Both the position numbers and the translations under genes were made by a program. A model generated the notes under the pieces. The model searched no databases. It was not told the DNA's origin and saw only the letters and a program-made list of their open reading frames with translations. Shown here in pieces: positions 1-64,000 of a stretch of DNA of 64,000 nucleotides. Source of the stretch: Variovorax paradoxus EPS (GTDB taxonomy: Bacteria; Pseudomonadota; Gammaproteobacteria; Burkholderiales; Burkholderiaceae_C); contig NC_014931.1 in NCBI RefSeq assembly GCF_000184745.1, forward strand, positions 496,001-560,000. The letters run 5' to 3'. The number at the start of each line of letters is the position of its first letter. Position 1 is the stretch's first letter.

Positions 1-703
1 TTTCGTTCGTGGTGAGTGGGGTCGTCACGACCACGGCCACGCGATCGGTGGGCGTGGTGTGCTGGGCGAAGTCGATTTCCAGGTCTTCGTCGGACAGCTG
101 CGCCGTCACGAACGGATGCCGGCGCTCCACGTACCAGAGGTTGGTCGATGCATGCGCCCACAGCGCCTGCCCGTTCGACAGCATGAAGTTGAAGGTGCCG
201 TGGCTCGCGAGTTGCGGAGCCAGTTCGCGCAGGGTGAGCGTCAATTCATCGATGCTCGGCACGCCCGCATGCGACTTCGCGAGTTCCTGCATCAGCCAGC
301 AGAAGGCGTGCTCGCTGTCGGTGTTGCCCACGGGATGGAAATTGCCATGCAGTCGCGGCCGAAAGTCCTTCAGGTCGCCGTTGTGGGCGAACACCCAGTA
401 GCGCCCCCACAGCTCCCGCACGAACGGATGGCAGTTCTGAAGGTTGACCTCGCCCTGCGTCGCCTTGCGGATGTGCGCGATGACGTTGCGGCTCTGGATC
501 GGGTAGCGCCGGATCAGCTCCGCCACCGGCGATTCGCAGGCCGGCTGGTGATCGACGAAATGGCGCAGGCCCCGGTCCTCGAAGAACGCGATGCCCCAGC
601 CGTCCGCGTGGTGGTCGGTGCGGCCACCGCGCTGCGCGAACCCCGTGAAGCTGAAGGTCACGTCGGTCGGCGTGTTGCAGTTCATCCCTAGCAATTGACA
701 CAT
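1..703 (-). CDS. class II glutamine amidotransferase, YafJ type (3' end cut by window)
   Basis: The predicted protein begins MCQLLGMNCNTP, so Cys2 becomes the N-terminal nucleophile after Met removal, as in the Ntn-hydrolase class II glutamine amidotransferases (GATase_4, YafJ/EgtC-like). HADGWGIAF follows near residue 32, matching the family's glutamine-binding segment. The frame stays open to the left edge, where FAQHTTPTDRV leads into PLTTNE, close to the conserved C-terminus of YafJ. About 234 residues are visible of an expected 255-280, so only a short tail is lost. The physiological acceptor of the released ammonia is unknown for stand-alone YafJ proteins. Family assignment is firm; substrate is not known. 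Confidence 0.85.
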   Translation of the reverse strand, partial: MCQLLGMNCNTPTDVTFSFTGFAQRGGRTDHHADGWGIAFFEDRGLRHFVDHQPACESPVAELIRRYPIQSRNVIAHIRKATQGEVNLQNCHPFVRELWGRYWVFAHNGDLKDFRPRLHGNFHPVGNTDSEHAFCWLMQELAKSHAGVPSIDELTLTLRELAPQLASHGTFNFMLSNGQALWAHASTNLWYVERRHPFVTAQLSDEDLEIDFAQHTTPTDRVAVVVTTPLTTNE

Positions 704-779
704 GTTGCCGATTAGACCGCGATTCCCGTCGGCCTCCGCCTGCCGCGCCGCTTATCCGACCGTGCGACTGTCGTTGCAG

Positions 780-1922
780 CTAGCGGATGAACTTGCCTTC
801 CTTGGTCACGCGCACCATCTCGATGAAGCGCGAGCCCGTGTTGCTGGCGCCGGTGAAGTCGATCTCCATGCCGCCGATGCGCAGCTTCATCGCCTTCAGC
901 GCGGCGTGCAGCTTCGCGCGCGTGAGGTCGCGGCCGGTGCGGCGCAGGCCCTCGATCATCACGAGCGCGTTCACATAGCCCTCGTAGCTCAGGTAGCCCA
1001 GGTCCACCTTGGCGCGCTCGGCCAGTTGGCGGAATTCGCGCGCGGTGGCGTCGACCTCGCTCCACAGGTACGGCACGATCTGCGAGATCGCCAGTCCGCT
1101 GGTCTTGTCGCCCACGAGCTTGGCCGTGACATCGCCCGGCACGATCGACATCCCGTAGTACATCTGGCGACCGCCCGCGGCCCAGGCCGCCTTCATCACC
1201 TCGCCGCCGATGCCGCCGCCCAGATACATGATCACGGCCTGCGCCTTGCTCTCGGCGAGCGCCTTGCCCGATGCCTCGTTGGTCGTGCCATCGCCCTTGA
1301 CCGCCACGGCGGCCTCCGGCTTCAGCTTGAGCGTGTCCAGCGCGGCTTCGACCAGCTTGGCGACTTCCGCGCCGCCGGGATTGTCGAGGTACGCCACGGC
1401 GATGCGCGAGACGCCGATGGTCGTCAGGTGCTGCACCAGCGCCTGGGCTTCGCGCGCGAAGGTGGCGCGCACGAAGTAGCCGGCACCGCCCATCTTCTCG
1501 CGGGCCGAATCCGACACCGCATAGCCGCCCACCGTCGGCGCGCCGCTCTGGTTCACGACCTTGGCGCCCGCGGCGGTGGTGCCCGAGCCCACGCAGCCGA
1601 AGAAGGCGAAGACACGGTGCTCCGCCAGCAGCTTTTCGTAATTGGCGAGGGCCTTCTCGGGCTTGAGCTCGTCGTCGAGCGACACGACCCGGATCTTGCG
1701 GCCCGACAGCCCGCCTTGCGCATTGACCGCGTCGAAGGCCAGCCCGGCCCCGGCCATCACGACCTTGACCGGCACGCCGAGCGGGCCGCTGAGGATGCCG
1801 GTGTGGCCGAGGACGATTTCGCTGTCGGAGACGCCGTTTTCGGCGCCAAGGGCTGGGAAGGAGAGAGGGCCGAGCCCGGCCGCTGCCGCAGCCGAGGCGG
1901 CAATGAAATTTCTGCGATGCAT
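780..1922 (-). CDS. ABC transporter substrate-binding protein, branched-chain amino acid (Peripla_BP_6) type
   Basis: This 380-residue protein starts MHRRNFIAASAAAAAG and has a twin-arginine-like export signal ending near ALGA-E, so it should be periplasmic. The mature part has the LivJ/AmiC-type two-lobed binding fold: an IVLGHTGILSGPLG opening segment, FGCVGSGTT near residue 115, and a C-terminal VNALVMIEGLRRTGRD segment typical of solute-binding proteins of the HAAT family. No permease or ATPase gene is adjacent, so it is an orphan binding protein, which is common in Comamonadaceae. Its start codon lies 7 bp from a strong palindrome (1930-1955), so expression is probably repressor-controlled. 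The ligand cannot be read from the sequence; aromatic acids and amino acids are both possible. Confidence 0.85.
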   Translation of the reverse strand: MHRRNFIAASAAAAAGLGPLSFPALGAENGVSDSEIVLGHTGILSGPLGVPVKVVMAGAGLAFDAVNAQGGLSGRKIRVVSLDDELKPEKALANYEKLLAEHRVFAFFGCVGSGTTAAGAKVVNQSGAPTVGGYAVSDSAREKMGGAGYFVRATFAREAQALVQHLTTIGVSRIAVAYLDNPGGAEVAKLVEAALDTLKLKPEAAVAVKGDGTTNEASGKALAESKAQAVIMYLGGGIGGEVMKAAWAAGGRQMYYGMSIVPGDVTAKLVGDKTSGLAISQIVPYLWSEVDATAREFRQLAERAKVDLGYLSYEGYVNALVMIEGLRRTGRDLTRAKLHAALKAMKLRIGGMEIDFTGASNTGSRFIEMVRVTKEGKFIR

Positions 1923-1929
1923 GAATTGT

Positions 1930-1955
1930 TTGTTATCAGATACAACTGATAACAA
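1930..1955. promoter_or_regulatory. palindromic operator upstream of the substrate-binding protein gene
   Basis: TTGTTATCAG is followed by a 6-base spacer and then CTGATAACAA: 10-bp arms that pair perfectly. It lies 7 bp upstream of the start codon of the minus-strand substrate-binding protein gene, in an AT-rich island within GC-rich DNA. The size and symmetry fit a dimeric repressor of the MarR, GntR or TetR class (inference). No such regulator gene is adjacent in the window. Confidence 0.6.
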
Positions 1956-1990
1956 TTGAATACGAAAGGGCTCCGTTGCACCGCCGGGGT

Positions 1991-3484
1991 TTACCCCGTG
2001 TTGCGCGCCGGCCCCTCGCGCAGCTGCCATGCCGCGCAGATCGCAAGCGCGCACAGGCCGGCCAGCATCGCGAACACTTCGTCGAAGGCCGCGAGCCGCG
2101 CCGGGCTGCTCAACGGATTGGCGAGCGAATCGCCGTGCGCGGCAAGCCGCCACTCGAGCACGATGGCGCACAGGCTCACGCCGGCCGCGCCGCCCAGCAT
2201 GCGCACGAAGTTGATCGCGCTCGCGCCCTGCGGAATCAGCGGCTTGGCCAGCGGCCGCATCGAACCCAGGTTGAGCGACGGCAGGATGAAGCCCAGCCCG
2301 ATGCGCCCGATGATCGCGAAGGCCACCAGCAGCCACAGCGCGCTGTCGAGCCTGAGCACCATCATCAGCGCGAACGAAGCCGCCAGCAGTGCGAGACCGA
2401 TGGTCACCAGCACCCAGGTCGGCTGCCGGTCGGCCAGCCGGCCCACGCCCGCGATGGTCACGGCCAGCACGATGCCGGCCGGCAGAAGAATGGTGCCGAC
2501 GTGCGACGCCGACAGGCTCAGCCCCACCTGCATGTACACCGGCAGCAGGTAGGTCGAGCCGAAGAGCGCCGTGCCGTAGATGAAGGCGACCACGCTGCCC
2601 ATCGCGAACTGCCGGTACTGGAAGAGCGCGAGGTTCATCAGCGGCGTGCCGCCCGAAGCCGCGAGCCGGCGCTGCCACCACACGAATGCGATGAACGAGA
2701 CCAGCGCACCGGCCAGCAGCAGCACAGCCTGCAATGGCGAATCGCCGCGCAGCTCGACCAGTCCGTTCAACAAACACAGCGTGCCGACCGTGCCCAGCGC
2801 GAGCCCGCGCGCATCGAGCCCGCCGCCGCGCACCGCGGCCACGCCGCCCGGCGCCGTCTTGGGCACGAACTTGTAGGCCAGCCAGATCGACGCCAGGCAG
2901 AACGGCACCACCATGAAGAAGATCGAGCGCCAGCCGAACAGGTCGACCAGCACCCCGCCGATGCTCGGTCCGATGGCCGGCGCGAGCACCACGCCCATGC
3001 CGAAGATGCCGCTCGCGCGCCCCTGCTCGTGCGGCTCGAAGGCGCGCAGGATGATGATGGCCGGAATGGGCTGCACCACGCCCGCCGCGAGCCCTTCGGC
3101 CACGCGCGCGAACAGCACCAGCGAGAAGTTGTTGGCCAGCCCGCCGACGATGCCGCCCACGAGCAGCAGAAGCATCGTGCCGATGTAGGTTCGGCGGTAG
3201 CCGTAGCGCGACAGCAGCCACGGCGTGGTGAGCATCGAGACCGTCATCGCCACCATGAAGCCCGAACTCACCCATTGCGCGCGCTCCTGCCCGAGCGAGA
3301 AGTGATGGCTCATGCCGGGGATCGCGACATTGACGATGGTCGACGACATGATCGAGGCCATCGTGCCCACCATCACCGACAGCAGCAGATACCAGCGATA
3401 GCGCTCGCCATAGCGTTCGCGCAGGATGCTCATGGCGGGCGGCGCCGGCGTGGCGGCGGCTTCGGGCGTGGGTGGGGAGGTCAT
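1991..3484 (-). CDS. MFS multidrug efflux transporter, DHA2 (EmrB/QacA) family
   Basis: This 497-residue polytopic membrane protein has the length and motif order of 14-helix drug:H+ antiporters. VNVAIPGM lies in the first helix, WLLSRYGYRRTYIG matches loop 2-3 motif A, and LAPAIGPSIGGVLVDLFGW matches motif C, the antiporter signature. The start is placed at MTSPPTP; an upstream extension is possible but looks like non-coding sequence. It would export a hydrophobic drug or metabolite using the proton gradient. The gene reads toward the substrate-binding protein gene with 68 bp between them, but the palindrome in that gap argues for separate control. The substrate is unknown. Confidence 0.87.
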   Translation of the reverse strand: MTSPPTPEAAATPAPPAMSILRERYGERYRWYLLLSVMVGTMASIMSSTIVNVAIPGMSHHFSLGQERAQWVSSGFMVAMTVSMLTTPWLLSRYGYRRTYIGTMLLLLVGGIVGGLANNFSLVLFARVAEGLAAGVVQPIPAIIILRAFEPHEQGRASGIFGMGVVLAPAIGPSIGGVLVDLFGWRSIFFMVVPFCLASIWLAYKFVPKTAPGGVAAVRGGGLDARGLALGTVGTLCLLNGLVELRGDSPLQAVLLLAGALVSFIAFVWWQRRLAASGGTPLMNLALFQYRQFAMGSVVAFIYGTALFGSTYLLPVYMQVGLSLSASHVGTILLPAGIVLAVTIAGVGRLADRQPTWVLVTIGLALLAASFALMMVLRLDSALWLLVAFAIIGRIGLGFILPSLNLGSMRPLAKPLIPQGASAINFVRMLGGAAGVSLCAIVLEWRLAAHGDSLANPLSSPARLAAFDEVFAMLAGLCALAICAAWQLREGPARNTG

Positions 3485-3615
3485 GGGGCGGCGGAATGTC
3501 TCGGGGTCCGTCGTCCTACAAGCATATCGGTGTTTGCGCGGCGAACGGCGCGGGGGCGCGCCCCACAATGCAGCGGCTGTCCCCTCCGCGTCAAGCCCAG
3601 CAAGAAGAGAACAAC

Positions 3616-4929
3616 ATGGATTCCCCGATCAACGACCCCGTCAACGAACAGTCCGCCGCCACGCTCGCGACCGAGCTCGCCGCGCCGACCGTCAGCCGCG
3701 CCTACCGCTGCCAGTGCGGCCGCCCCGTGTTCCTGCGCAACAGCGAGTGCCTGGCCTGCCACACGCCGCTCGGCTACGTGATCGACCGCCTCGGCGTCAT
3801 GCCGCTGGCACCGGCCGAAGGCGGTGGCGCGCTGCCCGACACCTTCACCGTGTTCGGCGATCCGCACGGCAAGACCTATCGCCGCTGCGCCAACCTCATG
3901 ACCCCTGCCGCCTGCAGCTGGATGGTGCCGGCCGCGCGCGAGGGCGAGGAGGCCCCGGCCGACGTGCACGGCCTGGCGCCCGGCTACTGCCTGGCTTGCA
4001 GCGTCACGCGGACCATTCCCGATCTCTCGGTCGAGGCCCACGGCGTCTTCTGGGGCAAGCTCGAACAGGCCAAGCGCCGCCTGATCTCGCAACTGCTCGC
4101 ACTCGGCTTGCCGGTGGTGAGCCGGCATGCGGACCCCGTGCACGGCCTGGCCTTCGACTTCCTCAGCAACATGCCGGGCGGGCCGCACGTGATGACCGGC
4201 CATGAAGACGGCGTGATCACCCTCAACGCCGAGGAGGCCGAAGACGCGGTGCGCGAACGCATCCGTGCCGAAATGCGCGAGCCCTATCGAACGCTGCTGG
4301 GCCACTTCCGCCACGAAATCGGCCACTACTACTGGGACCTGCTGGTGCAGCCCACGCACTGGCTGGACGACTATCGCGCGCTCTTCGGCGACGAGCGTGC
4401 CGATTACGCGGCGTCGCTGCAGACGCATTACGAGCAAGGCCCGCCGCCCGACTGGGCCGACCGCTTCGTGAGCAGCTACGCAAGCACGCACCCGTGGGAA
4501 GACTGGGCCGAGACCTGGGCCCACTACCTGCACATGGCCGACACCGCGGACACCGCGATGAGCTTCGGCGTCGATGCGACCAACGTCGAGCTGACGAGCG
4601 ACCTCTTCACAGCAGACGACCTCTCGCAGCCCGACCATCCCGACGCTGCGAAATTCCTCGACTTCATCAATGGCTGGGTGCTGCTGACGAACGTGCTCAA
4701 CGAGCTGTCGCGCAGCATGGGGCAGCCTGACTATTACCCGTTCGTGCTGCCGCGCGCGGCGGTGGGCAAGCTGCAGTTCATCCACCGCGTGATCACCGAG
4801 CAGCGGGCCGGATCGGCGCCGACGATGGTGGTGGCCAGCGATGTGGCGGCGACCGAGCCCGAGCCCGCCGAGCCTGCGCCCGAGCAGACGCAGACGCAGA
4901 CCCAATCCCAGGGCGGCGCTCAGTCCTGA
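3616..4929 (+). CDS. putative zinc-binding metallopeptidase with N-terminal zinc ribbon (COG4307 type)
   Basis: The 437-residue protein opens with a zinc-ribbon segment, CQCGRPVF followed by CLACHTPLGY (residues about 34-55), then has further CxxC pairs up to about residue 140. An HEIGH motif at residues 233-237 is the HExxH zinc site, and HPWEDWAETWAHYLH downstream supplies further conserved histidines and acids. This domain order matches the uncharacterised zinc-ribbon plus Peptidase_Mx family. There is no signal peptide, so it is probably cytoplasmic. The chosen ATG follows a purine-rich AAGAAGAGAA segment. The C-terminal tail is low complexity, rich in Glu, Pro and Thr-Gln repeats. Proteolytic activity is inferred from the motif only. 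Confidence 0.82.
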   Translation: MDSPINDPVNEQSAATLATELAAPTVSRAYRCQCGRPVFLRNSECLACHTPLGYVIDRLGVMPLAPAEGGGALPDTFTVFGDPHGKTYRRCANLMTPAACSWMVPAAREGEEAPADVHGLAPGYCLACSVTRTIPDLSVEAHGVFWGKLEQAKRRLISQLLALGLPVVSRHADPVHGLAFDFLSNMPGGPHVMTGHEDGVITLNAEEAEDAVRERIRAEMREPYRTLLGHFRHEIGHYYWDLLVQPTHWLDDYRALFGDERADYAASLQTHYEQGPPPDWADRFVSSYASTHPWEDWAETWAHYLHMADTADTAMSFGVDATNVELTSDLFTADDLSQPDHPDAAKFLDFINGWVLLTNVLNELSRSMGQPDYYPFVLPRAAVGKLQFIHRVITEQRAGSAPTMVVASDVAATEPEPAEPAPEQTQTQTQSQGGAQS

Positions 4930-5144
4930 GGCGGCGTCTCCGCGGCGCAGCGCGCGCAGATGCAGGCAAGGCCGCGCATCGACTCCGGCAACTTGGCGAG
5001 CGGCGCATTGCTGAAGTCGGCCTGCATGCACCAGCAAGGCGGCTGCGCCTGGCCCGTCTCGCGTTCGATCTCCATCGCGCAGCGGTTCGACTCGCCGCAC
5101 AGCAGGCAGCGCGACACGTCGATGACCGCAGCGCTGGCCGTCAT
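4920..5144 (-). CDS. cysteine-rich CWC family protein
   Basis: This 74-residue protein has CLLCGESNRC near the N-terminus, a CWC triplet near residue 39, and CICARC near the C-terminus. That spacing defines the small Cys_rich_CWC family, presumed to bind metal. Its 3' end overlaps the convergent metallopeptidase gene by 10 bp. Its ATGA start overlaps the stop of the upstream phosphofructokinase gene by 4 bp, so the two are probably translationally coupled. The function of CWC proteins is not established. Confidence 0.8.
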   Translation of the reverse strand: MTASAAVIDVSRCLLCGESNRCAMEIERETGQAQPPCWCMQADFSNAPLAKLPESMRGLACICARCAAETPPQD

Positions 5145-6397
5145 GCGAGCTCGAAGGCCGGCAGCTTCTTTGCCACCGCGACGTTCTGCAGCGTCACATA
5201 CACCGGCAAGCCGTTGCGGTAGGCGGGGTAGTCCTCGCCCTCGATCAACGGCAGCAGGTAGCGCCGGCATTTCTCGGTGATGCCGTAGCCGTCGTCCGAA
5301 ATGAAGTCGCGCGGCATCGGCTTCTCGACATTGGCCACCGATTCGAGCGGCGCGCTGCCGAGCGTGTACGCATAGGGCACATCGGACGTGCGCTCGATCG
5401 TCGGCATCACTGCATTGCGGCCTTCCAGCGCGAGCTCGACGGCGCGCTGTCCCAGCTCGTAGGCCTGCTTCACGTCGGTGGCCGAGGCAATGTGCCGCGC
5501 CGCGCGCTGCAGGTAGTCGGCCACGGCCCAGTGAAACTTGTGGCCGTATGCGTCCTTGATCATCTGCGCCACCACTGGCGCCGCGCCGCCGAGCTGCGCA
5601 TGGCCGAACGCATCGCGCGTGCCTTGCTCCGCGAGGAAGGTCCCGTCGGGGTAGTGGCAGCCCTCGGACACCACGACCGAGCAGTAGCCGTGCTGCTTCA
5701 CCAATTCATCGACACGCGCGAGAAAGCGCGGCTTGTCGAACTCGATTTCAGGAAACAGCACCACCACCGGAATGCCCTGGTCCGCGGCAAGCCCGCCGGC
5801 TGCGGCGATCCACCCCGCATGCCGCCCCATCACTTCGAGCACGAACACCTTGGTCGAGGTGGCGGCCATCGAGCGCACGTCGAACGAGGCCTCGATCGTC
5901 GACACCGCCACGTACTTCGCGACCGAGCCGAAGCCCGGGCAGCAGTCGGTCAGCGGCAGGTCGTTGTCGATGGTCTTGGGCACATGGATCGCCTGCAGCG
6001 GATAACCGAGCGACTGCGAGAGCTGGCTCACCTTGAAGCAAGTGTCGGCCGAATCGCCGCCCCCGTTGTAGAAGAAATAGCCGATGCCGTGCGCCTTGAA
6101 GACTTCGATCAGCCGCTCGTATTCGCGGCGGTTCTTCTCGAGCGACTTGAGCTTGTAGCGGCACGAACCGAATGCGCCCGATGGCGTGGTTCGCAAGGCC
6201 GCAATCGCTTCGGCCGATTCGGCGCCCGTGTCGATCAGTTCTTCCGTCAGCGCGCCGATGATGCCGTTGCGGCCGGCGTAGAGCTTGCCGATGCGGTCCG
6301 GGTGTTTTCGTGCCGTCTCGATCACGCCGCAGGCCGACGCATTGATGACCGAGGTGACGCCGCCCGACTGGGCGTAGAAGGCGTTGAGGATGGGCAT
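5141..6397 (-). CDS. 6-phosphofructokinase, probably diphosphate-dependent
   Basis: The 418-residue protein has the PFK fold signatures: AQSGGVTSVINAS at the N-terminus, GGGDSADT near residue 103, PKTIDNDLPLTD near residue 130, and EVMGRHAGWIA near residue 180. In ATP-dependent PFKs the diagnostic positions read GGDGS and PGTIDND. Here an Asp follows the glycines and a Lys precedes TIDND, the combination known for PPi-dependent enzymes. It would interconvert fructose 6-phosphate and fructose 1,6-bisphosphate reversibly, so it may serve both glycolysis and gluconeogenesis. The start is placed at MPILNAF rather than eight codons upstream, since conservation begins there. It is coupled to the downstream CWC gene. 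Confidence 0.88.
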   Translation of the reverse strand: MPILNAFYAQSGGVTSVINASACGVIETARKHPDRIGKLYAGRNGIIGALTEELIDTGAESAEAIAALRTTPSGAFGSCRYKLKSLEKNRREYERLIEVFKAHGIGYFFYNGGGDSADTCFKVSQLSQSLGYPLQAIHVPKTIDNDLPLTDCCPGFGSVAKYVAVSTIEASFDVRSMAATSTKVFVLEVMGRHAGWIAAAGGLAADQGIPVVVLFPEIEFDKPRFLARVDELVKQHGYCSVVVSEGCHYPDGTFLAEQGTRDAFGHAQLGGAAPVVAQMIKDAYGHKFHWAVADYLQRAARHIASATDVKQAYELGQRAVELALEGRNAVMPTIERTSDVPYAYTLGSAPLESVANVEKPMPRDFISDDGYGITEKCRRYLLPLIEGEDYPAYRNGLPVYVTLQNVAVAKKLPAFELA

Positions 6398-6451
6398 GCG
6401 GGCATTCTCCCGCAGCCCCATGACAGGCGCCAGTGCCCGCGTGTCGGGATG

Positions 6452-7255
6452 TCAGCGGCTCTCGAACGCGGGCGGACGCTTCTGCAGGAACGCGCTCACG
6501 CCTTCGCGGAAGGTCGGGCGATCGATCAGCTCGCGCTGGCGTTCGCTTTCGTAGTGCAGCTGTTCCTTCAGCGTGTGGCGCTCGGAGGCCTCGAAGGCTT
6601 CGCGCGCCTCGATCACCGCGTGTGCCGGCAGGCGTGCAAGACGCTGCGCGATGGCGCGTGCTTCGTCCATCAGTTGTTCGTCGTCGGCGCAGGCCCAGAT
6701 CAGGCCCCACTGCACCGCGCGTCCGGCGCTCAGGCGTTCGTCGAGCAGTGCCATGCCCATCGCGCGCGCCTTGCCGGCCCGCCGGGGAATCGCCCAGGTA
6801 CAGCCCAGGTCCGGCACGATGCCAAGCTTCGGAAGAAAGGGAAGATAGAAGTACGCGCTGCGTGCCGCGATCGTCACGTCCGCCGCAAGCGCGAGGCCGA
6901 CGCCCGCACCGGCCGCGGCGCCGTTCACCGCGGCGACCACAGGAACAGGCAGCGTGCGCAGCGTCTCGATCAGCGGATTGCTCAGCGACTGCATCCACTC
7001 GGCGGTCTGCGTGCCGAGCGACTTGCCTTCTTCGCCCGGCGTCATCGCGCTCAGGTCGGCGCCGACGCAGAACGCCTTGCCCGCGCCCGTCAGGATCACG
7101 GCGCGCACCGCGCGGTCGTCGCGGATGCGCTCCAGCGCGTCGCGCAGTTCGACCTGCAATCCATGCGCGATGGGATTCAGCTTGGCCGGCAGGTTCAGCG
7201 TGAGCGTCGCAATGCCGTCGGCCAGTTCGTAGAGGATCGGTGCTTGGGAGTCCAT
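6452..7255 (-). CDS. enoyl-CoA hydratase/isomerase family protein
   Basis: The 267-residue protein has the crotonase fold: NLPAKLNPIAHGL, then AFCVGADLSAM (oxyanion-hole loop), then PVVAAVNGAAAGAGVGLALAAD and GIVPDLGCTWAIPR. The Asp in the last block occupies the position of the second catalytic acid. The sequence resembles the PaaG/PaaF-type hydratases and isomerases of fatty and aromatic acid degradation, but the substrate cannot be fixed. It is preceded by the DUF2917 gene 32 bp upstream on the same strand, which may be transcribed with it. Confidence 0.85.
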   Translation of the reverse strand: MDSQAPILYELADGIATLTLNLPAKLNPIAHGLQVELRDALERIRDDRAVRAVILTGAGKAFCVGADLSAMTPGEEGKSLGTQTAEWMQSLSNPLIETLRTLPVPVVAAVNGAAAGAGVGLALAADVTIAARSAYFYLPFLPKLGIVPDLGCTWAIPRRAGKARAMGMALLDERLSAGRAVQWGLIWACADDEQLMDEARAIAQRLARLPAHAVIEAREAFEASERHTLKEQLHYESERQRELIDRPTFREGVSAFLQKRPPAFESR

Positions 7256-7287
7256 GGCATCGAGGGTCGATGCCGATGGCACCCCGG

Positions 7288-7611
7288 TCAAGCCGGGGAC
7301 AACCCGTGGGGCCGGAGTCGCCAAGGCGACCAAGCGCGGGCCCGTGGTGCGAGGGGCATCGCGGCAGGCTGCGCGTCCGACACGGTGATGCACGACGAGG
7401 TCAAGGCCGACACCAGGATGCGCCGGTGCTCGGTGCCGTCGAAGCGGTCGCCGGCCTCCAGCACGATGTCGCGCGGATCGCGATCGAGCGTGATCCAGAC
7501 GGTGCCGCTGCGGCATTCGATGCCCACGCCCGCGCCGTCGGGCACGGCAAAGACGGTGCGTGTCGGCAGCGTGATGTGAAAGCGGGAAGAGGTGGTCGGT
7601 CGGGTGCTCAT
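7288..7611 (-). CDS. DUF2917 domain-containing protein
   Basis: This 107-residue protein carries GTVWITLDRDPRDIVLEAGDRF (residues about 37-58), the signature of DUF2917, a small cupin-like beta domain of unknown function common in Burkholderiales. The start is placed at MSTRP, with GAGCTTGCC just upstream on the coding strand; MELAM four codons earlier is an alternative. It is divergent from the LysR-type gene at 7694, a recurrent pairing in this group of bacteria as I recall, and is probably its regulatory target. Confidence 0.78.
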   Translation of the reverse strand: MSTRPTTSSRFHITLPTRTVFAVPDGAGVGIECRSGTVWITLDRDPRDIVLEAGDRFDGTEHRRILVSALTSSCITVSDAQPAAMPLAPRARAWSPWRLRPHGLSPA

Positions 7612-7625
7612 GGCAAGCTCCATTG

Positions 7626-7642
7626 CATTCGGGATACGAATG
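7626..7642. promoter_or_regulatory. LysR-type box between DUF2917 and the LysR gene
   Basis: CATTCGGGATACGAATG is an inverted repeat with 6-bp arms, and it contains ATTC-N7-GAAT, which fits the T-N11-A consensus of LysR-type regulators. It lies midway in the 82-bp divergent intergenic region, so it is a likely binding site for the product of the neighbouring LysR gene. A TATAGT just downstream could be the -10 of the LysR promoter. Confidence 0.5.
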
Positions 7643-7693
7643 AATATAGTGAGCCGGCCCTCTCTTTACACGCGGTCATTCGGAACTCGTTGC

Positions 7694-8629
7694 ATGCCTC
7701 CAGCGAATGCGAAACCCTCAAAATTGCCGAGCAGCGAGCTCCCGCCGCTGGATTTGCTGCGCAGTTTCGAAGCTGCCGCGCGACAGCTCAGCTTCACGCT
7801 GGCGGCCGGCGAACTGCACCTCACGCAGTCGGCCGTCAGCCGGCAGATCCAGCAGCTCGAAGCCAGCCTGGGCGTGCTGCTGTTCGAGCGCCGCCACCGC
7901 GCGCTGGCGCTCACCGAGGCCGGCGGCGTGCTGCAGCGCGCGGTCACCGACAGCCTGGAGCGGCTGCGCGACGCCACGGCCCGCGTGCGCGCGAGCGCCG
8001 CGCCGCGGCAGGTGGCGATCACCTGCACGCCGGGTTTCGCATCGCTCTGGCTCATTCCGAAACTGGCGCGCTTCACCGGCACGCATCCGCAGGTCGACGT
8101 GCGCCTGTCGGCCACGCTCGATGTGCTCGACCTGGACGTGAGCCGCCTCGACCTCGCGGTGCGCTTCGCGCCCATCGCCCGCGGTGTCGGGCCGGCACTG
8201 TTCGAGGAATCGGTGATCCCGCTGTGCGCGCCGCAGGTTGCCGCGTCGCTGCGGGCGCTGTCGGACTTTTCCGGGCTCACGCTGCTCACCATCGAATACC
8301 CGGACCACAGCGAAGCCCCGACCGCCGACTGGGAGCCGTGGCTCAAGGTGATGGGGCTGGAAGACCTGCGCGTGAAGAGCACGCTGCGCTTCACCCAGTA
8401 CGCCGATGCAGTCGCTGCCGCGGTGGCGGGGCAGGGCGTGGTGATCGGGCGCTTGCCGTTGCTGCGCGAACTGGTGCGCGACGGCCGGCTCGTGGCGCCG
8501 CTCGGCGAGGGCGCGGCATCGCACCGCGGCTATTTCATCGAGATGTCCAGGCGCGCCGCGAGCAACCGCGACGCGCAGGACTTCGCGCAATGGCTGCGCG
8601 ACGAAGCGGAGGCTGCGCAGCGGACCTGA
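7694..8629 (+). CDS. LysR family transcriptional regulator (GcvA-like)
   Basis: The 311-residue protein has an N-terminal winged helix (LRSFEAAARQLSFTLAAGEL, then TQSAVSRQIQQLEASLG) and a substrate-binding effector domain from about residue 100 to the end. SFTLAA with a TQSAVSRQI recognition helix is typical of the GcvA branch. The start chosen, MPPANAK, places the helix-turn-helix near residue 20; longer in-frame extensions run into the promoter. It is divergent from the DUF2917 gene and probably controls it and the enoyl-CoA hydratase beyond. The effector is unknown. Confidence 0.88.
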   Translation: MPPANAKPSKLPSSELPPLDLLRSFEAAARQLSFTLAAGELHLTQSAVSRQIQQLEASLGVLLFERRHRALALTEAGGVLQRAVTDSLERLRDATARVRASAAPRQVAITCTPGFASLWLIPKLARFTGTHPQVDVRLSATLDVLDLDVSRLDLAVRFAPIARGVGPALFEESVIPLCAPQVAASLRALSDFSGLTLLTIEYPDHSEAPTADWEPWLKVMGLEDLRVKSTLRFTQYADAVAAAVAGQGVVIGRLPLLRELVRDGRLVAPLGEGAASHRGYFIEMSRRAASNRDAQDFAQWLRDEAEAAQRT

Positions 8630-8663
8630 GAAAGCCCGCCGCGTTCATGCTCCGGGAGAACGA

Positions 8664-9230
8664 TCAACCCGGCAGCAGTACCTTGTTCACGACGTGGATC
8701 ACGCCGTTCGACTGGTACACATTGGCGATCGTCACGGTCGCGGTGCCGCCCTTGGCATCGGTCACCATCACGTTGCCGCCGCTCATCGTCGCGGTGAGCG
8801 TGCCGCCGCTCGCGGTCTTCAGCACGGCCTTGCCGCCGCCTGCGTTGATCGCGCTCATGAGCGCGGGGCCGTCCATCTTGCCGGGCACCACGTGGTAGGT
8901 CAGCACCTTTGTCAGCGTGGGCTTGTTCTCGGGCTTGAGCAGCGTGTCGACCGTGCCGGCCGGCAGCGCTGCAAAGGCGGCGTTGGTCGGCGCAAACACG
9001 GTGAACGGGCCCGGGCTCTTGAGCGTGCCGACCAGGTCCGCGGCCTTGACGGCGGCGACCAGCGTGGTGTGGTCCTTCGAATTCACGGCGTTGTCGACGA
9101 TGTCCTTCGTCGGGTACATCGCGGCGCCGCCCACCATCGGGTTCGAAGCGCCGCTGCCGCTCATGCCCATGCCGCCCGCGCAAGCGCCGAGCAGGACCGA
9201 AACGCCGAGTGCGATCACGAGTTTTTTCAT
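8664..9230 (-). CDS. fasciclin domain lipoprotein
   Basis: The 188-residue protein starts MKKLVIALGVSVLLGAC, a lipoprotein signal with lipobox LGAC (acylated Cys17). It contains one FAS1 domain: DIVDNAVNSKDHTTLVAAVKAA, GPFTVFAPTNAAFAALPAGT (H1 motif), then LTYHVVPG and VIHVVNKVLLPG at the end. FAS1 proteins act in cell-surface adhesion or matrix interaction. A GGAGAC ribosome-binding site precedes the ATG. It is convergent with the LysR gene and forms its own transcription unit. Confidence 0.9.
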   Translation of the reverse strand: MKKLVIALGVSVLLGACAGGMGMSGSGASNPMVGGAAMYPTKDIVDNAVNSKDHTTLVAAVKAADLVGTLKSPGPFTVFAPTNAAFAALPAGTVDTLLKPENKPTLTKVLTYHVVPGKMDGPALMSAINAGGGKAVLKTASGGTLTATMSGGNVMVTDAKGGTATVTIANVYQSNGVIHVVNKVLLPG

Positions 9231-9652
9231 GGAAGTCTCCTGGAAAGAAATGGTTGTCGAGGTTCTCTGTGGAAACCGCCAACAGCTCGGAGGCGCGATG
9301 CGCTTGCAACCAATACGGAGGTCGGATGCAACTGGATTCGTAGGACGGCATCTCGTCGACATCGTGTGGACATCGCGTCGGCTTTGCGCCACAGCGGTGC
9401 CATTGGCGCTTGCGCATCGCGCGCGTGCTCGACAGAATCCGCCCTTCGTTTTTCAGCAACAGTTTTTCCAACGCGCCTGGCGACTTGCAACCTCCCGGGC
9501 GACAAACCAATTCAATGAACCGTTTCCTGAACACCTGACCCGCACACCGACCGCCCCGGCCGGATGTGCATCCATGCATCCGCCGAGGCCTTGTCGACAA
9601 AGGCCCCGCGCAGCCATTCGCCGGGGCCTTTTTGTTTTTGGAGTGTGCGCAC
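9231..9652. other. 422-bp non-coding stretch upstream of the unknown gene pair
   Basis: No open frame here has coding character, and no tRNA fold was found. It must hold the promoter of the fasciclin gene on the minus strand and that of the plus-strand unknown genes. The only clear structure is the terminator-like hairpin at 9598-9639, ending 13 bp before the next ATG. Confidence 0.5.
9598..9639 (+). terminator. intrinsic terminator-like hairpin just upstream of a start codon
   Basis: AAAGGCCCCG pairs with CGGGGCCTTT around an 18-base loop, followed by TTGTTTTT. This is a strong Rho-independent terminator form. It may end a transcript coming from the preceding 360 bp, or act as an attenuator for the gene at 9653, whose GGAG ribosome-binding site follows the U-tract directly. 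Confidence 0.6.
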
Positions 9653-9871
9653 ATGAGTGCTCAACGAAAGGCCCGCGACGACGAGAAGCGTCTGGGCCGG
9701 TTCTACTTTTCGGTGCCGTCCACGGCACCTCGCAACCCCGTGGTGGCCGCGATGGCGCGCGGCGAATCGAGCCAGGGCGCAGGGCGGCATCTGCGCACGC
9801 ATCGTGCGGAGCGGCGTGCGCAGAAGGTGGCGTTGCAGAAGGCTGCACGCAGCCTCGGGCGGGAGGACTGA
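9653..9871 (+). CDS. small basic hypothetical protein
   Basis: The 72-residue protein is highly basic (many Arg and Lys, RTHRAERRAQK toward the C-terminus) and has no signal peptide or membrane segment. I do not recognise the family. The start is supported by TTGGAGTG upstream and by the next gene beginning 2 bp after its stop, which implies one operon. A basic small protein coupled to a larger partner suggests RNA or DNA binding, but that is conjecture. Confidence 0.6.
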   Translation: MSAQRKARDDEKRLGRFYFSVPSTAPRNPVVAAMARGESSQGAGRHLRTHRAERRAQKVALQKAARSLGRED

Positions 9872-9873
9872 CC

Positions 9874-10665
9874 ATGCGCGAAGACATGGACAAGGTCATC
9901 GTCGAGCGGCCGCGCCGCGGCGGCAGCTGGCAGGGCGACGGGCGCGCATGGCGCAACAGCAAGGAGGCCGGTTCGCACCTTGGCATGAAGCGAGGCTACG
10001 ACCATCCGAAGGGGTTCAACGAAAACCTCGCGCCGCTCAAGCGCTGGCTGCACAAGCAGGTGCACCGGCCGTGGGACAAGGTGTACGCCGAGCTCTGCAG
10101 CGGCATCGACCGCCGCAGCACCGTGCAGGCGCACATCTTCCTGCACATCGACGACTTCGTGGAGCGTCGTGCCGAGCTGCGCGACGGCGAGGTGTGCGTT
10201 CCGCCGCATCGCTGGGGCACGCACCGCAGCGTGCCCTTGCGAGAGGCGCCGGATGTCGAGCTGTTCGTGCATCCGGTCACCGGGATTCTGCTGCCCAACC
10301 GGCGACTGGCCGAGGCGAAGGCCGCACGAAGGGCTGCGCGCAAGACGTGGACTGAACAGCGCGGCGGCAAGCCCTGCGCGGTCTATCACGTGATCGACGA
10401 GACCACGCAATGGCACCGCGTCGATGGTTGCTGGTTCGAAGTCACGCTCGCGAGGTTTCCCGAGAAAGCGTGTGCGACGCAGGGGGAAGAGAAGCGCTAC
10501 GACGTGCTGCGTCGTTGCCTCGTTACCCGAAGCGGCGCCGCCCGGCGTCCGGCGCCCGACCTGCCCACCCACCGTGCCATGTACGGTCGCAGCGATGTCT
10601 ACGCGATCGCCAAGCGACAACTGGGGCGCCGCGAAGTGCGCGCGCGTCTGGGCGACGAGGCGTGA
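9874..10665 (+). CDS. conserved protein of unknown function (MREDM..VIVERPR family)
   Basis: The 263-residue protein starts MREDMDKVIVERPRRGG and continues with NENLAPLKRWLHKQVHRPWDKV. From memory this opening recurs in uncharacterised proteins of scattered soil bacteria, including planctomycetes; I could not check this. It has no signal peptide, no membrane helix and no recognised catalytic motif. It is rich in Arg, His and Trp. It is tightly coupled to the 72-residue gene before it, and the YhcG-type nuclease follows within 3 bp, so all three may form one operon. Confidence 0.7.
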   Translation: MREDMDKVIVERPRRGGSWQGDGRAWRNSKEAGSHLGMKRGYDHPKGFNENLAPLKRWLHKQVHRPWDKVYAELCSGIDRRSTVQAHIFLHIDDFVERRAELRDGEVCVPPHRWGTHRSVPLREAPDVELFVHPVTGILLPNRRLAEAKAARRAARKTWTEQRGGKPCAVYHVIDETTQWHRVDGCWFEVTLARFPEKACATQGEEKRYDVLRRCLVTRSGAARRPAPDLPTHRAMYGRSDVYAIAKRQLGRREVRARLGDEA

Positions 10666-10668
10666 GTG

Positions 10669-11949
10669 ATGTGGGCCAACGTTGCGCGCGCACTGCCCCG
10701 CATAATTCAAGACGAACTTCCTCAGAGCGTTGCCTTGCCAACTTCCGACAAAACTCCACCCCGCGCGGCGAAGACGACTCGTGCCAAGGCAGCATCTTCC
10801 TCGAACGCTCTTCTGGCACGGGTGCGCGAAATTCTGGAGGCTGCGCGTGCCGGTGTGGCGCGGACAGTCAACACGACGCAGGTTGCCGCCAACTGGTTGA
10901 TCGGACGCGAAATCGTCGAGGAAGAACAGCGCGGGCAGCGACGTGCCGGCTACGGTGCAAAGCTGCTTGCCGAGTTGTCCGCGCGCTTGAACGCGGAGTT
11001 CGGCCGTGGCTACTCGGTGGACAACCTCGAGGCATTCCGGCAGTTCTATCTTGACTACCCGCAGCTGATTTCCGAGACGGCGTCTCGGAAATCAACCGTG
11101 ATTCGGGAACTGCCCGCGCAACCGATTTCCGCGACACCGTCTCGGAAATCGATTTCCGAGTCGGACTGGTTGCCGGGGGTGCTGCACCCCTCGCTTTCCT
11201 GGAGTCATTACCGGCAACTCCTGCGTGTCGCTCGCATGGAAGCACGCGCCTTTTATGAGATCGAGGCGATCCGCAATGCATGGTCGGTGCGCGAGTTGCA
11301 GCGTCAGGCGGCGAGCCTGTTGTACGACCGCTTGGCGAAGAGCAAGGACAAGAAGGGCCTGATGCGATTGGCAACGCATGGGCAGGAGGTAGCGCAGCCG
11401 CTGGATGCACTGAAAGACCCGATGGTGATCGAATTCCTCGGGTTGCCTGAATCTCCAAGGCTCGTGGAGTCGGCGCTGGAGCAGGCGCTGATCGATAACC
11501 TGCAGACCTTTCTGCTCGAACTGGGCAAAGGCTTTGCGTTCGTGTCGCGTCAGGAGCGCATCACGATCGATGGCGATCACTTCTACATCGACCTGGTTTT
11601 CTATCACGCGGTGCTGAAGTGCTATGTGCTGATCGACCTCAAGGTCGGCAAGCTCACTCATGCTGACCTGGGGCAAATACAGTTCTATGTGAACTACTAC
11701 GACCGCGAACGCCGCACCGAAGGCGACAACCCTACATTGGGCGTCATCCTGTGCCCCGACAAGAACGATGCGGTGGTGAAGTACACCTTGGGCGAGCAGC
11801 AGGAACGCAACATCTTTGCCAGCCGCTATCAATTGCACTTGCCGACCGAACAGGAACTCGAAAGCGAATTGCGCCGCGAGATTCGTTATCTTTCGGTGTC
11901 GGAGGCGGTCCGCGTACCCGCAAAAAAGCAGGCGAAACGAGGCGCATGA
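10669..11949 (+). CDS. YhcG-type PDDEXK nuclease domain protein (DUF1016)
   Basis: The 426-residue protein has the N-terminal DUF1016 domain (LLARVREILEAARAGVAR, then NWLIGREIVEEEQ) and the C-terminal YhcG nuclease domain. In the latter, FYIDLVFYHAVLKCYVLIDLK near residue 315 gives the PDDEXK core (Asp, then Asp-Leu-Lys). The family is linked to phage and recombination functions, but its role is unsettled. The start is uncertain: GTG at 10666 or ATG at 10669, and a later start is possible because about 35 N-terminal residues precede the conserved part. Residues about 133-165 carry an insert encoded by palindromic repeats. GC content looks clearly lower than in neighbouring genes, suggesting transfer. 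Confidence 0.85.
   Translation: MWANVARALPRIIQDELPQSVALPTSDKTPPRAAKTTRAKAASSSNALLARVREILEAARAGVARTVNTTQVAANWLIGREIVEEEQRGQRRAGYGAKLLAELSARLNAEFGRGYSVDNLEAFRQFYLDYPQLISETASRKSTVIRELPAQPISATPSRKSISESDWLPGVLHPSLSWSHYRQLLRVARMEARAFYEIEAIRNAWSVRELQRQAASLLYDRLAKSKDKKGLMRLATHGQEVAQPLDALKDPMVIEFLGLPESPRLVESALEQALIDNLQTFLLELGKGFAFVSRQERITIDGDHFYIDLVFYHAVLKCYVLIDLKVGKLTHADLGQIQFYVNYYDRERRTEGDNPTLGVILCPDKNDAVVKYTLGEQQERNIFASRYQLHLPTEQELESELRREIRYLSVSEAVRVPAKKQAKRGA
11067..11160. repeat. in-frame palindromic repeats inside the YhcG gene
   Basis: A 27-bp perfect inverted repeat (GATTTCCGAGA, 5-base loop, TCTCGGAAATC) lies at 11067-11093. A second 27-bp copy with one arm mismatch lies at 11124-11150. It runs into a third half-copy at 11151-11160, so CTCGGAAATCGATTTCCGAG (11141-11160) is itself a perfect 20-bp palindrome. 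All stay in frame and encode ISETASRKS, ISATPSRKS and ISES. Confidence 0.85.
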
Positions 11950-11975
11950 AGCGGCCTCAAAGAGGCGTCATGCCT

Positions 11976-13256
11976 TCACGGAACGATTGATTTCGTGCCT
12001 TGGGATTCGCGCATCCGCGGCAGCACCAGAAACGCCACGGTCCCCATTGCCAGCATCCCCGCCACCGTGAGGAACACCGCGCGGAACGGCTCGACGCCGT
12101 TCGCCACGCCCCATGATGCGGCCACGCCGGTCGTCCATTGCATCAGCGACACGCCGAGGAACATCGCCATGTTCATGAGCGCCAGCGCGCGGCCCGTCAT
12201 GGCGGCCGGGTAGGCGTTCTTGGTGTAGGCGTACTGCAGCACGCTGTAGCCGGAGAGAAGGCCATAGACGATCGGCAAGCCGATGTCGATCGCGCGCGAA
12301 TGCGTGAACGCCATGGCCGCGAACATCAGCGCGCCGGCGGTTGCGCAGCCAATCATCCACCGCGCACGCCGCGCGGCGCCGGGGTCCAGGCGGCCGAACA
12401 GCGCGGGGCTGATCATGCCGGTGATGGTCATCACCAGCGCCACGTTGCCGCTCGCCACGAGCGAGAGGCCGTGCCGCTCGTGCAGCACGGGCCCGAGCCA
12501 CAGGCCGCGCAGCGTGATGAAGGCCGCATACGACACGCAGGCAAAGCACAGGAGGCCAAGCGTGTGCGGCATCGCGAACAGCGGCAGCAGTTCGCGCACG
12601 GCCTTGCGCAGCGACTGGCGTTCGGTCGGCGCCATCGTGCCCACAGGTTCCATCGCCGCACGCGCCGGCTCGCGCACGCGCCAGAAGATGATGAGCCACG
12701 ACAGCACCGCGGCCGCAGCCAGCACCGCATAGCCGGCGCGCCACGAAGCGGCCTCGATCAGCAACGCCAGCGGCGTGCCGGTGAACACGATGCCCAGGCC
12801 CGCCATGCTCATCACCAGCCCCGACATCGCGGTGAAGCGCGCGGCGTCGAAGTGCCGCGCGATGAACACCGTGCATGCGAGAAACGCCGGCGCGCAGCCG
12901 ACGCCGATCAGCGCCTGCCCGAGCAGCAGCATGTGAAAGCTGTCTGCCACCGTGCACAACACGGCGCCTGCGATGGCCAGTGGAAAGGCGGTGAGCACTG
13001 TGCGGCGCACGCCGAACATGTCGATCGACACGCCCATCGCGAGCTGCATGATTCCGAACATGAAGTGAAAGGTGCCCGCCCAGGTGCCGAGCTGCTGCGG
13101 CGAGAGGCCGAAGTGGCTGCCGAGCGGCGTGGCCATCATGGCGCCGACGGTGCGGAAGGCCTGGCTCAGCGCGAAGGCCGAAGCGAGAGCCACGAGCATG
13201 GCGGCCGCGGAGGTCGACCAGCGCGGCGGGGGCGGCGATGCCGCGTTCGTGTTCAT
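11976..13256 (-). CDS. MFS transporter, CynX/NimT-like
   Basis: The 426-residue protein has about 12 predicted helices. [18 protein letters not shown] lies in helix 1, DMFGVRRTVLTAFPLA is motif A, and [16 protein letters not shown] follows. The start is placed at MNTNAAS, after which the first helix follows. It is a close paralogue of the transporter at 56169, sharing the [20 protein letters not shown] and [22 protein letters not shown] blocks. It lies downstream of malate synthase on the same strand, separated by 128 bp with a hairpin. The substrate is unknown. Confidence 0.85.
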   Translation of the reverse strand: MNTNAASPPPPRWSTSAAAMLVALASAFALSQAFRTVGAMMATPLGSHFGLSPQQLGTWAGTFHFMFGIMQLAMGVSIDMFGVRRTVLTAFPLAIAGAVLCTVADSFHMLLLGQALIGVGCAPAFLACTVFIARHFDAARFTAMSGLVMSMAGLGIVFTGTPLALLIEAASWRAGYAVLAAAAVLSWLIIFWRVREPARAAMEPVGTMAPTERQSLRKAVRELLPLFAMPHTLGLLCFACVSYAAFITLRGLWLGPVLHERHGLSLVASGNVALVMTITGMISPALFGRLDPGAARRARWMIGCATAGALMFAAMAFTHSRAIDIGLPIVYGLLSGYSVLQYAYTKNAYPAAMTGRALALMNMAMFLGVSLMQWTTGVAASWGVANGVEPFRAVFLTVAGMLAMGTVAFLVLPRMRESQGTKSIVP

Positions 13257-13324
13257 CGGGAGGGGAGAGGCTGAAGGAAGAAGGGAGCGGCACGATGCTA
13301 ATGGCATGCCGCCCTCCATGCAGA

Positions 13325-13344
13325 ACGGCGCCCGAAGGCGCCGT
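13325..13344 (-). terminator. UUCG-capped hairpin downstream of malate synthase
   Basis: On the minus strand ACGGCGCC-TTCG-GGCGCCGT forms an 8-bp perfect stem closed by a C(UUCG)G tetraloop, an unusually stable cap. There is no following U-tract, so it may be a 3'-end stabiliser or a weak terminator rather than a classical one. Confidence 0.4.
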
Positions 13345-13384
13345 CCGTTCGCTCAAGCCCGGCGCGGTGCCGGACGCACGCCGA

Positions 13385-15559
13385 TCAGGCCTCGCCCTTG
13401 ACCTTCAGGCGCCATGCATGCAGCAGCGGCTCGGTGTAGCCGCTCGGCTGCTCGATGCCCTTGAACACCAGGTCCTGTGCCGCCTTGTACGCGGCCGAGG
13501 TCGCGAAGTTGCCGGCCATCGGCTGGTAGAGCGCGTCGCCTGCGTTCTGCTCGTCGACCACCTTGGCCATGCGCTGGAAGGTCTCGTCGACCTGCGCCTT
13601 GGTCACCACGCCGTGCAGCAGCCAATTGGCGATGTGCTGGCTAGAGATGCGCAGCGTCGCGCGGTCTTCCATGAGGCCCACGTTGTGGATGTCGGGCACC
13701 TTGGAGCAGCCCACGCCCTGGTCGATCCAGCGCACCACGTAGCCGAGGATGCCCTGCACGTTGTTGTCGATTTCCTGCTGGCGCTCTTCGGCCGTCCACT
13801 TGGCTTCGGGCGCGATCGGCACCTGCAGCAGCGCGTTGAGGATGTTGTCGCGTTCGGCGTCGGCGTCGATCTTTTCCAGCTCCTGCTGCACCGCGGTCAC
13901 GCTCACCTGGTGGTAGTGCAGCGCGTGCAGCGTGGCGGCGGTGGGCGAGGGCACCCAGGCGGTGTTGGCGCCGGCCTTGGGGTGGCCGATCTTCTGCTCG
14001 AGCATCGCGGCCATGAGGTCGGGCATGGCCCACATGCCCTTGCCGATCTGCGCCTTGCCGCGCAGGCCGCACGAGAGGCCGACCAGCACGTTGTTCTTTT
14101 CGTAGGCGCCGATCCACGCGCTGGACTTCATGTCGCCCTTGCGGATCATCGGGCCGCCCTGCATGGCGGTGTGCATCTCGTCGCCGGTGCGGTCCAGGAA
14201 GCCGGTGTTGATGAAGGCCACGCGCGCGGCCGCTTCGGCGATGCAGGCCTTCAGGTTCACGCTGGTGCGGCGCTCCTCGTCCATGATGCCGAGCTTCACC
14301 GTGTTGGCGGGCAGGCCGAGCAGTTGCTCGACGCGGCCGAACAGCTCGCTCGCGAAGGCCACTTCGGCCGGGCCGTGCATCTTGGGCTTCACGATGTAGA
14401 TGCTGCCGGTGCGCGAGTTGCCCTTGCGCTTCAAGTCGATGGTGGCGATGGTGGTGGTCACCACGGCATCGAGGATGCCTTCCGGAATCTCCTTGCCGCC
14501 GGCATACAGGATGGCCGGGTTGGTCATCAGGTGACCGACATTGCGCAGGAACATCAGCGAGCGGCCATGCAGCTTCACGGGTTGGCCGTCGGCGCCGGTG
14601 TATTCGCGGTCGGCGTTCAGGCCGCGCGTGAAGGTCTTGCCGCCCTTGGCGACTTCTTCCGTCAGCGTGCCTTCGACGATGCCGAGCCAGTTCGCATACG
14701 CGACGACCTTGTCGGCCGCATCCACCACGGCCACCGAGTCTTCGAGGTCGAGGATGGTCGAGAGCGCGGCTTCGAGCACCAGGTCGCTCACGCCGGCCGC
14801 ATCGGTCTTGCCGATGGCGGTGCTGCGGTCGATGCGGATATCGAGGTGAATGCCGTTGTGCTTGAGCAGCACCGACGACGGCGCTGCGGCATCGCCCTGG
14901 TAGCCGATGAATTGAGCGGGGTCGGCGAGCCCGGTGCTGCTGCTCTGCAGCGCGACGACCAGCTTGCCGTCCTTCACGCTGTAGCCGGTCGCCATCTTGT
15001 GCGAGCCATTGGCCAGCGGCGCGGCCTGATCGAGCACGTTGCGTGCGAACTCGATGACCTTGGCGCCGCGCACCGGGTTGTAGCCCTTGCCCTTTTCGGC
15101 GCCGCCGGTTTCGGGGATGGCATCGGTGCCGTAGAGCGCGTCGTACAGCGAGCCCCAGCGCGCGTTGGCGGCGTTGAGCGCATAGCGTGCATTCAGGATC
15201 GGCACCACCAGCTGCGGGCCGGCCTGCAGCGCGAGTTCGGAGTCGACGTTCGCGGTCGTCGCCTTCGCGCCCTTGGGCTGCGGCAGCAGGTAGCCGATCT
15301 TCTCGAGGAAGGCGCGGTAGGCCGGCATGTCGGCGATCGGGCCGGGGTTCTTCTTGTGCCAGGCGTCGAGTTCGCTCTGCAGGCGGTCGCGTTCGGCGAG
15401 CAGCGCGATGTTCTTGGGCGCGAGGTCGCTCACGATGGCGTCGAAGCCCTTCCAGAAGACATCGCTGGCCACGCCGGTGGCGGGCAGGACTTTTTCTTCG
15501 ATGAAACGGTGGAGCTCGGTCGCGACCTGAAGTCCGTGGGCGGTGGTGCGGGCGGTCAT
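13385..15559 (-). CDS. glcB: malate synthase G
   Basis: The 724-residue length matches malate synthase G, which condenses glyoxylate and acetyl-CoA to malate in the glyoxylate bypass and in glycolate use. Diagnostic stretches include [75 protein letters not shown] and [11 protein letters not shown]. The Arg in the RSLMFLRN region and the Glu/Asp in LDLEDSV match the catalytic acid and base regions of the family. It is divergent from the aminotransferase gene at 15816 across 256 bp with AT-rich tracts. No glycolate oxidase genes are adjacent. Confidence 0.95.
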
Positions 15560-15779
15560 TTTTCTCTCCTGGAAAATCGGAATCCGGCGAAATACGGCGG
15601 AATACGGAAGCTAAAGACGTGGGTGTCGCAATGACGTAGGTCAACTTTATTCGATACCTTACGAAGGAGTAAGAGCCGAAAGCGGGATTTATCAATGACA
15701 AAAATGAGGGTAATGACGGTCCGGCGCCGCTTTTTACGCAAAGGGTAGGCACTGATAGAGGTGCCGCGGGCACGGGATA

Positions 15780-15797
15780 TATTTAATTTCTTAAATA
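15780..15797. promoter_or_regulatory. AT-rich palindrome upstream of the aminotransferase gene
   Basis: TATTTAA-TTTC-TTAAATA has 7-bp perfect arms and ends 18 bp before the ATG at 15816. It lies in a run of about 25 bases with almost no G or C, in otherwise GC-rich DNA. It may be a -10/operator region for the aminotransferase gene. Confidence 0.4.
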
Positions 15798-15815
15798 AAT
15801 CCAGCACGCGCCGAA

Positions 15816-16793
15816 ATGATCCTCCTGGCTTCCAACGAAAACCCGCTCGGCATGCCCGAGTCGGCCCGCCGCGCCGCGGCCGCCGCCCTCGAAGGCGCCG
15901 GCAACTACCCCGACAGCAACGGCACCGCGCTCAAGAATGCACTGGCGGCCCGGCTCGACGTGTCGCCCGAGTGGCTCACGCTTGGCAGCGGATCGAGCGA
16001 AATCCTCGAACTCGCCGCGCAGGTGAGCTTGAAGCCGGGCGAGAACGTCGTCTATTCGCAGTACGGCTTCATCGTCTACGCGCAGGCCACGGCGCACGCC
16101 CATGCGCGCGCCTCCGTCGTACCTTCGCAAGATTTCGGCCACGACCTGGGCGCGATGCGCGCCGCGATCGCCGACGACACGAAGCTGGTCTTCGTCGCCA
16201 ACCCGAACAACCCGACCGGCACCTTCATCGATGCTGGGCCGCTGCGCGACTTCCTGCAATCGGTGCCCGCGCATGTGACGGTGTTGCTCGACGAGGCCTA
16301 CACCGAATACCTCTCGCCCGCGCAGCGCTACGACAGCATCGAATGGGTGCGGCGCCTGCCGAACCTGATCGTCGCGCGCACCTTCTCCAAGGCCTTCGGC
16401 CTCGCGGGGATGCGCATCGGCTACGGCGTGTCGCAGCCGCCGCTGACCTCGCGCATGAACGCGCAACGGCCGCGTTTCAACGTGACGACGCCGGCCCAGG
16501 CCGCCGCAGTGGCCGCGCTCGGCGACACGGAATTCCTCGCGCGCACCTACGAACTCAACACCGCCGGACGCGAGCAACTCGCCGCGGGTTTCACCGAGTT
16601 GGGCCTCGTGCACATCCCTTCTTCGGGCAACTTTCTCATGGTGCAGGTGGGCGATGCGCAGGCCGTGCACGCGCGCCTCTTGGCCGCCGGCATCGAGGTT
16701 TCGCTGCTCGGCCCCTACGGCCTGCCGCAGTGGCTGCGCGTGAGCGTGGGCCTGCCCGAACAGAACGAGGCGCTGCTCGCCGCGCTGCGCTGA
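15816..16793 (+). CDS. PLP-dependent aminotransferase, histidinol-phosphate aminotransferase-like
   Basis: This fold-type I aminotransferase has SNENPLG at the start, NPNNPTGTF near residue 130, LDEAYTEY near residue 160, and RTFSKAFGLAGMRIGYG (Schiff-base Lys in FSK) near residue 195. It resembles HisC most. It is 325 residues, against about 350-370 for HisC. The protein begins only four residues before the conserved SNENPLG block, so the usual N-terminal arm of about 30 residues is missing. An in-frame stop at 15792 rules out a longer upstream start. The gene is monocistronic. Histidine synthesis or aromatic amino acid transamination are both possible. Confidence 0.8.
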   Translation: MILLASNENPLGMPESARRAAAAALEGAGNYPDSNGTALKNALAARLDVSPEWLTLGSGSSEILELAAQVSLKPGENVVYSQYGFIVYAQATAHAHARASVVPSQDFGHDLGAMRAAIADDTKLVFVANPNNPTGTFIDAGPLRDFLQSVPAHVTVLLDEAYTEYLSPAQRYDSIEWVRRLPNLIVARTFSKAFGLAGMRIGYGVSQPPLTSRMNAQRPRFNVTTPAQAAAVAALGDTEFLARTYELNTAGREQLAAGFTELGLVHIPSSGNFLMVQVGDAQAVHARLLAAGIEVSLLGPYGLPQWLRVSVGLPEQNEALLAALR

Positions 16794-16803
16794 CAGCGCA
16801 TTT

Positions 16804-16915
16804 CTCCCCGCCCGCGGGAGGGCCGGGGTGGGGGCACGCGGCCGTCGATCAGGCGCCGTGCCGTGGCAAGCGCCGCGTGCCCCATCCCAACCTTCCCCCG
16901 GAAGGGGAAGGAGCA
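16804..16915. repeat. intergenic inverted-repeat element between convergent genes
   Basis: CGGGGTGGGGGCACGCGGC on one side matches the reverse complement of GCCGCGTGCCCCATCCCAAC on the other, with imperfect extensions, across about 30 bases. GGAAGGGGAAGG follows. This fits the large GC-rich hairpins that separate convergent genes in this group, and it may act as a bidirectional terminator for the aminotransferase and IclR genes. Confidence 0.5.
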
Positions 16916-16921
16916 AGGCAG

Positions 16922-17662
16922 CTAAACCTGCCCGCTGAGTTCCTTCGCCGCCGCGCGCACGGGTTCGATGTAGCCCTCGTCATAGCGATGCGTCGGCATC
17001 GTCAGCGTGACCGCCGCAGCAAGGCTGCCGTCCGCATGGAACACCGGCGCCGAGATGCCCGCGAGTTCGGCCGTTCGATCCCCGACCAGCGCGCAGCAGC
17101 CTTGCGCGCGGATCGCTTCATACAACTTGCGTTCCCTCGCGCCGCGCGGCCGCTCGGTATCGGGACCGAAGGCGATCAGCACGCGAGCACCGGCGCCGCG
17201 GTCGTTGGGCAACAGGTCGCCCGCGCGCACGTGGTCGCGCACCACGTGCGATGAGTCGACGCGAAACTGGCACAGGCGCACCCAGCCGTCGCCCTGGTCC
17301 TGCCGCACGTGGTACGCCGCGCTTTCTCCGGTTGCGGCTGCGAGAGCACGCAGCACCGGCAGCACGATGCGGTCGAGCGACTGCGACGCGGCATAGAGCC
17401 CATGCAGCCGCGCGATCTCCATGCCGAGCGCGTAGCGGCCGTCGTCCTGCCGGCGGATCAACCGCGCGTGTTCGAGCGATGCCAAAAGCCGCAGCGCCGT
17501 GCTCTTGTAGAGCTGCGTGCGCTCGGCGAACTGCGCGAGCGACAGCGCTTCGTCGCCCGGCCGGAATGCCGACAGCAGGCTCAGCGCGCGATCGACCGCG
17601 GCGGCACCGCCGGGTGCGGCGTTGAGGTCGGAAACCGATTCGGTCTGGGCTTTGCGGGGCAT
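16922..17662 (-). CDS. IclR family transcriptional regulator
   Basis: The 246-residue protein has an N-terminal winged helix-turn-helix (VDRALSLLSAF, LSLAQFAERTQLYKSTALRLLASLEHARLI) and a C-terminal IclR effector domain (LIAFGPD, GDRTAELAGISAPVF). It is divergent from the HMG-CoA lyase and CoA-transferase genes with two operator-like palindromes between, so it very likely regulates them. IclR proteins of this type usually respond to the pathway substrate or its CoA ester, which here is unknown. Confidence 0.9.
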   Translation of the reverse strand: MPRKAQTESVSDLNAAPGGAAAVDRALSLLSAFRPGDEALSLAQFAERTQLYKSTALRLLASLEHARLIRRQDDGRYALGMEIARLHGLYAASQSLDRIVLPVLRALAAATGESAAYHVRQDQGDGWVRLCQFRVDSSHVVRDHVRAGDLLPNDRGAGARVLIAFGPDTERPRGARERKLYEAIRAQGCCALVGDRTAELAGISAPVFHADGSLAAAVTLTMPTHRYDEGYIEPVRAAAKELSGQV

Positions 17663-17699
17663 GGGCGTGACTTGACAGGAAAAGTCGATCGGCGGTGTA

Positions 17700-17736
17700 A
17701 TTCTGTTTGACGGAATTTAGTTCTGTCTAACAGAAC
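17700..17736. promoter_or_regulatory. two tandem IclR-type operators
   Basis: ATTCTGTTTGACGGAAT (17700-17716, one mismatch between arms) and GTTCTGTCTAACAGAAC (17720-17736, perfect 7-bp arms) share the same half-site TTCTGT. Their centres are 20 bp apart, about two helical turns, so two dimers could bind one DNA face. The pair lies between the IclR gene and the HMG-CoA lyase gene and is probably both autoregulatory and the catabolic operator. Confidence 0.7.
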
Positions 17737-17780
17737 AGTCAAGCGATCCACATCAAGATCGCTCCAAGGAGACGAAGTCG

Positions 17781-18716
17781 ATGACACCCCCCGATGTCCT
17801 CATCAGCGAGGTCGGCCCGCGCGACGGTCTGCAATCGGTCAAGGCCACCATGCCCACGGCAGACAAGCTGCGCTGGATCGACGCGCTCTACGCCGCCGGC
17901 GTGCGCGAGATCGAGGTCGCGTCTTTCGTGCCCGCGAAGCTGCTGCCCCAGATGGCCGATGCCGCTGACGTGGTGCGCCACGCCGTCACGCTGCCTGGCC
18001 TTACCGTGATGGCGCTGGTGCCCAACCGCAAGGGCGCGCAGGCCGCGCTCGAAGCGGGCGTGCACAAGCTCACGATGCCGGTGTCGGCGAGCGTGGCGCA
18101 CTCGCTCGCCAACGTTCGCAAGACGCCGTCGGAAATGGTCGAGGAGGTGCGCGCCATCTCCGACCTGCGCCGCGCGATCGCGCCGCAGGTGAAGCTCGAA
18201 GCCGGCATCTCCACCGCATTCGGCTGCACGCTGCAGGGGCTGGTGCCCGAAGACGACGTGATCCGCCTCGCCGCGCAATGCATCGAAGCCGGCGCCGAAG
18301 AGGCGGGCCTTTCGGACACCGTCGGCTACGCCAACCCGGCGCAGGTGCGGCGGCTCTTCAAGCGCCTGCGCGCGGAGCTCGGCACGCACGCCGGCGCGGC
18401 CCACATGCACAACACGCGCGGCCTCGGCATCGCGAATTGCCTGGCCGCGTGGGACGAGGGCGTGCGCACCTTCGACGCCTCGCTCGGCGGTCTCGGCGGC
18501 TGCCCCTACGCGCCCGGCGCCTCGGGCAATGCCGTGACCGAAGACCTCGTCTTCATGTTCGAGGCCATGGGCGTTCGCACCGGCATCGACATCCAGAAAC
18601 TCATCGCGGCGCGCGCGCCGCTCATGGCCGGCCTGCCCGGCGAACCGGTCTACGGCATGACGCCCGAAGCCGGGTTGCCCAAAGGTTTTGCCCAGGAACA
18701 CAACACACATGTCTGA
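17781..18716 (+). CDS. hydroxymethylglutaryl-CoA lyase family protein
   Basis: The 311-residue TIM-barrel protein starts with EVGPRDGLQ (Arg and Asp of the active site) and ends with the family signature GGLGGCPYAPGASGN, whose Cys241 is the catalytic residue of HMG-CoA lyase. AHMHNTRGLG supplies the metal-binding histidines. It would cleave HMG-CoA, or a related 3-hydroxy-3-methyl acyl-CoA, to acetyl-CoA and a keto acid. The CaiB-type CoA-transferase gene overlaps its end by 8 bp, so the two are co-translated. Related lyases accept citramalyl- or other acyl-CoAs, so the exact substrate is open. Confidence 0.88.
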   Translation: MTPPDVLISEVGPRDGLQSVKATMPTADKLRWIDALYAAGVREIEVASFVPAKLLPQMADAADVVRHAVTLPGLTVMALVPNRKGAQAALEAGVHKLTMPVSASVAHSLANVRKTPSEMVEEVRAISDLRRAIAPQVKLEAGISTAFGCTLQGLVPEDDVIRLAAQCIEAGAEEAGLSDTVGYANPAQVRRLFKRLRAELGTHAGAAHMHNTRGLGIANCLAAWDEGVRTFDASLGGLGGCPYAPGASGNAVTEDLVFMFEAMGVRTGIDIQKLIAARAPLMAGLPGEPVYGMTPEAGLPKGFAQEHNTHV

Positions 18717-19908
18717 AGCCAATCCACCGCCCTCCCTTCCCTACGCTGGCATCCGCGTCGTCGAGTTCACCCACATGGTCATGGGCCCGACCTGCGGGCT
18801 GCTGCTGGCCGATCTCGGCGCCGAAGTCATCAAGGTCGAGCCCATCGAGGGCGACAACACGCGCCGCCTGCTCGGCTCGGGTTCGGGCTTTTTCCCGACC
18901 TTCAACCGCAACAAGAAGAGCATCGCGCTCGACCTGAAGAAGCCCGAAGGCGTCGAAGCCGCGCTGCGCCTGATCGCCACCGCCGACATCGTGAGCGAGA
19001 ACTTCAAGCCCGGCACGATGAAGAAGCTGGGGCTCGACTACGACACGCTCGCCAAGCTCAACCCGCGCCTCATCTACGTGAGCCACAAGGGCTTCCTGCC
19101 CGGCCCCTACGACCACCGCACGGCGCTGGACGAAGTGGTGCAGATGATGGGCGGCCTCGCCTACATGACCGGCCGCTCGGGCGACCCGCTGCGCGCGGGC
19201 ACCAGCGTGAACGACATCATGGGCGGCATGTTCGGCGCCATCGGCGCGATGGCCGCGTTGCGCCAGCGCGATGCGACCGGCAAGGGCTGCGAGGTGCAGG
19301 CGGCGCTGTTCGAGAACAACGTGTTCCTCGTCGCGCAGCACATGATGCAGTTCGCCGCCACCGGCAAGGCGGCCGACCCGATGCCCAGCCGCATCTCGGC
19401 CTGGGCGGTGTACGACGTCTTCACCGTGAAGGACGGCGAGCAGATCTTCCTGGCGGCCGTCAGCGACAAGCAGTGGGCCATCTTCTGCAAGGCCTTCGGC
19501 CTGGAAGACATGCTGGCCGACCCGCGCCTGAAGACCAACAACGACCGCGTGCGCGCGCGCGACTGGATGATGCCGATCCTGCGCTCGCACCTGGCCGACC
19601 GCAGCGCGGCCGAACTCGCAGCGGTGTTCGAGCAGAACGAGTTGCCCTTCGCGCCGATCACCAAGCCAGAGGAGCTGTTCGATGATCCGCACCTGAACGC
19701 CACCGGCGGCCTCGCGCCCGTGCGCATGAACGACGGCCACATGGCGAAGGTGCCGCTCGCGCCCTTCACGCTCGGCGGCCAGCGCCCCGGCATCCGCCTG
19801 CAGCCGCCGCGCATCGGCGAGCACGGCGACGAGTTGCTGAGGGAAGTGGGCTACAGCGAGCCGGAAATCGCCGCGCTTCGCGCCGTTGGCGCAACCTCCG
19901 GCGGCTGA
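18709..19908 (+). CDS. CaiB/BaiF (family III) CoA-transferase
   Basis: The 399-residue protein has GIRVVEFTHMVMGPTCGLLLADLGAEVIKVE, the N-terminal Rossmann-like block, then FNRNKKSIALDLK. DEVVQMMGG near residue 145 contains the Asp that forms the aspartyl-CoA thioester intermediate. The start at MSEANPP overlaps the lyase stop. It would transfer CoA, most likely from succinyl-CoA, onto the free acid that the upstream lyase then cleaves. The human HMG:succinyl-CoA transferase belongs to this family, which makes 3-hydroxy-3-methylglutarate a reasonable substrate (inference). Confidence 0.88.
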   Translation: MSEANPPPSLPYAGIRVVEFTHMVMGPTCGLLLADLGAEVIKVEPIEGDNTRRLLGSGSGFFPTFNRNKKSIALDLKKPEGVEAALRLIATADIVSENFKPGTMKKLGLDYDTLAKLNPRLIYVSHKGFLPGPYDHRTALDEVVQMMGGLAYMTGRSGDPLRAGTSVNDIMGGMFGAIGAMAALRQRDATGKGCEVQAALFENNVFLVAQHMMQFAATGKAADPMPSRISAWAVYDVFTVKDGEQIFLAAVSDKQWAIFCKAFGLEDMLADPRLKTNNDRVRARDWMMPILRSHLADRSAAELAAVFEQNELPFAPITKPEELFDDPHLNATGGLAPVRMNDGHMAKVPLAPFTLGGQRPGIRLQPPRIGEHGDELLREVGYSEPEIAALRAVGATSGG

Positions 19909-19946
19909 GGCCGGCTGGCGGGCTCTATCTATATAGTTTCCGCCCC

Positions 19947-20873
19947 ATGGACCGCCTGAAGCAACTCGAATCCTTCGTCTCGGTCGCGACCCGCGGCAGT
20001 CTCACGGCCGCGGCCAAGGCCGAGGGCGTGGCGCCCGCGATCATGGGACGCCGGCTCGATGCGCTGGAGGAGCGGCTGGGCGTGAAGCTCCTGGTGCGCA
20101 CCACGCGGCGCATCACGCTCACGCACGAGGGCAGCGCCTTTCTCGAAGACTGCCAGCGGCTGCTCACCGAATTCCAGAACGCCGAGGCCAGCGTGAGCGC
20201 TGGCGGCGTCAAGGCCAGCGGGCATCTGCGGGTCACGGCGCCGGCCGGCTTCGGACGCCGACACGTGGCGCCGCTGGTGCCGCGCTTTCATGCGCTGCAT
20301 CCGGAGGTGACGATCTCGCTCAACCTCAGCGACCGCGTGGTCGACGTGACCGGCGAGAGCTTCGACTGCGCGGTGCGCGTGGGCGACCTGCCCGATTCAT
20401 CGCTCGTGAGCGTGCGCCTTGCCGACAACCGCCGCCGATGCGTGGCGACGCCCGATTTCCTGCGCCGCCACGGCACGCCGAAACACCCCGGCGAGCTGTC
20501 GCGCTTCGCCTGCCTCACGCTGTCGAGCGATGCCTCGCAGACGCGCGGCTGGGCCTTTCGCGTCACCACCGAGGCCGGCGTGGAAGAGCTGATCCACCTG
20601 CGCCCGAGCGGTCCGCTCGATTGCTCCGACGGCCAGGTGCTGCACGACTGGTGCCTGGCCGGCCACGGCATCGCCTGGCGCAGCACCTGGGAAGTCGAGG
20701 CCGAGATCGACGCGGGCCTCTTGGTGCCGGTGCTCGACGAATTCGCCGCGCCGCCCAACGGCATCTACGCAGTGTTCGCGGGCGCCAAGCACCTGCCGCT
20801 GCGGGTGCGACTGTGGCTTGATTTCCTCAAGGACCAGTACGGACAACCGGAATTCTGGGGACGAACGGCCTGA
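19947..20873 (+). CDS. LysR family transcriptional regulator (CrgA-like)
   Basis: The 308-residue protein begins with the winged helix MDRLKQLESFVSVATRGSL, followed by GRRLDALEERLGVKLLVRTTRRITLT. RTTR and the SGHLRVTAPAGFGR linker are typical of the CrgA/AaeR-like LysR branch. Its start lies 38 bp after the CoA-transferase stop, with CTATCTATATAG as a possible own promoter. It could be an independent regulator of a distant target. The effector is unknown. Confidence 0.88.
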   Translation: MDRLKQLESFVSVATRGSLTAAAKAEGVAPAIMGRRLDALEERLGVKLLVRTTRRITLTHEGSAFLEDCQRLLTEFQNAEASVSAGGVKASGHLRVTAPAGFGRRHVAPLVPRFHALHPEVTISLNLSDRVVDVTGESFDCAVRVGDLPDSSLVSVRLADNRRRCVATPDFLRRHGTPKHPGELSRFACLTLSSDASQTRGWAFRVTTEAGVEELIHLRPSGPLDCSDGQVLHDWCLAGHGIAWRSTWEVEAEIDAGLLVPVLDEFAAPPNGIYAVFAGAKHLPLRVRLWLDFLKDQYGQPEFWGRTA

Positions 20874-20935
20874 CGGCTCGGGAGCGGCGGCACAATCTGT
20901 TTGCATTTGCAACCCGTTCCGGAAGAAAGCCATCG

Positions 20936-21388
20936 ATGACCCTCGAAGCCATCCTCGCCTACGTGCACTTGCTCGCCATCCTCACGATGGTCGTGTTCAT
21001 CTCCAGCGAGGCCGCCCTGTGCCGCGTGCAGTGGCTCAACGCCGCGGTCGTCGAGCGGCTCGCCAAGGTCGACATGGTCTACGGCATCGCCGCCATCGCG
21101 GTGCTCGCGACCGGCATCGCGCGCACCTGGTGGGGCGTGAAGGGCACGGCCTGGTACTGGACCAACCCGCTGCTGCACGTGAAGCTGGGGCTCTTCATCA
21201 TCGTGGGCGTGCTGTCGATCTTTCCGACGCTCACCTATTTCCGCTGGCGCAAGACGCTGCGTTCCACCGGCAAGCTGCCGGTCGAGGCCGACATCAAGAA
21301 GACGCGCAAGCTGGTGATGGTGCAGGCCCACCTGATCGCGCTGATCCCGCTGGTCGCCGTGTTCCTGGCGCGCGGCTTCGGCAAGTAA
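20936..21388 (+). CDS. DUF2214 family membrane protein
   Basis: The 150-residue protein has four predicted transmembrane segments (AYVHLLAILTMVVFISSEAAL, GIAAIAVLATGIA, LGLFIIVGVLSIFPTL, LIALIPLVAVFLA). The conserved charged and aromatic residues EAAL, KVD.VYG and WYWTNPLLHVKLGLF match DUF2214. The function of the family is unknown; it sits in the inner membrane. It is followed by an intrinsic terminator. Confidence 0.85.
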   Translation: MTLEAILAYVHLLAILTMVVFISSEAALCRVQWLNAAVVERLAKVDMVYGIAAIAVLATGIARTWWGVKGTAWYWTNPLLHVKLGLFIIVGVLSIFPTLTYFRWRKTLRSTGKLPVEADIKKTRKLVMVQAHLIALIPLVAVFLARGFGK

Positions 21389-21403
21389 TAGAAATAGAAA
21401 TAG

Positions 21404-21434
21404 AAAAGCCCGCACGGGGCGGGCTTTTTTTTCT
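21404..21434 (+). terminator. intrinsic terminator after the DUF2214 gene
   Basis: AAAAGCCCGC pairs with GCGGGCTTTT around ACGGG, followed by a run of T. GAAATA is repeated three times just before it. It ends the DUF2214 transcript and may also serve the convergent PsiF-like gene. Confidence 0.85.
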
Positions 21435-21472
21435 TTTCGGCGTTGACCTTGGTCAGCGCGACGCGGGCCTCA

Positions 21473-21817
21473 TCAGGCCTTGGCGTCTTTCTCGCACTTC
21501 TTGATGAAGCTGTTCTTGGCGGCGCCGGCCAGCGGCTTGCCGTTCTTGTCGATGGCCTTGGCGGCGCAAGCGGGCGCTGCGGCGGCCTTGGTTTCCTTCT
21601 CGCACTTCTTGATGGAGCTGGCCTTGGCGGCGCCGGCCAGGGGCTTGCCGTTCTTGTCGATGGCCTTGGCGTCGCAGGTGGCGCCGGCGGCGGGTGCTGC
21701 TGCAGCGGGAGCGGCTGCGGCCGGGGCGACAGCGGGCGCGGGAGCCTTGTCTTGTGCCTGTGCGGCGCCGAAGGAAAGGCAGGCGCCCAGGGCGACCAGG
21801 GAAAGGAACTTCTTCAT
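21473..21817 (-). CDS. PsiF-repeat-like secreted protein
   Basis: The 114-residue protein has a signal peptide (MKKFLSLVALGACLSFGAAQAQ), then an Ala/Pro-rich linker, then two 36-residue repeats. Each reads C.AKAIDKNGKPLAGAAK, then S.IKKCEK. The Cys pair and the K.L.G.A...F/S..C pattern fit the PsiF repeat, named for an E. coli phosphate-starvation-induced periplasmic protein. It is divergent from argS across 131 bp that contain a GACGATCGTC palindrome. The function is unknown. Confidence 0.75.
   Translation of the reverse strand: MKKFLSLVALGACLSFGAAQAQDKAPAPAVAPAAAAPAAAAPAAGATCDAKAIDKNGKPLAGAAKASSIKKCEKETKAAAAPACAAKAIDKNGKPLAGAAKNSFIKKCEKDAKA
21489..21676. repeat. 80-bp direct repeat within the PsiF-like gene
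   Basis: Two copies of about 80 bp (21489-21568 and 21597-21676) are offset by exactly 108 bp, that is 36 codons, with only a handful of differences. The stretch GGCTTGCCGTTCTTGTCGAT is identical in both. Such near-identity suggests a recent in-frame duplication. Confidence 0.85.
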
Positions 21818-21948
21818 GGTGATATGTCCTTGCAAGGTGGAGTTGTGACAGGTGCCCCGCCCCGGGGCCGCTCATCCTAACGGCCGGAGGCAACGATCGG
21901 ATGACGATCGTCAACAGCGCCCGGGTTTGCCCCCGGTAAAATTCGCAG

Positions 21949-23634
21949 ATGCTATTGGTCAAACAGGAGCTGCTCGCGGCGCTCGCGAACACGCTCGAAT
22001 CCCTCTCCCCCGGCGCTGGCGCCAAAGCCGCGTTCGAATCGCCCAAGGTGGCGGCGCATGGCGATTTCGCTAGCACCGCCGCCATGCAGCTCGCCAAACC
22101 GCTCGCGAAGAAGCCCCGCGAACTGGCCGAGCAACTGAGCGCTGCGCTGCTCGCCACCCCCGCTTTCGGCCAATGGGTCGAAGCCATCGAGATCGCCGGC
22201 CCCGGCTTCCTCAACATCCGCCTGAAGACCGCCGCCAAGCAGCAGATCGTGCGCGAAGTGCTGGCCGCAGGTAACACTTTTGGCCAGCAGCCCGCCACCG
22301 GCGAGAAGGTGCTGGTCGAATTCGTCTCGGCCAACCCGACCGGCCCGCTGCATGTGGGCCACGGCCGCCAGGCAGCACTGGGCGACGCCATCTGCAACCT
22401 GCGCGCCTCGCAGGGCGACAGCGTCTGGCGCGAGTTCTATTACAACGACGCCGGCGTGCAGATCCAGACGCTGGCCAACAGCACGCAGCTGCGCGCCCGC
22501 GGCTTCAAGCCGGGCGACCCGGAATGGCCGAGCGGCGAAAAGGCACCCGCCTACAACGGCGACTACATCGCCGACATCGCCGAGGACTTCAAGGCCAAGA
22601 AAACCGTCAAGTCGGACGACCGCGAATACACCGCGAGCGGCGACATCGACGACATCGATTCCATCCGCGAATTCGCCGTGGCGTACCTGCGCCGCGAACA
22701 GGACCTGGACCTGCAGGCCTTCCGCGTGCGCTTCGACAACTACTACCTCGAGTCCAGCCTCTACACCAGCGGCCGCGTCGAAGCCGCCGTGGGCAAGCTC
22801 GTGGCCGCCGGCAAGACCTACGAGGAAGACGGCGCGCTCTGGCTCAAGTCGACCGACTACGGCGACGACAAAGACCGTGTGATGAAGAAGAAGGACGGCA
22901 CGTACACGTACTTCGTGCCCGACGTCGCCTATCACATTGCCAAGTGGGAGCGGGGTTTCCACAAGGTCGTGAACATCCAGGGCACCGACCACCACGGCAC
23001 GATCGCGCGGGTGCGCGCCGGGCTGCAGGCGGCGGGCGAGGGCATTCCCGAGGGCTATCCCGACTACGTGCTGCACACGATGGTGCGCGTGATGAAGGGC
23101 GGCGAAGAGGTCAAGATCAGCAAGCGCGCCGGCAGCTACGTGACGCTGCGCGACCTGATCGAGTGGACCAGCACCGATGCCGTGCGCTTCTTCCTCCTGA
23201 GCCGCAAGCCCGACACCGAATACACCTTCGACGTCGACCTCGCGGTGACCAAGAACAACGACAACCCGGTGTACTACGTGCAGTACGCGCATGCGCGCAT
23301 CTGCTCGGTGTTGGCCGGCTGGGGCGGCGACGCCGCCACGCTGAAGGATGTGGACCTGTCGCCGCTCAAGAGCCCGGCAGCGCAGGCGCTCATGCTGCTT
23401 TTGGCCAAGTACCCGGCCATGCTCACCGCCGCGTCGAAGGATTTCGCCCCGCACGACGTCACTTTCTACCTGCGCGAATTGGCCGCTAGTTACCACAGCT
23501 ATTACGACGCCGAGCGCATTCTGGTGGACGACGAAAAGGTCAAGCTGGCCCGCCTGGCGCTGGTCGCCGCGACCGCGCAGGTGCTGCACAATGGCCTCGC
23601 GATTCTCGGCGTCAGTGCGCCGAACAAGATGTGA
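21949..23634 (+). CDS. argS: arginyl-tRNA synthetase
   Basis: The 561-residue class I aminoacyl-tRNA synthetase has the HIGH-type motif [19 protein letters not shown] near residue 125 and the degenerate KMSKS-type VKISKRAG near residue 387, as is usual for ArgRS. The C-terminal anticodon-binding domain ([18 protein letters not shown]) follows. It charges tRNA-Arg. It is followed 11 bp later by the SPOR protein gene, then dsbA, an order common in related genomes as I recall. Confidence 0.96.
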
Positions 23635-23645
23635 ACCTCACTCCC

Positions 23646-24413
23646 ATGAAGAAGACAACCAGACAACGCGGCAACATCGTCATCGGCCTGATCATCGGGC
23701 TGGTGATCGGCCTGGGCGTGGCGCTGGGCATCGCGGTCTACGTGACCAAGGTGCCGATCCCGTTCGTGAACAAGACGCAAAAGGGCGGCGCCGAGCAGGA
23801 CGAAGCCGAGGCCCGCAAGAACCGCGACTGGGACCCCAACGCGCCGCTGGCCGGCAAGGCCGGCGCCGCCAAGCCGACGCCGCCGGCCGCCACCGGTCCG
23901 GTCAACCCGGTCACCGGCGAACCCGCCACCAGCACCACCGCCGTCGCACCCGGCACGCCGCCCCCGGCCACCGCACCGGTGCCCGTGGTGGTTGCGCCCA
24001 AGCCGACGCGTGCGGTGCCCGTGCCGGCCGAAGCCAATGCGCTGCCGGCGTCGAACGATCCACTGGGCGACCTGGCCCGTGCCCGCGCGGGCACCGGCTC
24101 GGGCAGCACGACCGTGGCATCCGCCGTGCCGAGCAGCAACGCCAACAACAGCGCCGCGGCGTCTTCCGGCGCCGATCCGTTCATGTACTTCGTGCAGGCC
24201 GGCGCCTTCCGCACCACCGACGACGCCGAGGCGCAGCGCGCCAAGTTGTCGCTGATGGGCGTCGAGGCCCGGGTCACCGAGCGCGAGCAGGCTGGCCGCA
24301 CGGTCTACCGCGTGCGCGCCGGTCCGTTCAACAAGAAGGACGATGCCGACCGCCTCAAGGAGCGGCTCGATGGCGGCGGCCTCGAATCGGCCCTGGTCCG
24401 CGTGCAGCGCTGA
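23646..24413 (+). CDS. SPOR domain cell-division protein (FtsN-like)
   Basis: The 255-residue protein has a short cytoplasmic start (MKKTTRQRGN), one transmembrane segment (VIGLIIGLVIGLGVALGIAVYV), a long Pro/Ala-rich periplasmic linker, and a C-terminal SPOR domain (FMYFVQAGAFRTTDDAEAQ to the end). SPOR domains bind denuded septal peptidoglycan. The layout is that of FtsN-like proteins. The ATG at 23646 is preferred to a GTG at 23631 that overlaps the argS stop. Confidence 0.88.
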   Translation: MKKTTRQRGNIVIGLIIGLVIGLGVALGIAVYVTKVPIPFVNKTQKGGAEQDEAEARKNRDWDPNAPLAGKAGAAKPTPPAATGPVNPVTGEPATSTTAVAPGTPPPATAPVPVVVAPKPTRAVPVPAEANALPASNDPLGDLARARAGTGSGSTTVASAVPSSNANNSAAASSGADPFMYFVQAGAFRTTDDAEAQRAKLSLMGVEARVTEREQAGRTVYRVRAGPFNKKDDADRLKERLDGGGLESALVRVQR

Positions 24414-24573
24414 CCGACCGGACGCTCCGTTGCTGCCACAAATAGCCCTTAAGCTTCGCCGCGCGGCATTTGCCGCCACCATTCAGCGCCCTGGGCGTGC
24501 CGGGTGATCGCTTGCGAGGAACTCCTCGCCGCGCCCCGGCTCAGTCTGCCGTACCAACAGGAGAACCCTTTCA

Positions 24574-25221
24574 ATGAAACGTCGTGACTTTTCGCTGGCC
24601 GCCACTTCGCTCGGGCTGCTTTCGCTGGCCGCCAATCCGGCCCACGCCCAGGCGCGCATGCCCAAGGCCGGCTCCGAGTACCTTGTGCTCGACAAGCGCG
24701 TGCCTGTCGATGCACCGGCCGGCAAGGTCGAGGTGGTCGAGTTCTTCTCGTACAACTGCCCTCATTGCAACGACTTCGAGCCCGCGCTCGAAGCCTGGGC
24801 CAAGACGGCACCCAAGGAAGTCGCCTTCCGCCGCATCCCGGTGCCTTTCGTGGGCAACGACGTCGAAGCCAAGCAGCGCCTGTACTACGCGCTCGAGGCG
24901 ATGGGCAAGGTCGACGAATTCCAGCCGAAGGTCTTCAACGCGATCCACAAGCAGCGCCAGAACGTGAATGGCGATGCCAACATCATTGCCTGGGTCGCTG
25001 CCAACGGTATCGACGGCACCAAGTTCAAGGAAGTCTTCACCTCGTTCGGCGTGGCCAGCAAGGCCAAGCGCGCCTCGCAGATGACCGACGCCTACAAGGT
25101 GGCTGGCGTCCCGGCGATGGCCGTGGCCGGCCGCTGGTACGTGGATGGCGAGACCGCCGGCAACATGACCAACGTGCTGCAAGTGGTCAACTTCCTGGTC
25201 GGCGAAGCAAAGAAGGGCTGA
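24574..25221 (+). CDS. dsbA: thiol:disulfide interchange protein DsbA
   Basis: The 215-residue protein has an export signal MKRRDFSLAATSLGLLSLAANPAHAQA with a twin-arginine-like start. The thioredoxin fold has the active site FSYNCPHCNDF (Cys62 and Cys65) and the cis-Pro loop GVPAMAV near residue 176. CPHC is the DsbA-type pair, so it introduces disulfides into exported proteins. An AGGAGA ribosome-binding site precedes the ATG. It has its own terminator within a dispersed repeat element. Confidence 0.94.
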   Translation: MKRRDFSLAATSLGLLSLAANPAHAQARMPKAGSEYLVLDKRVPVDAPAGKVEVVEFFSYNCPHCNDFEPALEAWAKTAPKEVAFRRIPVPFVGNDVEAKQRLYYALEAMGKVDEFQPKVFNAIHKQRQNVNGDANIIAWVAANGIDGTKFKEVFTSFGVASKAKRASQMTDAYKVAGVPAMAVAGRWYVDGETAGNMTNVLQVVNFLVGEAKKG

Positions 25222-25226
25222 CGCCT

Positions 25227-25352
25227 TCCGGCTGCGCGGCACTTCGTGTCCGCTGCGCCACCCCTTGCGGGGAGCGACACCAGCGGCCGGCGGAGCCGGT
25301 TCCGCGGTGTCTCCCGATGGGAACACCGGCCCGCTTCAGCGGGCCTTTTTCA
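25227..25352 (+). repeat. dispersed intergenic hairpin repeat, copy A, with dsbA terminator
   Basis: GCACTTCGTGTC (25239-25250) and GAGCCGGTTCCGCGGTGT (25293-25310) recur at the same spacing at 60429-60502. GACACC pairs with GGTGTC around an inner CCGG/CCGG stem. The tail GGCCCGCTTCAGCGGGCC followed by TTTTT at about 25330-25351 is an intrinsic terminator for dsbA. Confidence 0.75.
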
Positions 25353-25415
25353 TCGGGGTTGGTAACTGGTGTTAATCCGCCGCATACAATGGTTCAGAGC
25401 AAGTTTCGTGCCTCT

Positions 25416-26132
25416 ATGACATTGCCCTCCTACCCAAACAACACCCCCCTCGTTCGTCGCATCGGCCGCCTGGCCATCGGCGCGCTGTTGCTGGCCGGCC
25501 TCGCCTCGGGCGTCCTGGCCGAGACCGCCGACCGCAGCAAGCCGATGAACATCGAGTCGGACGCCATGCGCTACGACGACCTGAAGCAGACCAGCGTGTT
25601 CACCGGCAACGTGCTCGTCACGAAGGGCACGATCATCATCCGCGGCGCGCGCCTCGATGTGCGCCAGGATGCCGAGGGCTACCAGTACGGCGTGGTCACC
25701 GCGGCACCCGGCAAGCGCGCTTACTACAAGCAGAAGCGCAATGCGCCCGACGAGTGGATCGAGGGCGAATCCGAAGTCATCGAATACGACAGCCGCGCCG
25801 ACAACGTCAAGTTCATCCGCAACGCCACCATGCGCCGGCTGCTCGGCGCCACGCCGAACGACGAAAGCCAGGGCGCGCTGATCGTCTACGACCAGAGCAA
25901 CGACACCTACACCGTCAACGGTTCGACCGTGCCGCCGAACACCGCGGTGAACGCATCGACCCCCACCGGCCGCGTCAAGACCATCCTCACGCCCAAGGCC
26001 GCCACCGCGCCGAAGCCCGGCGCCTCGGCACCGGCCGGCGCGAAGCCCGCGGCACCGGCTTCCACCCCCGCGCCCGGCACCGGCCTGCGCTCGACCACCA
26101 CGCTGAGTGGAGAGGGAGAAGGGCGCAAGTGA
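25416..26132 (+). CDS. lptA: lipopolysaccharide transport periplasmic protein LptA
   Basis: The 238-residue protein has a signal peptide ([15 protein letters not shown]) and the OstA/LptA beta-jellyroll repeat: [61 protein letters not shown]. It bridges LPS between the inner and outer membrane. An in-frame ATG at 25389 is a possible longer start. It overlaps lptB by 4 bp. lptC and the kds genes that normally precede it are absent. Confidence 0.92.
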
Positions 26133-26923
26133 TCGAAACCGCCGGAATCCAGGAAGCCAACACCGTCCCGGGCAGCCGCTTGGTCGCACGCGGCCTGCAG
26201 AAAAGCTATGGCAGCCGCACCGTCGTGAAGGACGTCTCGCTCGACGTGCAGAAGGGCGAAGTCGTCGGCCTGCTCGGCCCCAACGGTGCCGGCAAGACCA
26301 CATCGTTCTACATGATCGTCGGGCTGGTGCGCGCCGATGCGGGCGAGATCACCATCGATGGCGAGCCGATCGCCCACATGCCGATCCACCGCCGCGCGCG
26401 CATGGGCCTGAGCTACCTGCCGCAGGAAGCGTCGATCTTCCGCAAGCTCACGGTCGAGGAAAACGTGCGCGCCGTGCTCGAGCTGCAGCGCGAACCCGAC
26501 GAGAACGGCAAGGTGGTGGCGCTGTCGAAGAAGCACATCGAGGAGCGCCTGTCCGAACTGCTGACCGACCTGCGTGTCGATCACCTGCGCGATTCGCCCG
26601 CGCTCGCGTTGTCGGGCGGCGAACGCCGCCGCGTCGAAATTGCGCGCGCGCTGGCAACCCAGCCGCGCTTCATCCTGCTGGACGAGCCCTTCGCCGGCAT
26701 CGACCCGATCGCGGTGATCGAGATCCAGCGGATCATCAGTTTCCTGAAGGAACGTGGCATCGGCGTGCTCATCACCGACCACAACGTGCGTGAAACGCTG
26801 GGCATCTGCGATCACGCTTTCATCATCAGCGACGGGCACGTGCTGGCACAAGGCACACCCTCGGAGATCGTCGACAACGCCGAGGTACGCAGGGTGTACC
26901 TGGGCGAACACTTCCGCATGTAA
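26129..26923 (+). CDS. lptB: LPS export ABC transporter ATP-binding protein LptB
   Basis: The 264-residue ABC ATPase has Walker [10 protein letters not shown] (residues about 50-58), the Q-loop in SYLPQEAS, signature LSGGERRR near residue 161, Walker [13 protein letters not shown] and the switch His in ITDHNVRE. It powers LPS extraction by LptFG. The start is a GTG at 26129, overlapping the lptA stop (GTGA), with GGAGAAGGG as ribosome-binding site. About 20 extra residues precede the usual start of the domain. Confidence 0.95.
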
Positions 26924-26941
26924 GGGAGGGTCGCGTTCTTC

Positions 26942-28531
26942 ATGAAGCAAGGGCTGTCCCTTCGCGTCTCGCAGCATCTGGCGCTCACGCCACAACTGCA
27001 GCAGTCGATCCGGCTGCTGCAGCTCTCCACGCTCGAACTGAGCCAGGAGGTCGAGCAGATGCTGGACGAGAACCCGTTCCTCGAGCGCACCGCTGAAGAA
27101 GCGGCGCGCGAGGAATTCGGGCTCGATGCCGTCGACACGCCGGTGCCGCGCGACGACGGCGGTGAAACCGGCGAAGGCGATTTCGCCCCGGTCTCGACCA
27201 GCAGTGCGACGACCACGACCGAGACCTCCTCCACGCCCGACTCCGACGGCCCTGCCGCCGAGATCACCGAGCGCGAGCCCGACTGGGAAGGCGACGGCAC
27301 CGTCGACATGGCGCCCGACGACAGCGAGTGGGGCAGCGACGCCCCCGCGCGCCAGAACAACCTGGGCGACGACGAACGCGCCGACGCCACCGAACTTGCG
27401 CGCAGCCAGGAGTCGCTGCAGTCGTTCCTGCACCGCCAGGCGCTGAGCCTGCGCCTGAACGAGAACGACAGCGCTGCGCTGCGCTTCCTCATCGAGTCGC
27501 TCAACGACGACGGCTACCTCGAAGACTCGCTCCCCGCGCTGGCCTCGGGCCTCGCGGGCGACGACAACGACCAGTTCGACGACCTCGTGCATCACTTCCA
27601 GGTGGCACTCGGGCTGCTGCAGAGCCTGGAGCCTGCCGGCGTCGGTGCGCGCGACCTGGGCGAATGCCTGGGCATCCAGCTGCGCGCGCTCGCCAGCGAA
27701 GACGAGACCGAGGACGAAGAACTCATCCGCAAGACCGCCATCGCGATCTGCAAGCAGCCGATGGAGCTGCTCGCGCGGCGCGACTTCAAGCGCCTGGCCA
27801 CGCTCACGCGAACCAACGAAGAACTGGTGCGCTCGGCGCTGCAGATCATTGCGCGACTGGAGCCCAAGCCGGGCCGGCGCTTCGTCGACGTCGAGCGCAA
27901 CATCGTCATTCCCGACGTGATCGTCACCAAGACGGGCCGCGGCACCAACATCAAGTTCCGCGTCATGCTGAACCCCGAGGTGATGCCGCGCCTGCGCGTG
28001 CACGACATCTACGCGGGCGCGCTCAAGTCGCACAAGGGCGAGGGCAGCCAGGCGCTCTCGCAGCGGCTGCAGGAGGCGCGCTGGTTCATCAAGAACATCC
28101 AGCAGCGCTTCGACACCATCCTGCGCGTGAGCAACGCCATCGTCGAGCGCCAGAAGAGCTACTTCGTGCACGGCGAGCTCGCGATGCGCCCGCTGGTGCT
28201 GCGCGAGATCGCCGACGAGCTGGGCCTGCACGAATCGACCATCTCGCGCGTGACCACCGCCAAGTACATGTCCACGCCGTTCGGCACGGTCGAACTCAAG
28301 TACTTCTTCGGCTCGGCGCTCGGCACCGAGACCGGCGGCAACGCATCGAGCACCGCGGTGCGCGCGCTCATCAAGCAGTTCGTGAGCTCCGAGAGCATCA
28401 AGAAGCCGCTGTCGGACAGCCAGATCTCCGAGATGCTGAAGGAGCAGGGCATCGAGTGCGCGCGCCGCACCGTGGCCAAGTACCGCGAGGCGCTGCGCAT
28501 CGCGCCCGCCAACCTTCGCAAAGCCCTTTAG
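26942..28531 (+). CDS. rpoN: RNA polymerase sigma-54 factor RpoN
   Basis: The 529-residue protein has the Gln/Leu-rich activator-interacting region I (MKQGLSLRVSQHLALTPQLQQ), an acidic region II (about residues 60-150), the core-binding domain, the helix-turn-helix (LHESTISRVTTAKYM) and the C-terminal RpoN box ARRTVAKYRE. It directs transcription at -24/-12 promoters with enhancer-binding activators. It lies 18 bp after lptB, the standard proteobacterial order. Confidence 0.97.
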   Translation: MKQGLSLRVSQHLALTPQLQQSIRLLQLSTLELSQEVEQMLDENPFLERTAEEAAREEFGLDAVDTPVPRDDGGETGEGDFAPVSTSSATTTTETSSTPDSDGPAAEITEREPDWEGDGTVDMAPDDSEWGSDAPARQNNLGDDERADATELARSQESLQSFLHRQALSLRLNENDSAALRFLIESLNDDGYLEDSLPALASGLAGDDNDQFDDLVHHFQVALGLLQSLEPAGVGARDLGECLGIQLRALASEDETEDEELIRKTAIAICKQPMELLARRDFKRLATLTRTNEELVRSALQIIARLEPKPGRRFVDVERNIVIPDVIVTKTGRGTNIKFRVMLNPEVMPRLRVHDIYAGALKSHKGEGSQALSQRLQEARWFIKNIQQRFDTILRVSNAIVERQKSYFVHGELAMRPLVLREIADELGLHESTISRVTTAKYMSTPFGTVELKYFFGSALGTETGGNASSTAVRALIKQFVSSESIKKPLSDSQISEMLKEQGIECARRTVAKYREALRIAPANLRKAL

Positions 28532-28541
28532 AAAGTCATCG

Positions 28542-30143
28542 ATGACCCGTCGCCTGCTGTCGCGTTGTGGGCACTGGGTCTTCGCCATGGCGACCGTGTT
28601 GCTGTTCGCGGGTTGCGCGACCTTGCCCGACGAGGCGCCGCGTGCGCCCGCCAAGGCCATGGGCGTCTCGGCCGACACCGCGCTCGGCAAGATCGCGCTG
28701 GCCTCGCAGCCCGACCCTGACCTCAGCGGTTTCCGCTTGATGCCCGGCGGCGACTTCGCCTTCGACACCCGCATCCAGCTCGCGCGCCGCGCCCAGCGCA
28801 CGCTCGACGTGCAGTACTACCAGATCGAGAACGACGAAACCGGCCGCTATCTCTTGCGCACCCTGCGCGATGCGGCCCAGCGCGGCGTGCGCGTGCGCCT
28901 CCTGATGGACGACCTCTACACGTCCGGCGAAGACGAACTTTTGCTCGGCCTGGCCGCCACGCCGAATGTCGAGCTGCGCCTCTTCAACCCATTCCCGGCC
29001 GGACGCGGCAGCCTGCTCAAGCGCTTCACCGCGTCGCTCTTCGACTTCAGCCGCGTCAACCGCCGCATGCACAACAAGCTCTTCATCGCCGATGGTGCGA
29101 TGGCGGTGGCGGGCGGCCGCAACATCGGCAACCAGTACTTCACCCGAACCTCGGGCGAGAACTTCATCGACCTCGACACCTTCGTGACGGGCGCGCTGAT
29201 CCCGCGCCTGGGCGTCTTGTTCGACCAGTATTGGAACAGCGTCTACGTGCGGCCGGTGCAGTCGATCATCGCGAGCGACCTTTCGCGCGAGGAACTGCAA
29301 AGGCGCTTCGAAGCCGCCACCGGCCCCGACACCACGCCCCCGCCGCCGAAGCCCGCGCCCAACGACCTGCTCGGCTACAGCCCAATGGCGGACGACCTGA
29401 ACGCCGGCAAGCTCGGCCTGATCTGGACCCTCGCCGAGGCATACGCCGATTCGCCCGAGCGCGTGATCGGCAAGACCGCGTCGTACGGCGGCGTGCCGCT
29501 GCTCGATGTCGACAGCGTGCGCTACAACGTGGTCGAGCAGATGCGCCGTGCGCGCAGCGAGGTGACCATCGTGTCGCCTTATCTCATCCCGGGCGCCGCG
29601 GGGCTGGAGGTGATGAAGGAGATCCGTGGGCGCAACGTGAAGATCAGCGTGGTCACCAATTCGCTCGCCGCCACGGACGAGCCGCTGGTGCACACCGCCT
29701 ACCGCCGCTACCGCCCCGAGATGCTCAAGCTCGGCGCCGACCTCTACGAGCTGAGCACCACGCGCACGCGGCGCAGCGTGCGGCTTGGGCTGTTCGGTAC
29801 TTCGGTGGGCCGGCTGCATGCGAAGTCGGCCGTCATCGACCAACGCATCCTTTTCGTCGGCTCGATGAATTTCGATCCGCGCTCGGAGACGCACAACACC
29901 GAGATCGGCCTCTTCATCCGCAGCGCCGAGATGGCGCAGCAAGCGCTCAAGCTCATCGATGTGCTCAAGCAGCAGGGCGCCTACCGGCTGCGCTTTGTCG
30001 AAGGCAGTGGCGAATCGCACATCGAGTGGACCAGCGAAGACGCGGGCAAGACCACGGTGCTGAACGAGGAGCCCGACTCCGGCTTCTGGGACCGAACGAT
30101 GCTCGAACTGTTGGCGCCGCTGACGCCGGAGAGCCTGCTGTGA
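28542..30143 (+). CDS. phospholipase D family lipoprotein, cardiolipin synthase C-like
   Basis: The 533-residue protein has a lipoprotein signal (VLLFAGC) and two HKD motifs: HNKLFIAD at residue 177 with GGRNIGNQY, and HAKSAVID at residue 425 with GSMNFDPRS. Paired HKD motifs form the catalytic site of cardiolipin synthases and phospholipase D. The arrangement is that of ClsC, which makes cardiolipin from phosphatidylglycerol and phosphatidylethanolamine. It starts 10 bp after rpoN and may be read through from it. Confidence 0.87.
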   Translation: MTRRLLSRCGHWVFAMATVLLFAGCATLPDEAPRAPAKAMGVSADTALGKIALASQPDPDLSGFRLMPGGDFAFDTRIQLARRAQRTLDVQYYQIENDETGRYLLRTLRDAAQRGVRVRLLMDDLYTSGEDELLLGLAATPNVELRLFNPFPAGRGSLLKRFTASLFDFSRVNRRMHNKLFIADGAMAVAGGRNIGNQYFTRTSGENFIDLDTFVTGALIPRLGVLFDQYWNSVYVRPVQSIIASDLSREELQRRFEAATGPDTTPPPPKPAPNDLLGYSPMADDLNAGKLGLIWTLAEAYADSPERVIGKTASYGGVPLLDVDSVRYNVVEQMRRARSEVTIVSPYLIPGAAGLEVMKEIRGRNVKISVVTNSLAATDEPLVHTAYRRYRPEMLKLGADLYELSTTRTRRSVRLGLFGTSVGRLHAKSAVIDQRILFVGSMNFDPRSETHNTEIGLFIRSAEMAQQALKLIDVLKQQGAYRLRFVEGSGESHIEWTSEDAGKTTVLNEEPDSGFWDRTMLELLAPLTPESLL

Positions 30144-30170
30144 TTCCCCGGCAGCCTGCGTTCAAAAAAT

Positions 30171-30255
30171 ACCGTTCACGCTGAGCTTGTCGAAGCGCCG
30201 CGCGAGGCTTCGATCCTTCGACAAGCTCAGGACAGGCCAAGCTCAGTCCGAACGG
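30171..30255. repeat. CTGAGCTTGTCGAAG inverted-repeat element
   Basis: CTGAGCTTGTCGAAG (30181-30195) is the perfect reverse complement of CTTCGACAAGCTCAG (30216-30230). A further GCTCAG-N2-CGAACGG (30241-30254) mirrors the outer CCGTTC at 30172. This motif is known as a widespread intergenic REP-like repeat in many proteobacteria. It sits between the convergent phospholipase D and LysE genes. Confidence 0.8.
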
Positions 30256-30262
30256 TTGGGCC

Positions 30263-30910
30263 TCAGCTTTCGCTCACGGCCGACCACACCAGCCGCAGGC
30301 CCAGCAACCCCATCACGCCACCGGCCGCGCGGTCGATCCAGACCTTGTAGCGCAGGTAGGCCGAACGCGGGGCCGCCGACGACAGCGCGAGCGCGACGAT
30401 CGCGTACCAGCCGGTCTCGATGCAGAAGATGACCACCGGCACTGCGAGCGCCAGCACCAGCGGCACCTCGCGCGGCAGGAAGGCCGCGAAGATGCTCGCG
30501 TACACCACGGCCGTCTTCGGGTTGCTGACCTGCGTCGCCAATCCGAGCAGGAAAGTGCGGCGGCCGCGGCCCTGTTGCGGAGTCGATGACGCGTCCGCAT
30601 CCTGCGTCATTGCAAGCGGCTGCCGCGCACCGCGCCAGATGAGAAAGCCCAGGTAGATCAGGTACGCGCCGCCGAAGCCCTTGATCGCGAGGTAAAGCCC
30701 CGGCACCGCGAGGAACGCCGCCTGCAATCCCGCCAGTGCGGCAATCGCGAACACGAGGCCGCCCGCGCCCATGCCCAGAGCAGCCGCAAGCCCGTCGCTG
30801 CGCGAAGCCACGGCCGTGCGCGCGACCATGACGAAGCTGGGGCCCGGGCTCATGGCGCCGACGGTCATGGCGCCGGCGATGCCCAGCAGGGAGAGGGTGG
30901 TGTCCATCAT
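30263..30910 (-). CDS. LysE/RhtB family translocator
   Basis: The 215-residue protein has six predicted helices. GAMSPGPSFVMVARTA lies in the first, YLIYLGFLIWRGA near residue 85, and FLLGLATQVSNPKTAVVYASIFA near residue 120, all typical of LysE/RhtB amino acid exporters. The gene starts ATGATG. It exports an amino acid or derivative that cannot be identified from sequence. Confidence 0.9.
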   Translation of the reverse strand: MMDTTLSLLGIAGAMTVGAMSPGPSFVMVARTAVASRSDGLAAALGMGAGGLVFAIAALAGLQAAFLAVPGLYLAIKGFGGAYLIYLGFLIWRGARQPLAMTQDADASSTPQQGRGRRTFLLGLATQVSNPKTAVVYASIFAAFLPREVPLVLALAVPVVIFCIETGWYAIVALALSSAAPRSAYLRYKVWIDRAAGGVMGLLGLRLVWSAVSES

Positions 30911-30923
30911 CGCGAGGCTCCGT

Positions 30924-31556
30924 TCATTGCTGCACGTTCACCGCTTCCACCTGCACCAGCAGCTTCACCTTGTTCTCGAAGCCGAAGTTCAGTCCCCAGT
31001 TGATGCCCCAGTCGCTGCGCTGCACGGTGGTCTCGAAGTCGCCGCCGCAGACCTGGCGGTTGATCAGCGGGTTCAGGTAGCAGTTGAAGCGCACGGCCTT
31101 CAGCGTCACCGGCTTGGTCTGGCCCATGAGCGTGAGGGTGCCCGGCACGTCGACCACCTTGTCGCCGCTGAACTCGATGCGGTCGGCCACGAAACGGCCG
31201 GTGGGGAATTCGGCGACGTTGAAGAAGTCCTTGCTCTGCACGTGGCGGTTGAGCAGGTCGACGCCGGTGTTGATGGTGCCGATGTCCATGGTGATGTCGA
31301 CCTTGCCGCTCGTGCCCGAGCCGTCGATCTGCACCGAGCCGTCCTTGGTGCTGAAGCGGCCGCGGTTGGTGGTGGTGCCGTAGTGGCCCATCTCGTACAT
31401 CACGAAGGTGTGCGTGGGGTCGATGACGTAGTTGCCGTTCTTCACCGGGCCGCCCGCGGGCTTGGCGGCGACGGCGGGGGCCGTGTATTCCTGCGCGATG
31501 GCGGCGAACGGGAGGGCGGCGGCGGAGAGCGCCGAGGCGAGAAGGAGCTTCTTCAT
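30924..31556 (-). CDS. YceI family periplasmic protein
   Basis: The 210-residue protein has a signal peptide ending AIAQ and the YceI lipocalin-like domain (YVIDPTHTFVMYEMGHYG, then SKDFFNVAEFPTGRF). Proteins of the family bind polyprenoid lipids. A second YceI gene and a cytochrome b561 gene lie upstream on the same strand, a typical YceI neighbourhood. The start at MKKLLL is preceded by a purine-poor leader, and longer starts are possible. Confidence 0.9.
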   Translation of the reverse strand: MKKLLLASALSAAALPFAAIAQEYTAPAVAAKPAGGPVKNGNYVIDPTHTFVMYEMGHYGTTTNRGRFSTKDGSVQIDGSGTSGKVDITMDIGTINTGVDLLNRHVQSKDFFNVAEFPTGRFVADRIEFSGDKVVDVPGTLTLMGQTKPVTLKAVRFNCYLNPLINRQVCGGDFETTVQRSDWGINWGLNFGFENKVKLLVQVEAVNVQQ

Positions 31557-31605
31557 GGCGTAAGGAATGAGGGACATGGGATGCAATCGAAAAAAGAGAG
31601 CGGAC

Positions 31606-32184
31606 TCAGAGCGGCCCGAGGCCCGCGAGCGTGAGCTTGAAGCGCACCTGCACGTCGTTGCCGACCACCGAGGTGTCGGTCCACTCGCCGTCGCCCACCT
31701 TGTAGTCGAGCCGCTGGATGGTGAAGTAGCCGGTGGCCACCGCGTAGTTGCCGCCGGCCGGCGCGATGGTGACGGGCACCGTCAGGTACTTCGACGTGCC
31801 CTTGATGGTGAGCTTGCCGGCCATCTCGAACTTGCCGTCGCCCAGCGCCTTGATGGCGCTCGACTGGAAGCTCGCCTGCGGAAACTTCGCCGCATCGAAC
31901 CACGGGGCCTTGGGAAGCTCGGCATCGCTCATCGGCACGCCGAAGCCGGCGCTCGCGGCGTCGATTTGCAGCGCGACCGTGCCGCCTTCGGGCTTCTTCG
32001 GATCGAAGGCGATCTGCGCGTCGAACTTCTTGAAGGCGCCTTCCATTGGCACGCCCATCTGCTTGGTGACGAAGGCGATCTGGCTCTTGTCGGCGATGAG
32101 CTTCGCGGCGGGATCAGCCGCGGCGGGCATCGTCGCAGCGGCGAGGAGCAGTGCCGTCAGCAGCGGGAGAAAGAGGCGTGTCAT
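31606..32184 (-). CDS. YceI family periplasmic protein
   Basis: The 192-residue protein has a signal peptide (LLTALLLAAATMPAAADP) and a YceI domain (LIADKSQIAFVTKQMG, FDAQIAFDPKKP, WFDAAKFPQASF). It is divergent in sequence from the YceI protein encoded just downstream, so the pair is not a recent duplication. It begins 25 bp after the cytochrome b561 stop. Confidence 0.88.
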   Translation of the reverse strand: MTRLFLPLLTALLLAAATMPAAADPAAKLIADKSQIAFVTKQMGVPMEGAFKKFDAQIAFDPKKPEGGTVALQIDAASAGFGVPMSDAELPKAPWFDAAKFPQASFQSSAIKALGDGKFEMAGKLTIKGTSKYLTVPVTIAPAGGNYAVATGYFTIQRLDYKVGDGEWTDTSVVGNDVQVRFKLTLAGLGPL

Positions 32185-32209
32185 CCGGCGGGTTCCTTCA
32201 GTTGCGGGG

Positions 32210-32791
32210 TCAGGGCCACATGCGCTTGAGCAGGTCGTCGCGGTCGATCCAGTGGTGCTTCAGGGCGGCCGCCACGTGCAGCAGCGCCACCGCCGCCAGC
32301 GTGTAGGCGCTGCCCTTGTGCAGCGGCTTGAGTATGGCCTCGGCGAGGTCCTTGTCGACCGGCACGAAATCCGGCAGCGGCAGCACGCCGAACCACACGA
32401 CCGGAATGCCCAGCGCCGAGGTGTAGGCCCAGCCGAACAGCGGCACCGCGAAGAACAGCAGGTACATCGCCGCGTGGCTGGCCCGGTAGCCCGCGATTTG
32501 CCAGCGCGGCATGGCGGCCAGCACCTGCGCCGGCACCGCGGGCGGACGGTGCGCAAGCCGCCACAGGAGCCGCACAGCCGACAGCAGGAGGATCGTGACG
32601 CCGGCCCACTTGTGCCAGTTGTAGAGCTTGATGCGCAGCGGCGAGAACGGCAGCCCCGTCATGTAGAGCCCCACGCCGAGCGAGCCGACGATCATTGCCG
32701 CGAGCAGCCAGTGCAGCACGATGGCCACGGTGCCATAGCGCTGGCCGCGCGCGACGGCGGAAAGAGGAGGAAGAGGGGTGTCGGCAGACAT
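32210..32791 (-). CDS. cytochrome b561 family protein
   Basis: The 193-residue protein has four predicted helices and paired histidines for heme: IVLHWLLAAM, LYNWHKWAGV, ASHAAMYLLF and LHVAAALKHHW. It matches the bacterial CybB-type di-heme quinone-linked cytochrome b561. Together with two YceI proteins it forms a likely operon, a recurrent association whose role may be superoxide or quinone redox at the membrane. The start MSADTP is chosen because conservation begins shortly after. Confidence 0.88.
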   Translation of the reverse strand: MSADTPLPPLSAVARGQRYGTVAIVLHWLLAAMIVGSLGVGLYMTGLPFSPLRIKLYNWHKWAGVTILLLSAVRLLWRLAHRPPAVPAQVLAAMPRWQIAGYRASHAAMYLLFFAVPLFGWAYTSALGIPVVWFGVLPLPDFVPVDKDLAEAILKPLHKGSAYTLAAVALLHVAAALKHHWIDRDDLLKRMWP

Positions 32792-32873
32792 CAGTGGCAG
32801 GGCGGGCGGCCTGTGCGCGGAGCATATCCGGAAGGTGTGGCCTCCGGCTCGCATGGGTCGTGCCAGCCCTGCC

Positions 32874-34670
32874 TCAGGGCCGCTGCGGCGCGCGCAGCAG
32901 CACGCCGCGCAGCTCCTCCGGCTGCACGGGCTTGCGCAGCGCATGCCAGCCGCGCTCGGTGGCCAGTCGCTGTGTGGCCTCGTTGATGTCGGCGGAGATC
33001 AGCGCGATGGTGAGTGCCGGGTTCTGCGCCTGCAGCCGCTCTGCCAGCGCGATGCCGTCGAGCGCGCCCGGCAGGCGGATGTCGCACAGCGCCGCATCGA
33101 GGGCGCGCAGGTCGGCCAGCGCCAGCGCCTCGGCGGCGCTGGCGTAGACGCGCGGCGACACCTCCCACTGCCGCAGCAGCGCATACAGGCTGTCGGCCAC
33201 CACGGCGTTGTCTTCCACCACCAGCACGGCGAGGCCGGGGCGCAATGCGGGGGCGGCTTCCGGGCTCGCCTGCGGTGGGGGCGCCGGCTGCAACGCCGCC
33301 GCGCCATAGCCCTGCGCCGCGGGCAGCTCGAAGCCGAACACCGAGCCCCGGCCCGGCGCCGAGCGCAGCGACACCTCGATGCCCAGTTGCGCCGCCAGCC
33401 GCCGCACGATCGCGAGGCCCAGGCCATGGCCGTGCTGCAGGTTGCGCTCCGCGTTGCCGATCTGCTCGAAGTCGTTGAACACGCGCTCCTGCGAATCCGC
33501 CGCGATGCCGATGCCGCTGTCGCGCACCTCGACGCGCCAGGCCCGTTCCGTGCCCCGGTGCCGCGCCCGCACCGCCAGCAGCACGCGGCCGCGCGGCGTG
33601 AACTTGACGGCGTTGTCGACCAGGTTGGCCAGCACGCGGCGCAGCGACACGGCGTCGGTCCACGCCACCGCGCCGGCCGGGCAGCGCACCGTCACGCGGC
33701 CGTTGCCGGCCTGGCGCGCGAGGTCCTGCAGCAAGGGGGCCAGCGCCACCGCCACAGGCCGCAGCGGATCGACCGCGGCTTCGATGCGGCCGATTTCGAG
33801 CAACTGGTTGGTGAGCCCTTCCAGCGCCTGCTGCGCCCGCGCGAGCGAGACCACGGTGTGCTGCACCGCACTGGCGTCCGCGCCGGTGTCCAGTTGCTGG
33901 CGCAGCACCTCGGCCTGCAGGCCGATGGCCATCACTGGCTGGCGCAGGTCGTGGTTGGCGGCGGAGAAGAAGCGCAGCCGTTCGGCCTGCGCCTGCTCGG
34001 AAGCGCGCAGGCCCGCGAGCGCCTGTTCGCGCAGCGTGCGCTCGTTCAGGCGGAGGCCGATGTTCTCCTCGAGCTGGCGCGAGCGCTCGGCCACCAGCTT
34101 CCACATCATGGCCGTGAGTCCGATGCCGATCACCGAGACAGCCATCATGGTCGGCGCACCCAGCGTGAGGCCGGTCACGATCACCGGCGCGAGCAGCAGC
34201 GTGATCGCCAGTTGCGTGGCCGGCGTGTAGAACGACACCGAGAACGCCGACGACAGCGTCATGCCCATCAGCATCAGGCCGAGCAAGAGTTGCTGGTCGG
34301 GCCGCTCGGGATTGAAGAGCAGCACGCCGGCCAGCCCGTGCGCCAGCTCCCAGACGGCGGTGCGCAGCGTGTGCGCGCGCTGTGCGTGGCGCAGGCTTTC
34401 GGGCGTGAAGGGATCGGGCAGGCGCTGGGGGAAGAAGCCGCGCATCACCGTGACTCCGGTGATGAGCGCGATCCACACCAGCGCGCGCACCAGCGAGTAC
34501 TGCCAGGCGAAGAGCGCCGCCACGCCGCAATTGAGCAGGTACTGCACCAGCAGCACCGGCCCGATGGGCCGGATCGAGAGCCGCAGCACCTCGCACTGGA
34601 TCGCGAAGCGGTCGCTGCTGGCGTCGGCGGCCGGGGCGACCGAAGGTGCGGGGGTGGGAGTCATCGGCAA
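32874..34670 (-). CDS. hybrid sensor histidine kinase/response regulator
   Basis: The 598-residue protein has about six N-terminal membrane segments (to residue 190) with no large periplasmic domain, and a coiled-coil linker. The HisKA box SAANHDLRQP has His240, the ATPase domain shows LVDNAVKF and DSGIGIA (N and G1 boxes), and a C-terminal receiver domain has the phospho-acceptor Asp530 in LCDIRLPG. NHDLRQP is characteristic of hybrid kinases common in Burkholderiales. No DNA-binding response regulator gene is adjacent. It is divergent from the methyltransferase gene. Confidence 0.9.
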   Translation of the reverse strand: MPMTPTPAPSVAPAADASSDRFAIQCEVLRLSIRPIGPVLLVQYLLNCGVAALFAWQYSLVRALVWIALITGVTVMRGFFPQRLPDPFTPESLRHAQRAHTLRTAVWELAHGLAGVLLFNPERPDQQLLLGLMLMGMTLSSAFSVSFYTPATQLAITLLLAPVIVTGLTLGAPTMMAVSVIGIGLTAMMWKLVAERSRQLEENIGLRLNERTLREQALAGLRASEQAQAERLRFFSAANHDLRQPVMAIGLQAEVLRQQLDTGADASAVQHTVVSLARAQQALEGLTNQLLEIGRIEAAVDPLRPVAVALAPLLQDLARQAGNGRVTVRCPAGAVAWTDAVSLRRVLANLVDNAVKFTPRGRVLLAVRARHRGTERAWRVEVRDSGIGIAADSQERVFNDFEQIGNAERNLQHGHGLGLAIVRRLAAQLGIEVSLRSAPGRGSVFGFELPAAQGYGAAALQPAPPPQASPEAAPALRPGLAVLVVEDNAVVADSLYALLRQWEVSPRVYASAAEALALADLRALDAALCDIRLPGALDGIALAERLQAQNPALTIALISADINEATQRLATERGWHALRKPVQPEELRGVLLRAPQRP

Positions 34671-34706
34671 ATCGACTATATAGAGAAGAACCGTGACGCG
34701 GCGACA

Positions 34707-35969
34707 ATGGAGTCCCCCCTAGTCGGGCTTCCCGATGGCCAATTTCCTGTGAACGATCTTTCCTTTTTCCTGCCTTGCGCCGCCGGCGTCGAGGAATTCC
34801 TGGCCCAAGAGGTGCACGCCCTGACGGGCCGCGTCGGGCAAGACCTGCTCACGCTGCGCGGCGGCGTGCGGGTGCGTGCCGACTGGCGCGACGCCCTGAA
34901 GCTCAACCTGCACAGCCGCCTTGCGCAGCGCGTGCTGGTCGAGCTGGCCCATGCGCCCTACCGCAACGAGAACGACCTGTACGCCATTGCGAGCGGCGTG
35001 GCCTGGGAGATCTGGTTCACGCCCAAGCAGACCTTCAAGATCGAGACCACCGCCCAGCACAGCCCGCTGCAGAGCCTGAATTTCGCCACCCTGCGCATCA
35101 AGGATGCGATTGCCGACCGCTTCCGCGCCAAGGCCAACGGCGTGCGCCCGAGCATCGAGACCCAGTGGCCCGACACCCGCGTGTTCGCCCACCTGACCAC
35201 CGAGCACTGCACGCTCTACATCGACACCTCCGGCGAGCCGCTGTTCAAGCGCGGCTGGCGCCAGGACAAGGGCGACGCCCCGCTGAAGGAAACCCTTGCC
35301 GCCGCGATGCTGGCCGCCAGCGGCTGGTGGAACCCCGAGACCGGCACCGTGTCGGAGCAGCCGCTGTACGACCCCTGCTGCGGCAGCGGCACCATCCCCA
35401 TCGAGGCGGCGCAGATCGCGCGCGGCATCGCGGCCGGATCGCTCAGGCGCTTCGGTTTCGAGAAGCTGCTGCCGTTCCAGGCGCACGTGTGGGACGCGAT
35501 CAAGAAGGAATCGCTCCTGGCCGTGAAGCCGGGCAGTGTCGCGATCTTCGGCTCCGACGTGTCGCACCGCATGGTCGACTTTGCCGAGCGCAACGCGGAG
35601 CGCGCCGGCGTCGCCGATGCCATCGAGTTCCGCGGCGGCGACGCGCTGCAGCGCATGCCGCCGGCCGAGGGCGGCGTGGTCATGCTCAATCCGCCCTACG
35701 GCGAGCGGATCGAAGTCGGCGGCGTGGCCCGCGCGGGTGCGCGCGAAGCCGCGCAGACCGAAGAGGGCGATGGCAGCGAGTTCTTCCCCCAACTCGCCAC
35801 CCATTGGAAGAAGAACTATGCCGGCTGGACGGCCTGGGTCCTCACGCCGGACCTGAAGCTGCCCAAGCAGATGCGGCTGAAGGAATCGCGCCGCGTGCCG
35901 ATGTGGAACGGGCCGATCGAATGCCGGCTGTTCCGCTTCGACATGGTTGCCGGGTCCGCGCGGAAGTAG
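34707..35969 (+). CDS. THUMP-domain class I SAM methyltransferase, RlmL/YpsC-like rRNA (guanine-N2) methyltransferase
   Basis: The 420-residue protein has a THUMP RNA-binding domain (residues about 60-175, with YRNENDLYAIASGVAWE), then a methyltransferase domain with YDPCCGSGTIPIEAA (motif I) and MLNPPYGERIE (motif IV, NPPY catalytic loop). It matches the bacterial 23S rRNA guanine-2445 N2-methylase family without the RlmK half. The start is uncertain: ATG at 34707, or GTG at 34749, where family similarity begins. The GTG would give 406 residues. Confidence 0.85.
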   Translation: MESPLVGLPDGQFPVNDLSFFLPCAAGVEEFLAQEVHALTGRVGQDLLTLRGGVRVRADWRDALKLNLHSRLAQRVLVELAHAPYRNENDLYAIASGVAWEIWFTPKQTFKIETTAQHSPLQSLNFATLRIKDAIADRFRAKANGVRPSIETQWPDTRVFAHLTTEHCTLYIDTSGEPLFKRGWRQDKGDAPLKETLAAAMLAASGWWNPETGTVSEQPLYDPCCGSGTIPIEAAQIARGIAAGSLRRFGFEKLLPFQAHVWDAIKKESLLAVKPGSVAIFGSDVSHRMVDFAERNAERAGVADAIEFRGGDALQRMPPAEGGVVMLNPPYGERIEVGGVARAGAREAAQTEEGDGSEFFPQLATHWKKNYAGWTAWVLTPDLKLPKQMRLKESRRVPMWNGPIECRLFRFDMVAGSARK

Positions 35970-36000
35970 GGCTGTCGTTCAGGGCGGCACTCCCGCCGAC

Positions 36001-36070
36001 GGTGGGCTCTGTTTCGCGAATGTCCTCCGGCCTGCGGCCTCGCCCTTGATTTCGCGAAACAGAGCCCACC
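36001..36070. repeat. 20-bp perfect inverted repeat between convergent genes
   Basis: The arm at 36001-36020 (GGTGGGCTCTG then TTTCGCGAA) is the exact reverse complement of 36051-36070, around a 30-base GC-rich loop. Partial pairing extends 8 bp outward with two mismatches. It lies between convergent genes with no transposase nearby, so it is a terminator or REP-like hairpin rather than an insertion sequence. Confidence 0.85.
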
Positions 36071-36104
36071 ATCAGCGTGAGCGCTTCAGAGGGCCGTCGA
36101 TCAG

Positions 36105-36527
36105 CTATTTGGCGCCGACATTGCAGGCCGCGTTGACCGTGCGCGCGGCCAGCTCGGGCGGGGCGCCGGGCAGCGTCATGGGGCGGATGTCGTCGTCCTC
36201 GAACTGCTTGATCGCCACGGGCTGGCCGACGAAGTTCGGCAGGCCGTAGTAGGTGGCGCTCACATAGCGTGCGGTGCGCGCCTCGCAGTCGACGGTGACC
36301 CTGGCTTCGAAGGAGCGCAGCTTGAAGCCGTCCTTGCCGGTGAAGTCCTGCGCGAGGCTCATGCGCAGGGTCACGCCGCGGCGCGCGCCGTCGACCTCGA
36401 TGCGCGCCGGATCGACCTGCACGTAGCTGCCGGTGGCATCGCCGGGCGTGCCGCTCAGGGTCAGCCATTCGGCCCGCGTGAGCGCAGAGGCGAGCAGGGC
36501 GAGGAAGAACAGCGGGAGTCGTTTCAT
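36105..36527 (-). CDS. secreted hypothetical protein, Adhesin_E/CNP1-like
   Basis: The 140-residue protein has a signal peptide (MKRLPLFFLALLASALTRA) followed by EWLTLSGTPGDATGSYVQVDPARIEVDG. Two cysteines (VDCEARTA and NAACNVGAK) probably form a disulfide. The pattern of a Trp near the mature N-terminus, a YVD..RI segment, and C-terminal Cys resembles small surface-adhesin-E-like periplasmic proteins. The assignment is tentative and no function is known. Confidence 0.65.
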   Translation of the reverse strand: MKRLPLFFLALLASALTRAEWLTLSGTPGDATGSYVQVDPARIEVDGARRGVTLRMSLAQDFTGKDGFKLRSFEARVTVDCEARTARYVSATYYGLPNFVGQPVAIKQFEDDDIRPMTLPGAPPELAARTVNAACNVGAK

Positions 36528-36653
36528 GACGGAGGTAGGGCGGCGTGTCCGGAAGCGCGCGGTGCGCGCCGCAGCATTGTGGGGCGTCGCGCCCGACCCG
36601 CGGCTGACAAGGGGCGCACATGGTGCAACATCGGCGCTCCTCTTTTCGCCGCC

Positions 36654-37088
36654 ATGACTCTTCCTCAAGAAACCGGCCTTGTCGTCATCGACACCAACAT
36701 CGCGCTCGACCTGCTCGTGTTCGACAACCCCGACTGCCTGCCGCTCGCGGCGGCGCTCGCATCCGGCGCGCTGCGCTGGATCGCCACCGCGCCGATGCGC
36801 ACCGAACTCGCACGGGTGCTCGGCTATCCGCTGATCGCGCGGCGGCTGGCCCAGCGGGAGATGGAAGCAACCCGCGTGCTCGAAGCCTTCGATGCCCGCG
36901 TGAGCCTTTTGACCGACACGCCGCCGCGCGCGCCCTGCGTGTGCAAGGATCCCGACGACCAGGTCTTCATCGACCTCGCGGTGGCGCAACGCGCGCGCCT
37001 CTTCAGCAAGGACCAGGCGGTGCTGACGATGCGCAAACGTTTGGCTGCGCAAGGCGTGGTCGTGGCGACGGTGCTGGCCGCTGCCTGA
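36654..37088 (+). CDS. PIN domain protein, putative toxin component (COG1569 type)
   Basis: The 144-residue protein has the PIN nuclease fold: VVIDTNIALDLLVF (first Asp), a central Glu in MRTELARVLG, and CKDPDDQVFIDLAV (later Asp residues), then LFSKDQAVL. These acids form the Mg-dependent RNase site. The family is annotated as toxin of a toxin-antitoxin pair, but no antitoxin-like ORF lies upstream or downstream. It could be a solitary PIN nuclease. Confidence 0.83.
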   Translation: MTLPQETGLVVIDTNIALDLLVFDNPDCLPLAAALASGALRWIATAPMRTELARVLGYPLIARRLAQREMEATRVLEAFDARVSLLTDTPPRAPCVCKDPDDQVFIDLAVAQRARLFSKDQAVLTMRKRLAAQGVVVATVLAAA

Positions 37089-37446
37089 GTGCGCTGAAAG
37101 CGGTTGGCGTGGGGTCGTCTAGACAAGCATCCCCCATCGATCGCCTCGCCGATGGCCGCACCGGCGCGCCTGCGTGCAAAGCGGTTGTCTAGACAACGCT
37201 GTCGGTGCAAATCGGGTGCTTGCCGTGCGCGCATACGAATCTTCGTAGTCCGCATAGGGTCTGGCAATTGCAAGGCCCAAACAATATCTTCCGCCCCGCG
37301 AACCCGGCCCCTGCGCTCACCATGACGTGCCCGCGCGCCTCAGGCCTGTTTGCCCCCGAAGATGCCACTTCATCGCCGCGTCGCCCGCGAACCCCAGGAT
37401 CGCGAGGCGTGTTGTCTCCTGTCTCCTGTCAGCCCAACAAAAAGCC
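37089..37446. other. 358-bp non-coding stretch with paired TCTAGA palindromes
   Basis: No coding frame is credible here. The region holds the two palindromes described separately, then a lower-GC stretch that presumably contains the promoter of the AraC gene at 37447. CTGTCTCCTGTCTCCTGTC at about 37418-37434 is a short tandem repeat. Confidence 0.5.
37114..37197. promoter_or_regulatory. two GntR/LacI-type operators with TGTCTAGACA core
   Basis: GTTGTCTAGACAAC at 37184-37197 is a 14-bp perfect palindrome. GTCGTCTAGACAAGC at 37114-37128 is a weaker copy. The centres are 70 bp apart. TGTCTAGACA resembles GntR-family (HutC, PhnF, DasR-like) sites. No GntR gene lies in the window, and the next gene is AraC-type, 250 bp downstream. 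Confidence 0.55.
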
Positions 37447-38385
37447 ATGACGAGTTCCAGCCAACGATCCCCGCGTCAACTGCTCCCCGAAGTGGAGGTC
37501 GAGCGCAGCCGCTCTACCGAGCTCGGCTACGAGCCATCGACCGAGGTGGGGCTGGTGCGTTGCCTCGAGCACGGCTTTCCGACGCCGCTCGCGCGCTGGC
37601 ATTGCCATGAGGAATACGAGCTGCACCTGATCGTCGCCACCTCGGGCCAGGCCTTCGTGGGCGACTGGATCGGCGCCTTCGAGCCGGGCCACCTCGTGCT
37701 GTGCGGCCCGAAGCTGCCGCACAACTGGATCTCGCTCGACATGCCTGCGGAGGGCGTGCCGCAGCGCGACCTGGTGATCCAGTTTTTGCACGACCCGATC
37801 TTCGAAGCGGCCCAGCGCATTCCCGAACTGCAGGAGGCGGTGCGCATGCTGGAGCGCGCGCGCTACGGCATCGAGTTCTTCGGCATGTCGGCCAGCGCCG
37901 AGGCGCACTGGCACCGCGTGAAGGACGCGCGCGGCCTCAAGCGCTTCAGCCTGTTCTGCGACTTTCTCGCCGACATGGCGATGTGCACCGACTACCGCCT
38001 CTTGTCGGGCATGCAGACCGACGGCGACCACGGCATCGAGGCCATCAACGACGTGGTCACGCGCATCACCAACGAGCCCGCAAAAGACATCAGCGCGGCC
38101 GACATCGCGGCCGAGCTCGGCATGAACCCGGGGCGCTTCGGCCGGCTCTTCCGGCGCGCCACCGGCCACAGTTTTCTGGGCTACGTGAACGAGGTGCGCA
38201 TCAACAAGGCGTGCCTTCTCCTGATGCAGAGCGACCGCTACGTGACCTCGATTTGTTACGAAGTTGGTTTTAACAACGTCTCGAATTTCAATCGCCGATT
38301 TCTCGAGATCAAAGGCGTGACGCCGACCGAATTTCGCAGGCAAAGCCAGCTTCGTTTCGAAGGCGCGGGCAGTTTGGAGAACTAA
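37447..38385 (+). CDS. AraC family transcriptional regulator
   Basis: The 312-residue protein has an N-terminal cupin-like sensing part (WHCHEEYELHLIVATSGQAFVGDW to GPKLPHNW) and a C-terminal double helix-turn-helix (ISAADIAAELGMNPGRFGRLFRRATGHSF, then VTSICYEVGFNNVSNFNRRFLEIKGVTPTEFR). PHNW and the metal-like histidines suggest sugar sensing, as in other AraC regulators with this domain. No transport operon is adjacent, so the target is elsewhere or the paired palindromes upstream belong to its own control. Confidence 0.92.
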   Translation: MTSSSQRSPRQLLPEVEVERSRSTELGYEPSTEVGLVRCLEHGFPTPLARWHCHEEYELHLIVATSGQAFVGDWIGAFEPGHLVLCGPKLPHNWISLDMPAEGVPQRDLVIQFLHDPIFEAAQRIPELQEAVRMLERARYGIEFFGMSASAEAHWHRVKDARGLKRFSLFCDFLADMAMCTDYRLLSGMQTDGDHGIEAINDVVTRITNEPAKDISAADIAAELGMNPGRFGRLFRRATGHSFLGYVNEVRINKACLLLMQSDRYVTSICYEVGFNNVSNFNRRFLEIKGVTPTEFRRQSQLRFEGAGSLEN

Positions 38386-38519
38386 AGAATTCCGGGTGTT
38401 TTGCGATTGTTTTGAGATTGTTAATTTGTATCGGGATTCGCGAAAACTGTATCGAACACACGACGGATGCGTCCCTACGATCCGCCTGTTCTTTCAGCCA
38501 CCTTTCAGGAACTTCCCTC

Positions 38520-38825
38520 ATGCAAATCCATCGTCTGACCCAGTTGAGCCGCCAACTTGCCTCGAAGATCAAGATCCGCGGGCAAGGCATGACCGAGTAC
38601 CTCGTGATCCTGGGCCTGATCGCCATCGCCGCGATCGCCGTGTTCAGCTTCTTCGGCCAGACCATGCGCAACCAGGTTGCCGGCATGGCCAAGGAAGTGG
38701 GCGGCCAGTCGGGCGCCACCGAAGTCACGAACGCGCAGACCGCCGCCGGCAAGGCGTCGACCAACGCGCAGGTCAACATGAACATGAGCACCTACACCAA
38801 GGGCGGTGCCGAGGCCACGAAGTAA
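38520..38825 (+). CDS. Flp/Tad-type small pilin precursor
   Basis: The 101-residue protein has a 21-residue basic leader ending in Gly, then QGMTEYLVILGLIAIAAIAVFSFF. The +5 position after Gly is Glu26, the hallmark of type IV prepilins, and the hydrophobic stretch forms the pilus core. It is the first gene of the locus and has the size and polarity of a major pilin, followed by a short Ala/Asn/Gln-rich tail. It is followed 41 bp later by the TadG-like gene. Confidence 0.82.
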   Translation: MQIHRLTQLSRQLASKIKIRGQGMTEYLVILGLIAIAAIAVFSFFGQTMRNQVAGMAKEVGGQSGATEVTNAQTAAGKASTNAQVNMNMSTYTKGGAEATK

Positions 38826-38866
38826 GGCTTTGCTCGACGTCCTGACGGCCTGACCGACATCGCGCG

Positions 38867-40780
38867 ATGCCTCCAGCCGCCGCTTCGCTCCCCCTGGCCA
38901 CTGCCGGCGCCTCCGCGCGCCGGCGGCGCCAGTCGGGCCAGGCGATCGTGTACCTGGTGGCGATGCTGCCGATCATCTTTCTGAGCGTGCTGGTGGTCTA
39001 CAACACCGCCACCGCGGCGCGCGAGAAGATGAAGCTGCAGAACACGGCCGATGCGGCCACCTACAGCGCCAACGTGCTCACGGCGCGCACCCTCAACTAC
39101 CTGGCCTACACCAACCGCGCGATGGCCGCCAACGAGGCGAGCGTCGCGACGCTGGCGAGCGTGCAGACGTCGATGGCGATGCTCATCACGAGCGCTGCCA
39201 ACATCCAGGAGGGCCTGGTCGTCGCCGAGGCCATGAAGGGAATACGCAATCTCGAGAGGGCGCGCCTGCCGGTGGTCGGGCCCATCTTCGCCCTTGCCTG
39301 GTTGCTCGGCAACGTGCCCCGCGCGAATCGCCTGCAGCGCACCGCCGACCGCATCGCCGGCTTCGTCGAGCCCTCGGCCAAGCCGCTGCAGATCGGCGCC
39401 GACATCCTTCGCGCGTTCAACCAGGGCATCTCGGCCAGCCAGGCCGTGATGCTGCTGGGCACGACCGCGCAGCTGCCGCAACTGGTGAAGGACGTCGTCA
39501 ACTCGAACGACCCCGATGCGTCGGTCCCGCCGACCGAGACCGCGATCTTCGTCATCAAGTTCGTGGCCGACGTGGGGACCTACCTGAAGACGTACCACCA
39601 GTCGGGCAGCCTCGGTTTCGACGACGAGGAGTTCAACGAGGTGCTGCGCTTCGCGCACGCCGCGCAGGCCACGCGCGACGACTGGACCAAGAACCGCCGC
39701 TTCCTGCCCAACGTGCTCGGCTGGGTCGCCTCGGGCATGTCCGGCGCGCTGCAGGGCATGGTTTCCAGCAGCCCGAATTCGCCACCGGGCTTCAGCGACA
39801 TCACCGGCGACATGATGGGCGGGCTCCTCGAGTGGAAGGGCGGCACCGAACTGGTCGCGACCGAAGGCATCGTGGGCGACGAGACCGGGCGCATCCGCTG
39901 GCAGTCGGCCGATTCGATCGAGATCAAGCTGCCCATCGGCGTGCTCTACACCGACCTCATCGGCGGCTGGGACGACATCCTGCGCGGCCGCTTCGGCCTG
40001 GGTGCGGGCGCGGCTGCGGCAGGCGGACCCAACTACATGAAGAGCTGGGAAGGCCAGCGCCTCACCCTTCGCAGCTACGCCCGCGAGGGGCGCACCTACG
40101 GCGGCCTGAACGGCGAGGTCGGCGACACCGCGTACATGGAGCGCGAATCCTTCGAGCGCGCCGCGCGCGACCGCAACGGCGAGCTGCTGCTGGCCCCGAT
40201 GGCGGTGCTGGTGTTCAACGCCAAGCTGCACTACAGCCCGCGCACCGACATCGGCATCGTCACCAAGAGCTGGGCGATGCCCCGCTTCACCGAGATCAAG
40301 GACCACCCGCCGATGGTGGCCAACGAGTCGGACAACTGGCTCAAGGAAAACGGCTTCAGCGGCGCCAACCCGCTCAAGTGGGGCAAGAACACCGACAAGG
40401 GCCCGGCCTTCACGCTCGTGGTGCAAAAGGGCGGCGACAAGGTGCGCACGGGCGAGGTCGCCGGCTTCGGCAACTCGGCGGCCGACGGCAAGGCGGGTTT
40501 GCGCGACAACTTCCAGGGCCGCGAGATCAAGGCGCTGTCGACCTCGCAGGTCTACTTCCGCCGGCCGCAGGACCGCTGGGCGCGCCGCGACAACGCGGTG
40601 GCCGATCCCTCGACGGTCGGCAAATACAACGTGGGCTTCGCCGGCGGCTACATCGAGCACCGCAGCCTCTTCAGCCCCTACTGGCACGTGCACAACGTGG
40701 AGCCCTCGCTGTGGGCGCGCGCCATCGCCATGGGCGGCGCGGCGGTCGGCGGCTCGGCCGACGAAGACAACGGCAACTGA
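38867..40780 (+). CDS. TadG-like pilus assembly protein
   Basis: The 637-residue protein begins with RRRRQSGQAIVYLVAMLPIIFLSVLVVYNTATA, a prepilin-like membrane anchor without the +5 Glu. It continues with a large Ala-rich periplasmic or extracellular domain with repeated TYSANVLTAR-type N-terminal helices. The layout is that of TadG proteins of tight-adherence loci. The C-terminus is rich in Gly, Asn and Asp. It lies between the small pilin and the second prepilin-like gene. Confidence 0.75.
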   Translation: MPPAAASLPLATAGASARRRRQSGQAIVYLVAMLPIIFLSVLVVYNTATAAREKMKLQNTADAATYSANVLTARTLNYLAYTNRAMAANEASVATLASVQTSMAMLITSAANIQEGLVVAEAMKGIRNLERARLPVVGPIFALAWLLGNVPRANRLQRTADRIAGFVEPSAKPLQIGADILRAFNQGISASQAVMLLGTTAQLPQLVKDVVNSNDPDASVPPTETAIFVIKFVADVGTYLKTYHQSGSLGFDDEEFNEVLRFAHAAQATRDDWTKNRRFLPNVLGWVASGMSGALQGMVSSSPNSPPGFSDITGDMMGGLLEWKGGTELVATEGIVGDETGRIRWQSADSIEIKLPIGVLYTDLIGGWDDILRGRFGLGAGAAAAGGPNYMKSWEGQRLTLRSYAREGRTYGGLNGEVGDTAYMERESFERAARDRNGELLLAPMAVLVFNAKLHYSPRTDIGIVTKSWAMPRFTEIKDHPPMVANESDNWLKENGFSGANPLKWGKNTDKGPAFTLVVQKGGDKVRTGEVAGFGNSAADGKAGLRDNFQGREIKALSTSQVYFRRPQDRWARRDNAVADPSTVGKYNVGFAGGYIEHRSLFSPYWHVHNVEPSLWARAIAMGGAAVGGSADEDNGN

Positions 40781-40796
40781 TGAAGGACGCCCGCGC

Positions 40797-41786
40797 ATGA
40801 CCCGCCCGCATCGACGCCCGTTTGCACATCAGGCCCGCGCGAGCGCCACCGTCGCAGGCCACGCGATGGTCGAGACGCTGCTCATCGTGAGCTTCGCCGC
40901 CGTCGTGCTGGGGGCGATTCCGGCCATTGCCGAATACGGCACCAAGCGCATGCAGACCGTGTCCGCCGCCAAGCTGGTGGCCTGGCAGCGCACCGTGTGG
41001 ATGCCCGAGGCGCAGGGCATCACCGCGGAAGAAGCCAAGGGCGCATCGGGCGCCATCAAGAAGACCGATGCGGAGGTCACGCGCGACCTGCGCCGCCACA
41101 TCTTTCGCGACCGCTCGGCACCCGGCATCTCGATCCACGCCGCCGACATCGCCGAGTTCGAGCCGATGCTGCCGGCCATCGACCAGCGCACCACGGCGGT
41201 GGCCGCGTCGAGCACGGCCGCGCCCTTGCCCTCGCTGCTCAATGCCAGCGACGTGGTGTTCGACGGCATCCGCGTGGCGCAAGCCGCGCTGGGGGGCAAC
41301 GCGATCACCGGTCCGCTGGGCAAGTTCCAGTTCGTGAGCAGCGGGTATCTGCGCCACGAGGTGAAGGTGAGCCAGACCTACACCAAGTTCAAGGACGTTC
41401 CCGCGCTGGACATGACCGAGCAGGTCACCATGCTCACCGAAGCCTGGAACGCCGGCGGCACGAACCGCGAGGAAACCAAGATCCAGGGCCTGGTGCCGAT
41501 GAAGCTTCTGGACGCGCCCTTCTACCAGCAGCTTCGCGGCGGCATGCACCAGACGGCCTACCAGATCAAGCAGATCTTTCCGGCCTTCGACATGAACAAC
41601 CTCACCATGGGCTTCACGCCGGGCGACGCGCTCGAGAAGACGCCGCTGGACCGCTTCGAGCGCATTCCGCCCGGCGCCACCGGCGAGACCGGCGGCGATG
41701 GCGAGGCGAACGGCGGCAGCGTGAAGGACCACTTCCGCTACTACCGCGCCTTCCCGCCGACCCCCGTGGTCAACACGCTGCCCTGA
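40797..41786 (+). CDS. TadE-like prepilin protein
   Basis: The 329-residue protein has GHAMVETLLIVSFAAVVLGAIP after a 22-residue basic leader. Glu lies at +5 after the Gly, so it should be a pseudopilin processed by a prepilin peptidase. A globular domain follows (LPSLLNASDVVF, DAPFYQQLRGGMHQTAYQ). It probably packs at the pilus base or tip. The next gene overlaps its stop by one base (TGATG). Confidence 0.75.
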   Translation: MTRPHRRPFAHQARASATVAGHAMVETLLIVSFAAVVLGAIPAIAEYGTKRMQTVSAAKLVAWQRTVWMPEAQGITAEEAKGASGAIKKTDAEVTRDLRRHIFRDRSAPGISIHAADIAEFEPMLPAIDQRTTAVAASSTAAPLPSLLNASDVVFDGIRVAQAALGGNAITGPLGKFQFVSSGYLRHEVKVSQTYTKFKDVPALDMTEQVTMLTEAWNAGGTNREETKIQGLVPMKLLDAPFYQQLRGGMHQTAYQIKQIFPAFDMNNLTMGFTPGDALEKTPLDRFERIPPGATGETGGDGEANGGSVKDHFRYYRAFPPTPVVNTLP

Positions 41787-42508
41787 TGAGCCTCGCCGCG
41801 CCGTTTCTGCGATGGATGCTCGCCGCCGCATGGCTGTGCCTGTGCGGCGCTGCAGTCGCGGCGCCGCCGCAGCGCGACTGGCCTGCGATTCCGTCGCCCG
41901 CGGCGGCCAAGACCTTCTGGATCGCCGAGTACATCGAGCAGAACACCATCCCCATGCAGATCCGCGGCATCGAGTCGAGCGATCCGCTGGAGGTCGTCTC
42001 GCGCTTCTACGAGAAGTGGCTTTCCGACAAGACCGGCTACGGCGTGACCACGCTCGGGCCCATGCGTGTGCTCGGCGCGCGCTTCGGCCTGTACCAAGTC
42101 ACGGTGCAGTTGCGCGCGGTTCCTTCGGGCACGGCGGGCCGGCTGGTGGCGGCGGTGGTCTACGACGAAGTCAAGAACGAGCAGGCGCTGCGCGAGCGCG
42201 CCGAGCGCATCGGCAAGGGCTTTCCGCGGCCGGCCGGCTCGCAGGTGGTCTCGGACACGCTCTCCTTCGACGAAGGCCAGCGCAACCGCACCATCGTCGT
42301 CACCAACAACGTGAGCGTGGAGACCAACGCGCTCTACCTGCGCGAACAGATGATCCGCCTGGGCTGGACGCTGATACAGGACCGCACGCTGGAGGGCGGC
42401 ACGCGCTCTTCGCTGGTGTTCCGACGCAACAGCGAGGAGATGACCGTGGCCATCTCCAGGCGCGACGACGGCTACTTCATCGTCGCCAGCCAGACCTCGC
42501 CGGAATGA
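41786..42508 (+). CDS. periplasmic protein of unknown function in the Tad locus
   Basis: The 240-residue protein has a signal peptide (RWMLAAAWLCLCGAAVAA) and a domain with no motif I recognise (WIAEYIEQNTIPMQIRGI, TNNVSVETNALYLREQM, GGTRSSLVFRRNSEEM). It is translationally coupled to both neighbours (1 bp and 4 bp overlaps), so it almost certainly belongs to the pilus machine. It could be a Tad-specific assembly or pilotin-like factor. Confidence 0.75.
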   Translation: MSLAAPFLRWMLAAAWLCLCGAAVAAPPQRDWPAIPSPAAAKTFWIAEYIEQNTIPMQIRGIESSDPLEVVSRFYEKWLSDKTGYGVTTLGPMRVLGARFGLYQVTVQLRAVPSGTAGRLVAAVVYDEVKNEQALRERAERIGKGFPRPAGSQVVSDTLSFDEGQRNRTIVVTNNVSVETNALYLREQMIRLGWTLIQDRTLEGGTRSSLVFRRNSEEMTVAISRRDDGYFIVASQTSPE

Positions 42509-42732
42509 GCGCGACCGCCATGCGTTCACGTCGTCCACCTCGCCCACGTTCTTCTTCCCGCCGCACCCAGCGCGGCCAGGTCATCACCGAATACGTGATC
42601 GTCGCCGGCATCCTGGCCGTGATGCTGTTCGCCACCTTCCCGGGCGCCGACCGCTCGGTGGTCGCGCTGCTCATCAAGGCCTTCCGCGATGCCTGGTCGA
42701 CCTACTCGTACACCCTTTCCTATCCTTTGTAG
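42505..42732 (+). CDS. small prepilin-like protein
   Basis: The 75-residue protein has a basic Arg/Ser-rich leader, then GQVITEYVIVAGILAVMLFATFPG with Glu at +5 after Gly. It is a second Flp-like small pilin or a minor pilin. It overlaps the preceding gene by 4 bp and is followed 6 bp later by the CpaB gene. Confidence 0.75.
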   Translation: MSATAMRSRRPPRPRSSSRRTQRGQVITEYVIVAGILAVMLFATFPGADRSVVALLIKAFRDAWSTYSYTLSYPL

Positions 42733-42738
42733 CCAGGC

Positions 42739-43698
42739 ATGAAATCATCTCCGGGACTCCTCAAGTTCAAGCAAAGCGTCAAACGGCTGTCCCCCCTGAT
42801 CGGTGCCCTGATGCTGGGCCTGCTGGCCGCGGGCCTGGGCTGGTATTACCTCAGGGCCAGCGAGCGCGAGATCGCTGCGAGCCTGGAGAAGGACGCCGAC
42901 AGCCAGCGCCGCGACGTGGTGGTCGCGAACCGCGCGCTGGGCGACGGCACCACCGTGCTGCCCACCATGGTGGCCAAGCGTTCGGTGCCCAACGAGTACG
43001 TGCACAACGACGCGATCACGCCCGAGACCTTCTCGCAGTTCGCGGGCCGTCAGCTCTCGGTGCCGGTGGCCGCGGGCAAGCCGCTGCTCGCGTCGTTCTT
43101 CTCGGCGCCGCGCAAGGTGTTCGCGCAGGAGATCGAGCAGGGCGTGCGCGCCATCACGATTCCGGTGGACGAGATCAGCTCCATCTCGGGCATGCTGCGC
43201 GCCGGCGACCGCATCGACTTCATGTACATGGTCGAGAAGTCCGCGGCCAACGATCCCTCGGTGGTGGTTCCGCTTCTGCAGGACGTGGAGGTGCGCGCCA
43301 CCGGCCAGATCACCTCGGAGCAGTTCGCCGCGATGCGCAAGCGCTCCGACGTCTCGGCCGACACCGACCCCTACGCGCAGCAGCGCTACTCGACCGTGAC
43401 CGTGGCGATCCAGCCGCAGGACGCGCAGAAGCTCATCCTGGCCCAGCGCCTCGGAAAGATCATCGCCACGCTGCGCAACCCCGAGGACCGGGCCACCATG
43501 ACCAGCGGCGTCGACGCGGTCGACCTCGATGCCATCGTGGCCGGCTTCAGGCCGCAGCGCTCGCATGCGATGGCCGTGTCCAGCGGACCCTCGGGTCCGA
43601 GCGTCGAATACATCGTCGGCGGCAGCGGCAACCGCGGTGCTCCTCCCGCGCCTGGCCTCGGCGCCGCGTTGCCGACCGGTGGCGCGTTGCCGCGCTGA
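42739..43698 (+). CDS. cpaB: Flp pilus assembly protein CpaB/RcpC
   Basis: The 319-residue protein has one N-terminal membrane segment (LIGALMLGLLAAGLGWYYL), then a SAF-like region (VVVANRALGDGTTV, VPVAAGKPLLASFFS) and RcpC domain (GVRAITIPVDEISSISGMLRAGDRIDFMYM). CpaB is a periplasmic partner of the secretin. The Gly/Pro-rich C-terminus is unstructured. It is followed 71 bp later by the secretin gene, an arrangement standard for Tad loci. Confidence 0.88.
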   Translation: MKSSPGLLKFKQSVKRLSPLIGALMLGLLAAGLGWYYLRASEREIAASLEKDADSQRRDVVVANRALGDGTTVLPTMVAKRSVPNEYVHNDAITPETFSQFAGRQLSVPVAAGKPLLASFFSAPRKVFAQEIEQGVRAITIPVDEISSISGMLRAGDRIDFMYMVEKSAANDPSVVVPLLQDVEVRATGQITSEQFAAMRKRSDVSADTDPYAQQRYSTVTVAIQPQDAQKLILAQRLGKIIATLRNPEDRATMTSGVDAVDLDAIVAGFRPQRSHAMAVSSGPSGPSVEYIVGGSGNRGAPPAPGLGAALPTGGALPR

Positions 43699-43769
43699 AG
43701 TCCCGCCTCCCTGACCTGAACGTCGCCCTCCGGGGCGCGGCCCGATTGACTGATCTCCAGAAAAGTTCG

Positions 43770-45368
43770 ATGAACCTCAAGCGATGCACCTTGGCAGCGA
43801 CGGCGCTGTGTCTTGTTTTCCAGGCCGAGGCGCAGGGTCCGTACCCCGGCGCACCGGCGGCATCGCCCGTGCCGCTGGGCACGGTGGCGCCTGCGCCGGC
43901 TTTCTCGGCACCGGGCGCGCCGGCAGGGGCCCGCGCTGAAACTTCGCCGGGCATCCGCCCACCCGCGCCACCGCCCTCGCAGGCCTCCATCACCGAGGCC
44001 GAGCTGCAGCGCATCGCCGCGCGCGCCACCGTGCTGCAGCGGCTGCCCGATCTGCTCACGCTCTACGTCGGCCAGATGGCGCTGGTCAAGATGCCGGGCG
44101 TCTCGCGCGTGGCCATCGGCAACGGCAAGGTGATGGAAGCCCGCGTGCTCGACGGCGCGAACATGCTCATCACCGCGCAGGACGCGGGCGACAGCACGCT
44201 GCATGTCTGGGACAAGAACGGCACCGTGCGCAAGCTCAAGGTGCGGGTGAACGTGGCCGACCTGGAACGCATCGCCGACGAGCTGCGCGAGATCACGCGC
44301 GGCATCTCGGGCGTGAACATCCGCCGCATCGGCGAGCGCATCATCATGGACGGCAACAGCCTCGATCCGGCCGCCGTCGAGCGCCTCAATACGGTGGCGC
44401 AGCTCTACGCGCCCGCGGTGGTGTCGCTGGCCACGGCCGACCGCATCCGCGTGGACCGCATGGTGGACATCCAGGTGCGCATCGTCGAGTTCAGCAAGAC
44501 CGCGCTGGACGACCTGGGCGTGCGCTGGCAGAGCTCGGGCGACGGCTTCAATTTCGGCCTGTTTTCCGACATCGCCTCCAGCGGCAGCTACCGCATCCTG
44601 CCCGACGGTTCGGCCTTCAACACTTCCACGCCGCAGGGCACGGCGCTGCTGGGCCAGAACCGGCGCATGCCGGAGGCGTACTTCGGCATCGGCCTCAGCC
44701 TCACCTCGCGCATCAACCTCTTGGTGCAGCGCGGCAACGCCTTCCTGCTTGCCTCGCCGAACCTTTCCACCCGCAGCGGCGGCGAGGCCAAGTTCCTGGC
44801 CGGCGGCGAAATCCCGCTGCCCGCGCTCAGCACGCAGGGCGCGGGTTCGGTCGAGTTCAAGCCTTATGGCGTGCGGCTGAACATCAAGCCCATCGCCGAC
44901 GGCGAGGGCAACGTGTCGGGCAGCATCCTTACGGAGGTGAGCAGCATCGACCGCAGCGTGGCGGTGCAGGGCATTCCGGGCCTGTTGATCCGCCGCACCG
45001 ACACCGAGTTCAACGTGAAGGCCGGCGAGACCATCGTGCTGTCGGGGCTCCTGAGCCGCGAATCGACGCGCTCCAGCGACGGCGTGCCGGGCCTGCGCAA
45101 GACGCCGATCATCGGCCGCGCCTTCCGTGCCGACAACGACACCGACAAGGAACAGGAAGTGGTGGTGTTCATCACGCCGCGCGTGGTCGGCCCGGCGGAC
45201 AGCCGCCCGCGCATCGAGCGCGCGCGCGAACTCGAGCGGGACGTGGGAAGCAACTTCGGCACGCTGACCGAAGACAAGTCGGACCCGAACGGTTCGCGCC
45301 CGCCTGCTGCTGCCGCGGACATCGGCGGCATCCCCGCCGGCACGCCCGGCCAGCCCGTCGCTCCTTAA
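43770..45368 (+). CDS. cpaC: Flp pilus secretin CpaC/RcpA
   Basis: The 532-residue protein has a signal peptide, a Pro/Ala-rich linker, N-terminal pilus domains with BON-like repeats (LTLYVGQMALVKMPG, VRVNVADLERIADELREI), then the secretin domain. In the latter, VDIQVRIVEFSKTALDDLGVRW, LVQRGNAFLLASPNLSTRSGGEAKFLAGGE and VVVFITPRVV match the conserved secretin core. It forms the outer membrane pore for pilus exit. The start ATG at 43770 gives a typical signal peptide; a TTG at 43746 is an alternative. Confidence 0.9.
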   Translation: MNLKRCTLAATALCLVFQAEAQGPYPGAPAASPVPLGTVAPAPAFSAPGAPAGARAETSPGIRPPAPPPSQASITEAELQRIAARATVLQRLPDLLTLYVGQMALVKMPGVSRVAIGNGKVMEARVLDGANMLITAQDAGDSTLHVWDKNGTVRKLKVRVNVADLERIADELREITRGISGVNIRRIGERIIMDGNSLDPAAVERLNTVAQLYAPAVVSLATADRIRVDRMVDIQVRIVEFSKTALDDLGVRWQSSGDGFNFGLFSDIASSGSYRILPDGSAFNTSTPQGTALLGQNRRMPEAYFGIGLSLTSRINLLVQRGNAFLLASPNLSTRSGGEAKFLAGGEIPLPALSTQGAGSVEFKPYGVRLNIKPIADGEGNVSGSILTEVSSIDRSVAVQGIPGLLIRRTDTEFNVKAGETIVLSGLLSRESTRSSDGVPGLRKTPIIGRAFRADNDTDKEQEVVVFITPRVVGPADSRPRIERARELERDVGSNFGTLTEDKSDPNGSRPPAAAADIGGIPAGTPGQPVAP

Positions 45369-45387
45369 GACCCGAGAGTCCGCCACC

Positions 45388-47027
<1,640 letters not shown>

Positions 47028-47031
<4 letters not shown>

Positions 47032-47885
47032 AGGGAATGATCCTGCTGGCCTCCGTGCTCTGCGGCATGGGCTTCATCACGCTGTGCGGCTACCTGCTTT
47101 TGCAGCGCTCGCCGGAGCTGGTCGGCAAGATGATGAGCAAGCTGCAGGCAAGCGGCCGCCGCACGCTGAACCTCTCGGAGTTCCAGGCGCAGCATGCGGT
47201 GGCGTTCGCTTCGGGTCATGCATTTCTTGTGGCGCTGTGCGGCGCGGTCGGCTGGCTCATCTCGGGCAACCTGATCGGCGGCGTGGTGGCCGCGGTGGTG
47301 CTGTATCTCCTGCCAGCGCGCTGGTTCGCATGGCAACGCAAGAAGCGCAGGCAGCAGATCGAATCGGAGTTGCCCGATGCGCTGCTCTTCATTGCGAGCG
47401 CGCTGCGCGCCGGCAGCGCGCTCTCGGTTGCGATTCAGGTTCTGGTGCGCGACCAGGTCGGCCCGCTCGGCCAGGAGTTCGGCCTGGTGCTCAAGGAGCA
47501 GCGCCTGGGCGTGAGCTTTGACGACGCGATCCAGAAGATGTCGCAGCGCCTCGGCATCCCCGACTTCGTGCTGGTGGTGGTGGCGCTGCGCGTCTCCAAG
47601 GAAGTGGGCGGCAATCTGTCGGAGCCTCTGCAGGTGCTGGCCGAGACGCTGCGGCGCAAAGCCATTCTCGAAGGCCGCATCAAGGCGCTGACGGCGCAGG
47701 GCCGCATCCAGGGCCTGGTGATGACGCTCTTTCCGCTGCTCCTGATGGGCGTGCTCTACCTGATGCAGCCGACCATGTCGCTCCTGTTCACCACGACGAT
47801 CGGATGGGTCGTGCTGACCGTGATCGCCATCATGCTGATGCTGGGCTACGCGATGATCCGCAAGATCGTCGCCATCGATATCTAG
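47028..47885 (+). CDS. tadB: type II secretion F family protein TadB
   Basis: The 285-residue protein has a GspF/TadB cytoplasmic domain (RRQQIESELPDALLFIASALRAGSALSVAIQ, VALRVSKEVGGNLSEPLQVLAETLRRK) and membrane segments at both ends. It is the inner membrane platform that couples the ATPase to pilus assembly. It is coupled to the ATPase gene (ATGA overlap) and followed 8 bp later by tadC. Confidence 0.9.
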
Positions 47886-47893
47886 GAAGAATC

Positions 47894-48784
47894 ATGCGCT
47901 CGCTGATCCTCCTGGCCATCATTTTCCTGTGCGCGACCACGGGCGTGATCTTGCTGCTCTACATGATCTCGCTGATCCGCAAGGCCCGGCCTTCGGAGCG
48001 CACGCACATGGACCCGCTGCCGCGCATGCTGCGGCTGGTGTGGCCGGTGGTGAACATCCTGCAGTTCCATGTGTCGGAGATCGCGCCGACCTCGATGCTG
48101 GTCAAGAGAAAGCGCCAGTTGCAGCTCGCGGGCCTGGAGTTCGTGCTGAAGGCCGAGGAGTTCATCGCGGTGCAGTGCGTATCGATGCTCATCGTCGCCG
48201 CGCTCGGTCTCTGGACCGCGGGCCTGCTCGACGCCACCGCCGGTACCAAGATCTGGGTCACGCTCGCGTCCTGCGTGACCGGGTGGCTCTACCCGGTGAT
48301 GTGGATGCGCGACCGCCGCAAGCGCCGCGAGAAGGACATCCTGCGCACGCTGCCAGGCTACCTGGACATGATCACGCTGTGCTGCCAGGCGGGCCTGAGC
48401 TTGACCGGTGCCATCGCGCAGGCGGTGCAGAAGGGCCCTGGCGGCGCGCTCGGCCAGGAGTTCGACCGGATGATGCGCGAGATGCGCACCGGCGCGAGCC
48501 GCATGGACGCGCTCAACGCGCTGGCCGATCGCCTGGACAACAAGCACATCAAGAGCCTGGTGTCGAACCTCACGCAGGCCGAGTCGCTGGGCGCGAGCCT
48601 GGCCGACACGCTCTCGGCCATTTCGGACCAGCGCCGCACCGAGCGTTTCCAGATGGCCGAGAAGCTCGCGATGGAAGCGCCCGTGAAGATGATCGGGCCG
48701 CTGGTGATCTTCATCTTTCCGGTGACCTTCATCATCATTTTTTTCCCGCTGGTGATGCAGTTCCTCGAAACGCAGAACCACTGA
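47894..48784 (+). CDS. tadC: type II secretion F family protein TadC
   Basis: The 296-residue protein is homologous in layout to TadB: two N-terminal helices, a GspF domain (KDILRTLPGYLDMITLCCQAGLSLTGAIAQAV, LVSNLTQAESLGASLADTL) and two C-terminal helices (MIGPLVIFIFPVTFIIIFFPLV). TadB and TadC together form the platform. It is followed 17 bp later by the DUF192 gene. Confidence 0.9.
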   Translation: MRSLILLAIIFLCATTGVILLLYMISLIRKARPSERTHMDPLPRMLRLVWPVVNILQFHVSEIAPTSMLVKRKRQLQLAGLEFVLKAEEFIAVQCVSMLIVAALGLWTAGLLDATAGTKIWVTLASCVTGWLYPVMWMRDRRKRREKDILRTLPGYLDMITLCCQAGLSLTGAIAQAVQKGPGGALGQEFDRMMREMRTGASRMDALNALADRLDNKHIKSLVSNLTQAESLGASLADTLSAISDQRRTERFQMAEKLAMEAPVKMIGPLVIFIFPVTFIIIFFPLVMQFLETQNH

Positions 48785-48801
48785 TTCCACTGAAATCACC
48801 G

Positions 48802-49143
48802 ATGCGCATCGTCTCCCTCCGCTCCCCCCAGGCCCAGCCCTTCGGTCCCGTGCGCGTGGCCGAACGCGGCTGGGACCGCACACGCGGGCTGCTCGGGCGG
48901 CCGCGGCTGGCCGCGAGCGAGGGCCTTCTGATCATGCGCTGCAGCTCGGTGCACACGGTGGGCATGCGCTATCCGATCGACGTCGTCTTTCTCGACCGGC
49001 ACGGCGGCATCGCGCGCGTGGTCGAGAGCCTGCGCCCGATGCGCGTGGCCATGTGCCTGCGCGCGGCCCACGTGCTCGAACTGGCGGCGGGCCAGGCGCG
49101 GCGGCTCGCGCTGCGTCCGGGGTCGAAGTTGTCGGGCTGGTAA
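48802..49143 (+). CDS. DUF192 domain protein within the Tad locus
   Basis: The 113-residue protein has the DUF192 core: RTRGLLGRPRLAASEGLLIMRCSSVHTVGMRYPIDVVFLDRHGGIARV, then LELAAGQARRLALRPGSKL. DUF192 is a small beta-barrel of unknown function. The family usually carries a signal peptide, which this copy lacks. It sits between tadC and the TadE-like gene with short gaps, so co-transcription with the pilus genes is likely. Confidence 0.85.
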   Translation: MRIVSLRSPQAQPFGPVRVAERGWDRTRGLLGRPRLAASEGLLIMRCSSVHTVGMRYPIDVVFLDRHGGIARVVESLRPMRVAMCLRAAHVLELAAGQARRLALRPGSKLSGW

Positions 49144-49171
49144 CCACCCACGAAAGCACAGGAGAACAGCA

Positions 49172-50353
49172 ATGCATTCCACGCTTCAACCCAAGCGCCG
49201 CCAGCGCGGCGTCTCCATGACCGAGACCATGATCGCGCTGCCGGTGCTGATCCTGTTCGTGATGTGCGTGGTGCAGTTCGGCCTCATCTACCGCGCGCGC
49301 CTCACGCTGGAGTACGCGGCGCACGAGGCCGCGCGTGCGGGCTCGCTCAACAACGGCATGCCGCTGCCCTTCATCTTTCGCATGGGTAACTCGACCGTGC
49401 CGGGCCTCTCCACGCTCAACAGCGCGGCGCTGGAGCTCACCACCAACGCGCTCACGCGCGGGAGCGTGTGGCAAGGATTGGTCAAGGGGATGATGCCGCT
49501 CAATGTGCGAGAGGCCAGCGTGGGCGGCATGTTCAAGGGCTGGATCGACACCAACACCGACCTCATCCAGTCGGCCTGCATCGAGTACCTGAATCCGACG
49601 CAGACCACGTTCATCGACTGGGCCTTCATCGAGAACTTCGGCCAGAACCGCTGGATCATGCAGATCCCCAACGACACCATGCGCTACCGGAAGCCGCTGC
49701 CCTACGACTTCAAGGCCAAGGCCATGAGCACCACCGTGGGCATCGGCGATCCGCTGCCGCCCGATGCGGAACTGCGCGGCAACGTGTCGAACAAGACGTT
49801 GGGCGAAGCCAGCGTGCTGCACCTGCGCGTGCACTACGGCTACCGCCTCGGGATTCCGGTGGCCAACAAGATCATTCTCACCGCGCTCAAGGGCTACCAG
49901 TTCGTGGGCGAGGCGTGGTTCAAGCTCATGTCCACCGACGGCGCGACCGCGCCCGGCACCGATTTCCGCCTCAACCAGCTCGATGCGTACTACATCGCCA
50001 ACGGCAAGATCCCTTTGTCGGCCGAGGGCGTGGCGGGCATGGAGTCGCCGATGTTCTGGCACCCGTTCTATTCGTTCGGCCCGCGGGGCGACCGCAGCAT
50101 CGAGCTGCAGTGGGACCCGGCATGGAGCAACAATCTCGGCATCAACGTGCTGGAGAAACCGCAGGACGCCATGACCAACATCTTCGCCTTCGTGCGCAAC
50201 AACAGCACCGAGTGGGCCTCGCAGCTGCTGGCCAGCGGCGTCGACGCGCTGGCCGACAAGGTCGGTGACGGCAACTCCTTCTGCCCGGCCATCTGGGACG
50301 CCTCGGTCAAGGGCCAGCTCGACCAGGTGCCGAACCCGGGCAAAGCGCCCTGA
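49172..50353 (+). CDS. TadE-family prepilin-like protein
   Basis: The 393-residue protein begins RRQRGVSMTETMIALPVLILFVMCVVQFGLIYRARLTLEYAAHEAARAG, a classic TadE motif, with Glu at +5 after the Gly. A large globular domain follows, with one Cys near residue 135 (QSACIEYL) and another near the C-terminus. It would be a pseudopilin of the Tad machine. It ends by overlapping the next start codon by one base. Confidence 0.82.
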   Translation: MHSTLQPKRRQRGVSMTETMIALPVLILFVMCVVQFGLIYRARLTLEYAAHEAARAGSLNNGMPLPFIFRMGNSTVPGLSTLNSAALELTTNALTRGSVWQGLVKGMMPLNVREASVGGMFKGWIDTNTDLIQSACIEYLNPTQTTFIDWAFIENFGQNRWIMQIPNDTMRYRKPLPYDFKAKAMSTTVGIGDPLPPDAELRGNVSNKTLGEASVLHLRVHYGYRLGIPVANKIILTALKGYQFVGEAWFKLMSTDGATAPGTDFRLNQLDAYYIANGKIPLSAEGVAGMESPMFWHPFYSFGPRGDRSIELQWDPAWSNNLGINVLEKPQDAMTNIFAFVRNNSTEWASQLLASGVDALADKVGDGNSFCPAIWDASVKGQLDQVPNPGKAP

Positions 50354-52651
50354 TGCAAGAGGCAGTGCACGACGGGCATGGCGCGGGCACCGCGCAGGAC
50401 GCGCACGCTGCGCGCGGCGCTGGCGCTCTGGCGCTTTGTGCATCGACGATCTTCGTCTCGGCCTTCCTGCTGTTCCTCGTCCAGCCGCTGATCGCGCGAC
50501 AGATCCTGCCGTGGTTCGGCGGCTCGGCTGCGGTGTGGACGCTGTGCCTGGTGTTCTTTCAGGTCGTGCTGCTCGTCGGGTATTTCTATGCCGACCGGCT
50601 CTCGCGCCGGCCGCTGCGCACGCAGGCCGTCGTGCATGCGCTCCTCTTGCTCGCGGCCTGCGCGATGCTGCCGGTGATTCCCGATGCGGCGTGGAAGCCG
50701 ACCGGGCAGGGCGACCCCTCGGCGGGCGTGCTCGCGGTGCTGGCCGCCACCATCGGGCTGCCGTATCTCGCGGTGTGCACCACCGGGCCGCTGGTGCAGA
50801 GCTGGGTCGCGCGGCTGCATGCGGGCGATGCGCCGCGGCAGGCGAAGGTCTACCGGCTGTTCGCGCTGTCGAACCTCGCGGCGCTGGCGGCGCTCGTGGT
50901 GTATCCCTTCGTGCTGGAGCCGGTGTTCGCGCTGCATGCGCAGGCCATGGCATGGTCGGTGGGCTTCGGGCTGTTCGCGGTGCTGGCGATCGTGTCGGTG
51001 GTGGCCGTGGCGAAGGCAAAGCCGATGTCGACAGCGAACGCCACAGAAGCGCCGACGAGGCCGACATTGCCGCTCTCGTGGAAGGACCAGTTGCTGTGGC
51101 TGGTGCTGGCCGCACTCGGCACGGTCGCGCTGCTGGCGGTGTCGGCCTTCATCACGCAGGACATCGGCCTCGGTGCCGATGCTGTGGATCGTGCCGCTCG
51201 CGCTCTACCTGCTGAGCTTCGTGCTCTGCTTCGACAGCGACTTCTGGTACCGGCGCTGGCTCTTCTGGCCCGCGGTGGTGGTGCTCCCGCCGGTGATGGG
51301 CTGGTACCTGAACACGCCGCAGCGTTCGCTGCCGATCGCCGCGGCCATCGGGCTCTATTGCGTCGGCCTCTTCGCGATCTGCATGTTCGCGAACGGCGAA
51401 CTCGCACGCGCCCGGCCCGGGCCCGAGCGCCTTACGCGCTTCTACCTGCTGCTGGCGCTGGGCGGTGCGGTGGGCGGCATCTTCGCTGGCGTGGTCGCGC
51501 CGCATTTCTTCAACGGCTACTGGGAGCTGCCGGCGAGCCTTGCAGCGCCGGGGCTGATCGTGCTGTGGCTCACGCGCGGGCGCCTGCAATGGGTGTGGAC
51601 GGTGTTCGCGTTCGCCGTCGTGGTGGGCTTCGCGGCATTCCTGCGGATGGACGCGGTGGCCGTGTCGCTCAACGTGCTGTATGCGTCGGTGAGCGCGTTG
51701 GCGCTCTTCGCGGTGGGCTACACCGCATGGCGCGCACGCTCATGGCTGGCGGCCGCGGGCTTGGCCGGCGCGCTGGCCTCGGTGGCGGTGGCTTGGCTCT
51801 CGGTGTACAGCGTGCTCGAAGCCGACAACCGCACGATGCTGCGCGTGCGCAACTTCTACGGCGCGCTGCGCGTGGAGCAGTTCGGCATTCCGGGCGCGCT
51901 GACCGCGTCGCGCCGGCTGATGCACGGCGTGATCTCGCACGGCGAGCAACTGCAGGGCGCGGTGCAGCGGCGCTTGCCGAGCACCTACTACGGACCGAAA
52001 TCCGGCGCCGGTCTGGCGCTGCTCACGAACCGCGGCGAGACCCAGCGCGTGGGCGTGATCGGCTTGGGCGTGGGCACGCTCGCGGCCTATGGGCGTGCCG
52101 GCGATATGGTGCGCTTCTACGAGATCAACCCGCGCGTGACGGCGGCGGCGCGCTCGCATTTCACCTACCTCGCCGATTCGCCCGCGACGGTCGAAGTCGC
52201 GCAAGGCGATGCGCGCCTCTTGATGCAGCAGGAGCTCGATGCGCAGGGTTCGCAGCGCTTCGATGTGATCGTGGTCGATGCCTTCTCGGGCGATGCGATC
52301 CCGATGCACCTGATGACGCGCGAGGCACTGGCGCTCTATGGCAAGCACCTGCTGCCCACGGGCGTGATCGCCTTCCACATCAGCAACCGGCACCTGCTAC
52401 TCGCGCCGGTGGTCAAGCGCCTGGCCGAGGATGCGGGCATGCAGGCGCTGCGCATGCATTTCGAGCCCGTGCCCAACAACCTCACGCTCGAGCATTCGTC
52501 GGAATACGTGCTGCTCACGCGCGACCCGCGCTTTCTGCAGGACCCGGTGATCCGCGAGCGCGGTGAGGCCATCGATGCCGCGGGCGTGACGACGTGGACC
52601 GACGACCACAGCAACCTGCTGGGCGCGCTGCGTTGGACGACGAAGCCTTGA
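50353..52651 (+). pseudogene. spermidine synthase-like membrane protein, frameshifted
   Basis: The first part, from ATG at 50353, encodes membrane helices (VSAFLLFLVQPLIARQILPWFGG) and runs in frame to FITQDIG near 51168. Similarity then continues one base later in the +1 frame as SVPMLWIVPLALYLLSFVLC, through more helices to a C-terminal spermidine synthase-like domain (VGVIGLGVGTLAAYG, FYEINPRV, FDVIVVDAFSGDAIPMHLMT). An extra C in GGCCTCGG at 51166-51173 explains the shift. Intact members are single proteins of about 760 residues. It is either a recent pseudogene or a sequencing error. Confidence 0.8.
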
Positions 52652-52660
52652 TCTAGAGCG

Positions 52661-53563
52661 TCAGGCGGCTGCGTCGTGCCAGCGCCCGAGCAGCCGGGCC
52701 ACCGCGCGCACGCGCTGCGTGTCGCGTCCCCAGCGGCGGCTGGCGGGCAGCTTGCGCGCCCACTTCATGCGGCGCGCCGCATTCGCGATGCGCTCGCGCA
52801 CTTCTTCGTTCACCGTGGCGAGCGCGGCATGCCAGTGCTGGCCGGCGGCTTGTGGCGCGGCGGCCTCCAGCATCATGGCCGTGGAGTGCAGGTAGCTGAG
52901 CCAGTCGCGCGCCTGGCATTCGGCCAGCGTCATGACCTCGGCGGGGTCGTCCTCGAAATCGATGTAGCCGATCACGCCGTCCGGGCACTGCACGAGGTTG
53001 CGGTCGAAGGCCTGGCTCAGGTGCTGGCCGCGCACGTGCACGGCCGCGATGGCGGCAAGACCTTCGCGCCATACCGCGAGCAGCGCGGCGGGGCCGGCCG
53101 CTGCTGCTTGATCGAGCCGCTCCTGCAGCACGACGGTGGCACGGCCACTTTCGCCGAGGTCGGAGATCAAGAGGCCATCGGGTTGCTGTGCGAGCACGGT
53201 GGGCACGCGCAGGCCTGCGGCCGCGAGTTGCTTCAGGCGCCGCGCCTCGGTAGCGATGGCGGCCTCGCCGCCCGGGTTGGGCACCGGCTTGATGATGTCC
53301 AGCCGCACCATCCGCGCGACCGCCGCCATCACGCGGTAGCCCCATTTGCCATGACGCGGCCCGGCCTTCTTGAGCCACACGCGCTCGCTGCCGAGGCGGT
53401 GGCTCGCCACGTTCTTTTCTTGCTTGGGCAGGGTGACGCGCAGGAACTCGGCGTAGTCGCCGGGGGCTGGCGTATTGGGCAGCGCGTCAAGCGGCGCCGG
53501 CGCGGAAGCCGCGCCCTTTGCGCTGTGCAGGCGCGTCGAAGCGCCTCGTCTCAGTGGATTCAT
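52661..53563 (-). CDS. putative kinase-like phosphotransferase (LPS kinase/RIO-like fold)
   Basis: The 300-residue protein has EARRLKQLAAAGLRVPTVL (kinase N-lobe Glu), GLLISDLGESG near residue 140, HVRGQHLSQAFDRNLV (a degenerate catalytic loop, near residue 190) and GYIDFEDDPAEVMTLAECQARDW (DFE in place of DFG, near residue 210). This pattern resembles the Kdo/LPS kinase and APH-like folds. Similar proteins are often labelled serine/threonine phosphatases, which seems wrong. Substrate unknown. It is convergent with the frameshifted gene and starts near the glutamate synthase-like gene. Confidence 0.65.
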   Translation of the reverse strand: MNPLRRGASTRLHSAKGAASAPAPLDALPNTPAPGDYAEFLRVTLPKQEKNVASHRLGSERVWLKKAGPRHGKWGYRVMAAVARMVRLDIIKPVPNPGGEAAIATEARRLKQLAAAGLRVPTVLAQQPDGLLISDLGESGRATVVLQERLDQAAAAGPAALLAVWREGLAAIAAVHVRGQHLSQAFDRNLVQCPDGVIGYIDFEDDPAEVMTLAECQARDWLSYLHSTAMMLEAAAPQAAGQHWHAALATVNEEVRERIANAARRMKWARKLPASRRWGRDTQRVRAVARLLGRWHDAAA

Positions 53564-53627
53564 CAGGTAGGTACCTCCGCACTTCGTGCTGCGGTACAAG
53601 CTTGCTTGGGGCGGCCCGGCGCTGCGC

Positions 53628-55325
53628 TCATGCGGCCATTGCAAAGCCCGGCACAAGCCCTTGCGGGCTTTGGGTCACGGGCTGAAAACTCTCTGCACTG
53701 GCCAGCGGCCAGTAGGTACGAAAGACATTGTGCTGCGCATCGAGCGGCCCGAGCAGCGCGCCCGGCTGCACCTGCATCACCAGGTTGCTCAACAGGCGCA
53801 CCTCGGTGTCGGAAATGCGGCGCACGATGTGGTGGGCGGTGATCTGCTGCGGATGATCCAAGCCCGCGGCCTGCACCAGCTCTTGCAGCGCATGCAGCGT
53901 GCTGCGATGGAAGTTGCGCACCCGGTCGGCCTTGGTCGGCACCACCAGCGCCTGCTGGCGCAGCGGGTCCTGCGTGGTCACGCCCGTGGGGCAGTGGCCG
54001 GTGTGGCAGCTCTGCGCCTGAATGCAGCCCAGCGCCATCATGAAACCGCGCGCCGCGTTGCACCAGTCGGCGCCCAGCGCCATCATGCGGGCCACGTCGA
54101 AGGCGGTGATCACCTTGGCGGCGCAGCCGATCTTGATGCGGTGGCGCAGGTTCACGCCGATGAGCGTGTTGTGCACCAGCAGCAAACCTTCTTGCAGCGG
54201 TGCGCCCACGTGGTCGCTGAACTCGACCGGTGCCGCGCCCGTGCCGCCCTCGGCACCGTCGACCACGATGAAGTCGGGCGTGATGCCGGTCGCCTGCATC
54301 GCCTTGACGATGCCGAACCATTCCCACGGATGGCCGAGGCAGAACTTGAAACCCGTCGGCTTGCCGCCCGAGAGCTCGCGCAGCTTCGCGACGAAATGCA
54401 TCATCTCGGTCGGCGTGGAGAACGCGCTGTGCGAGGAGGGCGAGATGCAGTCCACGCCCACCGGCACGCCACGCGCGGCCGCGATCTCGGGCGTGACTTT
54501 GGGGGCAGGAAGCACGCCACCGTGGCCTGGCTTGGCGCCCTGGCTCAGCTTGATCTCGATCATCTTCACCTGCGGGTCGCGCGCGTTGGCGGTGAAGCGC
54601 TCGGCGTTGAAGCTGCCGTCGTCGTTGCGGCAACCGAAGTAGCCCGAGCCGATTTCCCAGATCAGGTCGCCGCCATGCACCCGGTGGTGCTGCGAAATCG
54701 AGCCCTCGCCGGTGTCGTGCGCGAAGCCGCCCATCTTGGCGCCCTGGTTGAGCGCGAGGATGGCGTTGGCCGACAGCGCGCCAAAACTCATGGCCGAGAT
54801 GTTGAACACGCTGGCGCTGTACGGCTGCGTGCAGACCTGCGCGGAGTTCCCATCGGTCGGCTGCGGCGTGCCGCCGATCACGATGCGGAAATCGTGGTTC
54901 GCGAGCTTGGTCGGCTGCATCGAATGGTTGATCCACTCGTAGCCCGCGATGGTCACATTGAGTTGGGTGCCGAACGGCCGGTTGTCCGGCTCGCCCTTGG
55001 CGCGCTGGTAGACCAGCGAGCGCTGCGCGCGCGAGAACGGGGCTGCTTCCGAGTCGCTCTCGATGAAGTACTGCCGCATCTCGGGCCGGATGAATTCCAG
55101 CAGAAAGCGCAGGTGGCCGATGACCGGGTAGTTGCGAAGGATCGCGTGCCGCGGCTGCCGCAGGTCGTGGATGCCGGTACCTGAAAGTACCGCGAACACC
55201 GCCACGCCGATCCACGCGAGCCACAGATGCGGCGACACCAGCACGAAGGCCAGGCAGGCGACCAGTCCGACCACGCACAAGGCAAAAGCGCTGTAGCGCG
55301 CCGGAAACGGAATAATCGTGGGCAT
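53628..55325 (-). CDS. FMN-binding glutamate synthase family protein
   Basis: The 565-residue protein has two N-terminal membrane segments (FALCVVGLVACLAFVLVS, LAWIGVAVFAVLSG), then a GltS-like TIM-barrel: ISAMSFGALSANAILALN, IEIKLSQGAKPGHGG, VDGAEGGTGAAPVEF and KIGCAAKVITAFDVARMMALGAD. C.TGHCPTGV suggests a 3Fe-4S-type cysteine cluster as in glutamate synthase. It lacks the glutamine amidotransferase domain, so it is not a full GltB. Its substrate is unknown. Confidence 0.88.
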   Translation of the reverse strand: MPTIIPFPARYSAFALCVVGLVACLAFVLVSPHLWLAWIGVAVFAVLSGTGIHDLRQPRHAILRNYPVIGHLRFLLEFIRPEMRQYFIESDSEAAPFSRAQRSLVYQRAKGEPDNRPFGTQLNVTIAGYEWINHSMQPTKLANHDFRIVIGGTPQPTDGNSAQVCTQPYSASVFNISAMSFGALSANAILALNQGAKMGGFAHDTGEGSISQHHRVHGGDLIWEIGSGYFGCRNDDGSFNAERFTANARDPQVKMIEIKLSQGAKPGHGGVLPAPKVTPEIAAARGVPVGVDCISPSSHSAFSTPTEMMHFVAKLRELSGGKPTGFKFCLGHPWEWFGIVKAMQATGITPDFIVVDGAEGGTGAAPVEFSDHVGAPLQEGLLLVHNTLIGVNLRHRIKIGCAAKVITAFDVARMMALGADWCNAARGFMMALGCIQAQSCHTGHCPTGVTTQDPLRQQALVVPTKADRVRNFHRSTLHALQELVQAAGLDHPQQITAHHIVRRISDTEVRLLSNLVMQVQPGALLGPLDAQHNVFRTYWPLASAESFQPVTQSPQGLVPGFAMAA

Positions 55326-55381
55326 AGAAATAGATGACTCCGGGAGCCTGCTGCATCATAGAGGGCTGCCCCGAACCTGCC

Positions 55382-56179
55382 ATGACGACTTCCCCTCCTA
55401 CCCCCGAGACCCCACAGATCCCCGCCGCACCCGCCCAGGAACCCTTGGGCCCCGACGATTTCGATGCCCTGGACACCGCGCTGGACGCCATGCGCGAGCA
55501 CGATGAGGAAATCCCCCAGTGGGAGTTCTGCGAAGGCTTCATGGCCGCGCTGATCTGCACCCGCCGGTCCATCGAGCCCACCGAATACTGGCCCGTGCTG
55601 CTGGGCGACAGCTTCGTGCCGGCCCAGCACATGGAGTTCGTCTGGAACTGGAAGCGCCGCTGGCGCGAGATCGAAGAAGGCCTGGACGCCCCCGTCGAAA
55701 CGCTCGACGACGAACGCAGCTGGCAGCCCGAGGTGCTCGACACCCGCGGCGCCATCGCATCGCTCCCCGAGGAAGAGCGCGCCGAAGTGGCGGGCGAGGC
55801 GATCCCCTCGTTCGCCCAGGTCTGGGCGCTCGGCTTCATGTACGCGGTCGAGAACTGGCCTGAAGACTGGGCCACCCCGCGCGACAAGGACGCCGCGCAG
55901 ATGCTCGACGACGCGCTCGACAACATCGTCGCGCTGACCGAAGACGACAAGGCCAAGCCCACGGTGTCGATGTACAGCGAAGACGGCCCGCCCAGCGTGA
56001 GCCAGCAGCGGCTGGACGACTTCGGCGCCGCCATCTGGGCGGTGTACGACCTGCGCCAACTCTGGAAGAGCCTGGGGCCGAAGGTCGAGACGATCCGCAA
56101 GGAAGCCACGCCGGGGCGCAACGATCCGTGTCCTTGCGGCAGCGGAAAGAAATACAAGAAGTGCCACGGTGCCGCCTAG
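55382..56179 (+). CDS. UPF0149 (YecA) family protein with C-terminal SEC-C motif
   Basis: The 265-residue protein has an UPF0149 helical domain ([49 protein letters not shown]) and a C-terminal SEC-C zinc motif [22 protein letters not shown] domains bind zinc and are shared with SecA and other proteins; YecA-like proteins contact ribosomes and SecA-type chaperones. The start at MTTSPP is chosen; an in-frame ATG 16 codons earlier exists. It overlaps the downstream MFS gene by 11 bp. Confidence 0.88.
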
Positions 56180-57416
56180 CACTGGTCCGGAGAGCGCCGC
56201 GCCGCTGACGCCGCGCGCGGCCTGGGTGATGGTCCTGGCGCTCTGCGCCGGGGTCGCACTCAGCCAGGCCTTCCGCACAGTCGGCGCCATCATGGCCAGC
56301 CCGCTGCAGACGGATTTCAAGCTCTCCGCCCAGGCCCTCGGCATCTTCTCGGGGGCTTTTCATTTCGCCTTCGGTGCGATGCAGCTTTTCATGGGCATCG
56401 GCATCGACCTGCACGGCGTGCGCCGCACGGTGCTGGTGGCCTTTCCGATCGCCATCGCGGGCGCGCTGCTCTCGGCCGTGTCGTCCAGCTATCTCGTGCT
56501 GGTCGCGGGGCAGGCGCTGATCGGCGTGGGCTGCGCGCCGGCTTTCCTGGTGTGCACGGTCTTCATCGCGCGGCACTTTCCGGCGGCGCGCTTCGCCACC
56601 GTGTCGGGCATGGTGCTCGCCATCGGCGGCATCGGCATGCTGGTCACCGGTACGCCGCTCGCGTGGCTGGTCGAGGCGTATTCGTGGCGCGCGGGGTTCC
56701 TCGTGCTGGCCGTTGCGGCCGCGCTTGCGTGGCTCGCGATCTGGCACTGGGTGCATGAGCCCGCGTCCGCCGTGCCGCAGGTGAAAGAGTCGATTCCGGA
56801 AGCGATCCGCCAGTTCGGCGCGCTGTTCGCGATGCCGCACACGCTGGGCATCATGGTGCTCGGCGCGGTGACGTATGCCGCCTTCATCTCGCTGCGGGGC
56901 TTGTGGCTCGGGCCGCTGATGATGGAGCGCCACGGCTACTCGCTGGTGCAGAGCGGCAACGTCGCGCTGGCTGTGTCGGTGATCTCGCTCATCGGCGCGC
57001 CGCTGTTCGGGCGCCTCGACCGCGATGGCGCATCGCGCCGCCGCTGGATCGTGATCTGCGCGCTGGTCTATGCCGCGCTCTTCGCGCTCATCGCCGTGCT
57101 GCACTCGGCCTGGCTCGACATCTTCGGCATGGTGCTGATCGGCGTGCTCTCGGGCTTCATCGTGTGGCAGTACGCCGATGTGCGCGTGGCCTATCCGGTC
57201 ACGCTCACCGGGCGCGCAATGGCTGTCTTCACGATGGCGATGTTCCTCGGCGTCGCGCTGATGCAGTGGGGCACCGGCGTCGCGGCTTCCATTGCCGCGG
57301 CGCATGGCGGCGATCCGCTCACGGCCGTGCTGGCCACGATCGCCACGCTGCTGGTGATCGGCATCGCGGCCTTCGCGTGGTTGCCCGCGCCGAAGGCCGT
57401 GACTGTCAGATCTTGA
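56169..57416 (+). CDS. MFS transporter, CynX/NimT-like
   Basis: The 415-residue protein is a 12-helix transporter and a close paralogue of the one at 11976-13256, sharing [26 protein letters not shown] and [21 protein letters not shown]. The start is GTG at 56169, inside the UPF0149 gene, so translation is probably coupled. Its 3' end overlaps the convergent GNAT gene by 11 bp. The substrate is unknown. Confidence 0.87.
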
Positions 57417-57720
57417 AGGCGCGCTGAATATCGGGCCGCACGAGGTCGGCGTATTCGCGGTGCTTGCGGATGTAGCCCGCAATGAATTGGCACACCGGAA
57501 TCACATGCAGACCCTTCGTGCGCGCCTCGCCGAGCACGTGCTTGGCAATGCCAGAGCCCACGCCCTTGCCTTCGAATTCGGGCAGCACCTCGGTGTGCGT
57601 GAACATGATCGCGTCGGTCAGCAGGTTGTATTCGGCATAGCCCGCGAGCTTGCCGTCGATGGCGGCTTCGTAGCGGTGGGCTGCTTCGTTGGAAGTGAAA
57701 ACGATGTCGTTGTTGCTCAT
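57406..57720 (-). CDS. GNAT-like N-acetyltransferase (YidJ type, short)
   Basis: The 104-residue protein has YEAAIDGKLAGYAEYNLLTDAIMFTHTEVLPEFEGKGVGSGIAKHVLGEARTKGLHVIPVCQFIAGYIRKH. VLPEFEGKGVGSGIA is the acetyl-CoA binding motif A of short GNATs (Acetyltransf_CG). Such single-domain proteins acetylate unknown small molecules. It overlaps the upstream SnoaL gene by 4 bp (ATGA). Confidence 0.88.
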   Translation of the reverse strand: MSNNDIVFTSNEAAHRYEAAIDGKLAGYAEYNLLTDAIMFTHTEVLPEFEGKGVGSGIAKHVLGEARTKGLHVIPVCQFIAGYIRKHREYADLVRPDIQRAFKI

Positions 57721-58214
57721 GAGGGTTGGCTCGAAAGAAATTTGGAAAGATTGCCGGCCGCCGTGGCGCGCACCTTGTTGCGCAGCATCGGCGTCCAGCC
57801 CAGCAGGAGGCCCGGCGTGCCGAGCGCCTGGCGCGACCAGGTCCAGAACGGAAAGGTGTCGCGGTGCGTGGCGATCAGCCCCTCGGGCGTGAAGGTGAAG
57901 CGGGCATCGACGCTGTTGTCCACCAGCCGGCCCGTGGCGCTGAAGCGGTAGTGCGCGTCCCAGTGGGCGCTGCCGGTGGTGTCGTCGGCCTGCACGTCGC
58001 GAAAGGTCAAGCGCCACACGTCCGCGCCCTTGGCCTTGGTGGCGCCGGCCAGCATGCGCCACATGCCGCCCACTTCGCGCCGCCCGCGCAGGGAAAAGGC
58101 CTCGTCGTCGAACACCGCGTCGGGCGCGTAGCAGGCCTCCATGGTGGCGGCGTCGAGCTTGGCGAACGCGCTGTAGAAGCGCTCGATGGTCTGGGCATTG
58201 GTGGCTGCTGTCAT
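57717..58214 (-). CDS. SnoaL-like nuclear transport factor 2 family protein
   Basis: The 165-residue protein has the NTF2/SnoaL cone fold: IERFYSAFAKLDAATMEACYAPDAVFDDEAFSLRGR at the N-terminus, then GSAHWDAHYRFSATGRLVDNSVDARFTF. Proteins of this fold include isomerases and polyketide cyclases. The start at MTAATN follows an AGGAGG-like GAAGGCC segment. It is coupled to the GNAT gene and divergent in strand use from the LysR gene only by a 34-bp gap (same strand). Confidence 0.8.
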   Translation of the reverse strand: MTAATNAQTIERFYSAFAKLDAATMEACYAPDAVFDDEAFSLRGRREVGGMWRMLAGATKAKGADVWRLTFRDVQADDTTGSAHWDAHYRFSATGRLVDNSVDARFTFTPEGLIATHRDTFPFWTWSRQALGTPGLLLGWTPMLRNKVRATAAGNLSKFLSSQPS

Positions 58215-58248
58215 GAGGCCTTCTTGGAGTTTTCGGGGGAGGAATCTG

Positions 58249-59145
58249 TCAGATCGACGCCGGGATGTTTCGCGCGAGGAAATCATAGACGGCGCGGATC
58301 CGCCGGTCGGTGCGGATCTCTCGGTGCACTGCGAGCCACACCGGCAGCGACGGGATCTTCAGTTGCGGCAGCACGCGCTGCACCTGGCTGTCGGTGCGCG
58401 CGAGCGACTCGCTCACGAAGCCGATGCCCATGCCCTGGCGCAGCGCCTCCCAATAAGCGCCCATGTCGTCGGTGCGAAAACAGAAGTCCTCGCGCTGCAG
58501 CGGCGTGCCCAGCTGCGCGGACATGCGAACGATGGTGTCGATGCGGTCGTAGCCCAGCACGTCGTGCCGCAGCAGATCGGCCGTCTGGCGCGGCGTGCCG
58601 CGGCGGCGCAGGTAGTCGGCCTGGGCAAATGCGCCGAGCGCGAAGCGGCCGATGCGCCGCGCCACCACGGTGGCGGTGGTGGGCTCGGTCATGCGGATCG
58701 CGATGTCGGCCTCGCGCCGCAGCAGGTTGCTGACCTCGTTGGTCGACACCAGCTCGACCTGGATCTCCGGCAGCTCCTGCCGCATGCGCACCAGCAGGGC
58801 CGGCAGCATCTGCCGCGCCGTGGCCTGGCTGGCCGAGATGCGCACCGTGCCCGCGGTGGCGGCATTGGCGCCCGACACGCTGCGCGACAGCGAGACCGCG
58901 CCGCTTTCCATGGCCCGCGCCGATTCGGCCAGCCGCGCCGCCATGGCCGTGGGCCTGAGGCCCCGGCCGGTGCGCTCGAACAACACCACGCCCAGTTGGG
59001 TTTCGAGTTCGGCGATGTGCCGCCCCAGCGTCGGCTGGCTCGACCCCAGTGCGCGCGAGGCGGCCAAGAGGCTCCCGTGGTCGAGCGCGGCGAGGAACGC
59101 GCGCACCAGTCGCCAGTCGAAATCGAGGTTGCTGTCCAGGCCCAC
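58249..59145 (-). CDS. LysR family transcriptional regulator
   Basis: The 298-residue protein has a winged helix (VRAFLAALDHGSLLAASRALGSSQPTLGRHIAELETQLGVVLFERTGRGLRPT) and the effector domain from residue 90. It starts with GTG. It is divergent from the nitroreductase-like gene across 75 bp and may regulate it. It could also read on into the SnoaL and GNAT genes, which begin 34 bp downstream on the same strand. Confidence 0.88.
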   Translation of the reverse strand: MGLDSNLDFDWRLVRAFLAALDHGSLLAASRALGSSQPTLGRHIAELETQLGVVLFERTGRGLRPTAMAARLAESARAMESGAVSLSRSVSGANAATAGTVRISASQATARQMLPALLVRMRQELPEIQVELVSTNEVSNLLRREADIAIRMTEPTTATVVARRIGRFALGAFAQADYLRRRGTPRQTADLLRHDVLGYDRIDTIVRMSAQLGTPLQREDFCFRTDDMGAYWEALRQGMGIGFVSESLARTDSQVQRVLPQLKIPSLPVWLAVHREIRTDRRIRAVYDFLARNIPASI

Positions 59146-59184
59146 GTATTCAGTTCCGCATAGCAGGTATCAAAAGTTGACGCA

Positions 59185-59213
59185 TTGTGAATTGAAAGGC
59201 GTCTTTCGATAAT
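59185..59213 (+). promoter_or_regulatory. sigma-70-type promoter for the nitroreductase-like gene
   Basis: TTGTGA (59185-59190) and GATAAT (59208-59213) are spaced by 17 bp. The -10 ends 7 bp before the ATG at 59221 and no ribosome-binding site is seen in between. Transcription would begin at or beside the start codon, so the mRNA may be leaderless. Confidence 0.45.
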
Positions 59214-59220
59214 GCGGGCA

Positions 59221-60405
59221 ATGGACGAACGAAGAAATTTTGTCCGGCTGCTGGGAGGCGGTGTGGTGGTGGCGGCAGGCGCGGTTGCTCTGGCAACCTG
59301 GTGGCTGCACTCCGACATACCGGCTGCCGCACTCGAGATATGGAACGGCCCCGGCAACGAGCCCGATGCGCGCAGGCGCGCCGTGGCCTACGCGGTCACC
59401 GCGCCCACTGCCTACAACTGCCAGCCGTGGCTGGTGGACCTGCGCGAGCCCGAGGCCATCGTTCTTTACTGCGACCGCGAGCGCCTGCTGCCCCAGACCG
59501 ATCCGTACGGCCGGCAGGCCCTCATCGGCCACGGCGCCTTCATCGAACTGCTGGTGATGGCGCTGGCGCAGCAGGGCATCCTGGCCAGCGTGCAGTTGTG
59601 GCCGCAGGGCGAATTGCCGCTGGAGCCGCGGCATTGGCCGCATGTACCGGTGGCGCGGCTGCGGCTGGCGAGTGGCGGCGCGCCCGATCCGCTGTTCGCG
59701 CAGGTGCTGCGCCGCCGCACGCCGAAGCAGCGTTTTGACACCGCCCGGCCGGTGTCGAGCGACATGCTGCAGGGGCTTACCGCCATCGCGCCCGCGGGCG
59801 GCACGGTGCAGGCCGACGGCACGGTCGACATGGCCCGCGTGCGGGTGCTGCGCAAGCTCTGTGCGGCGGCCGCGCGCGTGGAGATCGCCACGCCCGGCAC
59901 GGCGCTGGAGAACCTGCGGATGCTGCGCGTCGGGCCGCAGGAAATCCTCGAACACCGCGACGGCTTCTCGCGCAACGACCCGGCGCTGCGCCTGGCGATC
60001 GCGCTGGGGCAGTTCGACCGCAACGTGCCCGCCTCGGAAGACAGCGAATCGTTCAAACAGACCTTCCAGATGTTCGAGGACCAGGCCAACACGGCGATGG
60101 GCTTCGTCTGGCTCAGCACGCGCGGCAACAGCCGCACCGACCAGATCGCCGCGGGCCGCGCCTATGTGCGCCAGCAGCTGCGCGCCACCGATTTGGGCGT
60201 GGGCCTGCACCCGATGAGCCAGCCGCTGGAGGAATTCGCGGAAATGGCGCCGCATCACACGGCGGCGCACGACCTGCTGCTGGGTACGGAACCGCCGCGC
60301 AATGCGCGCAGCCCGACGCTGCAGATGATGTGCCGGCTCGGCTATCCGATCTCGCCGGTGCAGGCCGCGCCGCGCCGCGCCATCGGCGATTTCATGATGG
60401 CTTGA
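59221..60405 (+). CDS. nitroreductase-like (Acg family) protein with Tat-type signal
   Basis: The 394-residue protein starts MDERRNFVRLLGGGVVVAAGAVALATW, a twin-arginine or membrane-anchored signal. The mature part has AVTAPTAYNCQPWLVDL near residue 60, RRRTPKQRFD near residue 165 and TAMGFVWLSTRGNSRTDQIAAGRAYVRQQL near residue 300, resembling the Acg-like nitroreductase family, whose role is unclear. FMN-binding residues of classical nitroreductases look only partly kept. It is divergent from a LysR gene. Confidence 0.72.
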   Translation: MDERRNFVRLLGGGVVVAAGAVALATWWLHSDIPAAALEIWNGPGNEPDARRRAVAYAVTAPTAYNCQPWLVDLREPEAIVLYCDRERLLPQTDPYGRQALIGHGAFIELLVMALAQQGILASVQLWPQGELPLEPRHWPHVPVARLRLASGGAPDPLFAQVLRRRTPKQRFDTARPVSSDMLQGLTAIAPAGGTVQADGTVDMARVRVLRKLCAAAARVEIATPGTALENLRMLRVGPQEILEHRDGFSRNDPALRLAIALGQFDRNVPASEDSESFKQTFQMFEDQANTAMGFVWLSTRGNSRTDQIAAGRAYVRQQLRATDLGVGLHPMSQPLEEFAEMAPHHTAAHDLLLGTEPPRNARSPTLQMMCRLGYPISPVQAAPRRAIGDFMMA

Positions 60406-60414
60406 ATAGGCACT

Positions 60415-60520
60415 CCCCCAGGCTACGCGCACTTCGTGTCGCTTCTCCAACCCCCTCGCCGGGGGCAACACCTGCGGCCCGGCAGAGCCGGTTCCGCGGT
60501 GTTCCACGAAGAAGACCGGA
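60415..60520 (+). repeat. dispersed intergenic hairpin repeat, copy B
   Basis: This copy has GCACTTCGTGTC (60429-60440) and GAGCCGGTTCCGCGGTGT (60485-60502) at the same spacing as copy A (25227-25352). AACACC pairs with GGTGTT. It lies between the convergent nitroreductase and pncC genes. Confidence 0.72.
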
Positions 60521-60544
60521 CGGCTGCGAACAGGCGCAGGCGGC

Positions 60545-61072
60545 CTATTCCGTGAGCAGCGTCACCAGCGTCTGCAGCGCGTAGTGCACCGTGGCCGCCC
60601 GCACCGTGGCGCGGTCGCCGTCGAAGCGGCGGCGCTCGGTGCGGATCTGCCCGTCGACGCACCAGCCGAACCACACCGTGCCGACCGGCTTTTCGGGCGT
60701 GCCGCCCGTGGGGCCGGCGATGCCGGTCACGGCGATGGCCGCGCGCGACGGGGCCGAGCGCGCAATGGCGCCGAGGGCCATGGCGCGCGCCACCGGCTCG
60801 CTGACCGCGCCGTGGGCATCGATCGAGGCCGCATCGACGCCCAGTAGTTCGGTCTTCGCCGCGTTGGAGTACGTGATGAAGCCGCGCTCGAACCAGGCGC
60901 TCGAACCCGCCAGCTCGGTGCAGGCCGCGGCGATCAGGCCGCCGGTGCAGCTCTCGGCGGTAGAGAGCATCCAGCCTTTTTGCAGCAGCCGTTCGGCCAC
61001 CGCCGCGACCAGCGCGGGCGTGTCCTGGTCGGGGAGCGGCGACGACAACGTCGAAGAGAAAGAAGAATCCAT
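60545..61072 (-). CDS. pncC: nicotinamide-nucleotide amidohydrolase PncC (CinA C-terminal type)
   Basis: The 175-residue protein is a stand-alone CinA C-terminal domain: LLQKGWMLSTAESCTGGLIAAACTELAGSSAWFERGFITYSNAAKTELLGV, then AIAVTGIAGPTGGTPEKPVGTVWFG. The Ser in AESCTGG is the catalytic Ser. It deamidates nicotinamide mononucleotide to nicotinate mononucleotide in NAD recycling. It lies 5 bp after pgpA, the standard neighbour. Confidence 0.93.
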   Translation of the reverse strand: MDSSFSSTLSSPLPDQDTPALVAAVAERLLQKGWMLSTAESCTGGLIAAACTELAGSSAWFERGFITYSNAAKTELLGVDAASIDAHGAVSEPVARAMALGAIARSAPSRAAIAVTGIAGPTGGTPEKPVGTVWFGWCVDGQIRTERRRFDGDRATVRAATVHYALQTLVTLLTE

Positions 61073-61077
61073 GGTGT

Positions 61078-61665
61078 TCACCAGGCGCGCCACAGGGCAA
61101 TGACCAGCAGCGTGCAGAAGGCCGCCACGAGGTCGTCGAGGATGATGCCGAAGCCCGCGTGCCACCAGCGCACCTGGCTGGTCTGGACGGCGTCGCGCTG
61201 CTTGAACAGCCCATCGGCCCAGGCGACCGGGCCGGGCTTGGCGGCATCGAAGAAGCGGAACAGGCCGAAGGCGATGGCCTGCGCGAAGAGCCCGGCCGGC
61301 GTGACCAGCCAGAGCACGATCCAGAAGGCGACGACCTCGTCCCACACGATGGCGCCGGGGTCGGCAATGTTCATGTCCCGCGCCGTCACCGTGCAGGCCC
61401 ACCAGCCGATGGGCAGCGACGCCAGGATGATCCAGCCGATGGTGGCCGGCGTGAACCACAGCTGCATCACCGCGAAGGCGACCCAGGCCCAGAGCGTGCC
61501 CACGGTGCCGGGCGCGAAGCGCGGCAGGCCCGAGCCGAAGCCCAGGGCGATGGCGTGCGCCGGATGCCCGAACAGGAAGCGCAGGGTGGGGCGGCGGATC
61601 GAGGGTTGCGGCATGGCGCCGGAAGCGGTGGCGTGAGAGGAGGAAGAAGGGGAAGCGGCTTGCAT
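61078..61665 (-). CDS. pgpA: phosphatidylglycerophosphatase A
   Basis: The 195-residue membrane protein has GFGSGLPRFAPGTVGTLWAW near residue 40, IVWDEVVAFWIVLWL (Asp and Glu of the active site) near residue 105, and FRFFDAAKPGPVAWAD and WHAGFGIILDDLVAA at the end. It dephosphorylates phosphatidylglycerol phosphate. The start is placed at MQAASPSS; an earlier in-frame ATG (61686) is possible. thiL, which often precedes pgpA, is not present. Confidence 0.92.
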   Translation of the reverse strand: MQAASPSSSSHATASGAMPQPSIRRPTLRFLFGHPAHAIALGFGSGLPRFAPGTVGTLWAWVAFAVMQLWFTPATIGWIILASLPIGWWACTVTARDMNIADPGAIVWDEVVAFWIVLWLVTPAGLFAQAIAFGLFRFFDAAKPGPVAWADGLFKQRDAVQTSQVRWWHAGFGIILDDLVAAFCTLLVIALWRAW

Positions 61666-61795
61666 CAAGCCCGAAGTGTCGCGCATCCGGGCTTTGGGCG
61701 ATCAAGGGCTCCGGCCTTTTTATCAAAGCAATAGCTTGTTTAATTGGTCTTGGACGCCTAGGATCCGGACTCCTTTCCAGTCTTTCGGGTTCGCC

Positions 61796-63259
61796 ATGCC
61801 GCCTGCTGCTTCCTCCTCCGTCGCCGATCCTTCTTCAATCTCGCCGCCGGCCACGGCCGCCTGGGGCGAACTCTTCACCGGCCGCAACGGCTGGCGCGCG
61901 CTGGCGCTCACCGGGGGCGTCGCGCTGCATGCGGTCAACGTCCATATCGTGACCACGGTGCTGCCCTCGGTGGTGCGCGAGATCGGCGGGCTCGACTGGT
62001 ATGCGTGGAGCACCACGCTCTTCGTGGTCGGCTCGATCCTCGGGGCCACGCTGTCGGTGCGTCTGCTCGCGGTGCTGGGGCCGCGCGGCGCGTGCCTCGC
62101 GGCGCTGGCCGTGTTCACCGCCGGTTCGGTGGGCTGCGCACTCGCGCCGGCAATGCACTGGCTGCTCGCCGGACGCACGGTGCAGGGGCTGGGCGGCGGG
62201 ATGCTCGCGGCGCTGAGCTACGGGCTGATCCAGCTCGTGTTCGCGCAGCGGCTGTGGCCGCGCGCGGTGGCGCTGGTGTCGGGCATGTGGGGCGTCGCCA
62301 CGCTGTGCGGGCCGGCGGTGGGCGGGCTGTTCGCGCAATCGGGGCACTGGCGCTGGGCCTTCTGGTTCCTGCTGCCGGTGGCCGCGGCGCAGGCGCTGCT
62401 GGTGACGGTGCAGTTGCGTCCAGGTGCCGGCGTGCATCACGCAAGGCCGGCGAAGATGCCGCGCATTCCGGCGCTGCAGATCGCGCTGCTCGCGATTTCG
62501 GTGCTGGTGATCGCGGCGAGCGGACTCCTGGCCGACCTCGCCTTGCAGGCGGCGGGCGTGGTGCTCGGCCTGGGAGTCGGCGTCGTCGCCACGCGCGTCG
62601 ATCGCGAGGCCACGGTGCGGCTCCTGCCGACCGGTGCGTACATGTTGAGCGCGCCGCTGGGCGCCATCTACGCGAGCGTGGCGCTGCTGCTGATCGGCAC
62701 CACCACCGAAATCTTCGTGCCGTACTTCCTGCAACTGCTGCACGGCCATTCGCCACTTGCGGCGGGCTACCTCACGGCCGCCATGGCCGGCGGCTGGAGC
62801 GCGGGTTCGCTGCTGTCGTCGGGGCGCAGCGGTGCGGGTGCCGACCGCATGCTGCGCGCCGGCCCGGTGGCCTGCACGCTGGGGCTCGTGGCGTTGGCGC
62901 TGCTGCTGCCGTTCCCGGGACATCTGGGCGCGGGCTTCGAGACCGCGCTGGTCGCTATGGCACTCGCCGTTGTGGGCGCGGGCGTGGGCATCGGCTGGCC
63001 GCACCTCGTGACGCGCGTGCTGTCGCTGGCACCCAAGGGCGAAGAAGGGCTGGCCTCCGCCTCGATCACCACGATCCAGCTCTACGGCATGGCGGTGGGC
63101 GCGGCGGTGGCGGGGCTGGTGGCCAACGCGGCGGGCCTCACGCTGCCGGGCGGCGTCGAGGGTGCGCAGTCGGCGGCGGTGTGGCTGTTCGCGAGCTTCG
63201 CGCTCGCCCCTGCGCTGGCCGCGTGGCTGGCCTACCGCGTGGTCGCGGAACGTTCCTAG
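61796..63259 (+). CDS. MFS transporter, DHA2-like
   Basis: The 487-residue protein has about 14 predicted helices, with VHIVTTVLPSVVREIGGLDWYAWSTTLFVVGS at the start, LLAGRTVQGLGGGMLAALSYGLIQLV near residue 120 and GMWGVATLCGPAVGGLFAQSGHWRWAFW near residue 165 (motif C region). The N-terminal Ser/Pro-rich segment is non-conserved. The start at MPPAASSS is favoured over earlier frames within the pgpA divergent region. It is probably a drug exporter. Confidence 0.87.
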   Translation: MPPAASSSVADPSSISPPATAAWGELFTGRNGWRALALTGGVALHAVNVHIVTTVLPSVVREIGGLDWYAWSTTLFVVGSILGATLSVRLLAVLGPRGACLAALAVFTAGSVGCALAPAMHWLLAGRTVQGLGGGMLAALSYGLIQLVFAQRLWPRAVALVSGMWGVATLCGPAVGGLFAQSGHWRWAFWFLLPVAAAQALLVTVQLRPGAGVHHARPAKMPRIPALQIALLAISVLVIAASGLLADLALQAAGVVLGLGVGVVATRVDREATVRLLPTGAYMLSAPLGAIYASVALLLIGTTTEIFVPYFLQLLHGHSPLAAGYLTAAMAGGWSAGSLLSSGRSGAGADRMLRAGPVACTLGLVALALLLPFPGHLGAGFETALVAMALAVVGAGVGIGWPHLVTRVLSLAPKGEEGLASASITTIQLYGMAVGAAVAGLVANAAGLTLPGGVEGAQSAAVWLFASFALAPALAAWLAYRVVAERS

Positions 63260-63267
63260 GCAAGCGC

Positions 63268-64000
63268 TCAGGCGGCCGCGACGACGCCTTCCCAAGCCAG
63301 CGCCCGCTTGCGCTCGCGCACCCGCTTGGCATCGCCGCGCAGGATGGCGACGAAGTCGTACACGTCGAACGGCAGGTGCGCACCGCGCCAGGCGACGTGC
63401 TGGTCCGCGCGGCACAGCACCAGGCGGTGGGCGTAGACCTTGGGCACCTCGGCGGTCTCGATGTCGAGCACCGTGAGCGGCATGCTGTAGCTCTGCGCGG
63501 CGCGCTCCAGCGGCCGCACGTCCACGCTGCGGTCGAAGCGCAGCAGCGTGTAGCCGGGGCCGAACGCGTCGTACAGCGAGCGGCCGTCGGCCAGCCAGAA
63601 GTGCGGCGCGCGGCAGCCGGGCACGGTGGACGGCGTGAAGTCGCCCATCGAGTAGGGCGGCGCGGTGTGCTCGCCGTCCGCGATGATGATCGGCGAGCCC
63701 GTGTAGAAGTAGCCGAAGTTCAGCCCGGCGCAGCAGAACTGCTGCACGTTGAGCGCGTAGGCCTCGCTGCCGATGTCGGCGCGCAGCGCATCGCCCTCGG
63801 GGCCGGGCGCCTCGATGTTCTGCGGCACGGCGCGGCGCGCGCGGATCATCTTTTGCGCATGGTCCATCGCGAAGTTCGACACCTGCTCGGTGATCGGCTG
63901 GCGCTCGGCCTCGTAGGCGTCCAGCATCGCCTCGTCGCCCCAGCCCTGCACGCAGGCGCCCAGCAGCCACGAGAGATTGAGCGCGTCGGCGATGCCCGCG
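63268..64000 (-). CDS. FAD-dependent monooxygenase, C-terminal part (5' end cut by window)
   Basis: The visible 244 residues begin AGIADALNLSWLLGACVQGWGDEAMLDAYEAERQPI, which is the end of the FAD-binding domain of aromatic-ring hydroxylases (PheA/TfdB/MhpA type), and continue with a thioredoxin-like C-terminal domain (FTPSTVPGCRAPHFWLADGRSLYDAFGPGYTLLRF, then YAHRLVLCRADQHVAWRG). Aromatic hydroxylases or pentachlorophenol-type monooxygenases use this layout. The substrate cannot be deduced without the N-terminal half. Confidence 0.87.
   Translation of the reverse strand, partial: AGIADALNLSWLLGACVQGWGDEAMLDAYEAERQPITEQVSNFAMDHAQKMIRARRAVPQNIEAPGPEGDALRADIGSEAYALNVQQFCCAGLNFGYFYTGSPIIIADGEHTAPPYSMGDFTPSTVPGCRAPHFWLADGRSLYDAFGPGYTLLRFDRSVDVRPLERAAQSYSMPLTVLDIETAEVPKVYAHRLVLCRADQHVAWRGAHLPFDVYDFVAILRGDAKRVRERKRALAWEGVVAAA

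What the first reader, a model, noticed from the sequence alone, without database searches (positions are those of the whole stretch)
38520..50353. Flp/Tad pilus locus with FHA-TadA fusion and no TadV or TadZ
The locus has a secretin (43770), CpaB (42739), a TadA ATPase (45388), TadB, TadC and at least four prepilin-like proteins with Glu at +5, all on the plus strand and largely coupled. It lacks a prepilin peptidase (TadV/CpaA) and the TadZ/CpaE polar ATPase. TadA instead carries an N-terminal FHA domain. The missing localisation factor and the FHA fusion suggest that phosphothreonine signalling positions or switches the machine, while pilins are matured by a PilD elsewhere in the genome.
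Basis: partly seen in the sequence, partly recalled or inferred. Interest (0 to 1): 0.75.

Follow-up and report, generated by a model that had tools for sequence, protein, structure and literature searches.

The report
Tad-like pilus with altered FHA motor
This is a conserved kind of bacterial pilus machine whose motor carries a domain that usually reads phosphate signals but here seems to have lost that ability, and which lacks the usual protein that positions the machine, so it probably places its motor in a different way.

Summary
The locus is real and complete: 12 co-directional genes at 38520-50353, with an FHA domain fused to the TadA/CpaF motor and no TadV or TadZ. FHA-CpaF fusions are already described ("class III" CpaF; KilF of Myxococcus). 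New here: this is not a damaged Tad locus but a conserved subtype ("type A"). In 54 of 54 related loci with long flanks no TadV or TadZ was found, and the rest of the cassette, including a predicted secreted protein without Pfam match (Orf4) and a DUF192 gene, mostly keeps its order. The host genome carries a second full copy, plus a canonical Tad locus with TadV and TadZ. No locus of 92 has both FHA fusion and TadZ, and in 14 a TadZ-like ATPase is fused at the same N-terminal place. Best reading: a phospho-independent docking module that stands in for TadZ.

The parts
37327..38385 (+). AraC-type regulator upstream; duplicated together with the locus, but not seen beside other type-A loci
   Evidence: PF12833 85.8 bits; present in 2 of 54 type-A loci, both in the own genome
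38520..38825 (+). FlpX, Flp-like prepilin (101 aa), G|QGMTE, candidate major pilin (inference)
   Evidence: homologues in 54 of 54 full type-A loci
38867..40780 (+). TadG-like (PF13400 Tad, Tyr at +5)
   Evidence: 54 of 54
40797..41786 (+). TadE-like prepilin 1, G|HAMVE
   Evidence: 53 of 54
41786..42508 (+). Orf4: protein without Pfam match (240 aa; signal peptide read by eye), hallmark of the subtype; model is a tandem repeat of a small alpha/beta fold
   Evidence: (start); no Pfam match in the right frame (one search had used a wrong frame); 50 of 54
42505..42732 (+). small prepilin (75 aa), G|QVITE
   Evidence: a single-sequence search found it in 14 of 54, a weak test for so short a protein
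42739..43698 (+). CpaB/RcpC
   Evidence: PF16976 80.2 bits; 54 of 54
43770..45368 (+). CpaC secretin
   Evidence: PF00263 124 bits, PF13629 58.3 bits; 54 of 54
45388..47031 (+). FHA-TadA/CpaF motor ATPase (547 aa): FHA residues 2-94, low-confidence linker 97-122, CpaF core after it
   Evidence: AF2 mean pLDDT 80.5; best PDB match TadA/CpaF 8rjf, E 1.3e-47
47028..47885 (+). TadB inner-membrane platform
   Evidence: PF00482 53.9 bits; 54 of 54
47894..48784 (+). TadC inner-membrane platform
   Evidence: PF00482 64 bits; 54 of 54
48802..49143 (+). DUF192 protein
   Evidence: PF02643 67.6 bits; 52 of 54
49172..50353 (+). TadE-like prepilin 2, G|VSMTE
   Evidence: 43 of 54

Best explanation
The locus encodes a complete Tad-like pilus of a distinct, coherent subtype (type A). 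Shown by sequence: a 12-gene cassette with an FHA-CpaF motor, two platform proteins, secretin, CpaB, five prepilin-like proteins, Orf4 and DUF192, without TadV or TadZ; an FHA domain stripped of the pThr-binding signature but under purifying selection. Inferred: prepilins are cut by the genome's PilD (or by a TadV where one is present). The FHA domain, on a flexible linker in front of each motor subunit, is a phospho-independent docking module that brings or holds the motor at the membrane machine, the job that TadZ does in canonical systems. Its partner would be a cassette protein (cytoplasmic parts of TadB/TadC, or DUF192, are guesses) bound through the reshaped loop that carries Trp38 and through the Gly76-Pro77 turn. 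The FHA module probably first joined the motor in a Kil-like ancestor that still read phosphate, and lost that chemistry at the base of type A.
For: Gene content and order: 66 distinct type-A loci; of the 54 with at least 7 kb upstream and 4.5 kb downstream, TadV 0, TadZ 0, Orf4 50, DUF192 52, TadB, TadC, CpaB, CpaC, FlpX and TadG-like 54 each; 38 of 54 in the full order. FHA versus TadZ in 92 TadA loci: 46 with FHA fusion, 0 with TadZ; 46 without, of which 25 have a separate TadZ, 14 a TadZ-like ATPase fused to the TadA N-terminus, 7 neither (fused ones read, Pfam ParA/MinD-type NTPase in 3 of 3 scanned). With at least 8 kb on both sides: TadZ in 0 of 25 against 20 of 25. FHA residues: type A first set (30) Arg 9, Lys 19, Ser 2, His 29, Asn 2, all four 0; type B (16, Kil-like) Ser 16, Asn 9, all four 7; second type-A set (34) Arg 19, Lys 14, Ser 4, His 32, Asn 0, all four 0. 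Trp38 in 60, Gly76 in 59 and Pro77 in 63 of 64. FHA-domain dN/dS 0.28 between the two own copies, 0.31-0.32 against a Variovorax MAG. Type A is one side of a branch in the TadA-core tree (29 rows plus truncated L132, SH-aLRT 98; with the 36 second-sample rows added, all 66 rows, SH-aLRT 99). Genome level: full-length TadZ match in 6 of 27 and 7 of 35 type-A genomes; exactly one Peptidase_A24 match in 19 of 27 and 22 of 36 (one genome is in both sets). Precedent in passages read: EssC FHA domains lack phosphate-binding residues and bind the EssB pseudokinase (PMC10765036); PrgH residues at the supposed pThr site could be changed without effect on secretion, yet deleting the domain stops assembly (PMC3635987).
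Against: No interaction, localisation or binding was measured. The FHA/TadZ exclusion rests on few independent events: the states cluster strongly on the tree, so it may be one historical swap rather than repeated functional replacement. Five planctomycete loci and one WOR-3 locus have neither module nearby; their TadZ may lie elsewhere, or a Tad motor may need none. Some type-A FHA domains keep Ser (6 of 64) or Asn (2 of 64). The own genome has a TadZ that could act in trans. TadZ is divergent and the searches scored a capped number of candidates per genome (69, 53, the latter at E 1e-38 only), so copies can be missed; several genomes are drafts. The type-A loci were found by their FHA-TadA, so 'the FHA is always kept' is partly circular.
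Confidence: 0.6

Rival explanations
1. The FHA domain still reads phosphothreonine by a non-canonical pocket (Lys for Arg), so a Ser/Thr kinase switches or places the pilus.
For: The FHA fold and the conserved His remain; Arg or Lys stands at the first site in 61 of 64; the genome has 6 PF00069 matches; related type-B FHA-TadA proteins keep the canonical site (all four residues in 7 of 16).
Against: Ser kept in 6 of 64, Asn in 2 of 64, all four in 0 of 64; no kinase in the window cassette; stand-alone FHA proteins, found near 12 of 16 type-B loci, were found near 0 of 30 first-set type-A loci.
Confidence: 0.12
2. The FHA domain is a leftover without a placing role; the motor finds its platform by itself and type A simply needs no TadZ.
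For: Loci with neither module nearby exist (7 of 92, one of them truncated).
Against: FHA dN/dS about 0.3 and a subtype-specific Trp and Gly-Pro. In the tree group the only row without an FHA domain is L132, which is cut by its contig end; in L155 and L158 the FHA stretch is in another reading frame but present. Since loci were found by FHA-TadA this is a limited test.
Confidence: 0.15
3. TadZ and TadV of a canonical locus serve the type-A machine in trans.
For: The own genome has both in L024.
Against: In 49 of 62 type-A genomes no full-length TadZ was found and 41 of 62 show only one peptidase gene.
Confidence: 0.08

Closest known systems
Class III CpaF (FHA - disordered region - CpaF), Nat Commun 2025, PMC12019362 (section 10 and passages read)
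   Same: Same motor architecture; reported mostly from betaproteobacteria; example Achromobacter xylosoxidans E3HIW0
   Different: The section read says the FHA domain binds phospho-threonine peptides (citing another paper); it does not speak of lost residues, of the gene cassette, or of TadZ/CpaE (0 occurrences in the text)
Kil system of Myxococcus xanthus (KilF), eLife 2021, PMC8460266 (passages read)
   Same: FHA fused to the single motor ATPase; Tad-like platform and secretin; the paper reports that its motor gathers at prey contact sites and at no fixed cell site
   Different: The paper says Kil lacks TadG, type A has a TadG-like protein. Kil-type relatives here keep canonical FHA residues, carry extra FHA proteins and often a TadV; in type A these were not found
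Canonical Tad/Flp pilus (for example L024 of the same genome)
   Same: Secretin, CpaB, TadA, TadB/TadC, Flp-like and TadE/G-like prepilins
   Different: Type A has no TadV or TadZ, and adds FHA, Orf4 and DUF192. No TadD-like gene is among the 12 window genes; for other loci TadD was not properly tested (the profile found only its own seed)
EssC of T7SSb and PrgH/MxiG/YscD of T3SS (passages read)
   Same: FHA folds in secretion machines without the pThr residues, serving assembly contacts
   Different: Not pilus motors; no kinship claimed beyond the FHA fold (Pfam YscD_cpl 31.1 bits, below its cut-off of 33.2)

Membership tests
Class III CpaF motor | N-terminal FHA, disordered linker, CpaF core | tested here: met
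   Pfam FHA and T2SSE; AF2 model with residues 97-122 below pLDDT 50; best PDB match TadA/CpaF
Canonical Tad pilus | Secretin, CpaB, TadA, TadB and TadC, Flp-like and TadE/G-like prepilins in one cluster | tested here: met
Canonical Tad pilus | TadZ/CpaE | tested here: not met
   0 of 54 full type-A loci; not found in 49 of 62 genomes
Canonical Tad pilus | Own prepilin peptidase TadV/CpaA in the locus | tested here: not met
   0 of 54 loci; only peptidases at 5.251 and 5.598 Mb in the own genome
Canonical Tad pilus | TadD | tested here: inconclusive
   none among the 12 window genes; profile too narrow for other loci
Canonical Tad pilus | Assembles a Flp pilus | not testable with these tools
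   needs microscopy or genetics
Kil system | FHA-fused motor | tested here: met
Kil system | Additional FHA proteins beside the machine | tested here: not met
   0 of 30 type-A loci, 12 of 16 type-B loci
Kil system | Two separate gene clusters | tested here: not met
   type A is one cluster in the loci examined
Kil system | Contact-dependent prey killing | not testable with these tools
   needs experiment
pThr-binding FHA domain | FHA fold | tested here: met
   PF00498 44.1 bits over cut-off 20.7
pThr-binding FHA domain | Arg, Ser, His, Asn signature (motif recalled; seen in the rows) | tested here: not met
   Lys27, Ala41, His44, Phe63; all four in 0 of 64 of the subtype

The most novel reading that the evidence does not exclude
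Tad motors have at least two interchangeable N-terminal placing modules, TadZ (separate or fused) and FHA; in type A the FHA module has become phospho-blind and recognises a fixed partner through a Trp/Gly-Pro face, so these pili are placed without any ParA/MinD-like positioner.
Probability: 0.35. Interest if true: 0.68.

Novelty: new variant of a known kind. Interest (0 to 1): 0.52.

Why it matters
TadZ is described as the hub that recruits Tad components at the pole (PMC6668835, passage). A subtype spread over many proteobacterial genera that lacks it in the locus, often in genomes where no TadZ was found at all, makes the question 'what does a Tad motor need to find its machine?' directly testable. 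It also corrects an easy inference: the class III FHA domain should not be assumed to bind phosphothreonine in this branch. And it gives a natural experiment in pilin maturation by a shared PilD.

Tried and rejected
Damaged or partial Tad locus: rejected; same cassette in related loci, and the 14 gene pairs of the two own copies all have dN/dS of 0.55 or less (the large downstream gene over 494 residues only).

TadZ/TadV just outside the window: rejected; the flanks lie inside the window and the only peptidase matches lie elsewhere.

Kinase next to the locus: six PF00069 matches, none in the window cassette. One FHA protein (L012) is a type VI secretion FHA protein. For L018 and L022 I picked frames without a Pfam match, so those two were not confirmed there. 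Kinases near other type-A loci were not examined.

Orf4 fold: AF2 model pLDDT 90.9; PDB search gave one match below E 0.001 (5h7z, 7.5e-5, TM 0.29, a type VI immunity protein) and weaker partial matches, among them DcrB and PsbP. Function open. The fold search with the motor listed motor ATPases in its 50 rows, no FHA structure. DUF192 with pilus in print: four papers listed, none opened; no link seen in titles or abstract starts.

Literature on TadZ loss or TadZ-TadA fusion: searches. Searches gave 0 and 1 papers (the one seen as a listing); the six were judged by listing only; one search gave 202 papers, of which 12 were listed, all through the phrase 'tad locus'. One of them (PMC7494200, Variovorax paradoxus; passages) describes a Tad locus with its own peptidase, so it resembles L024, not this locus. 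'Not in print' is only as strong as searches.

Scripts: the TadZ counts were too low because of a parsing slip (best domain not kept; fused ones partly lost) and are replaced. The TadV counts come from the same table and are lower bounds. One search also tested the wrong column for the Trp, so its A/B split was off by three rows; one search is the correct split. Output was cut in the middle. In one search the comparison column of 18 rows includes the duplicate L165 and the partial L155. The TadZ and TadV profiles were grown from the same 92 loci on which they were counted; Peptidase_A24 is an independent check for TadV.

In the order sample 71 of 300 genomes matched, first-look candidates were capped at 4 a genome, and I took the 36 with matches of 600 bits or more besides the own genome; 34 weaker ones were left unread. 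It was picked by score to a type-A alignment and cannot estimate frequency. Dropped before counts: L165 (same genome and locus as L081); L155 and L158 from residue counts (FHA stretch in another frame); 12 of 66 loci for short flanks; L064 from both trees. Two rows of the tree are identical.
Full report
WHAT IS THERE. The window is part of one 6.55-Mb contig. Between 38520 and 50353 lie 12 plus-strand genes: FlpX, a TadG-like protein, a TadE-like prepilin, Orf4, a small prepilin, CpaB, a secretin, FHA-TadA, TadB, TadC, DUF192 and a second TadE-like protein. Four of the five prepilin-like proteins have Glu at +5; the TadG-like one has Tyr. TadA has an FHA domain (PF00498, 44 bits) before the T2SSE core (212 bits). 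The AF2 model shows an FHA sandwich at 2-94, a low-confidence linker and a CpaF core (mean pLDDT 80.5), and the best PDB match is TadA/CpaF.

THE REST OF THE GENOME. Ten T2SSE matches were found, three of them of CpaF type. One is canonical (L024), read from its frames as Flp, TadV, CpaB, CpaC, TadZ, CpaF, TadB, TadC, TadD and TadE/F/G-like genes; TadV (PF01478), TadZ (PF16968 TadZ_N, 29 bits) and weak TPR matches for TadD were confirmed, the others rest on order and similarity. Another is a second copy of the window locus (L025) with its own AraC-type gene and large downstream gene. The two copies are 91-93% identical in TadA, TadB and TadC, 82-85% in secretin and CpaB, and 64-82% in the five prepilin-like proteins; all dN/dS are 0.55 or less. 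Both copies therefore look maintained, with the prepilin-like parts diverging fastest.

A CONSERVED SUBTYPE. A scan of 200 genomes of the same family, one scan of species genomes (best 80 kept) and an order-wide scan of 300 genomes (36 genomes taken further) gave 66 distinct loci of this kind, the two own ones included. Named hosts include Variovorax, Hydrogenophaga, Massilia, Telluria, Rugamonas, Castellaniella, Eoetvoesiella, Thauera, Pseudomonas and Acidithiobacillus, some of them metagenome-assembled. Of the 54 loci with enough flank, none has a TadV or TadZ match; the same profiles found TadV in at least 8 of 16 type-B and 19 of 46 non-FHA loci, and TadZ in 39 of 46 non-FHA loci. Orf4 is present in 50 of 54 and DUF192 in 52 of 54, and 38 of 54 keep the complete order. 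In the TadA-core tree type A is one side of a branch (29 rows plus a truncated one, SH-aLRT 98; with the second sample 66 rows, SH-aLRT 99; both quick trees without bootstrap). Its nearest neighbours are Myxococcota Kil-like proteins, with weaker support (89).

PILIN MATURATION. Exactly one Peptidase_A24 match is found in 19 of 27 type-A genomes of the first set and 22 of 36 of the second. One genome is in both sets and has two matches, so the sum is 41 of 62. In these 41 the open frame is 265-383 aa, PilD-sized, in all but two (234 and 243 aa). So a shared PilD is the simplest source; the window's own genome also has a TadV.

OFTEN NO TadZ ANYWHERE. Full-length TadZ matches were found in 6 of 27 and 7 of 35 type-A genomes. 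Elsewhere one search lists only partial matches, either the ParA/MinD-like part or the receiver-like part, and one search lists nothing at E 1e-38. The closest canonical CpaF matches lie in the same 6 genomes of the first set; one further genome (G209) has a 467-aa CpaF-like frame at a contig end, and G207 has two long frames.

FHA AGAINST TadZ. Among 92 TadA loci (80, the window, L024, L025 and nine of the same family), 46 carry an FHA fusion and none of these has TadZ nearby. Of the other 46, 25 have a separate TadZ, 14 have a TadZ-like ATPase fused to the N-terminus of TadA (read; mostly Bdellovibrionota, also Omnitrophota, Elusimicrobiota, Eremiobacterota, WOR-3 and one labelled Deltaproteobacteria; 3 of 3 scanned have a Pfam ParA/MinD-type NTPase there), and 7 have neither, one of them cut by its contig end. 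The FHA module thus sits where the TadZ-like module sits in the fused proteins. This suggests replacement, but the states cluster strongly on the tree and so rest on few events.

THE PHOSPHATE SITE IS GONE. Aligned with 2kkl (Mb1858, by my recall the M. bovis form of the pThr-binding protein GarA, which other rows name), the window has Lys for Arg, Ala for Ser and Phe for Asn. The roles of these residues in pThr binding are recalled general FHA knowledge; searches give parallels where their loss is taken as loss of pThr binding. In 30 type-A proteins of the first set Ser is kept in 2, Asn in 2 and all four hallmark residues in none; in 16 type-B proteins Ser is kept in 16, Asn in 9 and all four in 7. 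The first type-A set was defined by the Trp, but it also coincides with the tree group, and Orf4 was found in 27 of 30. In the second set, chosen without regard to these residues, Ser is kept in 4, Asn in 0 and all four in 0 of 34, and the Trp is present in 30. Gly76-Pro77 is conserved as well (59 and 63 of 64). The FHA part is under purifying selection (dN/dS 0.28-0.32). So the domain is used, but apparently not in the textbook way.

MECHANISM. Shown: gene content, its conservation, loss of the pThr signature, no co-occurrence of FHA fusion with TadZ. Inferred: the FHA domain docks the motor on a fixed partner and thereby replaces TadZ. KilF, a relative with FHA fusion, is diffuse until prey contact and then gathers at the contact site (PMC8460266, passages); the two Myxococcaceae KilF-like proteins here (L086, L103) keep all four residues. 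For type A, parallels with EssC and PrgH favour a phospho-independent contact.

KNOWN OR NEW. The fusion itself is known (PMC12019362, section 10; PMC8460266, passages). The 2019 survey of type IV filaments (PMC6668835, passages) treats TadZ as a Tad component, notes that peptidases are shared between systems, and holds no word beginning with FHA. The subtype with its cassette, its absence of TadZ and TadV and its degenerate FHA site was not described in what I read or found by searches. I file it as a new variant of a known kind. It is a class III CpaF system and Tad-like, but not a canonical Tad system, because TadZ and TadV were tested and not met.

Noticed in passing
L082, L085, L093, L098-L100, L102, L105, L108, L110, L121, L127, L128, L143 (TadA ORFs): TadA proteins of about 700-810 aa carry a TadZ-like ParA/MinD-type ATPase as N-terminal fusion; four of these loci (L093, L098, L099, L100) also have stand-alone FHA proteins.
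   Followed up: partly
window 41786-42508 and homologues: Orf4, a protein without Pfam match in 50 of 54 type-A loci; the confident AF2 model shows a tandem repeat with only weak structural matches.
   Followed up: partly
window 48802-49143; also L096, L106, L109, L116, L119, L133, L142 and others: DUF192 genes lie near Tad loci in several phyla (52 of 54 type-A loci; 10 of 46 non-FHA loci); one search showed no reported link in its listing.
   Followed up: partly
window 50275-52648: A large downstream gene (by eye like an MFS/spermidine-synthase protein; its L025 paralogue has no Pfam match) reads in two frames with a break near 51165, while the paralogue in L025 is one open frame; pseudogene or assembly error.
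   Followed up: partly
own genome, window locus and L025: Two full paralogous copies whose prepilin-like proteins (64-82% identity) diverge faster than motor and platform (91-93%).
   Followed up: yes
L112, L117, L131, L136, L137: Planctomycete Tad-like loci with neither TadZ nor FHA found near TadA.
   Followed up: no
L155 and L158: Type-A loci in which the FHA stretch and the motor lie in different reading frames or ORFs; natural split or sequence error.
   Followed up: no
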